Source: Golubevia sp. BC0850 (taxonomy: Eukaryota > Basidiomycota > Exobasidiomycetes > Golubeviales > Golubeviaceae). Taken from it: a stretch of DNA of 64,000 bases. The stretch is taken from NCBI GenBank assembly GCA_012976225.1, contig JAAVVG010000004.1, positions 620,001 through 684,000 of the forward strand, read 5' to 3'. This document shows, in pieces, positions 1 through 64,000 of this stretch; positions within the stretch are counted from its first letter, which is position 1; each line of letters starts with the position of its first letter. The position numbers and the translations under genes are program-made. The notes beneath the pieces are model-generated. The model was not told the origin of the DNA, made no database searches, and saw only the letters and a list, made by a program, of their open reading frames with translations.

Positions 1-9
1 GACTTCATC

Positions 10-2787
10 ATGACACCGGCTCCCTCTCTTCCCTCATTAACAGTCTTTCTATTCCTGCTAACGATATTGTCAATATTCACTCAAGTGAGTCAATCCACTC
101 CAATTTTTTCGGAACTCGACAGGAGATGTGAGTACGAAGAAGAAGAAGTCTCGTGACGTTGTTGACCCATCCTTGCTCTTCTCGACTTCTGAGCGTCACT
201 TTACCTCTGCCCCTTCCTCCCTCCCCAACTTTTTTCCTCAACCTCTCACTTTTCAATAATCAGATGTCACTAACTTTCAAGCTCCCTCCGGTTATCGATT
301 CTCATGGGGTGTAGATTCCAAACGTCTCTCCTACAAACTCACTTCTTCAACCCCATTTTTGACTCAAGCTCCTCTAACAGGAACCGCTGTCACTCAATTA
401 CAAGTGAGCTCATGTGCTCTTCTTTGTGAGAAGACTGTCAAGTGTGCGTTCTTCCATCCAGTTCAAATGAGTGGATCTTCAGATGGGAACGTGATGTGTA
501 ATCTTTACCAGGCAAAGGTTGGGAAAGCAAGCGCTACCATTACTAACGGATCTGGAACTCTCAACGGAAGAGTCACTTATAGCTATGGGTTCACTAGAGA
601 AGCGGGTCAGGTTTCATCAGTTTCATCAAGTTCAGGTGTGCCGTCGACAACTAGTTTCAGAACTAGCTCCCAATCTTCTTTGACAACAACTTCCAGGACT
701 GCTTCCACCACTACAGCGATCTCAAGAACAACTTCTTTGATGTTAACCTCTAGAACTTCATCAACGTCAGCGAGCTCATCTAGCCGTCTTTCTTCCACTA
801 GCACGGTCAAGACTTCTTTCTCAGGGTCTTCTTCTACTACCTTATCCTCTTCCTCACTACAAACATCCAGGACTACCTCAACCTCTTCGACCATGTCAAT
901 CACAGGTTCCTCAGCTTTACCCACCTCTGTCGCTCTCACATCTCCCTCAGGTTATCGATTCTCTTGGGGAGTAAATTCCAAACGGTTATCATTCGGAGCA
1001 TCGACCGGTGCTTACTTAACTAGAACCTTTCTATCAGGATCGAGTTTGGGACAAGATCAAGTTAATCTCTGCTCTCAGAGTTGCGAGAGTTTCAAAGGCT
1101 GCGGATTCTTTCATCTAATCTTACTCACGGGAAATGCAGACGGAGATGTGATTTGTTCGCTCTATTCAGCTGGATGCGACAGTAGTAAGGCGACGTATAC
1201 CACTGGAAGTGGTTCAATCTCGGGAACAGTAGTTCGATCTTATGGTTTTACTAGAGCGGAAGGTCCAGTTTCTATAGTTGCAGCTCCAACTGGACTCGCA
1301 ACTTATCCACGGAGTCCTTCAGGAGCTACTCTAGTTCAATTCGCTCCTTGCTCTGGAACCAAAGCTACAGTGCCTATGTTCGTAAACGGAGGCTGGGCTA
1401 GCAACTCGGTTTCTTCTGCCAGCAAAGCTTACATCGTCACTGTGAGTAGTTAGTGCTCGGTTTTATCAAAATTCAAAGCTTCTCAAAGACTGACAATCCC
1501 TTCTTTTCTTCTCCTTTCCATCGAAACGACAGCACGGGGCTGGTCGCGACTTCGACGATGCCTACTCGGAAGTTTCTCCTCTTGTCGAGGAAACTGATGT
1601 CCTGGTATCTCCAGCCTTCTACTTATCTACAGACATACCAGCTATCTCTTCACCCAATCAGCTGTCAAATTGGTTCAACGTGTCGTCTAATCTAGGATGG
1701 TATTCTTATTTGGATACTGCTGGAGGAGCGGACGCAATTTCGCCAACGTCAGGAGCCTTCGTCGCCACTGAAGCATGTTCAACATTTTCGGTCTACGACT
1801 CATTAATCGCCCTCTTCGGAGACAAATCAATGTATCCGAATCTTAAACAAGTAGTTGTCCTAGGTCATTCGAATGGGGGTGCTACAGTAATCAGATACAG
1901 TATTTTCCATCAGCATTCAAATGGACTTCCGATTAGATTTGCAGCTGCCAACTCTCCCACAGCACCTTACTTTACGCAGAGAAGACCTTGGGCTTCCAAT
2001 GATTCCAGCATCAACAGTTGGATTTACGGATTCGATGGAGGTCTCAGCAGCTACGTTGCGGCTCGGATGAAGGACCTACCAACCCTTTTCAGAGAGTGGT
2101 GTGCCAAAGACGTTAGGACTCTGACAGGTAATATGGATACCTATGCTAGGTAAGCCGACTTTGAATTGTCTCAGTCTCGAAAAAGATCCTCACCTAGGAG
2201 TGTTGAAGTGGATCCCTTCTTAGGCTTCGACTTCAGAGACTCGTTAGTCTGGTGCTTGTACTGATGCCCATTCACTTTGCATGACCTTTCGCCTTTCATC
2301 ACCTCACTGCAACTCTCAGGTACCCCTGGGGTGATCAGGCGCCTGGAGCAAGAGCTCAAGGTGGTGTAGACAGAAGAGATCGTAATTAGTGAGTTCTTTC
2401 GAGCCCTGCAACACTCCGCTTTCCGCATCTTCTAACCCCAGCTTCTTCGCGTTCCCGTATCACAGCCTCTATTGGGCGTATCGAAATCGACTCGCTTCCA
2501 CTTCCAATGACATTTCAGCTTTCAATATCTGGGGCAATCTGACAGCTTTGGATCCTGGTACCTCGAGCTGGTCAGTCCCATCATTCTCGCATCAAAATTG
2601 TGTCGTAGCAGGGATAGGACACGTTGGCTCGGACATGTGGGTTTCTGTGAGTCTGCTCTCCAATCTCAAAGAAACACAAAAGATCTTTACTTCTTTTCTG
2701 ACGCAATTCGTTCCCCCACAGGACTGTGGTCAAGCTGCTTTGTTTCAAGATTCTCTCCCCTCTGGTTCCGCTCCCCTTCGCCCTTAG
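10..2787 (+). CDS. Secreted alpha/beta hydrolase with two PAN/apple-like domains (742 aa)
   Basis: Spliced model 10..127, 264..1441, 1533..2149, 2320..2388, 2466..2646, 2722..2787; all junctions are GT-AG and the frame closes. The start is chosen because the first about 29 residues form a signal peptide (hydrophobic core VFLFLLTILSIF). Two Cys-rich repeats (about residues 40-155 and 265-370) share C-x3-C-x5-C-x-FFH and a later C-x-LY, like PAN/apple modules. They are separated by a Ser/Thr-rich, probably O-glycosylated linker of about 100 residues. The C-terminal half has a serine nucleophile elbow GHSNGG and a late GIGHV that probably supplies the catalytic His. This suggests an extracellular esterase or lipase; the substrate is unknown. 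The gene at 3686 is a tandem paralogue with only one PAN-like repeat. The hydrolase fold call is inference from the elbow, the late His and the overall order. Confidence 0.8.
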
Positions 2788-3685
2788 AGCTCAGGATTTC
2801 GCTCCCCCTTCTCTTGCTCATTTCTATATCATATCATTTTCATGTACATGCTATACATACAGTCCGCACTACGCCAGCTCCAGCAGTTCTCCTTATCCCC
2901 ATTCACGTCTCGTCACGATGCAATTATCACGCCCCATGCCTTCCCCTTCTGGAATTCATAAGTCACGCGATCTCCATTTGTAGTTGCTTATTTTCTCTCA
3001 ATTTTTTTCTCCGCGGAACGTCTATTTCCACAAAGTGGAGCACTCACTCACCGACAGGACGGATGGCTTCCGGAGTGTCTCCGCTGATCACCTCTTGGCG
3101 ATCCGAGCGTCTCGACGTCGATGAAAAAGAGAAGGAAGATCTTCAATCCCAGTCAGGTCTCCCAGACACTGCTTTTCTTCGGTTTTCCCCCTGATTCATT
3201 TTGTTTCTATTTTGACGCCACTTTCAAAGCTTCAACCTCCGGGGAGGACTTTCCTTAATGGGTAAAGGGGAGGGCCAAGAGGACAAGACTCAATCACCCC
3301 CTGCGCGTCACCCACTTTGTGCGGATCTCTACGTGATCGATTTGATCCTTCCCTTCTGTAAGTTTTCCTTCCACATTCCTTTGTCAATGGTCATAAAATC
3401 TGAGCTCAAATTCGAGTCGTCATCGCGTCATCCACCAAACAAATGTACCACACCGACTTGGCGGGAGGGGATCATCGATGATCCTTTCGCGTTTGAACAT
3501 CACCCCTTGCTTCTTGCCCTGAAGTTTCTTGAACTTATGATGTCTCCGAACAGTTACAGAGAAGCCCTTTAAATAGCCAATTCAGGAAGTGAAATCCCCC
3601 TTGTCCTCAGTTCTGTCAGCGCTTCTTTTTTCTCTTTCCTCGATACAAGGCATACCCGGAAACCTTCCCTTCTCCTCTGCTCAAG
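2788..3685. other. Intergenic region between the two hydrolase paralogues
   Basis: About 900 bp with no convincing gene. It holds the 3' region of the first hydrolase and the promoter of the second. Short open frames here lack any family signature or codon pattern. Confidence 0.6.
3568..3575 (+). promoter_or_regulatory. TATA-like box of the second hydrolase gene
   Basis: TTTAAATA lies 110 bp before the ATG at 3686 and is followed by a CT-rich leader. This spacing is typical of a fungal TATA element, but it was called by eye only. Confidence 0.4.
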
Positions 3686-5663
3686 ATGCACAAGTCATTT
3701 CCTCTTCTGGTATTATTCTCACTGTTGGCATCTCTAGTTTCAGGTAGCCCAATCGAATCACGATGTGAGTCTTCTTCCTCTCCATCTCAGCCCCCCTACC
3801 TCGTCCCTAACCCCCTTTTCGTTTATCTCACCCAGACGCCACAAATCTTCAAGCTCCCTCAAATTATAGATCATCCTGGGGTTCTGATGGAAGGCGACTC
3901 TCCTACGGCTCTTCAAGCGGTCTCTACATCGATCGATCCACTCTCCCAAGTGGAAGCCTGGGACAGTCCCATGTAGACACCTGTGCTGAAAGATGTGAAA
4001 GCACCAATGGATGTGGCTTCTTTCATCCAATCGAGTTAGCTGGAGGGAATATCTGCGCTCTCTACAGATCCAAGGTCTCTAAAAGTGAAGCCACATTCAC
4101 TCAAGGGGCTGGTTCTGTCACTGGAGCAGTCCGATTCTCATACGGATTTACCAGAGAAGAAACGGTTCAAGTGGGTGGAAGACATCCTTCTCTTTCACCT
4201 GGATCTACTCTGAGACAGTTTACTCCTTGCAGCTCATCGCAAGGTCAGATCCCACTGATTGTGAACGGACTTTATCAGCCAAGAGCTGGTTCGGGAAGTT
4301 CTAGAGCCACGTCAGCTGTTATAGTTCAGGTGAGTGAGCACCTGATCCAGAAAACAGACTTTCGGAATTGTAGGGGTAACCGCCTTATTTCATCTCTCTT
4401 CTTTTCCTCGAATGCAGCATGGAATGGTAAGTCTCCTAGCTTTCTCGTTTTCGTCTTGACCTTACTTCCAAACGCATTCTCTGACTTTCATGCCTCTTTT
4501 CGACCTTCAGAACTCAAACCTCAAAGACGCGTACGATGCCGTTAGTAACGTCATCGAAGATTCCACTGTTCTAATCGCACCTGGATTCTACGAGACTCGA
4601 GATTCTCCATCCTATAGAAACGGAGTCGCTTCAAACTTCTACGATCCTTCCCGTCACCTCGCTTGGGCCAATGGATGGCTATCTTGGGCCGGTGGTCTCT
4701 CCGGAAGGTTCAACAACCAGGTTCAAACTTGTAGCTCGTTTGATGGATACGACGCTTTACTCGCTCTTCTGGCCGACAAGTCTAAGTACCCCAATCTCTC
4801 ACGGGTCACATTCGTGGGACACTCTAACGGAGCGGCAGCGGTCAGCAGGTGAGAATTCAACTTTGGCTCAAATGTTTCCAGGTCTAACTTTGACTTTGGC
4901 TAATGTCCGAACCATCGCTCCCTTTCTTTCAGGTACTCTATCTTTGCTAACGGCCCTCCAAGAGGAATCAGAGTCAGATACGTGGTCGCCAATGCTCCTA
5001 CTATCCCCTTCTTCACGAAGCATAGACCTTCCCCTGTCCCTGCTGGATGCGATGTTAGTTCGTATGGATACGGACTAGATTCGAACCTTCCAAGATACCT
5101 CACCTCTAGATTCTCTGGTTCAAAGACTGATCTATTTAGGTGAGTTTTGGTTCGCGTTCAGGTTTAAAGCTCCTGTCGACAGCTTTCTGATCACGTTAGC
5201 CTTGATACTCATTATTCCACAGACGTTGGGTCGCCCGAGATGTTCAAACTCTCAACGGAAATGAAGATACGTACTCGGGATTTGGAGATATCGGTTGTCA
5301 AGCTGAAGCGTCTGGTGGTAGAGATAGAAGAGACAGAAACTAGTGAGTAAAGAGTTTCGGAAACTTCTGAGGAACTTACCTGATCATTCTCATCTTTTCC
5401 TCATCTCCCTTTTCAGTGCTCACTGGGCCTACAAAAACATGAGAGCCGGTACAAGTACTGACGTCTCAAAATACAAGGGCTACGTAGCTTTGCGAACATC
5501 AGAGGGGACTGGAGTTCCAGCGATGAGCCCACCAGCTTCAGTCTTCAATCACAGAGATTGCATCGTAGACGGAGTTGGGCACGTCGCATCTCAAATGTAT
5601 TCCAGCAGCTGTGGAAGAGCTGCTATCACTGGAAGATCGATGCCAGCCGGCGCTCGACCATGA
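3686..5663 (+). CDS. Secreted alpha/beta hydrolase with one PAN/apple-like domain (497 aa)
   Basis: Spliced model 3686..3764, 3836..4329, 4418..4426, 4511..4848, 4933..5139, 5223..5342, 5417..5663; the frame closes. The signal peptide is MHKSFPLLVLFSLLASLVSG. One Cys-rich PAN-like domain (about residues 28-150, with CAERC, CGFFH and CALY) precedes the hydrolase domain, whose nucleophile elbow is GHSNGA and whose probable catalytic His is in GVGHV. It is a tandem paralogue of the gene at 10..2787, sharing intron positions and the C-terminal segment around HWAY. It differs by lacking the Ser/Thr linker and second PAN repeat. A 9-nt micro-exon (4418..4426, His-Gly-Met) replaces what is continuous exon in the paralogue (HGAGRDF). 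Probable extracellular esterase; substrate unknown. Confidence 0.8.
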
Positions 5664-6075
5664 ACTTTGAAAAAGTTTTCACTGTAAATACTTTCCCCTG
5701 GGAAACCTTGGATCCCTCTCTCTCTCAACCACTCATTACTCATTCTTCATCTAGATTTATACACCTTTCGATTCTTTCAGATTCTTCTCTTCTCATTTAT
5801 ACTGTAGCTTTAATTCTCTCCTCACAACTTTCAGTCGTCACTCGTACCATTGGTTACCTCGACTCTTGTTAATTCTTCAAAAATCTCTTTTCAATCTCAC
5901 ATTCATCTAACAAGAACACAGCGAATTCGAGAATTTGCCACTCACCTTATAGCGAGCTCGCTGTCAGCTTTCGATCGCGGTTGCTTCTCTCCTCCTTTCT
6001 CTCATCCTCCTTCTCTCCTTCTTCCCCACTCCAGATCCAAGATCATCTGATATTACTCAAACGCAATTTCCCAAG
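5664..6075. other. Intergenic region upstream of GID5
   Basis: About 410 bp, CT-rich towards the ATG at 6076. It probably holds the hydrolase terminator and the GID5 promoter and leader. No gene seen. Confidence 0.6.
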
Positions 6076-9000
6076 ATGACTCTGGACTTCTCTTTGGCCT
6101 CTTCGCCTTCCTCCAACTCTCCAATGATGGAACCGAATTCATCTCCAACTCAACTTCTATCCTCTTTAAGATCCATCAGAAATTCAGTCATAGGCTCAAG
6201 GACAAAGAAGAGCAACTTGGCGTCACATGGTCTCATACCTTACTTCTCTGCTTTGTTGATCTATCCCCTCCCTACTTCAAAGGTAGGAGATGACCTACAG
6301 ACAGCAGCAGCACAAAATCAAGCTTGGAGTTTGGATGACTCTTTGGAGATTAGAGGGTTGGCAGCCACCATTGTTGGTTCTATTGCACATGGTGAGTATC
6401 ATATTGTATCATCAGACTCATTTCAAGTCTGGTAGAGCTAGGGAAAATGCCGAGTAGGGAGTGGCTATCATTAGGAAGCTAGGAGATGCAACCGCTCTCC
6501 GTCTTCTTCTATCTTTCAAGGATTGTTACATAGATATATAAGCTCGCAACACTTTCAAGAATTAGGCTCTTGAAGAGAGCTGGTTCTGAGTTCGGCAAGA
6601 CTAGAAGTGCTGTAAGAAACGGCCTTCATTTCCTCAAACCAAACAAGATCAGACTTTCGTGCTGTCTTGACCTTCTAAGCTCAAAAAGTGTTCTCAACTT
6701 CAATCGGATCTACCGCTATCCTAGTTGGGAGTGGTGTCGAAGTCCAAGCTGCCCAGGTCGGCCTCCCAGAACTAGCAACCCTAACCCACCTCCACTACTC
6801 CCTTCCTCATCTTCAGGCGCAACTCCTCCAACCCTTCTAGCTCTTTTGAGATCTCAAGTCCCATCAACTCTTCTTCAATCGCTGCACGAGCTTGCCCACC
6901 TTTCAACTCAATCACAAGACCCATCAAGCTCTACTTCAACTTCCTCCCCTCTGATTTCCAACCCTTCTTACCTGAAGTTACTCGAATCTTTACTGAGAGC
7001 TCTTCGATCACTTCTTCTATCTCTGGCTGATGAGCTTGCTCCAAGTAATCGATGGGGGATCGGAACAGGCTGGGGATTGGGAAACGGGACAACAGTGAAT
7101 CTAATCAGAGGCAATTACAACCCTTCAACTTCCAAGTCCAATAGTTCGGAAGCTTCGAGAAACGTGTCTGGAACTATGCTTTCTGGTAGAAGCAGTAGAG
7201 AGAAGACAGGATGGGAAGTAGCTGATGCGAATGGAAGGATGGGAGATTGTGATATGGATCTCACTGGGAAAGGTAGAGGGAAATACTCTTGGCGTTTAAA
7301 TCAAGACTGGCCTAGACTGATGAACAATGAATACATTGGGTTTCAGAGAAGAAAGGCAGATGAAGACACATTAATGAAATCGACCTCCTCTTCGGACCTA
7401 CATCAAACTTCGAAGTCTCAATCTCAAGACCGAACCCCCGATTCTGAACAAGCGTTTGATCATCCTTTGGATCCTTATTCTGAGATGATACATCATTCAA
7501 GAATAGCCATGACTAGAACCTTCACTCAAAGGAATCTTCCTCTACTTTTAGGAGCTCTATTCATCATCAATGTTCCAGTCGGACCCGAACCCAAGAATGA
7601 AAAGGCGGGAATGGATTCAAATTCAAATGGAATCGATATCAGTAGACCGATTACACCGGTCGGAGAGAATGGGAGAGAGAAAGGGAAGGGATCGATTGGA
7701 AGAGCTAGGTCTTCAGCTGCACCTCCCGAGAACGGTCGAAGTTCAAGCAGCACGGAGCCCTCTTCCAGCAAGTTCAATCCAGCCTCTAATTCAATCCGTA
7801 GGAGCTCGAGTAGAATGTCTTCAGACGTCAGTTCTCCAAATCTAGAAGGAGACTTCTCCAATCGAATCTCCTCCGATTGGTCGGGAAACGGAACAGTAGA
7901 TTCACTTCCTTTGACTACTAAGTCTAGAGTTCTCAGCATCACCGAACTGGTTTGTGCAATTCTGTCTAGATGTGTAGGGGTCGCTGGAATCGGACCTTTC
8001 AATCCTCGTGGGAACGATGAGATGGAAGAAGAAGAAATGAAGAAACAGAACATCAATTCACCAAAAAAGGAGCTAGAAGTCAGAAGGGAAAGAGTCTTAG
8101 CCTTCAAAGCTAAGGACAGTCCTTGGAGAGTCTTAAGTCAAATCGAAAGGCAAGGAACAGAGGATCGAGGTCGTAGAAAGGAGGGTAAAGGTGTCGGAGA
8201 AGACTTAGAGATGGAACAGTCCAAAGGTCAGGAGTATCCTCATCTTCAAGCTACCCTGCTCAGATCCGCAAGATCAACTTCTAGATCTCAGTCAAGACCT
8301 CCTCGTTCGGATAACAAGACAGAAGACTATAATCACTTGGGGGAAGACATCGACATGGCAGAATCGAACTCGCCGACTTCAAAACTTGAAGAGGCGAGGG
8401 AAGGTCTGGAAGAAGACGAAGACATCATTTCAGCAAATCTAGGAATTCTCAAAATCCTCTTGGATGCTATCGAATGCGGATTTGGGAAAACTCAGGAAGC
8501 AGCGCTTTGGACCCTGGCAGAATTGATGAGGGAGAACTCTAATGCTGGTATCAGCCTGTTTAGGTTACAAACTAGTAGTGGCCTTCTTCCTACTAGCATG
8601 CTCTTGAACTTGAGGAAGGAACCTTCAGCTTCTTTGAGGTTGGCAGCTTTCTCTTGGTGAGTCTCGATCAACACTCCCTCCCCAAGCTGCTCTGCGGCCG
8701 CCCTTCTCTTTCTAATTTCATTCTTCTTTCATTTCCCTTCCCCTGCGCCTTCTGTAGCTTAACTCATATCATCAAGCTCCACCCCTTCACTCCTCGGACC
8801 AACAACTTCGTCCTACACGCCTTGATCGAGTTGTTAGACCATCCTGGAGATGTTCAAATCCAAGCTACCTTCGCTATCGCCAAATTGGTGGGAAACGATC
8901 AAGAGCTTCAAATAATAGCTTGTGAATCTTACGACGTCATCAAGAAGTTGGCGGGTCTGCTCGACAAAAGCTCTGTAGTCACCTCACCTGGCTACGGCGC

Positions 9001-10488
9001 GGCTGGAGGAGGAGGAATCAACGGAATCGCATCCTTGAGTAGGTTGGGCGGGGTAAAGGAGAGCAGAGCTGGTGGAGCTGTGGACGAAGGATTGATCAGG
9101 CTACGAGAGGTGAGTCAACTCGTAGCATAAGCTCAGACGATTTGGTGCTGACGTCCTACTCTCCTCCCCATCCTTGACGCTGTACTCGATAGGGAACTCT
9201 CCTCGCTTTTGCAGCGTTGACTGTCCAAAGAGACGATCTGCGACATCTGTTCGTGGACTACAGCTCTCCTTCGCTGCTTCCTCTCGTCATCTCGTCGCTC
9301 TCAGCTTCCGCCCTTGGAATCAGAGTCGCTGCATGCAGATTAGTCAAATCCTTAAGTCGAAGCGTCAGGATTTTAAGAACAAGTCTCATAGATGCAGGGG
9401 TAGCTGAAAAGCTCCTACACATCTTGAAGAACAAGAACGAACTTGAAGACATGAAGATCGAAGCTTTAGACGCTATCAGCAACTTGGTGATGAAGTTCAG
9501 TCCCATGAAGACCTATCTTCTTGAAAATGGAGCCATCGAGAAACTCGTAGCTTTTTCAAGAGGCGAAGAGGAAACTCAAAGCTCGAAGGAATTGGGTGGA
9601 TCAAAAAGTCTAGTCGAACACCATTCCCTAGGATCAATCGGAATGAAAGTCACCAACGCAAGTACGAAGTATCATGCGCTTTGGGCCATCAGAAACTTAC
9701 TTTATGGATCTGAAATCGATTTAAAACAGAAAGTGATGAACGGTTTAGGTTGGGAGTATGTTGCGGGTCTAGCATTATCTGCGGATGATCAGGTCAATTC
9801 TGACGTTCGGACTCAAGCTTTAGCTCTTGGGATTATGAGAAATTTGATGGAACTAAAGGAGGCCGACATCGATTATGCTTTGAATGGTTTCGGTAGAGAG
9901 AGACTCCTAGACTTGATAGAAAATGTCATTTGGCAAGAGAGAGACGTGGAAGTCATAGTGGAAATTGCTTTCATTCTCGCCAATCTAGCTACTGGGAATG
10001 AGGAACAAAGGAGGTTGATTCTCGATAGAGCCAACCTATTGGATGCCCTTCTTTACTTTCTGGTGAGTTCAGATCCGCCAGTCAGGTTCGAACTTTGACT
10101 GTGCGACCTATCAACTGACACCTAGACCCCGGTTCTATCTTTTCCTGCTGTGGGTTCCCAGAAACATCCAAGCTCCAAGGTCCGAGCTGCAGGGTGTTGG
10201 GCTTCTCTGAACTTGACGCACAAGGCACCTTCTTCCTCATCTTCCTTCTCGGCTTGGGCTCCCTCTCCCCCACCTCCAGCTCCAGCTTCCAACACTACTG
10301 GTACCTTCCTCCCCGCCAGTTCTGCTACTCAATCATCCGCAACTCCTCCAGCTCCCTCTGTTCCAATCGAAGAGCTCGCTCTTCAGAGATTGAAAGCTTT
10401 CGGTTTCGAGGCTCAAGTCAAACAACTGACATCAGACGAAGACCTCGATGTCAGAGACAGAGCTAAGGCTTTAATGACGAGATTTTGA
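6076..10488 (+). CDS. GID5: Armadillo-repeat subunit of the GID/CTLH ubiquitin ligase (ARMC8/GID5/VID28)
   Basis: Secure exons are 6076..6391, 6817..8656, 8758..9109, 9193..10062 and 10162..10488. A further exon probably starts at 6483, and one piece lies near 6685-6735; the structure between 6392 and 6816 is tentative. The protein matches the ARMC8 family from end to end. Early it has LAATIVGSIAHG (human LGSLAMG). Later it has RLVKSLSRSVRILRTS (human SLSRSVQQLRTS), then NLVMKFSPMK, ALWAIRNLLYG and LGIMRNLMEL. It ends with a DVRDRAKALM motif. In the GID E3 ligase this subunit binds the substrate receptor and is needed for glucose-triggered degradation of gluconeogenic enzymes. An unusually long low-complexity Ser-rich and charged insertion (about 6900-8400) separates the N- and C-terminal ARM blocks. 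It converges with the RRM gene downstream. Confidence 0.9.
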
Positions 10489-11140
10489 GGCTCGTTCGTA
10501 GATTCCTGTACTGTACTGTTGGTACCATCATTTGAGCATGTCTCTGTATTCGAAATTCACAACTTCGCGGTTTTACTTAAGCTGCGAAAACAATCAGGCG
10601 CGAGATATCGAGAGAGCTGGAAAGTAGTGTGTTCTTAGGAGGAAACAGAGAGACAATTAAATGTAAACGGAAAAATAAACGAGAGGAGAAGACAAAAAAG
10701 AGATGCAACGATTTGCGCCTTGTAAATTTTAGGTTTGATAGATGAGATGGAGAGCAGAAACTCGAGGTTCGTTACAACTTTTTCAGAGGAGTCACAATTG
10801 TAGAAGAAGATGTTCAGGGAGAAGGGTGAGAGATTGACTTGTGCCCGCCCTAAGAAATGCGTGAAAAGGAAAGAAACGTCGTAAAAAAAGCAACTCTTGT
10901 TATGAAAATGACTAGACCGATTTCTTGAAAGAAGGGATGATTTGAACGGGATATGAGTGAAAGGAAAAACATGATTAAGGAGGTAGAAGTCGTCTTAGAA
11001 TAATAGGCGAGGTTGAAGTTGAGACTGAGGGGAAACAGAGATTCGAGGATGTAAACGATAATCGCGAAATAAAGTTGGAAGAAGAAGTGAAATTGAGGAA
11101 GTCTTGACAGTTGAAATTGACGAAGAGCGTTGGCTCGAGA
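10489..11140. other. Convergent intergenic region
   Basis: About 650 bp of AG-rich (plus-strand) sequence between the stops of GID5 and the minus-strand RRM gene. It presumably carries both terminators and 3' UTRs. No gene seen. Confidence 0.6.
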
Positions 11141-14100
11141 TCAAGTTGGTGTTCCTGATTGAGAGGTAGAAAGAGCGCTGTCGGCTCCTTCAGTTTGATC
11201 TTGTTGCTGTTGTTGTAACCTCAGAGTTTGAAGAGTGAGGTTTGGATCCGAGTTCTCTCTAGCTAGAGGGTGAGCAGATCTTTCGTCTTGAGAATCGCTT
11301 ACGAGCATCTTCGAAACGGCACTTGAAAGCTCATCATCATGGCTACTGCTGCCTTTAAAGCCTCGGTTCTTGTTGACTGGAAGAGTGATTCCCATTCCTC
11401 CCATCGATCCTCTTCTATCCAAAAGAGCGCCATTGACCAAAGAATCGTGAAGAGAATGTCTGGCTCCACCAGGTCCGTTCAAGGGAGAACCGACCGGAGA
11501 GTTGGTCGAAGCTCTTCTTTGAACGAAAGAGTTTGACTGATTTGAAGTAACTACTGGGAAGGGATACTCGTTAGGCATAGAGGTTTCACCAGTCTTTGGC
11601 GAATGAGATCCAGTCCTTGTCGCTGCAGGTCGACCCTCTTCCGAGGCATCTTCTTCCGCTTGTGTTCCTTCAGCGACGGCAGATCCTTCGATTGCTTGTT
11701 CTTCATCTTGCTGATCCACCTGAGGACTCTTGGAGGCTTGATTCTTCTGAGCTGGTTGAGACCAATGAGGAGTCGCAGGTTGTTGATGGCTACCACTCTC
11801 TCCCTCTCCTCCAGCAGACTGCATTGCGTAGGGTGGAGGGTAAGAATCGCCGGCTCCAGTGACGGCTGGGAACATAGGATTGTGGTAATTCTGAGTAGCA
11901 CCAGGGGTAGTGACGTTCTGTTGCATCTGTTGATGAAGTGGCGCACCCGGAGCTGGATTGATGAAAGGCTGTGCGAAAGGAGTTGGAGGACCAGATTGGA
12001 GAGGAACGTTGAAATGAGGGCTTCCGAAAGGAGGAGAGAAGGGGCCTAAACCTGGGCTCAAGAACTGAGGATGAAGAGGTGGAGTTTGAGGAATCGCTTG
12101 GAAGGTGAAACCTGGCATTCCTGGAGTCATCGGAACTGAAGATCTCATTTGAATTGGAGACATGGCTCCCACAACTCCTGAGAATGCAGAAGGCGGCATT
12201 GCGATACGACCTGGATGAGGAGCTCCCGTGCCTGATGTTGAAGTGGATGTTGAAACGTTCCTCATGTCAGACGACGTTGGAGCTTTGGAAGAATTGCTGC
12301 CGAAGTTCGAGGCGTTCTGATTCCCGTACTGTTCCATTCCTCCCCATTGAGATTGCTGCTGAGAAGTTGGAGGTAGACCGAAAGCAGAGAAGCTCTGAGG
12401 TTCCTGTCCTTGGAAGTTCGAGATTCCTCCCGGATTCATCAGCTGTTGCTGTTGAACTTGTTGAACCTGATGTTGTTGAGATTGAACATGTTGCTGCTGT
12501 TGCTGGTAGAGATGCTGGAGTCTCTGTTGGTGGCTCTGCTGTTGTTGGTTGTACTGAGCGGGGGGTGGAGGTGGCTCTCTCTGTTTGAGGTTCGAGTGAT
12601 TGACGTGAGATGGAGGTTGAGTAGCTGCGAAGGCGGCAGTGTACTGAGAAGGTGTTCCTGGAGTTCCAGATCCTGGTGGGACCATCGTTTGAGCAAAACG
12701 ATCAAAGTGAACCTTCAAAGTTCTACCACTGTACTCGTATCTGTGACAGGAGAAGAGAAGAGGGAAAGGGAAAGTCAGCATGAAGCTCTCTCTTGCCTCT
12801 AAGGTTCCACGAATACTCACCCATGATAGATCCTAACAGCGTTCTGAGCATCTTCAACAGTACTAAAAAGCACAGTTCCGAATCCCCTACTCCTTCCCTC
12901 CGGTCCCAAAGCAACATCAGCTCTTTGGATGTTTCCAGCTGCTCTGAAAAGGTCCTTCAAATCCTGCCACTGACAATGGAAAGGTAAGTTTCCAACGAAT
13001 AGAACTCTACCGTAATAAGAGGAAGGACCAGGTTGTTGATTCTGGGGAGATTGGAATTGATTTGGATGTTGATTCTGCTGTAGATTCGAAGGGAAGGCAT
13101 AGCCTCCAGCCCCATGGTTCTGATGAGAGATAGATCCCTGACCAGCTCCATAAGAAGGGTTCGCATTCGTTGGAGGGTTGGAAGATGAGAATCCGAGAGC
13201 TTGTTGAAGGTAAGGGTGTAGAGCTGCGACTTGAGCTTGAAGTTGAGTTGCATTTTGAACTTGAGCTTGAGTGAAACCACTGGCAGCACCTCCTCCTAGT
13301 CCACCTTGAGCAGCAATACTACTTCTTTGGCTTCCAGTATTACTGTTCCCACTTGCAGCCTTTCCCCAACCGGAAGGGATGTGCGAACGACCGCCTCCAT
13401 GCATCGGATTGCTTTGGTGAGAGTTGCCAATCGTTGGGCCACCTGCGCTTCCCCAACCAGAAGGAGCTGGAGGATGAAGATTTTGCGACATATGCTGTTG
13501 CTGATGTTGCTGTTGTAGCATCCCATGAGGCGGTGGTAGAGTAGATCCTCCAATTCCGTTCGGGAAGCTTGTGCTTCCGACCAACCCACTCGTAAGTCCG
13601 CCGGTTGCAGATCCAGCACTTGAATGAGAATGAGAGTGGTTTCCAGCATGTTGAGAACCATTCACGGATCCTGAAGCGCTGGTTCCAGTCGTCAAGAAGG
13701 AATAGGCAGAAGGATTGGGGCTTGAAGTTCCCTGTTGATCAGTCTGGAAGTTGCTGCTCTGGATTGATCCAATTCCTGGAGAAGAATTGAGAGGAACTGC
13801 ATTGACGACTCCGAGATTAGGACTTGAAAGATTGTTCGTCATTCCAGGGATCGGTCCGGTAGATAAGAGAGTTCCACTTCTATCGATCCCAACATCCAAG
13901 TTTCTACCTTGCCAACAAAAACCTTTGAACATCTCGATAGCTCTCATAGCGTCTTCTTCAGTTGCCATTAGAACGGTTCCGTTGCCCAGAGACCTGTTGT
14001 CTTGAGTCAAAGAGACATCAGCTCTTAGAACTACTCCTGCTTTTCTGAAGAGATCTTTCAAATCTTGCCATCTGACTCTGTAGGGGAGATTTGAGATCGC

Positions 14101-15165
14101 AAGCTGAGTGCGAGGGTCTGACATCGAAAGAGGACCGTGAAGAGCTGTCGAGACTGGCGGCTGAAATGAAGGAGATTGCTGATTTGAGGAGATTGCTGAA
14201 GAATAGAGCCCATCTAAGACATTAATTCCAGTAGGATTCGAATTGGAGTAGTTCATTCCAGTGGCAGGGTTGAGCCCAACGCTTCCATTTCCGCTCATCA
14301 AAGCAGAACCACTGGCATGAGAGATTTGAGACTGAGAAGGGGAAGAAGGATAGGTCCCTGTTCCAGATGATCCGTAAGAGTTCAAAGATCCAAAAGCTAG
14401 AGCTACGGCCAAAGCGTCAGGACCACCAGAAGAAGAGTTGGAAGGATTCGGAGAACTTGAGCCTGTTTCTTCAGCGTAGGACCCTCTTATCGATCTTGCA
14501 TTTGAACTTAAAGGCGAAGAAGCAGTTGAACCAGAAGAATTGGGTGGAACTAGATGAGAGTGCTTGAGGTTGTTCAAAGCTGAAGCGGTTTGAATGCCAT
14601 TCCCATTTGATCCATAGTTGAAGTTGGTCGATGAAGAAGATGGTCTTGACAGGTTTGAAGGTTTGCTTGATCCTTGAGCTGAAACTGAACTCGCTCTAGC
14701 TGATAACATGTTCTCCATATTAGAAGAGGTATAAGCAGAATGAGATCCCCTTCTGTATTGATCCAAACTTGAACTGTCTTCCATTCCGATTCCACCGCCA
14801 TACGGAGAAGTAGAACCTCCTGTTCCATTGTTTCCTCCTAGTCCCTCCATCAGAGGTGATCCACCTAAACTAGCAAAGGCGCTCCCTCTTCTATGGTAAT
14901 CACCTTCCATTTCTGCTCCTCCTCTCCCAATCCCTCCAGCCATTCTCAAGAGAGCCGGATTTGGATGATTTGATGAACTAAAACTTGAAGCTCTCATAGA
15001 TTGATGCTCACTCTGTAGAGGTAAAGATGGAGAAAATCCTAGGCAGGAAGATGCAGTAGTAGATGAGGAAGGTGGTGGTAGAGGTGAAGAGGATTCGTAG
15101 TTTGAGGAAGAGGACTGTTGAAGATGCGAAGATGGAAGAGGTAATCCATCTTGATTCGAAGCCAT
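11141..15165 (-). CDS. RNA-binding protein with hnRNP M/Gbp2-type RRMs, Gln-rich tail (1314 aa)
   Basis: Two exons: complement of 12821..15165 and 11141..12740, with an 80-nt intron inside the second RRM; the frame closes. The ATG at 15165 (MASNQDGLP) is the first in frame. RRM1 is at about residues 352-430 (LAISNLPYRVRWQDLKDLF). RRM2 is at about 718-800 (LFVGNLPFHCQWQDLKDLF, then RGFGTVLF). The WQDLKD and GTVLF signatures are those of the Gbp2/Hrb1/hnRNP M group, which bind nuclear poly(A)+ RNA. The N-terminal 350 residues are Ser/Asn-rich. The region after RRM2 has Gln tracts and Pro/Gly-rich stretches typical of prion-like, condensate-forming RNA-binding proteins. Role inferred: mRNA binding in export, splicing or stability. 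Confidence 0.85.
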
Positions 15166-16458
15166 AGTTGTTTTGAGTCTATTAACCAAAGCTATGATCT
15201 ACCAGAGGCTGATTCAAGCTATGAGGAGTTGACTGAGCGAGGTGGAGTTGAGGTTTAGAAGGTAGGACAAAGACCCAGTTGCACTTTGCGTCTTGAAGTA
15301 GCTGCTGCAGACGCCTTCTTTTGAGGTTGTTGGCTCTAGCAAGCTGTGAGCCTTAACGAATGAGAGTCGGGGAAGGGCAGAAGTCAGAAGATCAGGTTGA
15401 AGATGTCGAATTGGGAAGGGAAGAAAAGAAAGCTCTTAGGGTGAAAATAGAACTTTAGACCCTTATTGGACGTCTGCCTCCATTTCTCCCCCCTTCAACT
15501 CCAAGGCTTCACCTGAATTACTCTTGTATTCAATAACTCACCTGTTTGCAACGTTGAAAGCAGGAAAAGGAGAGAATTGATGGGCTTGTGAAGGTTTGAA
15601 GTTGATGAGTAGCCAGTACTACCGAGAGAAGAGAAGAGAATTAAGAGATGACGTTGTAGGTGAAAGAGACGAGGCGATAGAGGGACCAGAAGTTAAAAGA
15701 CCAAAATGATTATAAGAAGAAGAAGATAGAAGGGGAAAGGGGGGAGGGTCGATGCTTGCAGCGATCTTTTTTATTGGATTTTGCCCCGATGACGTTTTGA
15801 CTGCCTGTTCTTCAAGCTTGCTTTAGAAGGAGAATGAACTTGACTTAACCAGTGAAGGAATGAACTGAACAGATTAGACCTTTTAATAAAAACCCGACCT
15901 TGAAATTAGAAAGAAAAGGAGAAATTGGTGACAAGGGAAAGGGGAAGAAGGAAAGGAGAGAAGAAATCCAAACCAACAGATCGCCAGTCGGGCTAACAAG
16001 CAAGCTACGTCATTTCTGAATTGGGAAGAAACCGTCTTCTCTCTCTTCTTTCTTTAGTACTTAAGAAAAGCATCACACACGAGGGGGTCGCAGAAGACGG
16101 TGAGAACAATCGGAACATGCTTGTTGTGTGCCTCCTTCACCCGCTGATCCCCTCTCTATTCTATTCCCCGAGTTAGCTAGCGTTGACTCCCTTCCTTTGT
16201 TGCCTTCTTGATCCATAGGTCAGATACATCGATTCGTTCGTTTTCACCTGGGATCCAACGTCAGGTCGCAAGCGCCACTGCAAACTCTCCGTCTCTCTCA
16301 CCCATTTCTTGGAGCAACGTCCGACCAGATCCTTTGTTCGAAAGACCAAAAGACATCAAAGAGAATGAAAGCTCTTGGACAGGGTAAAAGGAAAGTATGG
16401 CAGTCAGCAGCCAAAAGAAGGTTTGAGAACAGGTCGCCGTCGAAGAAGCAAAAGCAAA
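15166..16458. other. Upstream region of the RRM gene
   Basis: About 1.3 kb with no coding signature. The 15.2-15.7 kb part is purine-rich on the plus strand, so pyrimidine-rich on the sense strand of the RRM gene, consistent with a long 5' UTR or leader intron. Nothing else recognised. Confidence 0.5.
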
Positions 16459-16563
16459 GGGCCGAGAGGGGAATTGAACCCCTGGTCTCTTCTATACGTT
16501 GCCGTCAAGCAGCAGAATGTTATCACACCCGAAAGAAGCGGATTACTACTTTCCCACACAGCC
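16459..16563 (-). tRNA. tRNA-Pro (anticodon CGG) with a 33-nt intron
   Basis: On the minus strand the order is acceptor GGCTGTG, a D arm with GGA/TCC pairing, anticodon stem CTTCT/AGAAG, and a loop TTCGGG..T with anticodon CGG. A 5-nt variable loop AGACC follows, then T arm AGGGG-TTCAATT-CCCCT, acceptor 3' strand CTCGGCC and discriminator C, usual for tRNA-Pro. The mature length would be 72 nt. The intron lies 3' to position 37, the normal eukaryotic site, at about 16495..16527. The acceptor stem has one U-U mismatch and one G-U pair, so a mildly degenerate copy cannot be excluded. Confidence 0.8.
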
Positions 16564-17767
16564 ACAAATTTTTAAACTCAAAGTGCTTTCAATTAAAATC
16601 ATGATTTCTGTCAAACAATTTATCAGAAATTTTTTGTCGAATTTTTGCAAATCCTTTCCAGATTTTCTTCGTAATTGCTCAACAAAACTGACCCCAAATC
16701 TTTACCCAGTATAGCGAGATTCCAGGTGCATGTCTCTGTGTCTCTCAATTTCCCTCGATCCCATTGGAGACTGATTCAGCTTTTCCTACCCACCCTATTC
16801 TCGACTGGATTGACACTCATGTACTGAGTATTGATAGTCCTAAAAATAGTTGTCATATGAGACCGGTTTGGTAAGGAAGGGGAAGCTCTAGAGGTTGGTG
16901 TCTCCGTTTCTACTTTCTTTGCCTTCTTTTCGCTTCTTCTCGACCTTTTTTCTAAAGGATGCCAGGTCTTATCCACAACGAGGGGCCAAACATGGACAGG
17001 ATAGAAGGAAGAGTGGAACGAAGCTATCTGAGATGTCCCATCTTGACTTCCTATTGGAGCGGGCACAACTTGCCAACGACAGAGACAAGGGATTCTTTTT
17101 CTCCAGTCGAGTTGTTTGAGTCATCTTCATGGGTTCAATGCAATCTCAACTTTTCCAGTTTTCAATGGCTCAATTTGATCAGGATTAGGGATAGCTACGG
17201 ATGCTCTTTGTTATTGAAGCACCCGCTTTCTTCAGCATCGAAGATATTCAACCCTTTCGAGTTTTGATTGAAACCCAAATATCAAGTTCCTGCACTAGTG
17301 ACAGCAAATTGAAGGAATCTTTTCTCTTTGAAAGCTACGCCATTCCAAGGGAAACAAACCTACAAATAAATTGACGGGAAAAGTAGTAAGAACAAGTGAA
17401 AGAGAAACGGACGAAAATAATTAGTAGAACAACAAGGGAGAGAAAAGGAGAAAGCAGAATTCAAAAGAGAAGAGAGGGTATTAAATGGAGCGAAATAAAC
17501 CCAAAAGAAAATGAAAGAAAGTTGGTGACCGGAGGAGAGAAGGGGGTAAAAGGGTAAAAATTAAGTCGAAACAGAAACCAGATTTTGAATCAAAGAAAGG
17601 AGTAAAGAGACCGGGGAATTGAAGCGTTGAAGTTGAAGGAGGCTGCAGAGGTGAATGGAAAGATCGGGACGAGGCGGGTAAGCTTTCGAACTCCAATCTG
17701 ATGTTTACACTTTTGCCTGCCTCGAACAGGATGACTTGCCTGGTATATCAAAAGCACAATGATATTT
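16564..17767. other. Intergenic region
   Basis: About 1.2 kb. Only short random-looking open frames on both strands; no splice-consistent gene, RNA or repeat was recognised. The AT-rich part just after the tRNA may hold its 5' flank. Confidence 0.5.
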
Positions 17768-18286
17768 CTAGATTAACTGAAGCAGGATCCCAACACCTAA
17801 GAGAGCGGAGAGACCAAACGCGATTTTGACATTCTTGATTCCATCACTGCTGTCGCCTTTCTTTTCCTCTTGAATCTTCTGGTAGTCTTCAGAAGTTGTG
17901 TAATCCAGAGTGGCATTTGGAGCTATCTTAGTAGCACAATCCATAGCTGCTTCATAAGATGGGGAATAGAATCCGTAGACGTTGAATCCGTCAGACGAAT
18001 TCGATCCTGTTGTTCCAACGAGTGTCAGATTTCCTTTGTCAGCTTGGCATGCTCTGTAGACCAGTGAGAAAGAAGAGAAGATGTTAGGTAGAAGAAACGA
18101 GGAAAGAGGAACGAAACAGCGAAGGACGAAGAAGGAAGAGAAGACTCACAAACCGATGTCCCGACAAACTGTATAGGCACAGTCGTAAGGTTGCGTCCAT
18201 GTATCGTTGGTTACCTCCAAGTTACAGAACGATGAGGTAGTGTTTAAATCCATGCCTGTCATGTTGAGAGAAGTTGAGGAGGTCAT
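17768..18286 (-). CDS. Small membrane-anchored Cys-containing protein of unknown function (140 aa)
   Basis: Two exons: complement of 18150..18286 and 17768..18053, with a 96-nt GT-AG intron; the frame closes. Four or five Cys (FC, DCAYTVC, AC, DC) and several N-x-S/T sites suggest exposure in the secretory pathway. The C-terminus has a basic then hydrophobic segment (IKNVKIAFGLSALLGVGILLQLI) ending at the stop, which reads as a single membrane anchor. No classical signal peptide is visible at the chosen start, so an upstream exon may be missing or the protein may be tail-anchored. It is first in a run of three small minus-strand secretory or membrane proteins. Family not recognised. Confidence 0.65.
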
Positions 18287-18614
18287 GGTAGTTGTGTGTT
18301 GAGGAGAAGAATCAAGAAAGAAAAATGTTCCTGAGATGAAATTTTAAGGACGCGTTTCAAACTGTGGCAAAATCGCAAAATCTCCCTCGGCATGAGCACT
18401 GGAATGAACATGTTGGACTTGGAAGAGATGTTTCATCATGGCCACTTTGTCAAAGTGTCAAAGGAGGAGGAAAAAAGGCCAGAGGAGGAAGCTCTTTCTT
18501 TCGTGACTTCCCCGCAGGGCAGGAGTGCAGCCACACCACCCAGACTATTTCCAACGAGCACACGCACATAGCACTGTATCGGAACAAGAGCTTCATCGAT
18601 TTCAGATGCAGAGA
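18287..18614. other. Intergenic region
   Basis: About 330 bp holding the promoter of the 17768..18286 gene and the 3' end of the next minus-strand gene. No gene seen. Confidence 0.5.
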
Positions 18615-19810
18615 TCAGTACAAATTTCCTAGAGTACAAAGCGAAGCGAGGAGAAAAGAAGAAAGACTAAGAGCCAATCCTTCGTAACTTTTGATAGAGT
18701 AGTTCTCGTCGTCGATGCCAGTACCGCTCGAGCCTGGAGTTTGACCAGACATGGCAGAAGCAGAGCTGACAGTGGACTCCGAGTCTGTGATCCCACTGGA
18801 AGACAAGGTAGGAAGAATTCCTCCACTTGAAGAAGCGGTCGAAGTCATCCCAAAACTCGAGCCCATCGATTCAGAGCTGATGATACTTGCGATCTGACTT
18901 GGCCCAAGCTCTGACGTAATGCTATTGACAGTTGGTAAGATACTCGGAAGTTCACCAGAGTTCTCAAGACAATCAGTCGAGCTAGAACCTTCGATTTCCA
19001 AAGCGGGGGAGATTGCAGTCGATTCGCTTGAGTCGGTCACCTTGGGAGTGGTGGGACAAAAAGGAGTGAAAGAATCGGTTAGTTTCAGTCAGATCTCACT
19101 TGGCAGAGTGTAAAGCGGAATTTTACACTTGGAGGACGAAGATTTTTACCCAGGCCCCAGGGGACTCTTGGGAAAGAAGATGCTAGCTACTCACCACCAC
19201 TCGAACCGCCTGACCAACAGTCACATTGACAGGGTCCCAAGTCAAAGAAAATGTTTCTGGAGCTTGGGGCAAAAAGATCTTCAAAGGAAGGTAGGTTGAA
19301 GCTTTTTGAGAGAGGCAGTATAGATCTTGTGAGTATCAGAGAGTGAAGTCCTTCCATACAATTCTTCGATCCAGAGTATTAAAAGAAGATACGACTCTCC
19401 AAAGTTCAGACGTTCAGTCTCAATCTCCATTGAGAGTCAAGTCGGAAGAGACTATCTCTGCTTGCCACCGAATGAGACCTTTCTCCCTCTCTGCAAAGAC
19501 CCCCTTCTTCTGCTTCGTCTTCTTCTTTCTCGTCTCTCACCCCAAGAGAGTTCTAACTGGTCCACACCATAGCAGCACTCATCATGTGCTCTCATGTCTC
19601 ATTGCCCTGTCACTCACCATCGACCACGGCAACTCTGCTAATTCCACCACTCCCTTCCCACCTGATCTGACTGATCCCACATTGAATAAGAGGATTAGAG
19701 GTTTGTAGGACGTTCAGCTCACTTTGGCCCAGAGCGAGTGACAGGAAAGTGAGAAGGTAGAAGAAGATAAAGGTGATATCGATTGAGTGGAGATGAAGCT
19801 TTGAGGACAT
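18615..19810 (-). CDS. Secreted Ser-rich protein with Kre9/Knh1-like domain, probable GPI anchor (249 aa)
   Basis: Model: complement of 19618..19810, 19195..19325, 18615..19040; the frame closes. The N-terminal signal peptide (ITFIFFYLLTFLSLALG) is followed by a compact beta-type domain. It has QCGISQIRWEGSGG, then SLTWDPVNVTVGQAVRVVVTD, the Q-C/W-x-G-G/TW-x-V/V-x-DS pattern of basidiomycete Kre9/Knh1-like cell-wall proteins. A Ser/Thr-rich stalk follows, and the tail (EGLALSLSSFLLASLCTLGNLY) looks like a GPI attachment signal. The likely place is the cell wall or outer plasma membrane. Intron 1 (19326..19617, 292 nt, acceptor AAG) is long for this genome, so an additional small exon may exist there. 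Confidence 0.7.
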
Positions 19811-20168
19811 TCTGATTTGATTGAGGTGGGAGAGCAGCTCAAGGTGTTCTTGGATCTGTTGAATTTGTCGAGTGAGTTCTTGAGTGTGGAGTTGGCTAGG
19901 AAGGTGTGTAGAACCATCGTCAGGTTGTCATGGTCAGGCCGTCAGGAAGTCAGGAAGTAGAGAGTAATAACGTCAGGTGCTATTATGTGCCCCAGCTCTT
20001 CTCCTTGAGAAGCTCGCATCTTCGAGAAATATGCAATTCCAAAGTAACAATATGTACATCATGGCAGGCGCAGTGAGGACATGAAAAGAGGTCTCACAGC
20101 CAAACCCACCCGAGAATTCCATCACCCGCTCATGTCCCCTCCAATCCCTCTTAACAACTTTCAGACCT
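19811..20168. other. Intergenic region
   Basis: About 360 bp between two minus-strand genes; promoter of the Kre9-like gene and terminator of the next. Nothing else seen. Confidence 0.5.
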
Positions 20169-20710
20169 CTAAAGTAGCATAGCGCCAGCCAACACTGCTC
20201 CGATTCCAATCACTAGTGGACCACCAATTTGAGGGACTTTCAAACCAAACGCATCATCTCCCATTCCAGATTCAGAGGCAGTCATGCTGGACATGCCAGA
20301 AGAGGACATGCTCTCAGTAGAGCTGCCTGAAGTGGAAGTAGAAGTTGGAGTAGAAGAAGCTGCACTTGTGGTTGACATCTCAGAAGAGCGTGTCATTAGA
20401 GAGAAAGAGTTGGTGATTGGGTCATTAATTGAAGCTAAAGAGAGCTGATCGATTGATTCCTGCAGAGATGAAGGTAGAGTTGAAATTTGAAGAGTGAAAG
20501 TTGGGAGTGGAATTGAACGTGAGGCAGTTACATCTTGACGTGGATGGATTGCCTGAGAAAGAGAGGAGAAAGGGGGGAGGGAGAGGTAGGATAAGGATGG
20601 AGAGAAAGAAAGCAAGATGGAAAAGGAAAAAAGCTCACGATCTCACTCACCTCTGCTGAAATGGAAGAGACTAGGGCTGAGAGAATCAGGATTGAGAGGA
20701 TTGGTCTCAT
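20169..20710 (-). CDS. Small secreted Ser/Thr-rich protein, probable GPI anchor (147 aa)
   Basis: Two exons: complement of 20651..20710 and 20169..20552, phase 0; the frame closes. Exon 1 encodes exactly a 20-residue signal peptide (MRPILSILILSALVSSISAE), a common exon-shuffling layout in secreted fungal proteins. The mature part has no Cys, a Ser/Thr/Met-rich stalk, and a hydrophobic tail (GGPLVIGIGAVLAGAMLL) fitting a GPI signal or single membrane anchor. Function not recognised. It probably belongs to the cell surface with its downstream neighbours. Confidence 0.75.
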
Positions 20711-20775
20711 CTTTGGCTTGGAGAGCAATATTGCAAAGAGGTTGTTAGGAGGATTAGCTGAATGTCAATTTGGTC

Positions 20776-20784
20776 CTTTTTATA
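20776..20784 (-). promoter_or_regulatory. TATA box of the 20169..20710 gene
   Basis: TATAAAAAG on the minus strand, 66 bp before the ATG; a good match in a suitable place. Confidence 0.6.
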
Positions 20785-21217
20785 CCCTTCTTCTTCCTTC
20801 TCGCCTTCTTATGCTTTTGTGACCTGATCGATTTCCATTCCTGGGGACTCTTTTCGAATTGTGATAAGCTTGTTTGGGCCCGACTTCCTCTTTGGGAAAG
20901 TTCTAAATCCTCGCTTATCAGTTGCCTCAGCTGCCGCCGTTTGATGCGGGGAGGTCTTTGACGTCATGGAGCAAACTTGAACACTTGAAGATCTTCTCTT
21001 TGATCTTTGGTTCTATCGATTCTATCCTCCATAGTTGTAAAGATCCAAAGGAAGCCATCTCCCATTCCTTCGCGACACGTTCTGAAAGCGCGTTAGCGTG
21101 ATTGGATAGAGTGAGATGACCTCAAGTCGTAACCCTACTAATCTCCAGGAAAACTCATGCAAAAGACGAAGTTGAAAAAGAGAACCTTGAATTGTCCACT
21201 TCATCACTTCGAACCAA
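20785..21217. other. Divergent intergenic region
   Basis: Separates a minus-strand secreted-protein gene from the plus-strand SDR gene. No further gene or structure recognised. Confidence 0.5.
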
Positions 21218-22580
21218 ATGACTCAACCTGATCAAAACAGAAGTGTCGGGGCAAACTCAAGGATCCTGGTGACGGGTGGCAATGGTTTCGTGGGGTCTGC
21301 CATCGTGCATCAACTATTAGTCCAAGCCTTCAAAGTTAGAGCCACTACCAGAGCTACCTCAAAGATGGAAGGGATGAAAGAGCAGGCAGAAAAAGAATTT
21401 AGGTCTGGAAGTCTGGAAGTTGTCGAGGTTCCAGATCTGTCGGTCAGAGACTCTCTGAAAGAAGCTTTAAAAGGTGGGTGAACTCTCTGTTTTAAATCTG
21501 TGGATTTTTTGTTTCTGGCATTTGGAGAGAATCTCTGATCACGCTTCTATCAAACTCTTCTTTTGCTTCTCCAAACCAGATTGCTCCGGTGTCATTCATG
21601 TCGCCACAGATACTTCTGTTAGCCAAGATCAGAAGGCAGTCGTCAAAAACTTCGTGTCAATGAACGATGCGGTTCTTAGCTCCGTCAAAGAATCGCCTTG
21701 GGTCAAATCCTTCGTTTTGACCTCTTCAAGGATTGCCATCTGTAATCCAAAAGGAGGTTCTGAGTACCGAGCTTGCAGTAACAAGGATTGGTATGATGAA
21801 GCTCTTGGTTTAGCAGAAAAGATAACAGATGATAAAGTGAAGCCTCTTTTTATTTGTGAGTGAGACAATCCAGGGGCGAACGTGAACTTGTTGTCGACTG
21901 CCTTTCTCTGCTTTTCCTCACCTGTTTCTAGACGCAGCTTCCAAGGTAGCAGGCGAGAGAGCTTTCTGGTCTTTCATACTGAGGGAAAAGGCAAGTCAAG
22001 ACTTTCCAAGTTGAAGAAAAGGTGCACGAATATAGACTGAACCTCTCGCTGTCAAACTTTCTCAGCCCCACTTCAGAGCCAACACCATTAACCCAGATCT
22101 GGGCTTCGGTAGAGTCCACAATCCATCGTCAAGCTTCCATTCAACAGCTTCGTTTCTGAAAACCTTCGCTAAAGGAGGTTTGGGCCTCTTGGAAATCTTC
22201 TTTGACTTCCCAACCTATTTCGTAAACCCTATTTCGTAAACGTTGATGATTGTGCTAAGCTTCACGTCTCAGCTTTAATTGATGGCTCTGTTGATCAGCA
22301 GAGAATCATAGCTGCTGCCGAACCATACTCAGGACCTATCCTTCAGAAAATTTTCAAAGAAATCAAGCCAGATTACAAGGAGAGAGATCTTTCTGGGTTT
22401 CCGAGGAAGGCGAAATTTAGGATCGAAAATCAAGAAAGTGTTGATCTGCTGAAGAAGTGGTATGGAGAGGGTTACGAGGGGCTAAAAGAAACTGTAGAAG
22501 CTAATGAATGCTTTGAAGATTTGACGGAAAGAAGATGGTTCATTTTTCTCTTGATTATTTGGAAAGAACTCATTTACTGA
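21218..22580 (+). pseudogene. Extended SDR (NAD(P)-dependent ketoreductase/epimerase-like), frameshifted
   Basis: Exons 21218..21473, 21580..21855, 21932..21990 and 22066..about 22580. The nucleotide-binding motif VTGGNGFVGS (G-x-x-G-x-x-G) opens the Rossmann fold. The catalytic Y-x-x-x-K is YAASK at the start of exon 3, and VDDCAKLHVSALID is the usual C-terminal signature of the Gre2/dihydroflavonol reductase-like group. In exon 4 the 14-bp unit cctatttcgtaaac occurs twice in tandem (22214..22227, 22228..22241). This shifts the frame and gives a stop at 22237..22239, just before the VDDCAKLHV segment, which is otherwise intact. Intron 3 (21991..22065) is of the rare GC-AG type. The end of the protein (RRWFIFLLIIWKELIY) is not typical and may also be altered. 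Likely a young pseudogene, unless the duplication is a sequencing or assembly error. Confidence 0.75.
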
Positions 22581-23048
22581 TCAAATCAGAATTGTTCATG
22601 TTCATGAGCCATAGTAGTTCTTGTGTCTTCCCTGCTACCTTGGAGTAGTATCTACCCAGTGTTGCTTGCTTAGATCTTTACTTAGGAAGAGAAAACAATG
22701 TACCAATGGAATGATCGCATCGCCAGACCTCTCGAGCAGTTTACAACTAATTTATACCGACCTCCTTCTGACATCTCAGCGATTGCGCTTCAGAACTGTT
22801 TTCAACGCTCCTTCGTACTTTGAAAGAGCAATCGTCCCTGAATCTCACACAAGTTTTCATCGAGAAGAGGTTCTTGAAAAATGCATGTTCATTTTGAGGT
22901 TTTCATCATAAGAGATTGATTTCCCATACGAAAGAAAGGAAAAGATGTAGGTTTGTGAACAAGAAGACTAAAAACACATGTGGAAGACGAGAGAAGAAAA
23001 AAGGTGAAGTTTTGATATTTGAAAAAAGATACTGGAAAGAGGGTTTGT
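22581..23048. other. Convergent intergenic region
   Basis: About 470 bp between the SDR pseudogene and the stop of minus-strand RPL29. No gene recognised; probably 3' UTRs. Confidence 0.5.
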
Positions 23049-24555
23049 TTATGCTTTCGCAGCAGCACTTCTTGCTTCACGCAGAGCCTTCTCGGAACCG
23101 TGCTTGGCGTAACGTTGGTTACGGATGAACTTTGGATCAACCTGAAGAAGAAGGAGAGGGAGGAAGCAGAGAAGAGGAAAGGCGTGAGGATCGAAGTTTG
23201 CTGATCTGGTGCAGATCGGGAGGATGGTTCTGAGTGGCAAAGAGAGTTCTTTCTGGGTCGGAAAGTTATTCCGGCTCTAGTTTGAAGCCGGTAAAAACAG
23301 GTTGCCAGAGAATGGAGCTCGGAAATCTTGAGAGCGAGCCGAGACCTCGAGAGAATGGTGATCGACTTGAGATTCGATCATGACTGGCGATCTCGAAAGC
23401 AAAAGCAGAAGATGATGCATGCTTTCCAAAACAAAGCACTGAAGCACTGGAACACTTCTCCAGTCTCAATCGAGAAAGAGGAAGAGAGCTGTCTCTCTCT
23501 CCCTCTGCATAGATCTGGATTCCACTCCACCAGCTAACATCTTCAACAGTCCGCATTCTGATTTCGACTGAGGTCTGCATCAGAAAGTGAACGGGAGAAG
23601 TGTTCGGCTGTTGGGGAGAAGCATCTTTGATCTCAGAAGGGAGGAGAGAAGATGGCAGTTGGACCCCTGGAGGGCAGCTATTTTGATCTCCATTCCAAGC
23701 GAGATGAGTCAACCAAGATGAATCTTAGGTCTTCTCAGTTCTTTGGAATTCAGCACACTTGTTTCCACCGCGCTCCGAGAGGATCCAACATTTGATCCTT
23801 CTTTCCTTCCTCCTCATGCTGCAATTCACCATCTCCATCGACCAGCCCTCAATCCACCTCATTCAGTATTTATCCCACCTTTCCAATTCCTCAATTCCTC
23901 AATGAGCTTTGACTGTGAGTGTTGTACTCAGCTGGTTTGACAGGTTCCTCTCATCTTCTCTCTTCCATCCACTCATGTCCCCCATCTCAGCTTGACCTCC
24001 AAGCCTTCTGACTGCTCCCAGTGATATATGGACTCAAAGCCTTTCGGAGCCAGAATTTCCCTGGGTTTGAGAGGTCTTGAGAAGTTTCTTCCATCCCGTC
24101 TTCCTTCCTGCTCTGCATCCCAACGATCCGACCCCTTTCGCCTTCGACGCCTGTCTGAACTTGGAGATAGAAAAGATGGACTTGAAACTAAAAATCTGGA
24201 TTACTGATACGCACTCCCTTTAGAGAAGGGTACTTGTTGGTCTTTGGCTTCTTGATTCCATTTCTGTGAGCCTTACGGGTCTGTTGGGAGGATAGTAAAT
24301 TCAAAGGTTGGACGGATCAGCTTCTATCCAAAAGAATCACGACAACTTCTGAGTTGCATTGATTGAACTGCTGAACATTTCTTGAAGAGAGTCCAAGGGA
24401 AGAAAGGTAATCCATCCTTTACTGACCTGGTTGTGGTTAGTGTGGTTCTTTGACTTGGCCCTGTAGCATCGGAAAAGAACAGAGAGTCAGCATTTTAAAA
24501 GTTCTGTTGATTGATGAGCTCAATCTGAGTAGATTCAGCAAACGTTGGCTCACAT
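23049..24555 (-). CDS. RPL29: 60S ribosomal protein eL29 (64 aa)
   Basis: Four exons: complement of 24554..24555, 24427..24460, 24215..24280, 23049..23141. The product is MAKSKNHTNHNQ, then TRKAHRNGIKKPKTNKYPSL, then KGVDPKFIRNQRYAKHG and a short Ala/Lys-rich end. This matches yeast Rpl29 almost throughout, at a normal length for the family. The AT of the start codon ends exon 1 and the G opens exon 2 (AT|G). Intron 3 (23142..24214) is 1073 nt, more than ten times the local norm. It is a basic protein of the large ribosomal subunit. The upstream leader is pyrimidine-rich on the sense strand, as usual for ribosomal protein genes. Confidence 0.93.
23142..24214 (-). other. 1073-nt intron of RPL29
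   Basis: Donor GTGCGT, acceptor TTCTTCTTCAG. It holds a 148-codon minus-strand open frame (23266..23712) without recognisable protein features. I saw no clear C/D box (TGATGA..CTGA) pair on the sense strand; an H/ACA RNA or other hosted RNA cannot be judged by eye. Confidence 0.8.
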
Positions 24556-25183
24556 TTTGTGAAGTTGAAGTGGGCTGGGTGAACTCTCTTCTTCTTGGGC
24601 TTCTCGATGCAAACTTCCCAATATCGACCCTTGACCATTCAGCGCACGCCCCTTTCTTTCCTCCCTTTCCTCTCTTCCTTTCGTTCCCCTTCCCTTTCCT
24701 TTTTGAACCGGTTCTCTTTTAGCCTCCCGCAAGACAGGGAAGGACGGAGTCGATATGCTCAGCTCGATGGGATTGGGAGACTGGAGGCTGGAGGCTGCAG
24801 GCTGGGTTTTTGGGAGATGAAAGGCGATGTGACTCCTTTCGAGGAAGAAAAGGGTCCCCCTGAACCTGACGATATCAAAATCAAACTCTGTAATCCAAGA
24901 AGTTAAACAAGAGGAGAAGAGAGGAGAAAGTAATTGTCGAAGGCGACAAGGACCTTGACAAGCTCCTCAATGGGAAAGAAGTCTCTTTAAACGTCAATGC
25001 TTCACACAAAGACAAATTAAGTCAGCAAGAAATTAATTGAATGTAGAAAGATAGTGAAGGTGACAGCAGTCAAGACGGAAGAAATGATGATATATGCTTA
25101 ACCAGGGCCCAGGGAACAAAGAAAGATTGTGGATAGAAAGTGAGAGCAAAATAAGATAGAATGAAGGAGCGCATCTCACTGAC
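24556..25183. other. Upstream region of RPL29
   Basis: About 630 bp between the RPL29 start and the left edge of the 1-kb duplicated segment. The part near 24.65-24.72 kb is strongly pyrimidine-rich on the plus strand. No gene recognised. Confidence 0.5.
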
Positions 25184-25194
25184 AGGTCAAACAG

Positions 25195-25790
25195 CTAGAT
25201 AGCAAATCCAGAAAGCTGCTTGACGTAACCGGTCGAGCCAGAGATGGAGTTCTTGGAGCCGTTGCCCTTTTGATCTTGGTTCCCGCAGTTGGTCAAGGTC
25301 GAAGCGTCGTGAGAAGATCTGTAGAGGGAGCAAGTCTGAGAAGATGATTGAAGAGTAAGAGAGAGAACGGAGTCATTGAAAGGAAGAGATTTTGAAGAAA
25401 TAGATAAGGGTGCACTCACAAGTCCATTCGCCTTGACAGAGTTGGCGTCGCTGTAGACGTTGACGAATTTACATCCAGAGACAGAATCTGTAGCCAAGAA
25501 GAAAACGAAAGTGAGATTGTGCTGAGATCGCGCTTTGACTCGAATCGACCCTTGAAATTCTAGTGCGGGTGCTCACCACAGAAATCGAGGCAGTCGTTGA
25601 CAGAGTCCTTGATAGCGTAAGTCATGTAGTCGGGAGCTTGGACTGCACAATTCTTGAGGGCAAAGTTGACCGTGTAGTTCAAGTTGACGACCGAGCGATC
25701 CTCCATTTGTTGAGCGGGAGCAGCCCTGATTGAAACCAGGGAAGTGGCGGCGGCGAGAAGAAGGGAAGAGGAGAGGGTGATGAATTGCAT
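25195..25790 (-). CDS. Small secreted Cys-rich (PAN/apple-like) protein, copy 1 (140 aa)
   Basis: Three exons: complement of 25577..25790, 25420..25487, 25195..25335; the frame closes. The start MQFITLSSS is chosen because it gives a signal peptide cut near SIRA-APA; the open frame extends further upstream, but through the TATA box. The mature part has C-x3-C, GCKF, LTCSLY and TNCGN. This is the pattern of basidiomycete secreted proteins annotated as fruit-body specific gene A-like, and it resembles the PAN-like repeats of the hydrolases at the left of this window. Likely an extracellular carbohydrate- or protein-binding module; function unproven. A second, identical gene lies at 36447..37042. 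Confidence 0.85.
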
Positions 25791-25918
25791 GTTGAAGGAT
25801 GAGAGGAAGTGGAGATGAGGGTGGATGATCGATGGGGCTAGATGAAGAAGAACAAGAGGAGAGAAGAAAGAGATGTGTTGAGGTGAAGGAATCGAGAAAA
25901 GGTGAGAAGAGTCGCCAG

Positions 25919-25926
25919 CTTTTATA
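25919..25926 (-). promoter_or_regulatory. TATA box of secreted-protein copy 1
   Basis: TATAAAAG on the minus strand, about 130 bp upstream of the ATG at 25790; it supports that ATG over the longer upstream open frame. Confidence 0.65.
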
Positions 25927-26195
25927 GGCAAACAGGAGCTGGTCGGGTTTTGGAGAGTTGAATCCTCTCGTCTGCATCCGTATTGAATCTTCATACCAGA
26001 CTGCTCCAGAAATCAGCTGAAGAGAAGGACGATAGCATTCCCGAATCTATCAAGCGGTGGCGAATACAGGACGAGGCCGACTTAGTCTCAAGCTAGGATC
26101 AGTCCCGAGAGGCCCTTTGGGTCACAGTAACCTGCCTAGGGTAATCAGATAATGTCTTTTCTTTGTCTTCCGGAAGGAATGTGGGGTCGAACATG

Positions 26196-26919
26196 GAAAG
26201 TCTCGACTCCCAGAGGAGGGTGTATGTAGTGAGACATGACGAGACTCAGGTCAGATTGGAATCGGGTGATTAAGCGATCTAGACTCAGTGAGATCTGATC
26301 TGATACCTTCAATCTCTTTTCTCTCTATTTCAATCTTTCTTTCTGGAGAAAACTAGGCGGAGATAGAGAGTTGCTCCCAGAATAAGGTAGGCCAGATTCC
26401 CGGTCGTCAGCAATCCATGACTAAGTCTTCTTCCCAAATGCAGAGCTCCAAACAAGCTCTTTCAGTTCTCGTAGACCTTAATGCGTCCAAGGCAGAATGT
26501 TTCCCCGACAGACCCATTCGAAGTGCAAGATTCTAATTCTCATAGACTTAAAGCTGCTCAAACCTGCAGCTCTTTCGCTTTGAAGGAAAGAATGAATTTA
26601 GTGGCGTGCCTGCTTTGAGATTTTCTACCTTTGGAAGCTGTAAGAGGTTGATCGAGGGCAGAGAGATAACTTTGAAGGCCTTTTTCAAAGAAGTACTTCG
26701 AGGAAGTCAGGGAGCGCCATCTCTCTCGCATGATCTCCTCCTTTCGATTTCAGATCATTAGACCTCTCTCCCTAATCTGAATTTTCAAGGCTTCTACTCC
26801 CTCAAGACCACTCACAAAGAAAGAAAAAGAAAAAAAATTGGGAATAGAAAGAGAGTTCTCGAAAATCCAATCCATTCTAATTCTCCCCATCAACGATTCT
26901 GACATTCCGATGATAAGAT
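26196..26919. other. Intergenic region
   Basis: About 720 bp between the duplicated segment and the stop of the CBS-TAF10 gene. No gene, repeat or RNA recognised. Confidence 0.5.
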
Positions 26920-28306
26920 CTACCTATAAAATTCAGCTCTCCTAGCTCCTACACCGTGTTCCTTCAAAGCAGCACTTAAATCATCCATAGTCAGAACAGT
27001 TCTACTTCTATCCGCAGGATTATTGGAATTATTACCAGAAGGTCTACCAACAGGTGCACCAGCAGTTCTTATCCTTGCATATTGAAATGCATCCGAAGCA
27101 ATGTCAGAAACGAATTTTTCAGCTGCTAATGAAAGGAGTCTTGAGAGACGTGGATCTGAGGAAGCGAAACCTGAACGGGAGAGGTAGTGAGAGGTGACTT
27201 CGTCTGGGATCTGAAGAGATGGGGAAGGAATGAAAAGATAGGAATTGAGAATGTTAAGGATAGCGGTTGATTGGAAGTAATAGACCAGAGGAAATGGAAG
27301 GGTTGGAAAAGGAGACAGAGGGAAGTGATAAGGGCGATGGAGAAAGCCTGGGCAGGCAGAGGGAGAGGAGAGGAGCAGAACACACTCGGATTTTCTCTTT
27401 CAAAAGAACTGGGGGAAACACTCACCAAAGGTTCATAACCATCCATCAACCTCAAAAACTCTGCCAAAGTTCTGTCTTTCCTAGCTTCCTCTTCTTCTCT
27501 TCTTGTCATTCCCATGCCATTCCCTGTCGCACCAACACCCCCACCCACTCCTGCCCCTGAAGCGCCGACTCCATTTGTAGTATGATTGTTAGCATTGGTA
27601 GGAGTCTTAGCACCATCTCTTTGAATTGAAAGACCTCTTCTAAGGGAATAACGTTCCAGATCTTCTCTGGTTGCAACTGCTAGGACGAAAGCTCGAGAGG
27701 GGGAAGTTACGAATGCGAAGGGTTGGGTACGGAGGAATACTGAGAGGAAGAAAGGAGGGAGGAGAGGGATTTTAGAGGGTTGGAGGGAATCTTTGGGAGA
27801 GAGAGCTAGAATCAAGAGCCTCCCCCTCTCTGCTCTACTTCTTTTAACCTCCAACTCCTCATTCTCTATTCAGACCATGAAAATCTAAACTCACATTCCA
27901 AATCTGCCAATCCAGTATCAGGTTCGATGATAGTATAACTTCCTTCAACCCCACCTTTGCCTTTTCCACCTCTAAACCTTTTCAAACAATTCTCAATCCC
28001 ATCTTCTCCCTTGACTTTCCCAATTTCCAATTTCTGTTTGAGTTCTCTGATATCTAAATAACCTTTCAATTTCCTATCGTTATCATCTAAAACAGGTAAT
28101 TGAGAATAATCATGATCATTTGCAACTGTCAAGGCTGTTAAAAGATTACTGTTTAATGAAACGCAAACTGCTGGTGGTAATTGTAAATCTTCAACTGTTG
28201 CACCACGATATAAGATTGAAAGTGATGATGAAGGTGAAATTTGTGGGGCTTGGATCGTTGGGATGAATGTTGCTGGTGAGGGAATTGAGGACGTGATGGC
28301 TGCCAT
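26920..28306 (-). CDS. TAF10: CBS-domain protein fused to TFIID/SAGA subunit TAF10 (338 aa)
   Basis: Three exons: complement of 27895..28306, 27426..27739, 26920..27210; all GT-AG and the frame closes. Residues about 30-185 are the small fungal CBS-pair protein (YRGATVEDLQLPPAV, SQLPVLDDNDRKLKGYLDIR, FVLAVATREDLERYSLRRG), which is normally a separate protein ending near the RR. The frame continues without stop through an Asn/Gly-rich linker into TAF10. There RTLAEFLRLMDGYEPL, IPDEVTSHYLSRSGF, AAEKFVSDIASDAFQYARIR, LTMDDLSAALKEHG and the terminal EFYR are the histone-fold signatures. TAF10 pairs with TAF3, TAF8 or SPT7 in TFIID and SAGA. The junction lies inside exon 2, so splicing cannot easily separate the halves. 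An internal promoter or start (MTRREEEEARKDRT) could still yield TAF10 alone. Confidence 0.85.
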
Positions 28307-29459
28307 GATTCGATCAGATGATATGTTGGTTTCTGATTGGAGGTGGGTCGATGAAAAGTAAAGTTGCTATGGAGTTCACTCTAAGATGTTCTTATCTTAA
28401 GTATTGTTGCAATGGATGACGGTCAAGTTCAGAGACCTCATCAGGCATTGTAGCTCGTAGCTCCTCTCCGAAGATGACCTCGGCCTTTCTCTTGCCCTCA
28501 CAAAAGAGCAGAATTCTCTCTCTTCTTCTCTCTTTCTTCACTCATTTAAGTAGCATCTATTGTAGGAAGAAGGTTAATCGCTCACACTTTCATCCTCTAT
28601 CTTGTTTTACGAGATTCAACTTCTTCTCTCAATTCAACCATGTACTTTTCTCGATCCTTCTTCAGGGACGTTCATTCGTCTTGATCTGAATGGGCTGGGA
28701 CAGGTTGAAGGCTAGATACATTACTTCATTTGACTTTTGTTAAATACTTTTTGTTTTGCAAATGCATAGATCATTCATCAATCGGAAGATGATCATCAAT
28801 GGCCGTTGGAACGGGGTGAAGAAGGAGAAGGAGAAGTTGCAAGGCGGCTTAGGCAGGCAGCAGGCAGGGCGAGGGAGCGAGAGTGAAGAAGAGATCCAAT
28901 AGCTTTGAAAGAACATTGGATAGGTGTTGACTCGAAAAGAATTCAGAACGAAGCTTGGGTGTTTGAGGGATTGTCCCAAAGAGGCAAGTCAATCTCGGTA
29001 AAAGAGAAGTTGCGATAGAATGCGACATCAATTTAAAGTTGGCTCCTCTCTCCTCTCCTCTCCTTCACGCTCTCTTCTCCCCCTCTCACTCTCTCTCTCT
29101 TTCTTTTGTTTCCTTTCTCTTTTCTTTTTCGCTCCTCTTTATTTCCCTCAACCGCACTGCACTGCACTTGAACCGATCAACACTCAGAACTCAACGATCT
29201 CTCTCTCCCCTTCAAGGCCCTCGACCAGCGGCAACATCCAATCTCAGCCTGCCTCTTTTTCTCTTTGTTGATAAGAGGCAACAACGATCTCTCTTTATTT
29301 CATCAAATTCAAATCTCTCACTCTCTCAACATACACACGCAAACCGATTTCCAGCAAAATCACGCTCAATCGCAATCCTATCTATCCTCTCGCGAACCTC
29401 CAAAGTAGCCCCCTCTTTTCAACAACAATCCTTTGATCCATCCATTCTAACGGAGAACA
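28307..29459. other. Divergent promoter region of CBS-TAF10 and the coiled-coil gene
   Basis: About 1.15 kb. The right part (about 29.04-29.46 kb) is strongly CT-rich with short (CT)n runs and is probably the leader of the plus-strand gene. No other gene recognised. Confidence 0.55.
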
Positions 29460-32400
29460 ATGGATTCATCCTCAAAGACTAGAGACGATAGCATTCAGGC
29501 AGCAAAGAAGAAAGTGAGTTCAGTCCAACATCCAGCTGTTAGGCTACCGAGAAGGAGGAACAAAGGAGGATAGGGCCCTTGCCCCTCAGAGACGGGAATG
29601 AATCCAATCTCTTTCAGATGGGATGCTTCCCTCTAGAGTGGATAGTTACAGATGGCAGATGAATGGCAAAAGGGTCGGACTAGAAAGGGACAGGTACAGA
29701 GGAGAGGAGGAAGGGGTCGGTTCATCTGCTTTGAGCTAGTGAGGCTCGACAGTCGAGTGTCAGGACCTCAGGGAAGGTATCATCTCTGGGACGTGCAACC
29801 TGAGTCTTTGAGAGTGTTGTTAACAATGAGCTTTTCGGACGCAAGAAACGAGGGCCACTCCTGTTGTGGTGTGGTTTGGAGGGAGGGAGCGGTGGTGGAG
29901 ATGAGGCTTAGGAGAGATCTTGCAATTCTCTCTACCCTTCGTAAACTAGAGGGGGAACTCGTTGGGACTGCCAATCAAACTTGCGCCATGATGTAGCTAT
30001 TATTCCGGACCAGATTGATCAACGGTCGGATGAGAGGTGGAGAGGTGGAGATAGACTCCCTCCTTCCCCCTGGCCACCTGAGAATCTGAGTCCGGGAAAC
30101 CAGGCACCAAGTTCTTTCCTCACTCTCGAAATCATGATTTCTGACTCTCATTTGTAAATTCCTATCCCTTTACTTCCTCAGTTGAAAACCTTCCGAGCCA
30201 AACAAGCCTCGAAACGAACCTCTTCTTCAAATCCACCACCATCAACATCTCAACGTAACCGAGCCTCTTTAATCCTATCTCAAGCAGCAGCCTCGACCAT
30301 TTCCAATGCAATCGAACAAGCTTCAGATTTAGCCTCTCAACCGATTTCAAATCAATCATCTCATGTTAGAAACCACAGTAGAAGCAATTCCCGTGCAGGT
30401 CACGGTAGAGGACATTCAAGAGGTGGAAGTATTTCAATCACTGGATTGGGAATGGCTAATTTGGTTAAGGAATCCTTAAATAATTCAAATGCCAATGGAA
30501 TTCAATCGACATCTGGGATGTCAATCTCTGCTTCTTTACCAAGTGTATCGAATTCAAATTCAAACTCTGCGAGATCTTCATTCATAGCTTCAACTCCAAG
30601 TTCCAATCATTTAAGATCTCACTCTAGAAGTGGAAGTAAATCTTTAGGGAAAAGTAGACCTGCTAGTTTGATTGGACTTGGATCTTTAGATGGCAATGGC
30701 AACGGTAGAGAAGGTTTAACACTTTCAATTGAATTCCCACCTGATTCTAACTTTTCTGGAGCTGGCAAACCTGAAGACTGGAAAGACATTAATAATCACA
30801 ACAATGGTTTGAACAGGAATTCAAATCGATCAAGCAATGATGGTGGTAGGAAGAGCTGGAACTCTTCCTCTAATAGATTAAGTGCACCTGGTTCTAGAAG
30901 GAATTCAGATAGACCTTTATCTGGCGGTTCTGCAACTTCTGGAAAGTCAGTCTCTTCTAATGGAACTGTTAATGGTAGTTCAAGTCCTATTCCACCACCT
31001 TTAAGTCCAATTAGAACTTCATTTTTGAATAATAGTCCTCAACCTAACACTTCTTCAAGTCCTCAACCTTTGTCTTCTTCAAGTAGTAATCGTAGACTTT
31101 CAAGACATGGTAGACAATCTTCAATTTCTACCAAGAGGGAATCTATGGAAATCATGGGTGGCTTGGATTTAGGTTCAAGAGCTTCCAAAAGGTTTAGTTC
31201 TAATAGAACGAGTGGAATTCAATCTGCTAGCGTTCTTTTTGGTGGAGAACCTGATTCTGGTAATCAAAGTAATAGGAAAAGCGTTAAAGATTGGGACATG
31301 AGAGGAATTCAGGATTTAAGTGAAGACGGTGAAGATAGGTTGACTGCCCTTGAAAAATTGGAGGGCAGAAGTAGATCTGTTAGTCCCATTCCCCCAATTT
31401 CTGAAACTCCTAGATCTCCAAATCCTAGAGAATCAAAGAGAGAAAGTTTAGTTCAATTACCTAGCTTTGAAGATCTACATGGTGAAAATGGAATGGATCA
31501 AAGGAAGAGTTTGGGACTTTTGGAGAGAAATGAAATGAACACTAGTTCTGCAAGTCAACCTACAAATGCTATCAGTGGGATTAACTGGGATGATTCAACT
31601 CAAGGAATGTCAAGTTCAGATTCCAATGTTTCGATTTCATCTTCCACTTCAAATCCTAGACCTCTCTCTATGTTTGGTGATCCTTCCGCTAATTTGGAGG
31701 GATTGACAACTTTAACAGAAGAAGAAGAAGAAGAAGAAGAAGAATCTTTGGTTAAGTCTTTGAATGTCGATGTTGAATCTCAAGACTCTTTACCTGATTT
31801 AGATGAATTGAAACGATCCAGAAGAGCTTCCTTGACTCCCAAACCGTTGAAACTTAAGAGTAGACCAGCTAGTTTATTCATTGGAAACGGATTCAGAGGA
31901 AATGCTCCAAACAATTTCGGACTGGGTGGAATTCAATTATCTACCAGTCCAAGTCTCGGAAACCTTTCTGAAGACAGTGGGTCCAAAAAGGTTGGATCTC
32001 CTGCCTCTTCAACGGTCAAATCTCCTGCAAGATCTGAAATTGAATTCTCACCTCCAACTACAGCTCGTGCTTTCCCTTCAAGTACATCATCCATTGAAAG
32101 TAAAAGAGGTTACAGATCTTCGATGCATTTCGTTCCAGAAGCCATTGCTTCCGATCTTCAAACTCCTTCTCCTTCAGCTTCTGCAACTCCAACTGGTCCG
32201 AGAGGAATGAAACCTCTTAAATTAGCAACTGCTTCAGTCACAAGTCCTTCAGCTGGTGATTCTCCAGTTTCGATCGGTAATGCTAATTCCTTCACTTTCC
32301 CACCAACTCACGGTTCTCAATCTTCTATCGCCTCAACTGCTAGTGCTAGTACTACTAAAAGAAACTCTCTTTTACAGTTGGGTTCTTTGGGCAGACCAAG

Positions 32401-35400
32401 CTTGGAAGGAAGAGATGAACTCGTTTCAAATACTCCTTCACCTTCCATTAGTCCGGCTGGTGGTTCAATGAGAAGAAGTAGCATCATCTACAAATCAAGC
32501 AAAAATACCGATAACTCTGCTTCTCCATCTTCCAATTCTAGTTACTTCCCCCATGAATCGTCTGCCTCATCATCCTCGGCATCATCATCCACCTCAATCA
32601 CTCCTTCTAACTCAGGGTCAAATCTCAACCTCAATTCATCCAACTCCGTCTCTCTTGCAACTCACGAAGAACTCAAGTCCAAGTCTGCTAGAGATTTGAA
32701 TCTTCTCGAAATCTCTAGATCGCAAGTCGAGAGGTTGCAAAAAGAGTTGGACATCCAAATCTCAAGATCTTCTTCTGAGTATGTTGAATTAGAATCAAAA
32801 TCTACTTCTCAATACAAAGAGCTTGAGAATTGGGGTATTGAACAGAAGAAAGCTTTAGGTTTAACTATTCAAGGATTAGAGAATCAACTTAATGAAGCTT
32901 TGCAGAAAGTTCAAGAACTAGAAATTCAACAAAGAGACGGTGGTGAGAGATTGAGAGGAATGGAACAGGAACTTAGAGAGAAAGACGAAGAATTGAAGGA
33001 GAGGCTAGAAGACTTTGAGAACGAAAGGGATAATTGGAAAGAAGATGAAGAAGGTTGGAGAACTAGATGTTCGAATGCTGAGAAGGGAATCATGAAGGAA
33101 AGAAGTAAAGTCGAAGAAGCAAGTAGAAAATCAGAAGCGTTACGCAAGAGGACAAAGGTTCTAACCGAAACTCTTGAGAAGGGAGGTCTAGAAATCCCAG
33201 CAGAAGAAGAATCTCTTGGAACTGGAAATGAAGAATTCTCTTTCGATTTGGCTACTGTTTTAAGAAGTCCTGCTATTGGTGGACCGATGAGATCTCCTGC
33301 TATCGGATCTGGAGACGCTTCTGGTTATTTCTCTCCTTCTTTCAATTCGGGTAGAAGTTTCAGTGGGAACAATGGAGTTGGTAGAACTAGTAGAGATGTT
33401 GAAGATACTCCTGCTACGGTTCAATTGCTAAAGGAAATGAGACAACAAATCTTCAATTTGGCCGGAAGTCTTGAACATGAAAGGAAAGAACATTTAAGAG
33501 CTAGAAAAGAATGTGAAGAATTGAAAGAAGCTTCAAATTCTGCTATGAATCAGGAAGAGGAAGAGGAACTCAACGATTCTTCAAATGACTCGAATGAAAT
33601 GAACTCTACTTTAGATGGACCTTTGACTAATAACAATGATGGTTCTTTGAGAAGAAGTACTTCAAATCCAAGAATCGGTTCAAGTGCAAGAACCAAAAAA
33701 CATGTTTTCGCTTATGATTCTTCTATGGGAAGCTTTGGTCAATCGGTTGGAAGCAACAGTTGTAGTGGTGGTGATCGAATCAGAAGTCAAAATGTTTCTA
33801 TTAGCATGAGCACATCAACTGACGACACTGGATTGGATGATGAATCTCTGAACCTTGGAAACTCCAGCACCAAAGATTACCAAACCGGTTTAACTCAAGA
33901 TTCTAAGATCCCTCCTCTTTCAAGCTCTAGTTCAGTCGCAAGTAACCTTACCGTCATTCCGACTTCTGGTTCTGATGAGGATATAGTAGGACTCGGAGTT
34001 GCAATGGGTGGACTTCAAACTCTGACCGAAGAAGAGGAAGCGGAAACTTTGGAAGCAGACGATGAACCTAAAGAAATGGAAGCTGGTTCTCCTTTCGGAG
34101 AAGCTCAAGAACATTTAGTAGATAATGACTTCGATTTGGAAGCTGGACCTGCCGGTGATTGGGAGGATGAAGATGAAGAAGAGTTAGAAGCAACAATTCC
34201 TCCAACTCCCGCTCTTGATCACGACGAGCAGTACGAATCTACTCCTCCTCCTTCATATAGATCTGGAGATCATCAAACTTCTTCTTCTCAGGGAGAAGAT
34301 CTCGACTTCAACAATCGTGACAGCGGAGGTTCAACTGAAAGTCATGGTCCAGTCTCTCCGGTTGAACAACAAGTTTTAGTCGAGGAAGACGATGATTATG
34401 AAGATGAAGAAGAATCGGAAGACGAAGAGAGCCCTCAATCCTCAACTCCTTCTGGAGAACCAAGACCTGAGTTCCTTCGAGAATGGTCATTCTCTAGAGC
34501 CACCGCTGCAGTTCAATCTCAACATAAATCAAAGAGAAGCTCCAAAAGTCAAGCAGGTCCAAAGAAGAAATCCAAAAAGACCAAAGCCTTGAAGGAGAAG
34601 GAGATGGTGGTGGATATGGAAGATTTCTTTGGTATCATGTCAGATCATTCCCTACCTCCTTTACCAACTCCAGCTGAAGCTTTAGAAATGCCGCCAGTCT
34701 ATATCGAACCTGCTTCTACTTTCGGATTTGGAATTCTAGGTGCAAGTCAATCTTATGACAAAGCTCCAAGATCTTCAATGAGAGTTGCTTCTGTTGTTAA
34801 TCCAACTGGTGGAGTTCGTAGACCTCCAGTTGCAAGATCTGCTTACATCAGAGAATCCTTTGAATCAAATCATCAAGATGGTTCTTTCTCTTCTACCAAT
34901 TCAAATCAACTCAACAACACTTCTTCACCTCATGGTTCCATTTCTTCAAATTCAAACTCTAATTCTTCAGGAAGTATCTCTGGAAATGCAATCGCTTTCG
35001 CAACTTCAGCAGTTTCAGCTAAAGCTTTAAGTAGAATGTCTTTACAAGGTTTAAGTTCTGCTTTCTCTGGTTTAGGTGGTTATTTAACTTCTCAATCTGG
35101 TAGTGCTGTCAGCGTTGCTGCAAATGCTACCAGAATGTGTAATGGAAATGGTGAAATCTCTCCAGTTCATGAAAACGTTTTGAATTTAGGTGGGAATTCT
35201 GAAAGCGTTGACTGGATTGAAGCTAGAAGGAGAGAATCTTCTGAAAATGATGGTTTCTATCAAGGTGAAGATGATGATGATATGCATCCTGCTGTCAGGA
35301 AAGCTATTGGAAATTCTTCAAATGGTCCATTCAGCTCAATCTCTTCTAGAAATTCTGAATCTTCAAACAAATTCTCTAATTCTTCCAACTTCAAAAGAAG

Positions 35401-35509
35401 GTTTTTGAGTAAGGAAGAATGTCAAAAACCAATTGAAACTCCAATCTGGTTGTTGGATTTCGAGAGGTCTACCATGGGTAAAGGAGCTGGTCCTCTTATT
35501 ATGCTTTGA
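29460..35509 (+). CDS. Large Ser/Asn-rich protein with central coiled coil (1793 aa), function unknown
   Basis: Two exons: 29460..29513 (18 codons, MDSSSKTRDDSIQAAKKK) and 30182..35509, with a long 668-nt intron. The N-terminus QAAKKKLKTFRAKQ is a short basic helix spanning the intron. It recalls the AAAKKKL start of golgins such as GM130, but this is only suggestive. Residues about 25-830 are disordered, Ser/Asn/Arg-rich, with many R-x-x-S and SPxP motifs (likely kinase targets). A heptad-rich coiled coil spans about 850-1020 (SQVERLQKELDIQ, LTIQGLENQLNEALQKVQEL), with a short one near 1100-1140. Acidic tracts surround 1280-1430, with a Lys-rich stretch after. A (GAA)n run encodes poly-Glu near 31715. 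It is probably a scaffold or tether protein. Confidence 0.75.
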
Positions 35510-36435
35510 AAAGCCAACTTTGAACCCAATTGCCCTATCCTTCTCGACATTCTTGGTGAGTTTCTTTGTTTTGATTGTGACTTCTTTGCTGGACTCTCGC
35601 TCTGTGATCAAGTCGCTAACCTCGATCTGCCTTCCTCTTTTGTCCTTTTCTTCTTCTGCTTCTTCTACAGCCTATGCTCCTTCTCATTTGATTCTCATCA
35701 AAACCTCATTATACCTCCAATTCTACTTTGGTGTATCTTTCAACGACCTCTCTCTTACCCCTCCTTCAATCATGACAACGCTCTTCAAATCGTACATTTC
35801 AAGAACCTCAAAAAATCCTCAAGAAAATGAACCTCAAAAAAGAGCTTCTGATCTCTTTCAATCCAAACAATTTACAATATGATGTCACCCTTACAACTTT
35901 TTTCGTTCTCGTTTCCTTCGCTCCATCTCTTTTTTCCGACCCTATTTGTTCCCGTCATTTTTCTCCCATTTTTTTCATTATTCGTGTTTCCACATGATCT
36001 TCTGTTCTCCGCTTCTCCTTTTCTATTGACGCGACTTTGTATCTTTTCTTTGACCTTTCTCAACAACGCCTTTTCGTTTTTTAATGTCCCCACTTAAAAC
36101 CTTTCACACAATCCAAACTCGTCTCAATGATTTTTTAATCCCTTTTTCTCCGCTCTTTCGGTCTTATCCGCCGCGATACAAGTACTTTTCGACCTGCTCT
36201 ACGGCATTTTGTCGATGGTATAGATTACTAACTCGAGCAACGACTAATGAAGAAGATGTGAACGTAGAATTTATAAGTTTCGATTCAAAGAAAGAAGCTT
36301 GAGATTGCAAAGAGAAAGTAGGAGTCGACAGTACTCGAGACCGAGGAGGTAGTGTTACACGCTTGAAGTCAAGCCCAGCTGGTCCCAAGAAATTGGTGTA
36401 TATATAATGGAGAGAATCTTCTGATCAATATGATT
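35510..36435. other. Intergenic region
   Basis: About 925 bp, T-rich at 35.6-36.1 kb, between the coiled-coil gene and copy 2 of the duplicated segment. Open frames here look like chance readings of pyrimidine-rich sequence. No gene recognised. Confidence 0.5.
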
Positions 36436-36446
36436 AGGTCAAACAG

Positions 36447-37042
36447 CTAGATAGCAAATCCAGAAAGCTGCTTGACGTAACCGGTCGAGCCAGAGATGGA
36501 GTTCTTGGAGCCGTTGCCCTTTTGATCTTGGTTCCCGCAGTTGGTCAAGGTCGAAGCGTCGTGAGAAGATCTGTAGAGGGAGCAAGTCTGAGAAGATGAT
36601 TGAAGAGTAAGAGAGAGAACGGAGTCATTGAAAGGAAGAGATTTTGAAGAAATAGATAAGGGTGCACTCACAAGTCCATTCGCCTTGACAGAGTTGGCGT
36701 CGCTGTAGACGTTGACGAATTTACATCCAGAGACAGAATCTGTAGCCAAGAAGAAAACGAAAGTGAGATTGTGCTGAGATCGCGCTTTGACTCGAATCGA
36801 CCCTTGAAATTCTAGTGCGGGTGCTCACCACAGAAATCGAGGCAGTCGTTGACAGAGTCCTTGATAGCGTAAGTCATGTAGTCGGGAGCTTGGACTGCAC
36901 AATTCTTGAGGGCAAAGTTGACCGTGTAGTTCAAGTTGACGACCGAGCGATCCTCCATTTGTTGAGCGGGAGCAGCCCTGATTGAAACCAGGGAAGTGGC
37001 GGCGGCGAGAAGAAGGGAAGAGGAGAGGGTGATGAATTGCAT
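36447..37042 (-). CDS. Small secreted Cys-rich (PAN/apple-like) protein, copy 2 (140 aa)
   Basis: Complement of 36829..37042, 36672..36739, 36447..36587. The protein is identical to the 25195..25790 gene, including signal peptide, C-x3-C, GCKF and LTCSLY motifs and both introns. Both copies keep intact frames and the promoter, so both are likely expressed. Retained introns exclude origin by retroposition. Confidence 0.85.
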
Positions 37043-37170
37043 GTTGAAGGATGAGAGGAAGTGGAGATGAGGGTGGATGATCGATGGGGCTAGATGAAGA
37101 AGAACAAGAGGAGAGAAGAAAGAGATGTGTTGAGGTGAAGGAATCGAGAAAAGGTGAGAAGAGTCGCCAG

Positions 37171-37178
37171 CTTTTATA
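37171..37178 (-). promoter_or_regulatory. TATA box of secreted-protein copy 2
   Basis: TATAAAAG, same relative position as in copy 1. Confidence 0.65.
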
Positions 37179-37446
37179 GGCAAACAGGAGCTGGTCGGGT
37201 TTTGGAGAGTTGAATCCTCTCGTCTGCATCCGTATTGAATCTTCATACCAGACTGCTCCAGAAATCAGCTGAAGAGAAGGACGATAGCATTCCCGAATCT
37301 ATCAAGCGGTGGCGAATACAGGACGAGGCCGACTTAGTCTCAAGCTAGGATCAGTCCCGAGAGGCCCTTTGGGTCACAGTAACCTGCCTAGGGTAATCAG
37401 ATAATGTCTTTTCTTGTCTTCCGGAAGGAATGTGGGGTCGAACATG

Positions 37447-38432
37447 AAAAGTCCCGAATCCAAGAGACGCAATGAGCGACGAAAAGGCCCAGATGGAAGA
37501 TTGGACGATTCGACATAGTAAGCTGTAGTCGGTAAAAGCTCAAATTCGAGACCTTTCCATCTCTTGATTCAGAATTCAGCTGTATTCTCAGGTGAAGCGG
37601 TGAAGAGAAAAAGGTGGCAGCTTCAACTTCTTCAATTTCCCTTTTGCTGCCTATTTACAATAAGCTCTGTCCTGTCCCATCCCATCCCTTTCTCTTTCTC
37701 TCTTTCCCCTTTCTTCTTCTCACCCGTCCAAAGCATTTGACTTTTTTTAATTCAGTATGTCTGACAGAGGAATCAAAACATAGCGAACGCCAATCTATCG
37801 AAGTGGGAACCATACCCTCATTCGGAGAAAAAGAAAGCTGCCTTGTCTCCATGCGAACCCAGCGTCCACATCGAAGATCTGGTCAATCACTTAATAGCAG
37901 TGACCTCCACGATAAGTCACTGGAGAGCAGATCGCTGAATGATTTGAGTAAGTAAAAGGCTCCTCACTTATGTGACCTCAGTAGGACCCACTCCATCCCT
38001 CAATCGCATCCTTCCATCTTTGCAGGCATACGTTCGGTTTCAAACTTCTCGGCGCCTCCTTCAATTTCATTGCATAGGATGGGATGATGATTGTTGTTCA
38101 AGCGCCGTTCAAGGAGCAGTTTCAAGGTAACTCAAACATTGCAGCATACGCAAGTGAGAATCCTTTCTCTGGTTCAGAACTTAGTTCCGGGGATCATCTC
38201 CAAATCATTATCCGGTTTAAGGGAACCCATTTCTATCCAGAAGACGATATAAAAGGGACCCTTTCCTACTACATTTCCGTTTCCCTCACACTTTTCTCCT
38301 CGTCAACTTTTCTTCTTCTTTCAGTAGCTGGCTACTCCCTATTCTAACTATCTCTTCCTTTCGTTCTTCATTACCTATTCAAAACACTTCTTCTTTAAAG
38401 TCTGACATATCTTCCATTAACTTCACTCAAAC
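37447..38432. other. Divergent intergenic region
   Basis: About 990 bp between copy 2 and the plus-strand repeat-containing secreted protein. A 113-codon frame at 37614 has no family signature and is not called. The right end carries the TATA box and pyrimidine-rich leader of the next gene. Confidence 0.5.
38248..38255 (+). promoter_or_regulatory. TATA box of the 38433 gene
   Basis: TATAAAAG, 178 bp before the ATG, followed by a long CT-rich leader. Confidence 0.55.
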
Positions 38433-39779
38433 ATGCAGTTCAGCAAGATCAATCTCGCCATCTCCCTTGCCTTGGTTTCGTCAACCGTAGTCTCGGCTGC
38501 CCCCGTTGTCAATGTGAGTGCATCCTTGTGCACTTTGCCGAATCCTACAGCTCTTTCTTACTTATTCTCGAACTTTTTCCTCCTTCTCAGCAACAACGCG
38601 AGGAAGGCCGCCTTCCAGGATTACAGTTCTTTCTGAGTGAAACGGCGTCGATACTCGATCCCACAGCTGACCCACATTCCACTTTTCTTGGACGCAGTTG
38701 GCAGCCAGATCCCCTCTCGGTCCTAAAGGTCTGAACGATTATCTACAATCCAAACAGGGCCAGACCCCCAAGGAGAGTCAGGAGCTCTCAGATCTCAGGA
38801 AAGCCTTTGGAGAGCTTCCTCGAGACCTTCCTGCTGGAGACATTTCACGCAGGAACATTGCCAAGATACTTTTGGGAGGAGCCGGGGGAGCTTTGTTCGT
38901 CGACCAAGTACTTAGACCGCTCTTTAACAAGGGAGCTGATGTTGAAGCTCGTGCTGTGGAAGAGACTTCCTTCTCTCGTGAGTTCTTCTGCCCACTCCTC
39001 TGACGTAGCTTTTCTTCTACGGCCCATCTCACTACCCTTACCCATCCAATCAAATCTCGCTCTAATATGTTCTTTCTTCTCCAGCTGAGTTCATGGCCGC
39101 CCTAGAAGCCATCCGCGCCGGAGACTTCGGCGCCCAACCAAGGGCTGACCTTCCTGCTGGAGACGTTTCACGCAGAAACATTGGCAAGGCACTTCTAGGG
39201 GGAGCTGGAGGAGCTTTAATCTACAACCAATTCATTAAGCCGCTCTTCAACAAGGGGCCCGATGTTCAAGCTCGTGCTGTGGAAAAGACTTCCTTCACTC
39301 GTGAGTTCTTCTACCCACTCCTCTGATGTAGCTTTTCTTCTATGGCCCATCTCACTGTCCTTAACTACCCATTCGAACTTCTTTCTGCGTATTTTTCTTT
39401 CTCCAGCTGAGTTCATGGCCGCCCTAGAAGCCATCAGCGCCAGAGACTTCGACAAGCATTCTCTCTATGATTCACCTGAGAAGAGGATGAGTTCAATGAA
39501 CATACTGCTGACAGGTATGTTGGGAGCTGTCACGGCATCTCTTGCCTTGTCTGGTTGGGCTTCAACAAGGAAGGAAGGTCAAGATGCTGTAGCAGACGCC
39601 ATTCGTCGCGACGAGAGTTCTTTCTCTGTACGGAACATTTTCTCCTCTCTCGAACACAAATCTAGAATCTGGATCTCAGCTCTCAGAGGCTGACCACGTT
39701 GTGTTCTCTTTTCTTCTCTCCCTTTGCTTCTTTCCAGGCTGCAATTCGCAACGTCGATGACTTTGACCTTTTGGGTTGA
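38433..39779 (+). CDS. Secreted/exported protein with duplicated exon module (279 aa), function unknown
   Basis: Model 38433..38513, 38698..38977, 39085..39300, 39407..39627, 39738..39779; the frame closes. Exon 1 encodes a signal peptide (LAISLALVSSTVVSAAP). The body has two near-identical modules reading DLPAGD[IV]SRRNI, LLGGAGGAL and PLFNKG, then DV[EQ]ARAVE and TSF[ST]|PEFMAALEAI. A degenerate third start (DESSFS|AAIRNVDDFD) spans the last junction and supports the final short exon. The GGAGGAL segment in each module is Gly/Ala-rich and hydrophobic. Exon 3 is 216 nt, so modules can be added or lost without breaking the frame. Family not recognised. The last intron (donor GTACGG) is less certain; reading through it would end at 39693. 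Confidence 0.7.
38824..39451 (+). repeat. Tandem exon+intron duplication inside the 38433 gene
   Basis: The unit from gaccttcctgctggagac at 38824 recurs at 39147, a period of 323 bp. Not only the coding parts but also introns 2 and 3 are clearly related (both begin gtgagttcttct and share cccatctcact). The duplication therefore happened at DNA level and is fairly recent. Confidence 0.85.
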
Positions 39780-40320
39780 AGATCTTCGCTTTCCTCTGTC
39801 GATTTTCTGGTGTCTAGATACAATTTCTTGATCTTTATAGAGCGGTTGTCAACTCTCGAATACACAGGTTCGAGATCATTTGAAACAATCTACTCGAGAA
39901 AGAGACTGCGGCCTGTTTGACCAGTAGCCATGTAAGAGCAAGGTCAGGTCTTCGAACCCTAAAGCGAGACAGAGTGAAACTCATGGTTTTTTGAACAAGA
40001 GAAACTACTGTATGAACTCACGTTTTCCGGAAGATTTCAAATCTCCACCTTCCACATCAAAAGCTCCCTTTCATCATCAGCCAGTCGATCTATCAGAGCT
40101 CTAGTCGCATTGAGCTACCTGCGCAAAGGAATGACTGGCTTCTTGATGGGTTCCATTTTGATCCCTCCCACCACGTCATTCCCGCGTCTGTGTTTCGTTT
40201 TCTGTCCAACAACATTCCTCAGACTTCATGTGGCTGAGCTGAGATGGCGATCCACGGAGATTGAAGTCTTCGAGAGCTATTCAGCTCACGCGTCAAACTT
40301 CCTGGTCTTGACTCGTTGAT
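39780..40320. other. Intergenic region
   Basis: About 540 bp, no convincing gene. It may include decayed N-terminal sequence of the transporter remnant that follows, but I could not align any to the family. Confidence 0.4.
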
Positions 40321-40843
40321 GAGTTCTTGTCCTACCCTATTCTTCAATTGGGAGCTATGTTGGGTGCTGCAAGTGGTGAGTGGCTTTGCTAAGTCTCGGC
40401 TTTTGAGCTCGATGTGTTACTGACCTCCCGTCTCTCTTCCTCCAGTTGGTTATCTGGCCGACAGATTCTCAAGAAGAATTGCTATCCGAATTGGTGTCGT
40501 ATGGTTCATCGTTGGAAGTGCTATTCAAACAGGTGGGTTTCTCTTGCATGGTCTTCTCGCTTTCCCATCCCCTTGACTCACGCTCACCTCGTCTTCTCCC
40601 CACAGGTTCTATCAGCTATGCAATGCTCGTTCAATTGGTGGAGTTGGTATTGGTCAACTTTCTATGGTTGCGCCATTATATATCGTGAGTGAACTGGAGA
40701 GCTGTTCGAGCCTTCGAGGAATCGGGACTCTGGACTGACCCTTCTTCTTACCCTGCTCCTTCGCTTGCTTATTTTCTTCTCAGGGTAAGATTCCTCCAAA
40801 ATCGATCAGAGGGATTCTCATTCACTATCCTTCAACTTCAAAG
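40321..40843 (+). pseudogene. Remnant of an MFS sugar transporter
   Basis: Four small exon-like pieces with good splice sites encode a central part of an MFS hexose transporter. They read YPILQLGAMLGAAS, VGYLADRFSRRIAIRIGVVW (the D-R-x-x-R-R loop motif), FIVGSAIQTG, then SIGGVGIGQLSMVAPLYI and PPKSIRGIL. Between SYAML and SIGGVG the frame is broken and the residues leading into the conserved Gly-Arg are missing. The N-terminal first helix and everything after about helix 4 are absent. This is about 100 residues of a family of about 500, so it is a truncated relic. Confidence 0.75.
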
Positions 40844-41562
40844 GTTGTAATCCTTTATCACTCTCGAAACAATCCTCTCTGTGTACCCTTGTAGACGCCC
40901 CACTTGTGCAATCCAAAGTTTCATGTACTTTCCTAGGTTTTTTCTTTTCTTTCTTCAGAACCACTCACTTGGTCGCTTCTTCTTTCCAGCTTGTTTCGAG
41001 AGAGATCGAACGTCGAGCGCGTCGATCATCTTCCCTCTCTAAACTCTTGAGCACCCTCTCTCGTCGTCTACAAAGCATTTTCTGAAAGCATTGAGAACGT
41101 TTAGCAGGAACAGAGGATAGGACTCAAGCAGGGACGATCCTTCATCGAGAGCACGCACTTCGTTTTCGAGCTTGGAGGAAATGATCTCATTGGGATTGAG
41201 AAGAATCAGGCCGAGAGGGGAACTAGAGATGAGAGATTAGCTCCACTGATTCGATGGCATACGCTCTTCTTAATCACGATCTGAAAAGAGTATAGCGAAC
41301 TACTTTGGAATTGAAGACGAAACGATGAGTGGTTCGGGACGAAGAAGAAGGAGGGAGAACGCGGATGGACGGAAGAAAACGCGAGTGAATGGTGGTCCGT
41401 GTTTCTTCTGAAGATCTGAAGTGGCTGGAACTGTTGGATTGGTCTCGCATTGTCGACATTCAATTCGATTCTATTCAATTCAACACGCAAGTCAAAGAAA
41501 GGTTAGGATTAGGCCATCTAACTCTAACCGGCTAGCTCAAGGAAAGGTAGAAGGATTATCAG
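40844..41562. other. Intergenic region upstream of NUP120
   Basis: About 720 bp with no recognised gene; presumably the NUP120 promoter and leader. Confidence 0.5.
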
Positions 41563-44500
41563 ATGGTGATGGTTCCGTCTAGGTTGATTTCCACTCCCAT
41601 CTGGATTCTCAACACATCAACGACTTCTTCAACTTCTTCTTCTCAATTCCAACAAGCCACTCATTCAATTTCTGATGGTCAAGCTGAAGATGCGGATAAC
41701 ACAATAAGTTATGATTCAACTTCTGATGCAATCTTACCTTCAGTGGTTGATGATCATTCAAGGTTATCTTCAAGTCAAGCTTCAATCTGTTCAGCTTGCT
41801 TTCCTTCATCAGACAATTCAGGTGGCTGGATCTTAGCAAGATTTTTACCAAATTCAAACAATTCATTGGAACTTAGATTCTTACCTTCAATAGATTCATC
41901 TTCTTCTTCCTCCTCTTCCTCCTCCTCCCATTCTTCTTTCACTCCTCAATTAGATTCACTACTCAATTCTCCACCTCCTCAATATTTCAATTTCCCAACT
42001 TCAATTCTACCAAACATTCAATTAATTCCAGATTTACAACATGAATCCCTTTACGTTTTATTACTTTCTAATAATGGGATCCTTTATAGATTGAGGTTTA
42101 ACCTTCCTTTCTTGTTTAACAATCCTACTTATTCCGATGATTGGAAATACAATTATAAGGTAACTGCTATAGCCAACTTTGGGGAGAATGAAAGTTATAG
42201 ACCCACTGGTTTATATGCTGTTGATGCTGGATTGGTGATCATCACTCTTAGAGATGGAAGCTTCCTCAAGTTACAACAGGGAAGAGCTCCTGGTGGAAAG
42301 CAAGGCTATCAAGGTCAGTTAGAGATTGAGTCTTTTCTTAAAGAAGATTCATTGTTCATGAGTCAAATGGGACGTCGACATGATTTGAAGAGGCGAAAGA
42401 GAGGAGTGCGTGAGCTCGAGGGAGGTCCTCTGCAGCATTCTTTCGAGTTGGCTACCCAGCTTTTGGGAGGAGAAATCAAAAACCATCAGAAATCATGAAT
42501 GGGGGGAAACGCGTCTGTTCAAAGGTTCTGCAAGGAGCAGCTTTCCCTCTCTCGACCTCATCTCTGCGTGCCTTCCTCTCTCACGTCTCTTTCCTCTAAC
42601 TGAATAGATCTCTGTCCACCGTTTTTCTTGACCTTTGTGTTCTCGCCCGCAGGTCCATGGCGGGAAACTCTCCTCCGACCAAGTTCCTTCCTCTCTTCAG
42701 TTTCTCTATCTAGATTCTTCAAATCCAATCCTTCTTCTCAAAGTACTTCAAACTCAATCCTTGGGTCTTCAACTAATGAAATCTTATCTCTAACCACTTT
42801 CCTTCAAGGAGATGGACCTGCTCTAGCCTTTATAATTTCAAGAGATCGTAAATTAAAGATCTGGAATCTTGTGAACGAGAATTGTGTAAAGACATTAGAA
42901 CTTCCAAGTCGATTAGAAAGTTCTTCTTCTCAAGAGTCAGTTTTCACTGGATCATCAGAAGAAGAAGCTTCAAATTCCCTTTTCAATCCTAATTCTTCAA
43001 AGCCTTCGATCAAGATTTTCAACCTAGTAGAAGAATCCTGTTTGTTACTTTTGGCTTTCATTCCTTCTGGTTTACCTCATGGGGATTTTTTCTCTCTCTA
43101 TGAAGTTAAACTTGATGGATCCTCGGGTTTTGGTGCTAATGCTTCCAATGGAGGGATTGGCGAAATCATCCTAAGGTGGCAAGAGAAATGTCCTGAAACC
43201 TCTGATTTGAATTTAGTTGATATGATGATTAAACCTTTCAAAGGTGGAGAGGCTTGGAAAGTTGATAGTCTTTGGGAATCTTCTGAAGGAAGTACTCTGA
43301 AAACGATTCTTTTGGATGAAGTTTATCAAACGATAGATGACGAGGCTTTTAGCAGAAGTAGAGATGTTTCGGCGGAAGCAGATGGAGATGGTCAGGTTCG
43401 AACAATTTCTAATCCTTGGAAGACCGTTTCTTTAAATTCTACAGATTATAAACCTTTACATGGTCAGATCTTTGAACAAGATTTAACTTTGGCTTCTCAA
43501 GATTCAGATCTAGGTTCATTCTTTTTGGAAAGGATTTTAGAACCTAGTAGATTTTTAATCAGTTCTTTGGAAGCTGGAATTGAAGTTTATGAAAGAGATT
43601 TAAAGAAAGATTGGAAAGTTTCCAAAGGAAAGGAACATCATCCTTTAGGATTGTTTAAAGATTCTGATAATGCTCTCAACAAGTACGATGATCCACAAAA
43701 TCAAAGGAGTAAAGTGATTGAAAAGATCTCAAGTCTGGTTGGATGTTCTGTTCAACTTGAAATCGATCCTTCAACTGGTTTACCTCTTTATTCTGAAGTT
43801 AAAGCTAAGGTATTGAAGGAATGGATTAGATTCGTTTCTCTTATTGAAAGTTTTGAGAATCAAGCTAGGTTTCCTCTGGGATTGTGTTCTATGGAAGTTG
43901 GAATTAATAATCAGATTGAACTTGAACCGATTATTTTCACTAGGGAAATGTTGATCACTACTAGTAGAGAAGATGGTCCTATGTTGGTTGATAGAATTAG
44001 TAAAGTGCTTGGAAAGAATCCAGAGAATGAAGTGGGAAGAGAAAAGGAGAGAGCTGTTAGGAAGAATGAACTCGCAAGAAAGGAAATTGAGACTCTGTTG
44101 GAAGAGGAAATGGGAAGTGGACACGATGAAAGGAGGTTCTCGAACAATCAGAATTCGAATCTCAAGACTATTTCTCCAATTCTGGCTTCCTCTTCTTCAA
44201 GCTCATCAACTTCAATCTTCAAGTTGGCAGAACTCTTTTCTTCCTTCTATTCTTCAATTGCTAATCATTCTTCTACAAGTCTCAACAAGATTCTCCTTGT
44301 TGAACTTCCAAGGTTCTTATCCAATCCAATCGATTCGGCTGAAGATGCATGTCATGACCTTTGGGAAGAATCACTGGCAGGTAGCATTCCAGAAGACCAT
44401 CAACAAGAGCTTGAAAGAAGAACTTTAGAACTTGGAAATGATGGTGATTTAGAAGACGGTCTATGGAGGTTCTTGGAATTTTTGAAGGAAAGTAAAGGAG

Positions 44501-47447
44501 ACTTACCTGGTTTCAATTCTAGTTCTGAAGGTTCAACTTCAACTTCTAATCAAACTCAAATCTCAAGATCGGAGCTCGGTTCTTCTTTGACTTCTAATCT
44601 AGTCATTCAATCCATCTACTCTAGGATCTCTCTGTCTCAACAATTTATCCTCTTCTTAATTACTCTTAACGCTACTACGAATCCAGATTTAATGGAACTG
44701 GTCCCATCTATTCCAAGCCTTTTAGCTCAATCATCGAACCTTTATCACAGCTTAAATCTTTTGATCAAGTTGGCGAGTATCACATCAGAGAGCTCGGAGA
44801 CTTTACCTATCAACATCTTGGTCGGAGGAGAAATGAATGAAGCAGATGCGGTGATTTCAAAACTGGGGAGACTCTCGGTTGGAGGACTCGACTCCAAGTC
44901 TGAGAACCTGGAGAAGCTTCATGCTCTCACTTCGAATCTCATTCATCTTTCTATTAACAAGCGATTGGTGTCTGTTGGGAAGAAAGAAAGTCAAGATGAG
45001 GATCTGGAAATTGAGTTGAAAGAGTTCTGTGATCAAAATGGACATCCCTCGAGTTCGGATAAGTTCTTCGAAGCTTCCAATCATCTTTTGACTCTTTCTG
45101 GACTTTTGGGAGTTTCTTCACCTTCGGGTTCTAGGATAGGTTCTCCACCCTCCTTGAACGCAGTTCTCGCAAGGTTAGCTCTCGAATTCTTAAATCTAGG
45201 TTTCCCTTCAGCTGCTATTCTGATTGCTAAACACTTCAAGATGGAATCCGCAAGTCATTTCTTGGTTGGGGATGCTTTAGTCGCTTTAGGTGAATTCGAT
45301 GAAGCAGCAGAGGAATTTCATAAAGTGTTAGCTGGATTAGTTCAGATCGAAGATGCCGATGAGGACGAAGTTCAAGTTCAAGATAGTAATCATCAAGTAC
45401 TCCAAAGTGTTTTACCAACAACTGTCAAGAATTTAACAAATGGACACGACAGGAAAACTGCGTTTTACCTTCATTTGGCTGATACTTTTGAAGTTTCTGG
45501 ATCTCAAAAGCAAATCGTTGAATTCTCTTCTTTGACCATCGCCTCAGCTTCCTCCTCAATTTCTTCAAAGCTTCTTTCCAATTCCAAACTTTTGACGTTA
45601 TACTTCCGATTATTCCGATCTCAGATTTCTTTAGGAGACTATGCTGGGGCTTATGGAACGATTTATGACGCCCCTTCAAGTCCTGCTCTTTTCGCAGATT
45701 TCAAGAAAGAAAGTGTGGGAAGATTGGTTTCAGTCATGACAGAACAAGGAGCAGTGTCCGAATTGTTGGAATTTTCCTTCCCGGGACTTCAATCTCAAGT
45801 AGAAACTACTCTTGCTTTCAAAGCAAGGAATTGTAACCCTTTGGAAAGACCGAACTTCTGGAGAGTGCTTTATGCTTACTATATCGAAAGGGGAGATCTC
45901 AAAACTGCTGGAATGGTGATGTATCAACAAGCCAGAAGATTAGGTGATGAACAAAGAATTGGAATACTCTCTAATGGTAGAAATCAAATCAGCAATCAGA
46001 AGTTAGCGCAACAATACGTTGAGCTCTCTCAGTTACAGGCCTTTAGTTATCTGGCTGCTATCAATGCTCTTTCACTTCTAAGTGAGAAAGATTCTTGGTT
46101 CGCAAATGCTGTTCAACAAAATGAACCGGGACAACATTTGGGAATGGATGTGGATGAAGATGAAGATCAAAATGCTTATCAGAGACAGAGGAATAACAAG
46201 GGTACGAATAAGAACAAGAAATTGAAAAGTTACATTCCAGATCATCATTTACAACATGCTAAAGTCGATTTAAGACCTGTCACTATTGGTGATGTTAGGA
46301 GAGAGTATGAATTGGTGATGGTTAGATTGGAATTGGTTCGAAGATTCCCAGAGCTGACCAGTACCGGTGAGTAGTCTCTTTCCCCCTGGTTTGTATCTGC
46401 TTTAATCTTGATTCTGACGGCCTCCTTTCGCCTTTAACTCTTTCCCCTACAGCCTTCGCTCTTGGTCCTTCAGACGCAGTCTCCTTCTTCGTCAGAGACG
46501 GCTCTTATGATCGTGCAATCGCGACGGCCTATTCCCTTGGAGTTGACATGTCCACAGTCTTCCTCACATTAACGACGAAATGTGTCGCTCTCGAACGATC
46601 TTACAAGGAACGAAAAGCAGCTTTAATCTCAGCTCTTCAACCCTCTTCGAATTCCACTCCTTCCACAACTCTTCACCCATCAATGACCTTAACTCTAGAA
46701 GAAGAATTAGAACTCGAACTTCAAGATCATGAAGATGAATTAGAAGATTCAGATCCCGATGCAATTGACACCTCTTTTTTGAAAACTTCTGAAAGACTTC
46801 TTTTGGTGGAAGGTCCTCAATATTTGAAGGCTTGGGAATATTTAAAGTATCACTTGGAAATTCAAGATGGGGAGAATCATGCTGAATATGGTGATCGAAG
46901 GGAAGAAAGTTTCAAATATCGAGAATTGGTTTTGAATAGGATTTTGGCTCTTCAAGGAGTTGAATCGAATCAAATGATTCCCCGTTGGTTGATTGATTGG
47001 TTCAAAGAGAATAGAATGGATTCTTTGGTTAAGTCTTTCTTGAAAGTAGGGTTGGTTGATGATGCTCTTTCGTATGCAATTGATATGGTCAAAAATGTGA
47101 GTACTTCGAAAAGGTTTGATGAGCGATCTTGTCCTGATCTCTATCTCTACTTCTCTCCTTCTCAGACTTCTACCAAATGTTCTCCCTCTGGAATCAGCAC
47201 AAGAGTGAAAACAACTTGGTTACCTTACAACCTTCTCGATGAATTGGTCTTGATCGCTGAGGATCCTGAAACCAGACCTTCTCCTGGGTCTCCATCTGCA
47301 ACGAAAACTAGAGAATTGGCAAATCAGCTCAAGAAAGAAATCTCAAATCGAGTGGGAAAACTTGAGAAGGAGACTAGGGGGATTCGAAGGAATTTTGAGG
47401 AGGATAGGAGGATGGAACAAAGGCGAGAAGATGCTATGGAAGAATGA
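41563..47447 (+). CDS. NUP120: Nucleoporin NUP120/NUP160, Y-complex subunit (1851 aa)
   Basis: Exons 41563..42409, 42653..46366, 46453..47447, all phase 1; the frame closes. The donor at 42410 (gtgagc) was picked over a better-spaced gtgcgt because only it keeps the frame. The N-terminal beta-propeller has LSLTTFLQGDGPALAFIIS and RDRKLKIWNLVNENCVKTLE, the usual Nup160 blade. The C-terminal helical part has NFWRVLYAYYIERGDLKTAG, MVMYQQARRLGDE and FALGPSDAVSFFVRDGSYDRA, as in Nup120/Nup160. This subunit forms one short arm of the Y-shaped scaffold of the nuclear pore, needed for pore assembly and mRNA export. It is longer than usual (about 1000-1500) because of Ser-rich insertions in the propeller and helical region. 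Confidence 0.87.
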
Positions 47448-48022
47448 ATGATGAGGTGATCACAGGGGTCTGTCAGACTGCCTTGTAACAAAATCGAATC
47501 AAATGCAAACGTTTTGTTAATTTTTCGTTTTTTTGTTCTTTATTCTTGTGAGAGACTTCAAGCTTGTACTGAAGTCTCATTTGAACAACGGATCTTTTCC
47601 TTCCAGCCATCATGTCGCTTTCTTGCATCAACAATTCCATTACTTCCACCCCCTTCTCTATTCCTCTTCCCTCAGCGAAAAAAGTGGTAATCTCTCTCCA
47701 GATAGGAGTCAACGAAGGGGCAAAAGGGTTTTCATTGAGGAAAGAGAGAGATCCTCCTCCTTGAACTCCCTTAAACTAGATCTCTCGACGCAGCTCTCAC
47801 CTCTATTACCTCTGCCCTGCTCAATCACTCTGAAAGAAATGTGACAAAATCGAGAGACATCAAAAAGAAAGGATACGGAATCGCTGGTTGGATTGCTTTA
47901 TATTCACTAGAAAGTGTTGAAAACTAGGGGTCGGAACGGGATTTTCCTTTCCCGTTCTTGAATACCGCGGAAATTACATGCTTTGAACCGGATAGGACTT
48001 GTGAAATGTGAAACTTGATTCC
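47448..48022. other. Convergent intergenic region
   Basis: About 575 bp between the stops of NUP120 and URC4; no gene recognised. Confidence 0.5.
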
Positions 48023-50122
48023 TCAAAACACAGTCCCATCAGAGATGATATCAATAGGTGGACCACCAGTTTCCGGTCTCTTCGTCTTAGCAATTTCTCT
48101 CCCACCCTTCCAAGTAGCACTTTCCAAGACCTGTTTCAAACTCAACTGACTTTCATCCAAGCCATAAAGTTCTCTCAACCCTTCTGCAGCCTTATCCAAA
48201 AGACAAACCGTCATAGCTCTCCATTCCACCACAGCAGGATGACTAGGTTCCAACCTTGGAATCTCCTCCAAAGTCTTGACAACCGGATTTGAAGCTTGAA
48301 ACAAGCTTTCCTTTGGAACCAAAACCCCTAAGTCAACGAATAAACCTCCATTACGATACTCAGGTAGCCCGGTTTGTGAATCTCCACCAATGAACTTCCA
48401 TCCTAGAGTTTGTTCTATAGGTTCAATGATTGAATAACACATCCATTGAGAAAGTTTGTGGAATGGAACTAAAGCTTCCGGAGACGAAGGATCTACGTTT
48501 AAAGATTTTGCTAGAGATGGTAGAGGCCAGACATCTCCCAAGGCTACGCCTTCTAAGTTCGTTCGGCTTGACGGCCAGATTGGTGAAAGACCATATATCA
48601 AAACTTCCCACAACGTAGAAACTTGAACTAGAGTTTCTTCCATACCAGTCGATGATTTCGATTTGGTTGTTGTTGGATGAGAAGAGAGATAATCTGGTTT
48701 GAAAGGGGAGGAGACAGAGCGTCAGAACCAAATCGTCCTTGGAACGTCGCCTCCCGGGGTAGAGGCCTCCAGAAAAAAAAGACCGATAACTCACCAACTA
48801 GATAACCAGGTCTTCTTTTGGACTTGCCTCCTTTACTTCCAGCTGGACCATCGAAGTATCCATTCTCATCAGATTCTAAAGCTGAACCTAAACGAGTTAA
48901 AAGAGCAGCTCTACCCTCCAATCCTTCCATTGGATTCGAATCTGGATGAACTTGCATAGCCATGGCGATTGTATCTGAAGAAAGCCTTTTGAGACCGGCA
49001 GCTTTTTGAGCAGATTGAGATGATAAGGAATGATTAGAATCAGCTGCTACTTCAGCGATGATATATCTCAACCACCTCAAGCCCTAAATCCTCTTTCCCC
49101 AATTCTCATCCGATCCTTTCCCAATAAGTGTCTTCAAACGAATCTCGGAACATCAAACTTTCTCAACTCACCATCAACTACGCAGCCATCCTCTCCATCT
49201 TCATCTCCCTTAAAGCCTCCAGACAAGAACATGTCCAAACTAGCTACCGCCAATCCTTCAGATCTACCTAATTTCATACCGGTATTTCTTTCCTCGTAAG
49301 ACCATTTGGTACCAGCTCCTGCGTCTAAGAGAACAGAGACCATGAAGAGGTCTACCAGTCTTCTTGAAGCTTCAAGAGCTGAGATCGGAGGTGAGGAGGA
49401 AGCGAAACGAGATAGCAGAGTGGTGATGCGAGGCAAAGTCTTTGGAGGTGATGAGGTTGCATCGAAATGACGCCAGCGTGAATGGCCTGGAATCTGAGAG
49501 AGGAGGGTCGAGGTCAGATGGGCAACGGTGGGATAAATGTGCAGTTTCTGATGCATCGGCTCTTCAAATAAAGAATTTTGGTGTTCTCTTTGAATGGAGG
49601 CTATCTATGGCGATTCTTTCTCTGTCACTAAAAGAAGAGATTGAAGGTGGAGTGCCTTATCGTTCGCATGCCCTTTCGCACCCTGAAACCTACTCACCGA
49701 AGAGAAGTCGCTCCCGAAATCACGCTGAAGATTAGCAAGATGCATATAAAGATGTATGAGAATGGAACAGATAAACCGTCAGAAGTATTAATGGAAAGGC
49801 TGGACGAGTGTGCTTAACTGCTTATCATGAAGCAGAATGCTGACCTTTATGATTCCGCTGCAGAACTCGACAACGTCGCTCATCTTTTCCTTGTTGTATT
49901 GGAAGTAATCCAATTGATCCTTCTCTGCCAATTGGAAAACCTTTGAGCATCTCTCTCTGATTGAAGGTAGCGTTCGAAGATGAGCCACCTGGCGAGGGGA
50001 AGGAAGAGAGAGCCGAGGTTGAGATAGGTTAGCTATGCGAGTAATGAGACATGGATGTGAGGACAGGAGATTGTTGCAGCTTGGAATTGACTTACTTTTG
50101 GAGGAACTGTGGAAGAACTCAT
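48023..50122 (-). CDS. URC4: DUF1688 uracil-catabolism protein URC4 (489 aa)
   Basis: Six exons: complement of 50096..50122, 49845..49988, 49698..49724, 49182..49493, 48795..49083, 48023..48693; the frame closes. Exons 1 and 3 are only 27 nt. DUF1688 signatures are present in order: HLRTLPSIRERCSKVFQLAE, FCSGIIKRDFGSDF, IPGHSRWRHFDA, GMKLGRSEGLAVASLDMF, LEGRAALLTRLG, WMCYSIIEPIEQTLG, LPEYRNGGLFVDLGVL and AVVEWRAMTVCLLD. URC4 acts in the fungal URC pathway that uses uracil as nitrogen source (known from Lachancea kluyveri); its exact reaction is not settled. Exon 4 needs donor gtagtt at 49181. The better-looking gtgagt 10 nt downstream breaks the frame and may be a decoy. It shares a 99-bp promoter with the GNAT gene. 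Confidence 0.9.
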
Positions 50123-50221
50123 ATTGTGCAGAAGAAGAAAGTTGAAGAATGCTGTTGGAGTTGAGCGATAAGCTTCTCTTATTTCTTCCCTCCCACCCAC
50201 TCTCTCCACTCGCTGTTCGAA
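50123..50221. promoter_or_regulatory. Bidirectional promoter URC4/GNAT
   Basis: Only 99 bp separate the two ATGs, which point away from each other; the interval must hold both cores and leaders. No TATA box was seen. Confidence 0.6.
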
Positions 50222-50994
50222 ATGGCAACTACAGAAAGACAGTCTGCATTAACAGTCAACGTTCGTAAAGCTACTCCGGAAGATGTTCCAACAATTCTTC
50301 AATTCGTAAGTCGCATCCTTCTCTCTTCTTCTCGTTATTTCCATCTCTTCCGTCTTGATCTTCGCTCACTTTTCCTTGCCTTCCTCCTCTACTCCAGATC
50401 AAAGAACTAGCCATCTACGAGAAAGCACCAGAATCAGCAGTCGCTACTCCCGAATTACTCAACAAAGCTCTATTTGGAGAGACCAAGTATGCTCATTCGA
50501 TCATCTGCGAGGACACTCTCGACAGCCACAAGCCGGTGGGATTTGCTTTGTATTTCTTTTCTTTCTCAACTTGGACCGGTAGACCATCTATTTATCTGGA
50601 AGATTTATACGTTTCCCCTACTATGAGGAATAGAGGCGCTGGGAAGGCTTTGTTTCGAGAACTCGGGAAAGTTGCGAAGGAGAATCAATGCCCCAGAATC
50701 GATTGGTGTGTTCTCAAGTGGAATCAGTGAGTACATTTCACTTATACTCGATAGCTCTATGCCATTTAAAGAAGGCATTAGAGAGGAATCTCCAAGACAG
50801 AGCTTGAAATTTTGGCCGTCGCTCACTTCGTCTTCCTTCCCGCACTTCGTCTTCTGTCTTTCGACTTCACTGCAATATTCTCAAGACCAAGTATCGCATT
50901 CTACAAAGAGGTCATAGGAGCCACCATCATGGAAGATTGGTCAATGGTTCGATTAGAAGAATCTGGAATTTCTAATCTTTCAAATTTGAAATAG
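50222..50994 (+). CDS. GNAT acetyltransferase, SAT1/diamine-acetyltransferase-like (173 aa)
   Basis: Exons 50222..50305, 50398..50726, 50886..50994; the frame closes. Features in order are NVRKATPEDVPTILQFIKEL (beta1-alpha1), VGFALYFFSFSTWTGRPSIY, LEDLYVSPTMRNRGAGKALF (acetyl-CoA loop R-x-x-G-x-G/A), and WCVLKWNQ with SIAFYKEVIGA at the end. The F-x-x-STW-x-GRxxIYLEDLYV block is characteristic of spermidine/spermine and thialysine N-acetyltransferases (SAT1/SAT2 type). The length is normal. It is probably cytosolic and acetylates a small amine. Its head-to-head arrangement with URC4 hints at coordinated nitrogen-metabolism expression, which is inference only. Confidence 0.88.
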
Positions 50995-51093
50995 AGGTCT
51001 ATACCTTTCCATCAAAAGTTCCCTCTCAAAGGGAAACATTGTATCTTATTAGCTATTAATACATCAGCAACTAATCTCAGAAGGTGAAGGGCT

Positions 51094-52160
51094 TCAAGGG
51101 GCTTCCTGACTCGAACTCTGACTTTCAACAGCTCCCCTTTCACCCAAATCCAATCCATCTAAGTCCTTCATTTCTTCTTCACTCAATTCAAAAGACAAAG
51201 ATTCGGCGTTTTCAATTTGTCTTGATGGGTTTGAAGATTTTGGAAGGGGGATAATTCCAGATTGAATGCTCCAACGCAACATGATTTGAGATTCTGAGAC
51301 GTTGTGCTTTTTAGAGAGAGAGATTAAGGTTTTGTTTCCGTAGTATTGACCTCTTGCTAGTGGACAGTATGCCTGATGATAATGAGAGAATTGATGAAAA
51401 GGTCAATCGAATCGTTTTTCTCTCTCTCGAACTCATTGGACGTTTTCTCAAACTCACTTGAATCAAGATCCCCTCCTTCTCGGAAACTTCTCTCACCTCC
51501 TTCTGGGCGAAGAATGGATGACACTCAATTTGATTCACAACTGGCTTGAAAATTGGTTTACTTTCTATTAATTCTTTGATGTGATGAGGTCCGAAATTAG
51601 AGACCCCTAGTGATTTGATCTTGCCTTCTTTAACCATCTCTGAAAGCGTTGACCACGTTTGGAGACGAAGCTTCTTTCCTCCATCAGGAGCATGAAGGAG
51701 AACCAAATCGATATAGGGTAAATTGAAGTTCGAAAGAGAGGACTCAATAGCAGGCCGAGAATTTGAACCCATGTCTCCACCAAAGACTTTAGTGGTCAAG
51801 AAGATCTGTTCTCTGGGAACTTTAGATTGATGGATTGCGTTTCCGACTTCTTTCTCATTTCTGTAGTACCTGGCACTGAGAAAGACTAGCAGAAACGTGA
51901 GAGGAGCCAGTAACCTTCGTCTTCTCTTCAACCTCCACCTCTTCCCAACTCCCAAGTCACTCAATAACTCACGTATCGATATGCCTATAGCCTACTACAT
52001 CCAAAGCATGTTTCAGAGCTTCTGTACAGCTGCTGCCTGACATCAACCAAGCTCCAATACCAAACAGGGGCTGGTCCCTTCCGTTTACTTGCCTCTGTGT
52101 CGAAGTTAAAGTGAGAGTTGAACCAGTCTTGGGGGCGAAGGGAGATTTGTAGGTGCTCAT
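51094..52160 (-). CDS. Aldo-keto reductase (294 aa)
   Basis: Exons: complement of 51973..52160, 51458..51875, 51094..51372; the frame closes. The ATG at 52160 (MSTYKSPF) fits the family start. The catalytic tetrad is visible: Asp and Tyr in GYRHIDTARYYRNEKEVG, Lys in LTTKVFGG and His in DLVLLHAPD. GVSNFGPHHI, VVNQIECHPFF, AYCPLARG and GIIPLPKSSNPSRQIEN (cofactor-binding loop) follow. It is an NADPH-dependent reductase of aldehydes or ketones; the substrate cannot be told. It converges with the GNAT gene with only 99 bp between stops. Confidence 0.9.
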
Positions 52161-52419
52161 CTTGCTAGTTCTGTAGCCTTGGGAGGTGAATGACTTTGGT
52201 GTAAGCTGGTTTGAAATTTGAGATAGCCGTTTTGAATTGGGACGTTGGGAAGAAAGAAGGATCTCCACTTTCTCTCCATACGCGTCACGTTCGGGTCGTG
52301 CTGTCCTTCTAAGAGCGAAAGAAGGAGAACTTGGAGTGACATTGATTGAGTTTGCAAAAGAGTACAGTATATGAATAGAAGTACAGGAGATGATAGGAGA
52401 AATACTAGAACGGGGAAGA

Positions 52420-53495
52420 CTAATTACTTCCAGAGAGATACTCTCGCATCGCCCTAGCTGCTGCAGTAGCGGTATGTAACACTTGATTAGGGAACAAGAA
52501 AAGTAAATTATCGTCAGAGCCAAGCTTACTGAGTCGAGCGACTAAACAAATCGAAGACTCACGATTCTTTTCAGCTTCTTCCATTCCATTCAAGAAGTCC
52601 ATCATTTCTGGTGTCAAGACTGCCGATGAAGATGAACCATCTTTCCCTTGTTGACCACCTCCTTTTGATAGATCTGTGTCTTCGTTGGAAGAAGATGCTA
52701 GGTGTTGAGCGTGGTTGTAGATCAAATTGAGTCGAGCGACGTAGGTCTGCAGGAAGAGCAAGAGGAGTTCAGAATACGAGACTCTCACTAGAGTGACGAG
52801 AAGAGCCTAAAATGAGCTGACTCACCTTGGAAAGAAGTTCCATGAGATCTGAAGAGTCCATCCTGATGTAATGAAATTAGAGGTGTTGCTCTTGGAGCAT
52901 TAGGACCAGGTCTTCTCCTCTTTGCTTCGATTCTCTTCCCTCCTTCCCCTTCAAGTCCTATGTCATTCATTTCCTCGGTCATGATATCATCTCTCACACT
53001 CTTACTACTCACAGACCACCTATCCTAACTCCCAACGCGTACCAACTTGGAGATAGATTCCTGAGCTTCACACTTGTGGGTTCAGCATCTAAAGCGGCCC
53101 TCACCCTTGGTGCGAATGGTTTTGGAATATGAATCGTCACTAGCTCGTGCAATGCTAGGAGCTCTGCCAGCCAGAACGGCAAGGTCAATTTGGTGTTGGC
53201 TTTGATCTGCACCAGAAAGGTTGGAAGGAGAGTCAAAGTTCAGAGGCAAGACCGCGTAGAAAGCTCGAGCAAAGGAAGAGACTTACATCCTGATTTGTTC
53301 CATCTAGGTGACCAAGGTTAGGCACGTCTTGCGCGAAGGTACACGGTAGTCGCTGTGAGTGGAGGGAGAGGTGTGAAGGTGGGTGAGGGTGAGCTGAAGG
53401 AGCAACTCAATCGCTAGATCCAACTCCAAGTAGCAAGTTGAACTTACCTGATTGTCTGCTAAAATGTCATCTAAGTCCCAATAATTTTGCTCCAT
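52420..53495 (-). CDS. PSF3: GINS complex subunit PSF3 (196 aa)
   Basis: Six exons: complement of 53448..53495, 53287..53352, 53013..53206, 52826..52862, 52563..52746, 52420..52481; the frame closes. It starts MEQNYWDLDDILADNQ, the hallmark Psf3 N-terminus (Y-x-D-x-DDILA), continues CTFAQDVPNLGHLDG, and has LPFWLAELLA, VKLRNLSPSWYALGVRIG and DLMELLSKTYVARL. Psf3 is one of four GINS proteins in the CMG replicative helicase at replication forks. The length is normal. A Ser/Gly-rich insertion (about residues 135-165) is extra. The last acceptor (CAAG) is weaker than the others but gives a family-like helical end. Confidence 0.92.
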
Positions 53496-53659
53496 TTCGA
53501 GAAGATGGTATTAGTGTTGGTGTTCGAATTTGAATAGCCGCCTTTCATCTTGGCTTCTCTCTGTGAAGAACAGGACCCCTATTCACTTCTTCCTTCCCAA
53601 ACCATTCCCCTCTCTTCACTCTTCTTGGTCAAGGGGTTGTCAATAGTCATTCTTCAAGA
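53496..53659. promoter_or_regulatory. Bidirectional promoter PSF3/BOR1-like
   Basis: 164 bp between divergent ATGs; CT-rich on the plus strand near the transporter start. No TATA box seen. Confidence 0.55.
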
Positions 53660-56600
53660 ATGTCTTCTCTGAGAGAAAAGGACTTGGAATCTCGAGATAG
53701 AGACGCAGCTCGTCCAACTTTGGCTCAAGATACTTTTGGGGACGCTCCTTCGATTTCAAACAATGACGTACAATCCGAATCATCCTCTCCTCCATACCCA
53801 ACTTTCGCTGGAGATATCTCTTGGTCTCAGAGATCATGGGCTTACGAGTTCACTCCTTTCAGAGGAATGTACTTTGATTTAAAGAGGAGGTTACCTTTCT
53901 ACGCATCCGATTGGACAGACGCTCTTCATCCTAATAATTGGTACAAGATCACAGAGAGTACCGTCAGGATCTACTTCATCAAGTCAGTACTCTGAACCTT
54001 GTTTTACTCTGTTCCTATCACGTCGAATACTCCTTGCCACAGGCTCCAGATGGACGTTGCTGACGCCATTCTTTCTTCCTCCATTTTCTCTTTTCAGTCT
54101 CATGCCGGCTATCGCTTATGTCTTGGACATGTACCATCGAACCAATGGTGCCTATGGAGTCAATGAAGTCATTCTAGCTTCTGCTCTCGCTGCTATCGTG
54201 TTCTCAGTCTTTTCAGTTCAGCCTTTGACTTTTGTTGGAGTAACGGGTCTGATCAATCTGGTGAATTACACCCAGTGAGTTCTTGAAATCTCTTTCTTCG
54301 CATATTCACGTTTGAGTACTGACTGATCTACAAATATCCAGATACAACATCGTAGTCGGCTATTATGGATTAGATCAAATGGACTATCTCAGAGTTCAAG
54401 CGTGGTCTTTGATCTGGTCCGCTGGTTTCCACTTCCTCGCTGGTATTTTCAACGTCAGTGATTACACAAGATTCATTACTGATATGACTTCCGAAACCTT
54501 TGGATTCTATGTTGGAATGTGAGTTCGAAGCGCTTGAACGCTTCTCGACTTCCTCTCTCGAGCTAACTCTCCGCCCCTCGAACAACCAACAGTGTCTACA
54601 TTCAAAAGGGAATCGAACTACTCCTTCTAGAATTCGAGCCTCTTCCTTTAAATAACGCAACAGGATGGCTTTCAGTCACAATCGCAATCCTCTTCACAGT
54701 CTCCGTTTATTTCGTCACAAAAGTCGGTGCTACTTCTTTCCTCCCTTTCAAGATGCGCTCTTTCGTTTCTTCTTTCGCTTTCACTGCTGGAATCATCTTT
54801 TGGACTGGATTTTCACATTTCCCAAAGAACTCTTTGGAAAGGGTTCCTATTGAAAGACTGCCGATCACTCGTGCTTTCTTCCCAACAATGGACAGGTCTT
54901 GGTTCATCGACTTTTGGAATATCGAAGCTAAATGGGCTTTCGTTGGAGCTCCTCTAGGTTTCTTGATCACTCTTCTCTTCTACTTTGATCACAACGTCTC
55001 GAGTGTCATGGCCCAAGCTAGACAGTTTCCAGTCAAGAAACCAGCTGGATTCCATTGGGATTTCTTCCTTTTGGGTATTACCACCCTAGTCTCCGGATTC
55101 TTGGGTCTACCCGCTCCAAATGGATTGGTTCCACAGGTACGTCCTGATAGTCCTGAGAACTCGCATTTCTGATCTGAGACTGACGATTGCCTCGTCCTTT
55201 CACTCCTAACTTTTCAGGCCCCTGTCCACACCGAATCTTTGAGTGTCTACGAGCAAGTCAACAAGCCGAGCGATGACGAATCTTCTCCTTCCAATCCAAG
55301 CAAACGTCCCAGATACCTGGCTCAGCACATCATCAATACCAGAGTAGTCGAACAGAGACTGTCTCATCTAGTCATCGGTCTCTTGACCATCGGTACAATG
55401 ACTAGACCTCTGTTAGTCGTGTTGGGAACTATGCCTAGAGCAGTCTTTGCTGGAGTCTTCCTTCTGGTCGGCTGGGGAAGTATCGAAGGAAACGGAATCA
55501 CAAAGAAGACTTTAGCCGTTTTCAGAGACAGAAGGATGGGGACTGAATATGATCCTTTGAAGGTCATCAGAAGGAAGAAGATCGCTCTGTACGTTGGGAT
55601 TCAGTGGCTGTTCTTTGCTTTGACTTTTGCTATCTCTCAAACTATCGGTGAGTGGTATTGAAACAAGATTTTCAAATCAGATGCTCAACTCTGCTAACTC
55701 TCCGTTTTTGGATGCGTTTCCCTTCTCAGCTGCCATCGGTTTTCCCGTCCTCATCACTCTACTCATCCCGTTCCGCTACTCCATCGTACCTCGCTGGTTC
55801 TCTCCGATCGAACTCGCAATCCTGGATGCTCCTACAGCGGAAGCCGATGGAGTTCTCGCCTCTCTAGGGCATGAGAGTGAAAGAGTAACAGGTCGAGGAG
55901 TCAAGGTCGCCAAAGATACTGGCTGTGCTGGAACTGAATGGAAGAACGTCAAGGACGATGGTTCGGATTCTGAATACGATGATGGCCTTCTAAACGAATT
56001 CATCGACAAGGAAGAGTCCGATGAGAAATCAAATGGAAACTTCGGTCTTAGGAATAGAGGAACTGGAAAGGCTCAAGACCGAGGCAACAGTGGTTCAAGA
56101 TCTTCTGAAGTGGTTACTCCTAATCTGGCTTCTTCAGTGTCCGGAACAGCAAACAGCTCCTCCCCTGCGATCTCTTTAAAGCCGGCTTTCTTCGCTTCAA
56201 GTACGTCGGCTGGGAATGACTCTCAGAAGATGGTTCCTGCAGATTCTATTCCAGAGCAGGCGTCCTCACCCTATCCTCCCTCCTCCGACAAGCTCTACCC
56301 TACGCAAGCATCCGACTCAAAATCAACTTCGCTGGCTCCTGCTTTGGCCGCTTCCACTCTACCTCTATCCGCTGCAACTCTAGCTTGCACCTCCTCCGAG
56401 AAGGATCACACTCTCAAGAAGCAAGAAGAGCAAGAGAAGAAACTTCTAGAGAAGGAAGAACAGAAGAAGGAGAAGGAAGCAAAGAAGACTCGGGAGAAGG
56501 AAGAGAAGAAGAGCCAGACTCAAGAGAAAGGAACAGCGAAAGAAAGTAAACAGCATTCTCTACTTTCTCTATTTAAGACTCCCTTAGGCGGAACCGGGGA

Positions 56601-57165
56601 GCAGCAAAAGGAGAAGGAAGTCAAGACCGAGGAGAAAGGAGCTGAACCTGACGCTGCTGCCTCCTATCCACCTTCATCCGACAAGCTCTATCCTATCAAG
56701 GAGCAGAAATCCATCTCGCATCAACCTGAAGCTTCAACCTCCGCTTCCAAAGACATGAACTCTCCTTCAGAGTCTACTTCCCCATCATCAACCCAGAAGA
56801 AAGGAATCTTCACTTCTCTATTCAAGACGCCTCTAATCAGCAATGATGAGGAGCAAACCAAACCTCAACCTCAATCAAGCAAAACTGCCAACACACAAGA
56901 GCCCGAATTCAAGTCTAGAAAGCTTGAGATCTCAGCACCTATCCCAGTAGAGAACGACGAGGCTTCGAAATCCTCCCGGCCAATCCCTGCTGCGGCTTCA
57001 ACCAAGACTTCCAGAACTTCAGACGAACCTCCTCCAGTAGTACCTTCTAATGATCAATCGACGGAAGCTCTCCTTAGTCCGAGGTCTAAATCTAGAATCA
57101 TGAGAGTAGAGAATCCTAGCAGAGGGCCGGGAAGCTCAGTCGACCCAGTTCAATGGAGATCTTAG
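53660..57165 (+). CDS. BOR1: SLC4-type borate/bicarbonate transporter, BOR1-like, with long tail (1028 aa)
   Basis: Exons 53660..53982, 54098..54274, 54342..54518, 54593..55136, 55218..55647, 55730..57165; the frame closes. The membrane domain (about residues 70-590) has PFRGMYFDLKRRLPFYASDW, QPLTFVGVTG, FYFDHNVSSVMAQ, LGLPAPNGLVPQAPVHTESL, RVVEQRLSHLVIGLLTIGTM and PRAVFAGVFLLVGWGSIEGN, all SLC4/Bor1 signatures. Fungal Bor1 exports borate at the plasma membrane. Yeast Bor1 ends soon after the last helix. Here a disordered, Lys/Glu-rich tail of about 430 residues follows, containing two copies each of YPPSSDKLYP and SLFKTPL (L/F-rich short motifs), probably docking sites. Head-to-head with PSF3. 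Confidence 0.9.
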
Positions 57166-57826
57166 AATGACTAGAATGAAAGCCCCTGCTACATATAATA
57201 TCTCTCTTCAACCTTTATTCCCCTCTCCCTTTAATTGGTGACGGAACTTTCGCACCAGTCGTAAAGTTGCGTCCTTATCATAGTGCAAATCCCCACTCTC
57301 AATTTCTCTGCATCTTTCGCTCTATCTTTTGTTTTCGCCACACTCTTTTTGTTTCTATCTAATTTAAGTGTTCGATTATTTGCTACTTTATCCTTCGCTT
57401 CCTTTTTTTTTCCTGCGTTTAATTCGATTTCGTCACCAAAGCTTGTTTGTCGCGCGAGATTGTTCTTTCAAGTCAAGTTAATCCGATTCGGTTGCTTTTG
57501 AGAGCTGACTTTTTGGGATTTTGAATCTAGTTTAAGACGAAGCTGCCACACGATCTTTGGAAATTCCACGTCAGAAACATCGTAGCTACGGTACAGTTCG
57601 GATTCAGGAAGACAAAATATTCAGAGTCGAGACAAAAGAAACAGAGAACAGAGACTAGCGTACGTCTCTTCTTGGGAAGAGATGAGTAGGAACTTGGAGC
57701 ACAGGGTCTCGGTGGCGAGCTGCTCTTCTCGGATGAGATGGATACGAAATGATGAGAGAGGGATTTGGGGAGCTTCAGTAATAGCCTCACGGAGTTAGGG
57801 TAAGTTAACTTTTGCTCACCAGTAGA
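57166..57826. other. Convergent intergenic region
   Basis: About 660 bp between the transporter stop and the next minus-strand stop. T-rich in 57.3-57.5 kb. No gene recognised. Confidence 0.5.
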
Positions 57827-58577
57827 TCAATGCTTTCCAGCCCTTAAAGTTCCCGTGGGAGCAGCGTGACCGGGATCGGCAATTCCTGTAGCAGTAGCAG
57901 CCCACTCAAAGACAGAATTTACATTTTCTAAACTTTTGACTTGTGAATGCAGACTGCTTAGAGAAGAGCTCATAGCAGCGATGCTTGCAGCGCTTGTTGC
58001 TGAATCCATCGAGTAAGCTGAGAGCGTGAGTTCCATTCCGTGAACACAATCCTTAGAACTGGTCCAAACCTTCAGGGCCGAATTGATGCGATCTCCATCA
58101 AACGGAGGTAAGTTGGTGGCGGCAGGGGTAACCGTGGAGCTTGGAGAGGCAATGGTTGAACTGGAAGTCGAGTCGGCATTTGTAGAAGTGGCGTTGGGGG
58201 AACTAGAAGCATCAGAAGCATCAGAAGATGAAGCTGAAGAAGTCGAAGAAGCTGGAGAAGTTGAAACATTTGAAGAAGCTGAAGGGGTTACAGAACTTGA
58301 AGCAGCTGCTGAGCTTGCGTCTGCAATTGAACTTGAAAGTGCGATTGAACTTGAATCTGGAATCGAACTTGCTGTAGCTTCATCCCTAACTGCCAAACAA
58401 CCTTTGTCTCCACCCATTCCCCTAAAATCGTTCTTCAAAAGATCTAACTACCAAACCTGACTTCCCTAAATTTGGCTTTGGGATTAGAATTGGGTTAGCA
58501 TCAGTCAGAGATGCTAATAGAAACATCGAGGAGGTCAAGAAGATTGAAAGGGTTGAAAACACGATCTTGGATCTCAT
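57827..58577 (-). CDS. Secreted Ala/Ser-rich protein of unknown function
   Basis: The large reading frame (58438 down to 57827) lacks a secretion signal. The ATG at 58577 begins MRSKIVFSTLSIFLTSSMFL, a clear signal peptide, in another frame. A 67-nt intron with donor gtttgg and acceptor ggcag, ending at about 58389, joins them in frame (K-S then V-R-D-E-A). A short peptide (ANPILIPKPNLGKS) is followed by an Ala/Ser tract of about 90 residues rich in simple repeats. The C-terminal helical domain reads LPPFDGDRINSALKVWTSSK, then LTLSAYSMDSATSAASIAAM and LHSQVKSLENVNSVFEWAAT. It vaguely resembles hydrophobic-surface-binding (HsbA-like) helical proteins, but I do not assign it. The weak donor leaves the 5' structure uncertain. 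Confidence 0.6.
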
Positions 58578-59662
58578 TTTGCTCTTAGAAACTTGGCTGG
58601 TTGAGTTGAATAAGGGCTCTCAAGAGTTGATGATTCGGAAAGTGAACTTAGATTTAATTGAAGACGAAGCTGTTAAAACCTTTATGAAGTTGGGTTAAAT
58701 CTGAGTGACAAAGAAAGAAATGCTCTAGGCATTAGTAGACTTTGGGTTGTTAAGTTGACGATTGGTCGACTTCTTGAGGCGTTGATAACTTGTTAAATGC
58801 AGCACCTGCTGGTATTGAGACTTCGAGGCTTGGGAGCTCGGGACTTGAACGGGACAAAGAAAAGAAGACGAAAAGAAAGTGAGACCGTTCCTTCGAGGAA
58901 GTCGTTTGCTGAGAGTTGAAGAGAAGAAGAAGAAGAGAAAAGAGAAGATGGGGAAACAGAAGTCAAAGGATTGGGAGGTTTGGACCGACTTTTATACCTT
59001 TTTTAGATGTTTCCAAACCGCATGTATGGCTTGCGCCAATCTTGGAATGAGAGATAGAAAAGATGGATAGGGTACGCCAACTCTGAGAAGGTGTACAGTA
59101 GAGACTCAGTGGAGGGCGTTGAGACTTGATTATTGACGCTAAATCATGACCATTGTATGTCTATGATGAATGTTCGTTCGCTCCGGGCGTTACTGAGAGA
59201 CTGAGAGAAGGTTGGAAGTCGACGATTTAAAGAGAGGATCAGTGGTGACTCAGTAGAGGGCGCTACCGCCTCTCTTCAAAATTCCCACGCCCACCTACGC
59301 CACATAGACATACGCCAGTTTCAGAAATCTTGTGTACTGAGTCTCACGACCTCAGATCTGAGCTTTGAGAATTTGAGGTTTGAGATCGAAGTGGAATGGT
59401 GCTCGAGAGAAGCCCTCCTTCACTTCCCCCGCCTCCCCCGCCTCCCTCTCTTCTCTCTCTCTCTCTCTCTCTCCTCTTCTCTCTCTTTTTAACGTCGCCG
59501 AGACTTTCAAATCATACCAACTTCACATTGCTAAATTAAATGACTTCTTGATTTCTCTATCTGAAAGGATTATAAAAATACAAATGAAAAGTCCACTCTA
59601 GGACCTCGGTAGAATCTGGACTTGCTCCAATAGAAGAGACATCAATCTCCAAATCACCTAAA
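58578..59662. other. Intergenic region with short repeats
   Basis: About 1.1 kb, no gene recognised. It contains two copies of gactcagt[ga]gagggcg (near 59105 and 59247) and a pure (CT)n tract. Confidence 0.5.
59453..59473. repeat. (CT)n microsatellite
   Basis: About ten CT units without interruption, within a longer pyrimidine-rich stretch. Confidence 0.8.
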
Positions 59663-60839
59663 CTAAGACATATGCGAAGCTTCTTCCTTTTCTTTCACTA
59701 TCGCAAGAGCAGTTCTAGCATCTTTAAGTCCCCCAATTGTTGCTCCAGAAAGAAAACCTAGAGAGATTAATCGGATTGAAAGAGGTGGTTGAATTCGATC
59801 TTGAAGGGAATTGAAGTTTCGGTTGAGATAGATTCGTGAAAGTTGTTTGAAGAATTTGGGATAGAGGCGAGGAGAGAATGAAGTTGAGGAGTAGAGAATG
59901 GAGGCGGAAGGGAAACGGTAATGGGGAAGTCAGAACAAGCATAGTCTGCTAGAGTCTAGGAACAGCTCCGAACCAAGACTATCTTCTACTGTATCTCTCT
60001 GCGAAAGTATGCAGGAAGGTGAAGGCTCAGAGAAGCGGAGGTCCAGAAGGTTCATAGGTTCTGAGGACCTGTACTCCATCGTATTCACCAATCCGACTAA
60101 CCCCTGCTAGTATCTTGGCAGAAAGCTCATGTATGCCATCGATCTAATAGAGGCCCTCAAATACCCTTTCTAGAGGTATGAAACGTAGCCGGCCTATCGA
60201 ATCTCAACTCACAGAGTGCAGATACAATCGTCGAGATCCCACCACCAGCCAAAGCTCCATCTAGAGCTCTCCAAGCATTTGGCCCTTCTAATGTTATATC
60301 TGTCCCATCCTGTTGCTCAGTCGATCGTGACTGACCGCTAGTTGAGAAGGGAGAGGAATGGCCGATGAGAGATGGATTGGAAAGAATAGATTGTCTAGCT
60401 AAAGAGATTCCCTTTTCCAGTAAGACGTAAGACGTTGCTAGTATTGAGAGACTGAGACCTGATCTAGCTCCACCTGAAAGACCTGCTAGTAGTACTTTGT
60501 AGTTCTGAAGAGGGAGAGAGAAGGGGAGTTAGTTGATAAGGACCTTGCACCGAGCTCTGTCCTTCTAACTCAGCAGAAGAGGCGAGATGGTCTGAATGAG
60601 GAAGTTATACTGAATTTTAGACTTACTTTTGTCTTGTTGTAGAAATACCAACCTTGAACAGTATCAGGTCTTCTATGAGCGTTCTCTGCTAGAAAGACCA
60701 AAGAAGCTCTTTGAGCTGAAGTGTAAAGTCCACCAAAGAATCCGATCGTCAGGGCTGTTAAAGGCATGGCTATCGAAACACCTGAATTGGGATTCGAATT
60801 TGAAGTCGAGGATTCATTTTCAGAATTTGCAGTGGCCAT
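59663..60839 (-). CDS. Tim17/Tim22-like predicted mitochondrial membrane protein (199 aa)
   Basis: Exons: complement of 60627..60839, 60213..60504, 59663..59757; the frame closes. Core sequence: MPLTALTIGFFGGLYTSAQR, then ASLVFLAENAHRRPDTVQGW, YFYNKTKNYKVLLAGLSGGA, and GALAGGGISTIVSA with FLSGATIGGLKDARTAL at the end. The R-x-x-FLAENAHRxPxTxxGWYFYxKTKNY block is a conserved motif in small fungal proteins annotated as Tim17/22/23-related, and the Gly-rich helices agree with that. No cleavable presequence is seen, as usual for this class. Intron 2 (59758..60212, 455 nt) is long, so a small extra exon is possible. Exact role unknown. Confidence 0.7.
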
Positions 60840-61204
60840 TGGTTGGGAGAGAAGAGAGCAAGTCCGATCGATCTCCAACTTCTTCTGTTGAACACCTCGT
60901 CTTCTGTTTGATTCGGACGCGAGTTCTGATTCACTATTGTGATTGCGTTTGATTCGTGTCTAGAATACAAATGAGATGAAAGGGGGTATGAGATATGAGC
61001 CACGAGGTTCAGACGTAGAAAGACCTGAAATGGGAGACGAGCAGCGAAGTAGGAAGAGAATGGGGCAATTCAAACTTGAGGAATAGTCCTAGAGTTGATG
61101 TCTTGATCCGTTATCGAGGGAGATTGACTGTGTAGAAACTAGGAAAGACGAGCTGAATGGAAGGGTCGAGATCAGAAATCAAAAGAGGAGCCAGAATCCG
61201 TAAC
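60840..61204. other. Intergenic region
   Basis: 365 bp between two minus-strand genes; promoter of the Tim17-like gene and 3' UTR of MDM12. Nothing else seen. Confidence 0.5.
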
Positions 61205-62716
61205 TTATGGCTGTAGAAAGAGTTGAAGCTCATCTCTGAAAAATGCAGTCCAGAAATTTTTAAATGCAGGACGATTCAAACTCACCTCGTCTTCGATTCC
61301 CTTCCTGACTAGATCCAAAACGAACTTCTCAACTTTCCCAACATTCCTTAGAGTGTGTTTATCGTTCTGACCCACACTACTTTCGAAAGTCATAGAAGGA
61401 AGTAGTCTCGCACCTATAGAGTGAGGTTTCTGATTGTTCATATTCATAGAAGGTTGTCTCGAATAAAGACCTGGGACGGTAGGAGGATCTTGGTGACTAG
61501 CATTGAGGTCTGATACTGGATTTGAGTTGGAATTTCCATTAATTGAAGTGGCACTGTTGTTTCCAAACCCTTTAGAATTCAAATTCCCATCGTTCAAATT
61601 CTGATCAACCTCCTCATCTTCCTCTACTTCCAACAAACTAACATGAACTCTTCTCTTTTCACCTTCCAGAGCCAGTATGACTCCCGCTTGAAGTATGAAA
61701 CCAGTAGCAGTAATCTGTAAAGGTAGACTCATGAACATAGGACTAGGATAGTTGATCAACAAAGAAGTTTCAAAAGTCAATCTCAAACTAGTTGTAGGCC
61801 AAGTTAAAGTGGCATGAATTTGAAGAGTAGGTAAATCACTTTCTCTATTCTCTTTGACTTCTTCTTTCCTCAAAGTTTCGGGACCCCAATCTATAGGAGG
61901 AGAACTAGCAGCAACGAAGGAACCTTGTCTTGTAGCTGGAGCTGGAGGGGCAGGTTGAGGTTGCCAATGAGAGAAATAACCACCTCCACCATTTGACATT
62001 GGAGTACCAACTCCCCCATTTCCACGACCGTAATTACAAGGGTTGTAACCTGAATAAGAGGACGTTCCTAAACCTGCAGACCATGGTCGGTTCTTGTAGT
62101 TGTTGTTACTGTTGCTTTGATTCTGAGATTGTGAATCGGTTCCACTTCCTCCACCCATACCATTCAATGTAGTCCCACCTCCAACCATTTGAGCATCTAC
62201 CTCTGAATCGTATTGTCTAAGCGTTTGTAATCGATGAGTTTGTGGAACTGGTAGATTCTTGCTCATGAATCCATTCACTGATTGGCCACCTCCATGGCCT
62301 CCAACTCTAGTGCCTCTACCTTTCTCTCTTCTTCTTTGATCGAAGTTATCTAAATCTAAATCTCCATCTTCATCGACCGCTCCCCTTCCTCTCATATCAT
62401 CTCTATCTCTACCTCTTTCTCTTTCTCTCTCACCCATTCCTCCCCTCAATTTCCGACTCTGATTTCCATTCTTGTTCCCTCCCATCGTTTTGATTCCAAT
62501 TGGTTCATCAATTTCAACGAAATCCTTCCATAAATCACCGATTTTAGTGACTTCGATGTCTAGACCTTCTTGACCTAAATCTAAGTTTGTGATTTCTATT
62601 GGACCAATGAAATCAGGTCTCTTGGCTGATGATAGGGATTTGTTCAAAATATTCTTGAAATGAGTTGAAAGAGTTGAATCATCTGTTAAGAGTGACCAGT
62701 CTAGATCTAGTGACAT
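61205..62716 (-). CDS. MDM12: ERMES complex subunit MDM12 (478 aa)
   Basis: Model: complement of 61286..62716 and 61205..61210. The start MSLDLDWSLLT is the canonical MDM12 N-terminus. PDFIGPIEITNLDLGQEGLD and EVTKIGDLWKDF begin the SMP lipid-binding domain. After a long Arg/Gly/Asn-rich insertion (about residues 90-215) come LQIHATLTWPTTSLRLTFET, SLLINYPSPMFMSLPLQITA, TGFILQAGVILALEGEKRRV and FESSVGQNDKHTLRNVGKVE. The protein links ER and mitochondria and moves phospholipids. The final exon is only CCA TAA. The preceding 75-nt intron has strong sites (gtgagt, tttctacag), is a multiple of three and has no in-frame stop, so the unspliced form would be 503 aa with the same stop. Confidence 0.92.
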   Translation of the reverse strand: MSLDLDWSLLTDDSTLSTHFKNILNKSLSSAKRPDFIGPIEITNLDLGQEGLDIEVTKIGDLWKDFVEIDEPIGIKTMGGNKNGNQSRKLRGGMGERERERGRDRDDMRGRGAVDEDGDLDLDNFDQRRREKGRGTRVGGHGGGQSVNGFMSKNLPVPQTHRLQTLRQYDSEVDAQMVGGGTTLNGMGGGSGTDSQSQNQSNSNNNYKNRPWSAGLGTSSYSGYNPCNYGRGNGGVGTPMSNGGGGYFSHWQPQPAPPAPATRQGSFVAASSPPIDWGPETLRKEEVKENRESDLPTLQIHATLTWPTTSLRLTFETSLLINYPSPMFMSLPLQITATGFILQAGVILALEGEKRRVHVSLLEVEEDEEVDQNLNDGNLNSKGFGNNSATSINGNSNSNPVSDLNASHQDPPTVPGLYSRQPSMNMNNQKPHSIGARLLPSMTFESSVGQNDKHTLRNVGKVEKFVLDLVRKGIEDEVSLNRPAFKNFWTAFFRDELQLFLQP

Positions 62717-62952
62717 GATCTTGATGGTGGAGAGAGGTGAAGAATTCAATCCTGGCCCGAGCTTCTCTGCTGCTAATGTTGATGATCGGGGCTGCTTATG
62801 ATGGTTTGATTGAATGGAATCTTTGAGATTCACTTTTGAAGCTCAAAGATTGAAAGAGCCAAAGAAGTTGGAAGAGATTCTTCTCTCGCGGCTCGCCCTC
62901 TCGACTTGATATCTTGATCACCCTCCCCTGCTTCCCCTGCTTCCCTCCCACG
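62717..62952. promoter_or_regulatory. Divergent promoter of MDM12 and the last gene
   Basis: 236 bp between divergent ATGs, CT-rich before 62953. No TATA box seen. Confidence 0.5.
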
Positions 62953-64000
62953 ATGTCAGCTTCCAATCCGAGTTCAGCTCATTTCTCTCAAAGGAATGTG
63001 TACTACCTTAGAGTCTCATCTCATTGCGTTTTACAATTGATTCTCTACTTGGACGCTTCTCATCTAAGATGGATCTCTGCCAACCCTCAAGTCTTTCAAA
63101 GAGCTCTGATTAAGCTACGCACTACGTGAGTCTTTAAGAAACTGCTCAATATGACTGACAATAACTCAATTGAAAGCAGTCCAGCCTTGGTATGATCATC
63201 TTTAGAGATGATTGCTCACCTCTTCTTACTTCGTCATCCGCCTCAGAATCATGCCCAAGCTACAAAGAGAAGCCGGAACAGATGGTTCACTAGGCACAGT
63301 ATCAAAGAAGGAGAAAGTAGAAGTTCACAGTGAAGGTGAATAGAGCCCCTTTTTCATCTCAGAATGAGCAAAAGAAAGAGAGAGTAGCTGCAGGCAAAAG
63401 ACTGACTGAGCTTTCTTTGTCTCATTCACCTTCCTCATTCTTTCCCTGAAACAGGCGACTTTCATATGTGCTACTTCTTCAGAAAAATGAATCAAAGGCA
63501 TGCTGTTCTTCTCAAGGTCAGTGGACGTCTTAAAGGAGTCATTCCTTCGTTGAGATCAGCTTACCTTACCTGCTCTTTCTCTCTCTTATCTCCAAACCCA
63601 CACTCTCTTCCCTGACCTTTGATCTTGTTCCCTGACCTTTGATCTTGTAAATACCTCTCAGGAAAAGAATCTCTCCTTTCAATCCTCAACCGGAGAAGTC
63701 CAAGCTCCCCTAGATGATGCAGATCAAAACCCCAATCCATCAGATTTCTTCTCTCAAGTCGACATGATTTCTCAAGCTGCGAATGGTCCTATTCCAAGTC
63801 GAAAGAGACAGAAGATGAATACGATGTCTGAAAATGATACCTCAAGGAAGGAAGAAGACAACAATGATGGTTGGGGAGAAATGGCGGGTGGAATGAATCT
63901 TGGAATGGGATTTAATCTAGGAAGTACAAGTCAAAGTGGGACATCAAATCAAGCAATTGATTTAACATCTGATAAAGAACAAGCAGAAACCTCTCAGAGT
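62953..64000 (+). CDS. Unidentified gene, partial (runs off the window)
   Basis: Exons 62953..63125, 63247..63335, 63455..63516 and 63662 onward; all GT-AG and in frame to the end of the window (221 codons seen). The N-terminal part reads NVYYLRVSSHCVLQLILYLD, ASHLRWISANPQVFQRALIK, TIMPKLQREAG and GDFHMCYFFRKMNQRHAVLL. It looks like a compact folded domain of about 100 residues. After that the sequence becomes disordered, with a possible nuclear localisation signal (SRKRQK) and Gly/Met/Ser-rich segments. I do not recognise the family; a nuclear role is a guess from the basic motif. The downstream end is cut off, so the C-terminal domains are unknown. Confidence 0.7.

Follow-up and report, generated by a model that had tools for sequence, protein, structure and literature searches.

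Does a single gene of the basidiomycete Golubevia sp. BC0850 join a pair of CBS domains to TAF10, a protein common to TFIID and SAGA as stated in an excerpt of PMC10744473, or do two ordinary genes abut at this locus? All coordinates refer to the window, that is, the whole stretch of 64,000 nucleotides that was analysed (positions 620,001 to 684,000 of contig JAAVVG010000004.1).

One spliced frame with a CBS pair and TAF10

The probable CBS-TAF10 gene lies on the minus strand from 28306 to 26920; its three exons, once the two consensus introns are removed, form a 338-aa frame that closes with a TAG stop. Reading of the spliced frame showed that the coordinates, exon structure and protein length given in the initial annotation were correct, and that the CBS and TAF10 parts do share one frame across the two introns, as it had claimed; the strand is minus. 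At Met1 the start context has A at -3 and G at +4. The features of the gene are as follows.

27895..28306, minus strand: exon 1, Met1 through residue 137 plus one base, with the first CBS repeat and a portion of the second (PF00571 above cut-off; frame and junction)
27740..27894, minus strand: intron 1, GTGAGT...CTCTCAG, 155 nt
27426..27739, minus strand: exon 2, which completes the second CBS repeat (at residue 168), spans the linker (about residues 169-220) and opens TAF10 (about residue 221 or 229)
27492..27635, minus strand: linker residues 173-220, Gly/Asn/Thr-rich and stop-free in frame
27507..27515, minus strand: Met213 and Met215; besides Met1, no other in-frame ATG precedes the conserved TAF10 part
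27211..27425, minus strand: intron 2, GTGAGT...TCTTCAG, 215 nt, 73% pyrimidine
26920..27210, minus strand: exon 3, TAF10 histone fold, C-terminus and TAG stop (PF03540, 108 bits)

Splice sites were scored with donor and acceptor matrices self-trained from hand-set consensus words on 66 candidate introns, for which 264 kb of this contig were used; GTGAGT or GTAAGT is present in 26 of these 66 and some of them are probably false, so that all percentiles are rough. The donor of intron 1 stands at the 86th and its acceptor at the 79th percentile, and stops occur in all three forward frames of the intron. For intron 2, the donor is at the 76th percentile and the acceptor equals or exceeds 51 of the 66 learned acceptors. 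This second intron is stop-free in the frame that enters it and is flanked on both sides by TAF10 homology; were it retained, the reading frame would bypass TAF10 and close at 27126.

The TAF10 part is complete and in frame, as had been proposed: on the spliced protein PF03540 matches residues 229-337 over the entire profile (1-102 of 102) with an E-value of 1.9e-35 and 121.5 bits against a cut-off of 28. The share of exon 2 in this match is visible in the score, which rises to that value from 107.4 bits for the ORF holding exon 3, the profile now being filled from position 1. Alignments with five distinct TAF10 chains from the PDB begin at residues 201-228, three of the five at 221/222, and the best of them (9ynu_G) aligns in two stretches from residue 222 to the final residue. 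When the 25.8 Mb genome (64 contigs) was searched with PF03540, one match was obtained, this locus at 108 bits, which is the sole candidate found in that genome for the essential TAF10 subunit.

CBS domains often serve as binding sites for metabolites, and conserved small stand-alone CBS-pair proteins exist in fungi. On the N-terminal side of our protein, PF00571 exceeds its cut-off of 24 bits for residues 38-92 only (28.1 bits); in the Pfam scan of the spliced protein it gave no match to the second CBS repeat, which we counted against a fusion. The second repeat is covered solely by the NCBIfam model TIGR01137, which aligns residues 32-168 with model positions 334-455 of 457 (E 1.1e-9, 37.5 bits). 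Exon 2 contributes here as well, the match without it reaching 26.7 bits and ending at model position 410. The score falls far below the whole-protein cut-off of 510.25, as is expected because the catalytic part is absent, and Pfam gave no match to the PLP catalytic domain (PALP) in the spliced protein. Identity of the protein as a cystathionine beta-synthase was rejected on these grounds (37.5 bits vs 510.25, model positions 334-455 only, no PALP). The second repeat retains a T-x-x-D motif (A-V-A-T161-R-E-D164-L), whose T161 and D164 align with the corresponding T and D of the regulatory domain of human cystathionine beta-synthase (V-V-T-A-I-D-L-L). The ligand motif of the first repeat, GYLDIREL, is degenerate and non-canonical, and this too was entered as a point against. 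Judged by sequence, residues 32-168 resemble a CBS pair. A search of the organism’s own genome with the whole 338-aa protein (E up to 10) matched this locus alone.

The linker inside exon 2

The two homologies meet on exon 2, where the TIGR01137 match runs to residue 168 and the PF03540 match begins at residue 229. Some 50 stop-free codons, in the same exon and the same frame, separate Y168, where the CBS pair ends, from residue 221 or so, where TAF10 begins, which bears out the earlier view that the join falls inside exon 2 with no stop. An open stretch of this length is by itself not rare (12-14% of control windows), and this was counted against a fusion: windows of 48 codons were stop-free in 13.8% of 7984 overlapping cases on both strands outside ORFs of at least 100 aa, and in 11.6% of off-frame coding cases.

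Codon usage gives additional information. In frame, residues 173-220 score 0.27 per codon, compared to -0.24 and -0.43 in the other forward frames. The in-frame 48-codon windows of long ORFs that served as controls had a mean of 0.09 (sd 0.13), the codon table having been trained on these same long ORFs, and among stop-free windows outside ORFs of at least 100 aa, which overlap one another and may include small true exons, the 95th percentile was 0.21 and the 99th percentile 0.28. Residues 173-212, located before the first possible internal Met, score 0.29, and the 20-codon score is positive from residue 161 through the end of the protein. By synonymous choice alone residues 173-212 score 0.011, intermediate between the values expected of non-coding (-0.061) and of coding sequence (0.055), and the two are not separated (P = 0.15); the linker's coding score therefore owes much to amino-acid composition, which was counted against a fusion.

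All 20 AGs in the linker (first exon base 27616-27450) score under every one of the 66 learned acceptors, in agreement with the initial annotation, which had seen no convincing splice site between the halves. Acceptor-like AGs are present ahead of the linker core, with first exon bases at 27691, 27676, 27639 and 27618 (15th, 27th, 8th and 3rd percentile, respectively). We rejected these four: splicing to any of them from an upstream donor would truncate the second CBS repeat, and homology does not require them. Donor-like sites within the linker, at 27548 (32nd percentile) and 27544 (48th percentile), were counted against a fusion. As functional alternatives they were rejected, since with either of them TAF10 would lose its start, and with the one at 27544 its histone fold as well. 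A splice from the donor-like GGA/GTGGGT at 27548 to the acceptor of intron 2 is in frame and gives 297 aa, minus residues 202-242; it is a possible candidate for a minor isoform.

The Met residues of the frame are at positions 1, 213, 215, 236 and 317, with none at 2-212. The lack of Met over this range, the absence of an acceptor-like AG from the linker and the homology on both sides of exon 2 in one frame together lift the linker beyond chance. The evidence that the linker is coding is good, not conclusive.

From these data a real CBS-TAF10 fusion appears probable, and its translation as a single protein is likely. The product of the one gene would then begin with a CBS pair (about residues 32-168), continue through a Gly/Asn/Thr-rich linker of flexible appearance and end in a complete TAF10. 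Could the continuity of the frame instead be coincidental, with a CBS gene that ends through an unrecognised intron or another splice form and a TAF10 gene that starts at Met213? The frequency of stop-free 48-codon stretches (13.8% of the 7984 control windows) is in favor of two such abutting genes, as are a branch-like word (CTAAC at 27592) and the donor-like sites at 27548 and 27544, the latter of which, joined to the acceptor of intron 2, brings a stop after 232 residues. However, the linker AGs all lie below every learned acceptor, the codon score of the linker is high and the CBS frame reaches no stop before that of TAF10, and we regard this arrangement as improbable. An assembly or sequencing error that deleted a stop or shifted the frame between two ordinary genes would be conceivable, the basis being a single assembly without reads; with a 20-codon score that is positive from residue 161 on and both exon-2 homologies in one frame, we consider such an error very improbable.

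A further arrangement keeps the fused long form and adds a short TAF10 from Met213 or Met215, made through an internal promoter or by internal or leaky initiation. A start at these residues would give 126 or 124 aa, respectively; the calculated mass is 14.0 kDa from Met213, compared with 36.4 kDa for the fused form. Met213 has G at both -3 and +4, and the stretch that aligns with the solved TAF10 chains starts 6-9 residues past Met215/Met213. The start would, on the other hand, be located inside an exon whose preceding codons (173-212) look coding and are unneeded by a short TAF10. We consider such dual products rather doubtful and return to the fused protein below.

A possible role for the CBS pair

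What could a CBS pair do at the N-terminus of TAF10? According to an excerpt of PMC4309443, the histone-fold region 116-218 of human TAF10 needs no other part of the protein for full function in a complementation assay, the nuclear transport of TAF10 depends on TAF8, and human-yeast TAF10 chimeras failed. Because the human region 116-218 suffices, a changed N-terminus may be tolerated, and with TAF8-dependent import a folded N-terminal addition could enter TFIID and SAGA. The TAF10 histone fold, which as a TAF10 would be expected to pair with TAF8, TAF3 or Spt7, would carry the CBS pair into both complexes. There the pair would stand where other TAF10 proteins have a variable N-terminal tail. 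It may use T161-x-x-D164 to bind an adenosyl ligand (SAM, AMP or ATP), may dimerise, or may do both, and would so add a ligand-responsive surface. Taken as a whole, this explanation, a fused CBS pair-linker-TAF10 that is carried into TFIID/SAGA and provides such a surface, seems to us probable.

Binding of a ligand at one site, the predicted T161-x-x-D164, is plausible. Human cystathionine beta-synthase is SAM-regulated, and the aligned T and D of its regulatory domain are presumably SAM contacts. SAM is as good a candidate as AMP or ATP, because only the second repeat keeps T-x-x-D and a cystathionine beta-synthase-like enzyme of this genome (on C23) was seen without a CBS pair; the best NCBIfam model, that of cystathionine beta-synthase, likewise admits SAM as a candidate.

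The C23 gene (L010 1100-774, minus strand) matches TIGR01137 over the catalytic part only (model positions 24-301), and by reading of the DNA its frame stops soon past the catalytic domain (...IKA stop, at ...RNYITKPWLLEGDSGTDIKA). A second enzyme of this type, on C55, matches model positions 6-302. The genome has at least five CBS matches, one of which is the present gene, and none was found on C23 or C55, although the search may overlook a pair that has diverged. A bold proposal would be that a SAM-responsive CBS pair was displaced from cystathionine beta-synthase onto TAF10. Against it stand a BLASTP comparison with the human regulatory domain, which scored 18.5 bits and was confined to 47 columns in the first part, and a phmmer search (E up to 10) that lists CG1753 (3pc2) at E 0.94 and no entry named cystathionine beta-synthase, human included.

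Whatever its nature, the task of the CBS part must run from this protein, because no other genomic copy was found. The fusion may equally well be real and neutral, a reading to which we give an even chance, with the CBS pair a passenger that has no effect on TFIID or SAGA. The human TAF10 histone fold works alone, so that N-terminal additions may be tolerated (excerpt of PMC4309443), and the degenerate ligand motif of the first repeat fits a passenger. Retention of both repeats and of T-x-x-D, without another copy found in the genome, argues against it. A regulatory role of any kind for the CBS pair is possible and, in our estimate, unlikely; still more tentative is the suggestion that the CBS pair on TAF10 is a metabolite sensor for SAM (or AMP/ATP) and tunes promoter activity or SAGA recruitment to the methyl-donor or energy state. 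A coupling to energy state had been put forward in the initial annotation. If it does bind a ligand, the CBS module on TAF10 would tie metabolism physically and directly to general transcription. The fusion would also mark a fungal group if it were conserved across one, and, if neutral, it would still show that the TAF10 N-terminus is able to carry a folded domain.

Neighbouring features and known systems

Elsewhere in the window, a 1783-codon Ser/Asn-rich open frame (30158-35509, plus strand) and an open frame with a signal-peptide-like start (MQFITLSSSLLLAAATSLVSIRAAPA) and cysteines (25560-26012, minus strand) have no Pfam match at E 0.01. At gathering scores Rfam matches the window once, at a tRNA gene of 105 nt (16459-16563, minus strand), which probably has an intron in view of its length. 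A search of the genome for 5.8S gave no match at E <= 0.001, and in the one frame examined of each of L002 and L006 Pfam gave none. The IMPDH of this genome has PDB 4af0, the Cryptococcus neoformans IMPDH, as its best match, which by itself would suggest a tremellomycete-like basidiomycete.

The initial annotation knew of no described CBS-TAF10 protein. In line with this, the open-access literature gave none among the matches listed; print and annotation databases may differ. In the main text of a fungal gene-fusion study that includes Cryptococcus neoformans, TAF10 and TFIID are absent (PMC2557144), and excerpts of PMC1282579, PMC5731698, PMC5604411 and PMC5940140 contain the terms of interest only in unconnected places. 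Viral contigs held no relatives of the ORFs for TAF10 and exon 1, and genome contigs none of the CBS part, these collections being not fungal. Within the searches made, the domain combination was met nowhere else.

The CBS half resembles the regulatory CBS pair of cystathionine beta-synthase, which is the best NCBIfam match, covers both repeats and has an aligned T-x-x-D in the second; the catalytic domain of that enzyme is absent from our protein. AMPK gamma has the same domain type, with weak matches (E about 0.4), and is not linked to TAF10; its CBS repeats, which bind AMP/ATP, are more numerous than here. In length and motif order we take the small stand-alone fungal CBS-pair proteins to be like this CBS part. 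Those proteins end right after the second repeat, whereas the present frame continues into TAF10.

On the TAF10 side, a C-terminal FYR end is common to our protein and three of the five listed solved chains. Four of these chains are long (204-218 residues), and in them the match starts at chain residue 49-84; a CBS pair, at some 120 residues, would not fit ahead of it. In our protein, about 220 residues precede the TAF10 match.
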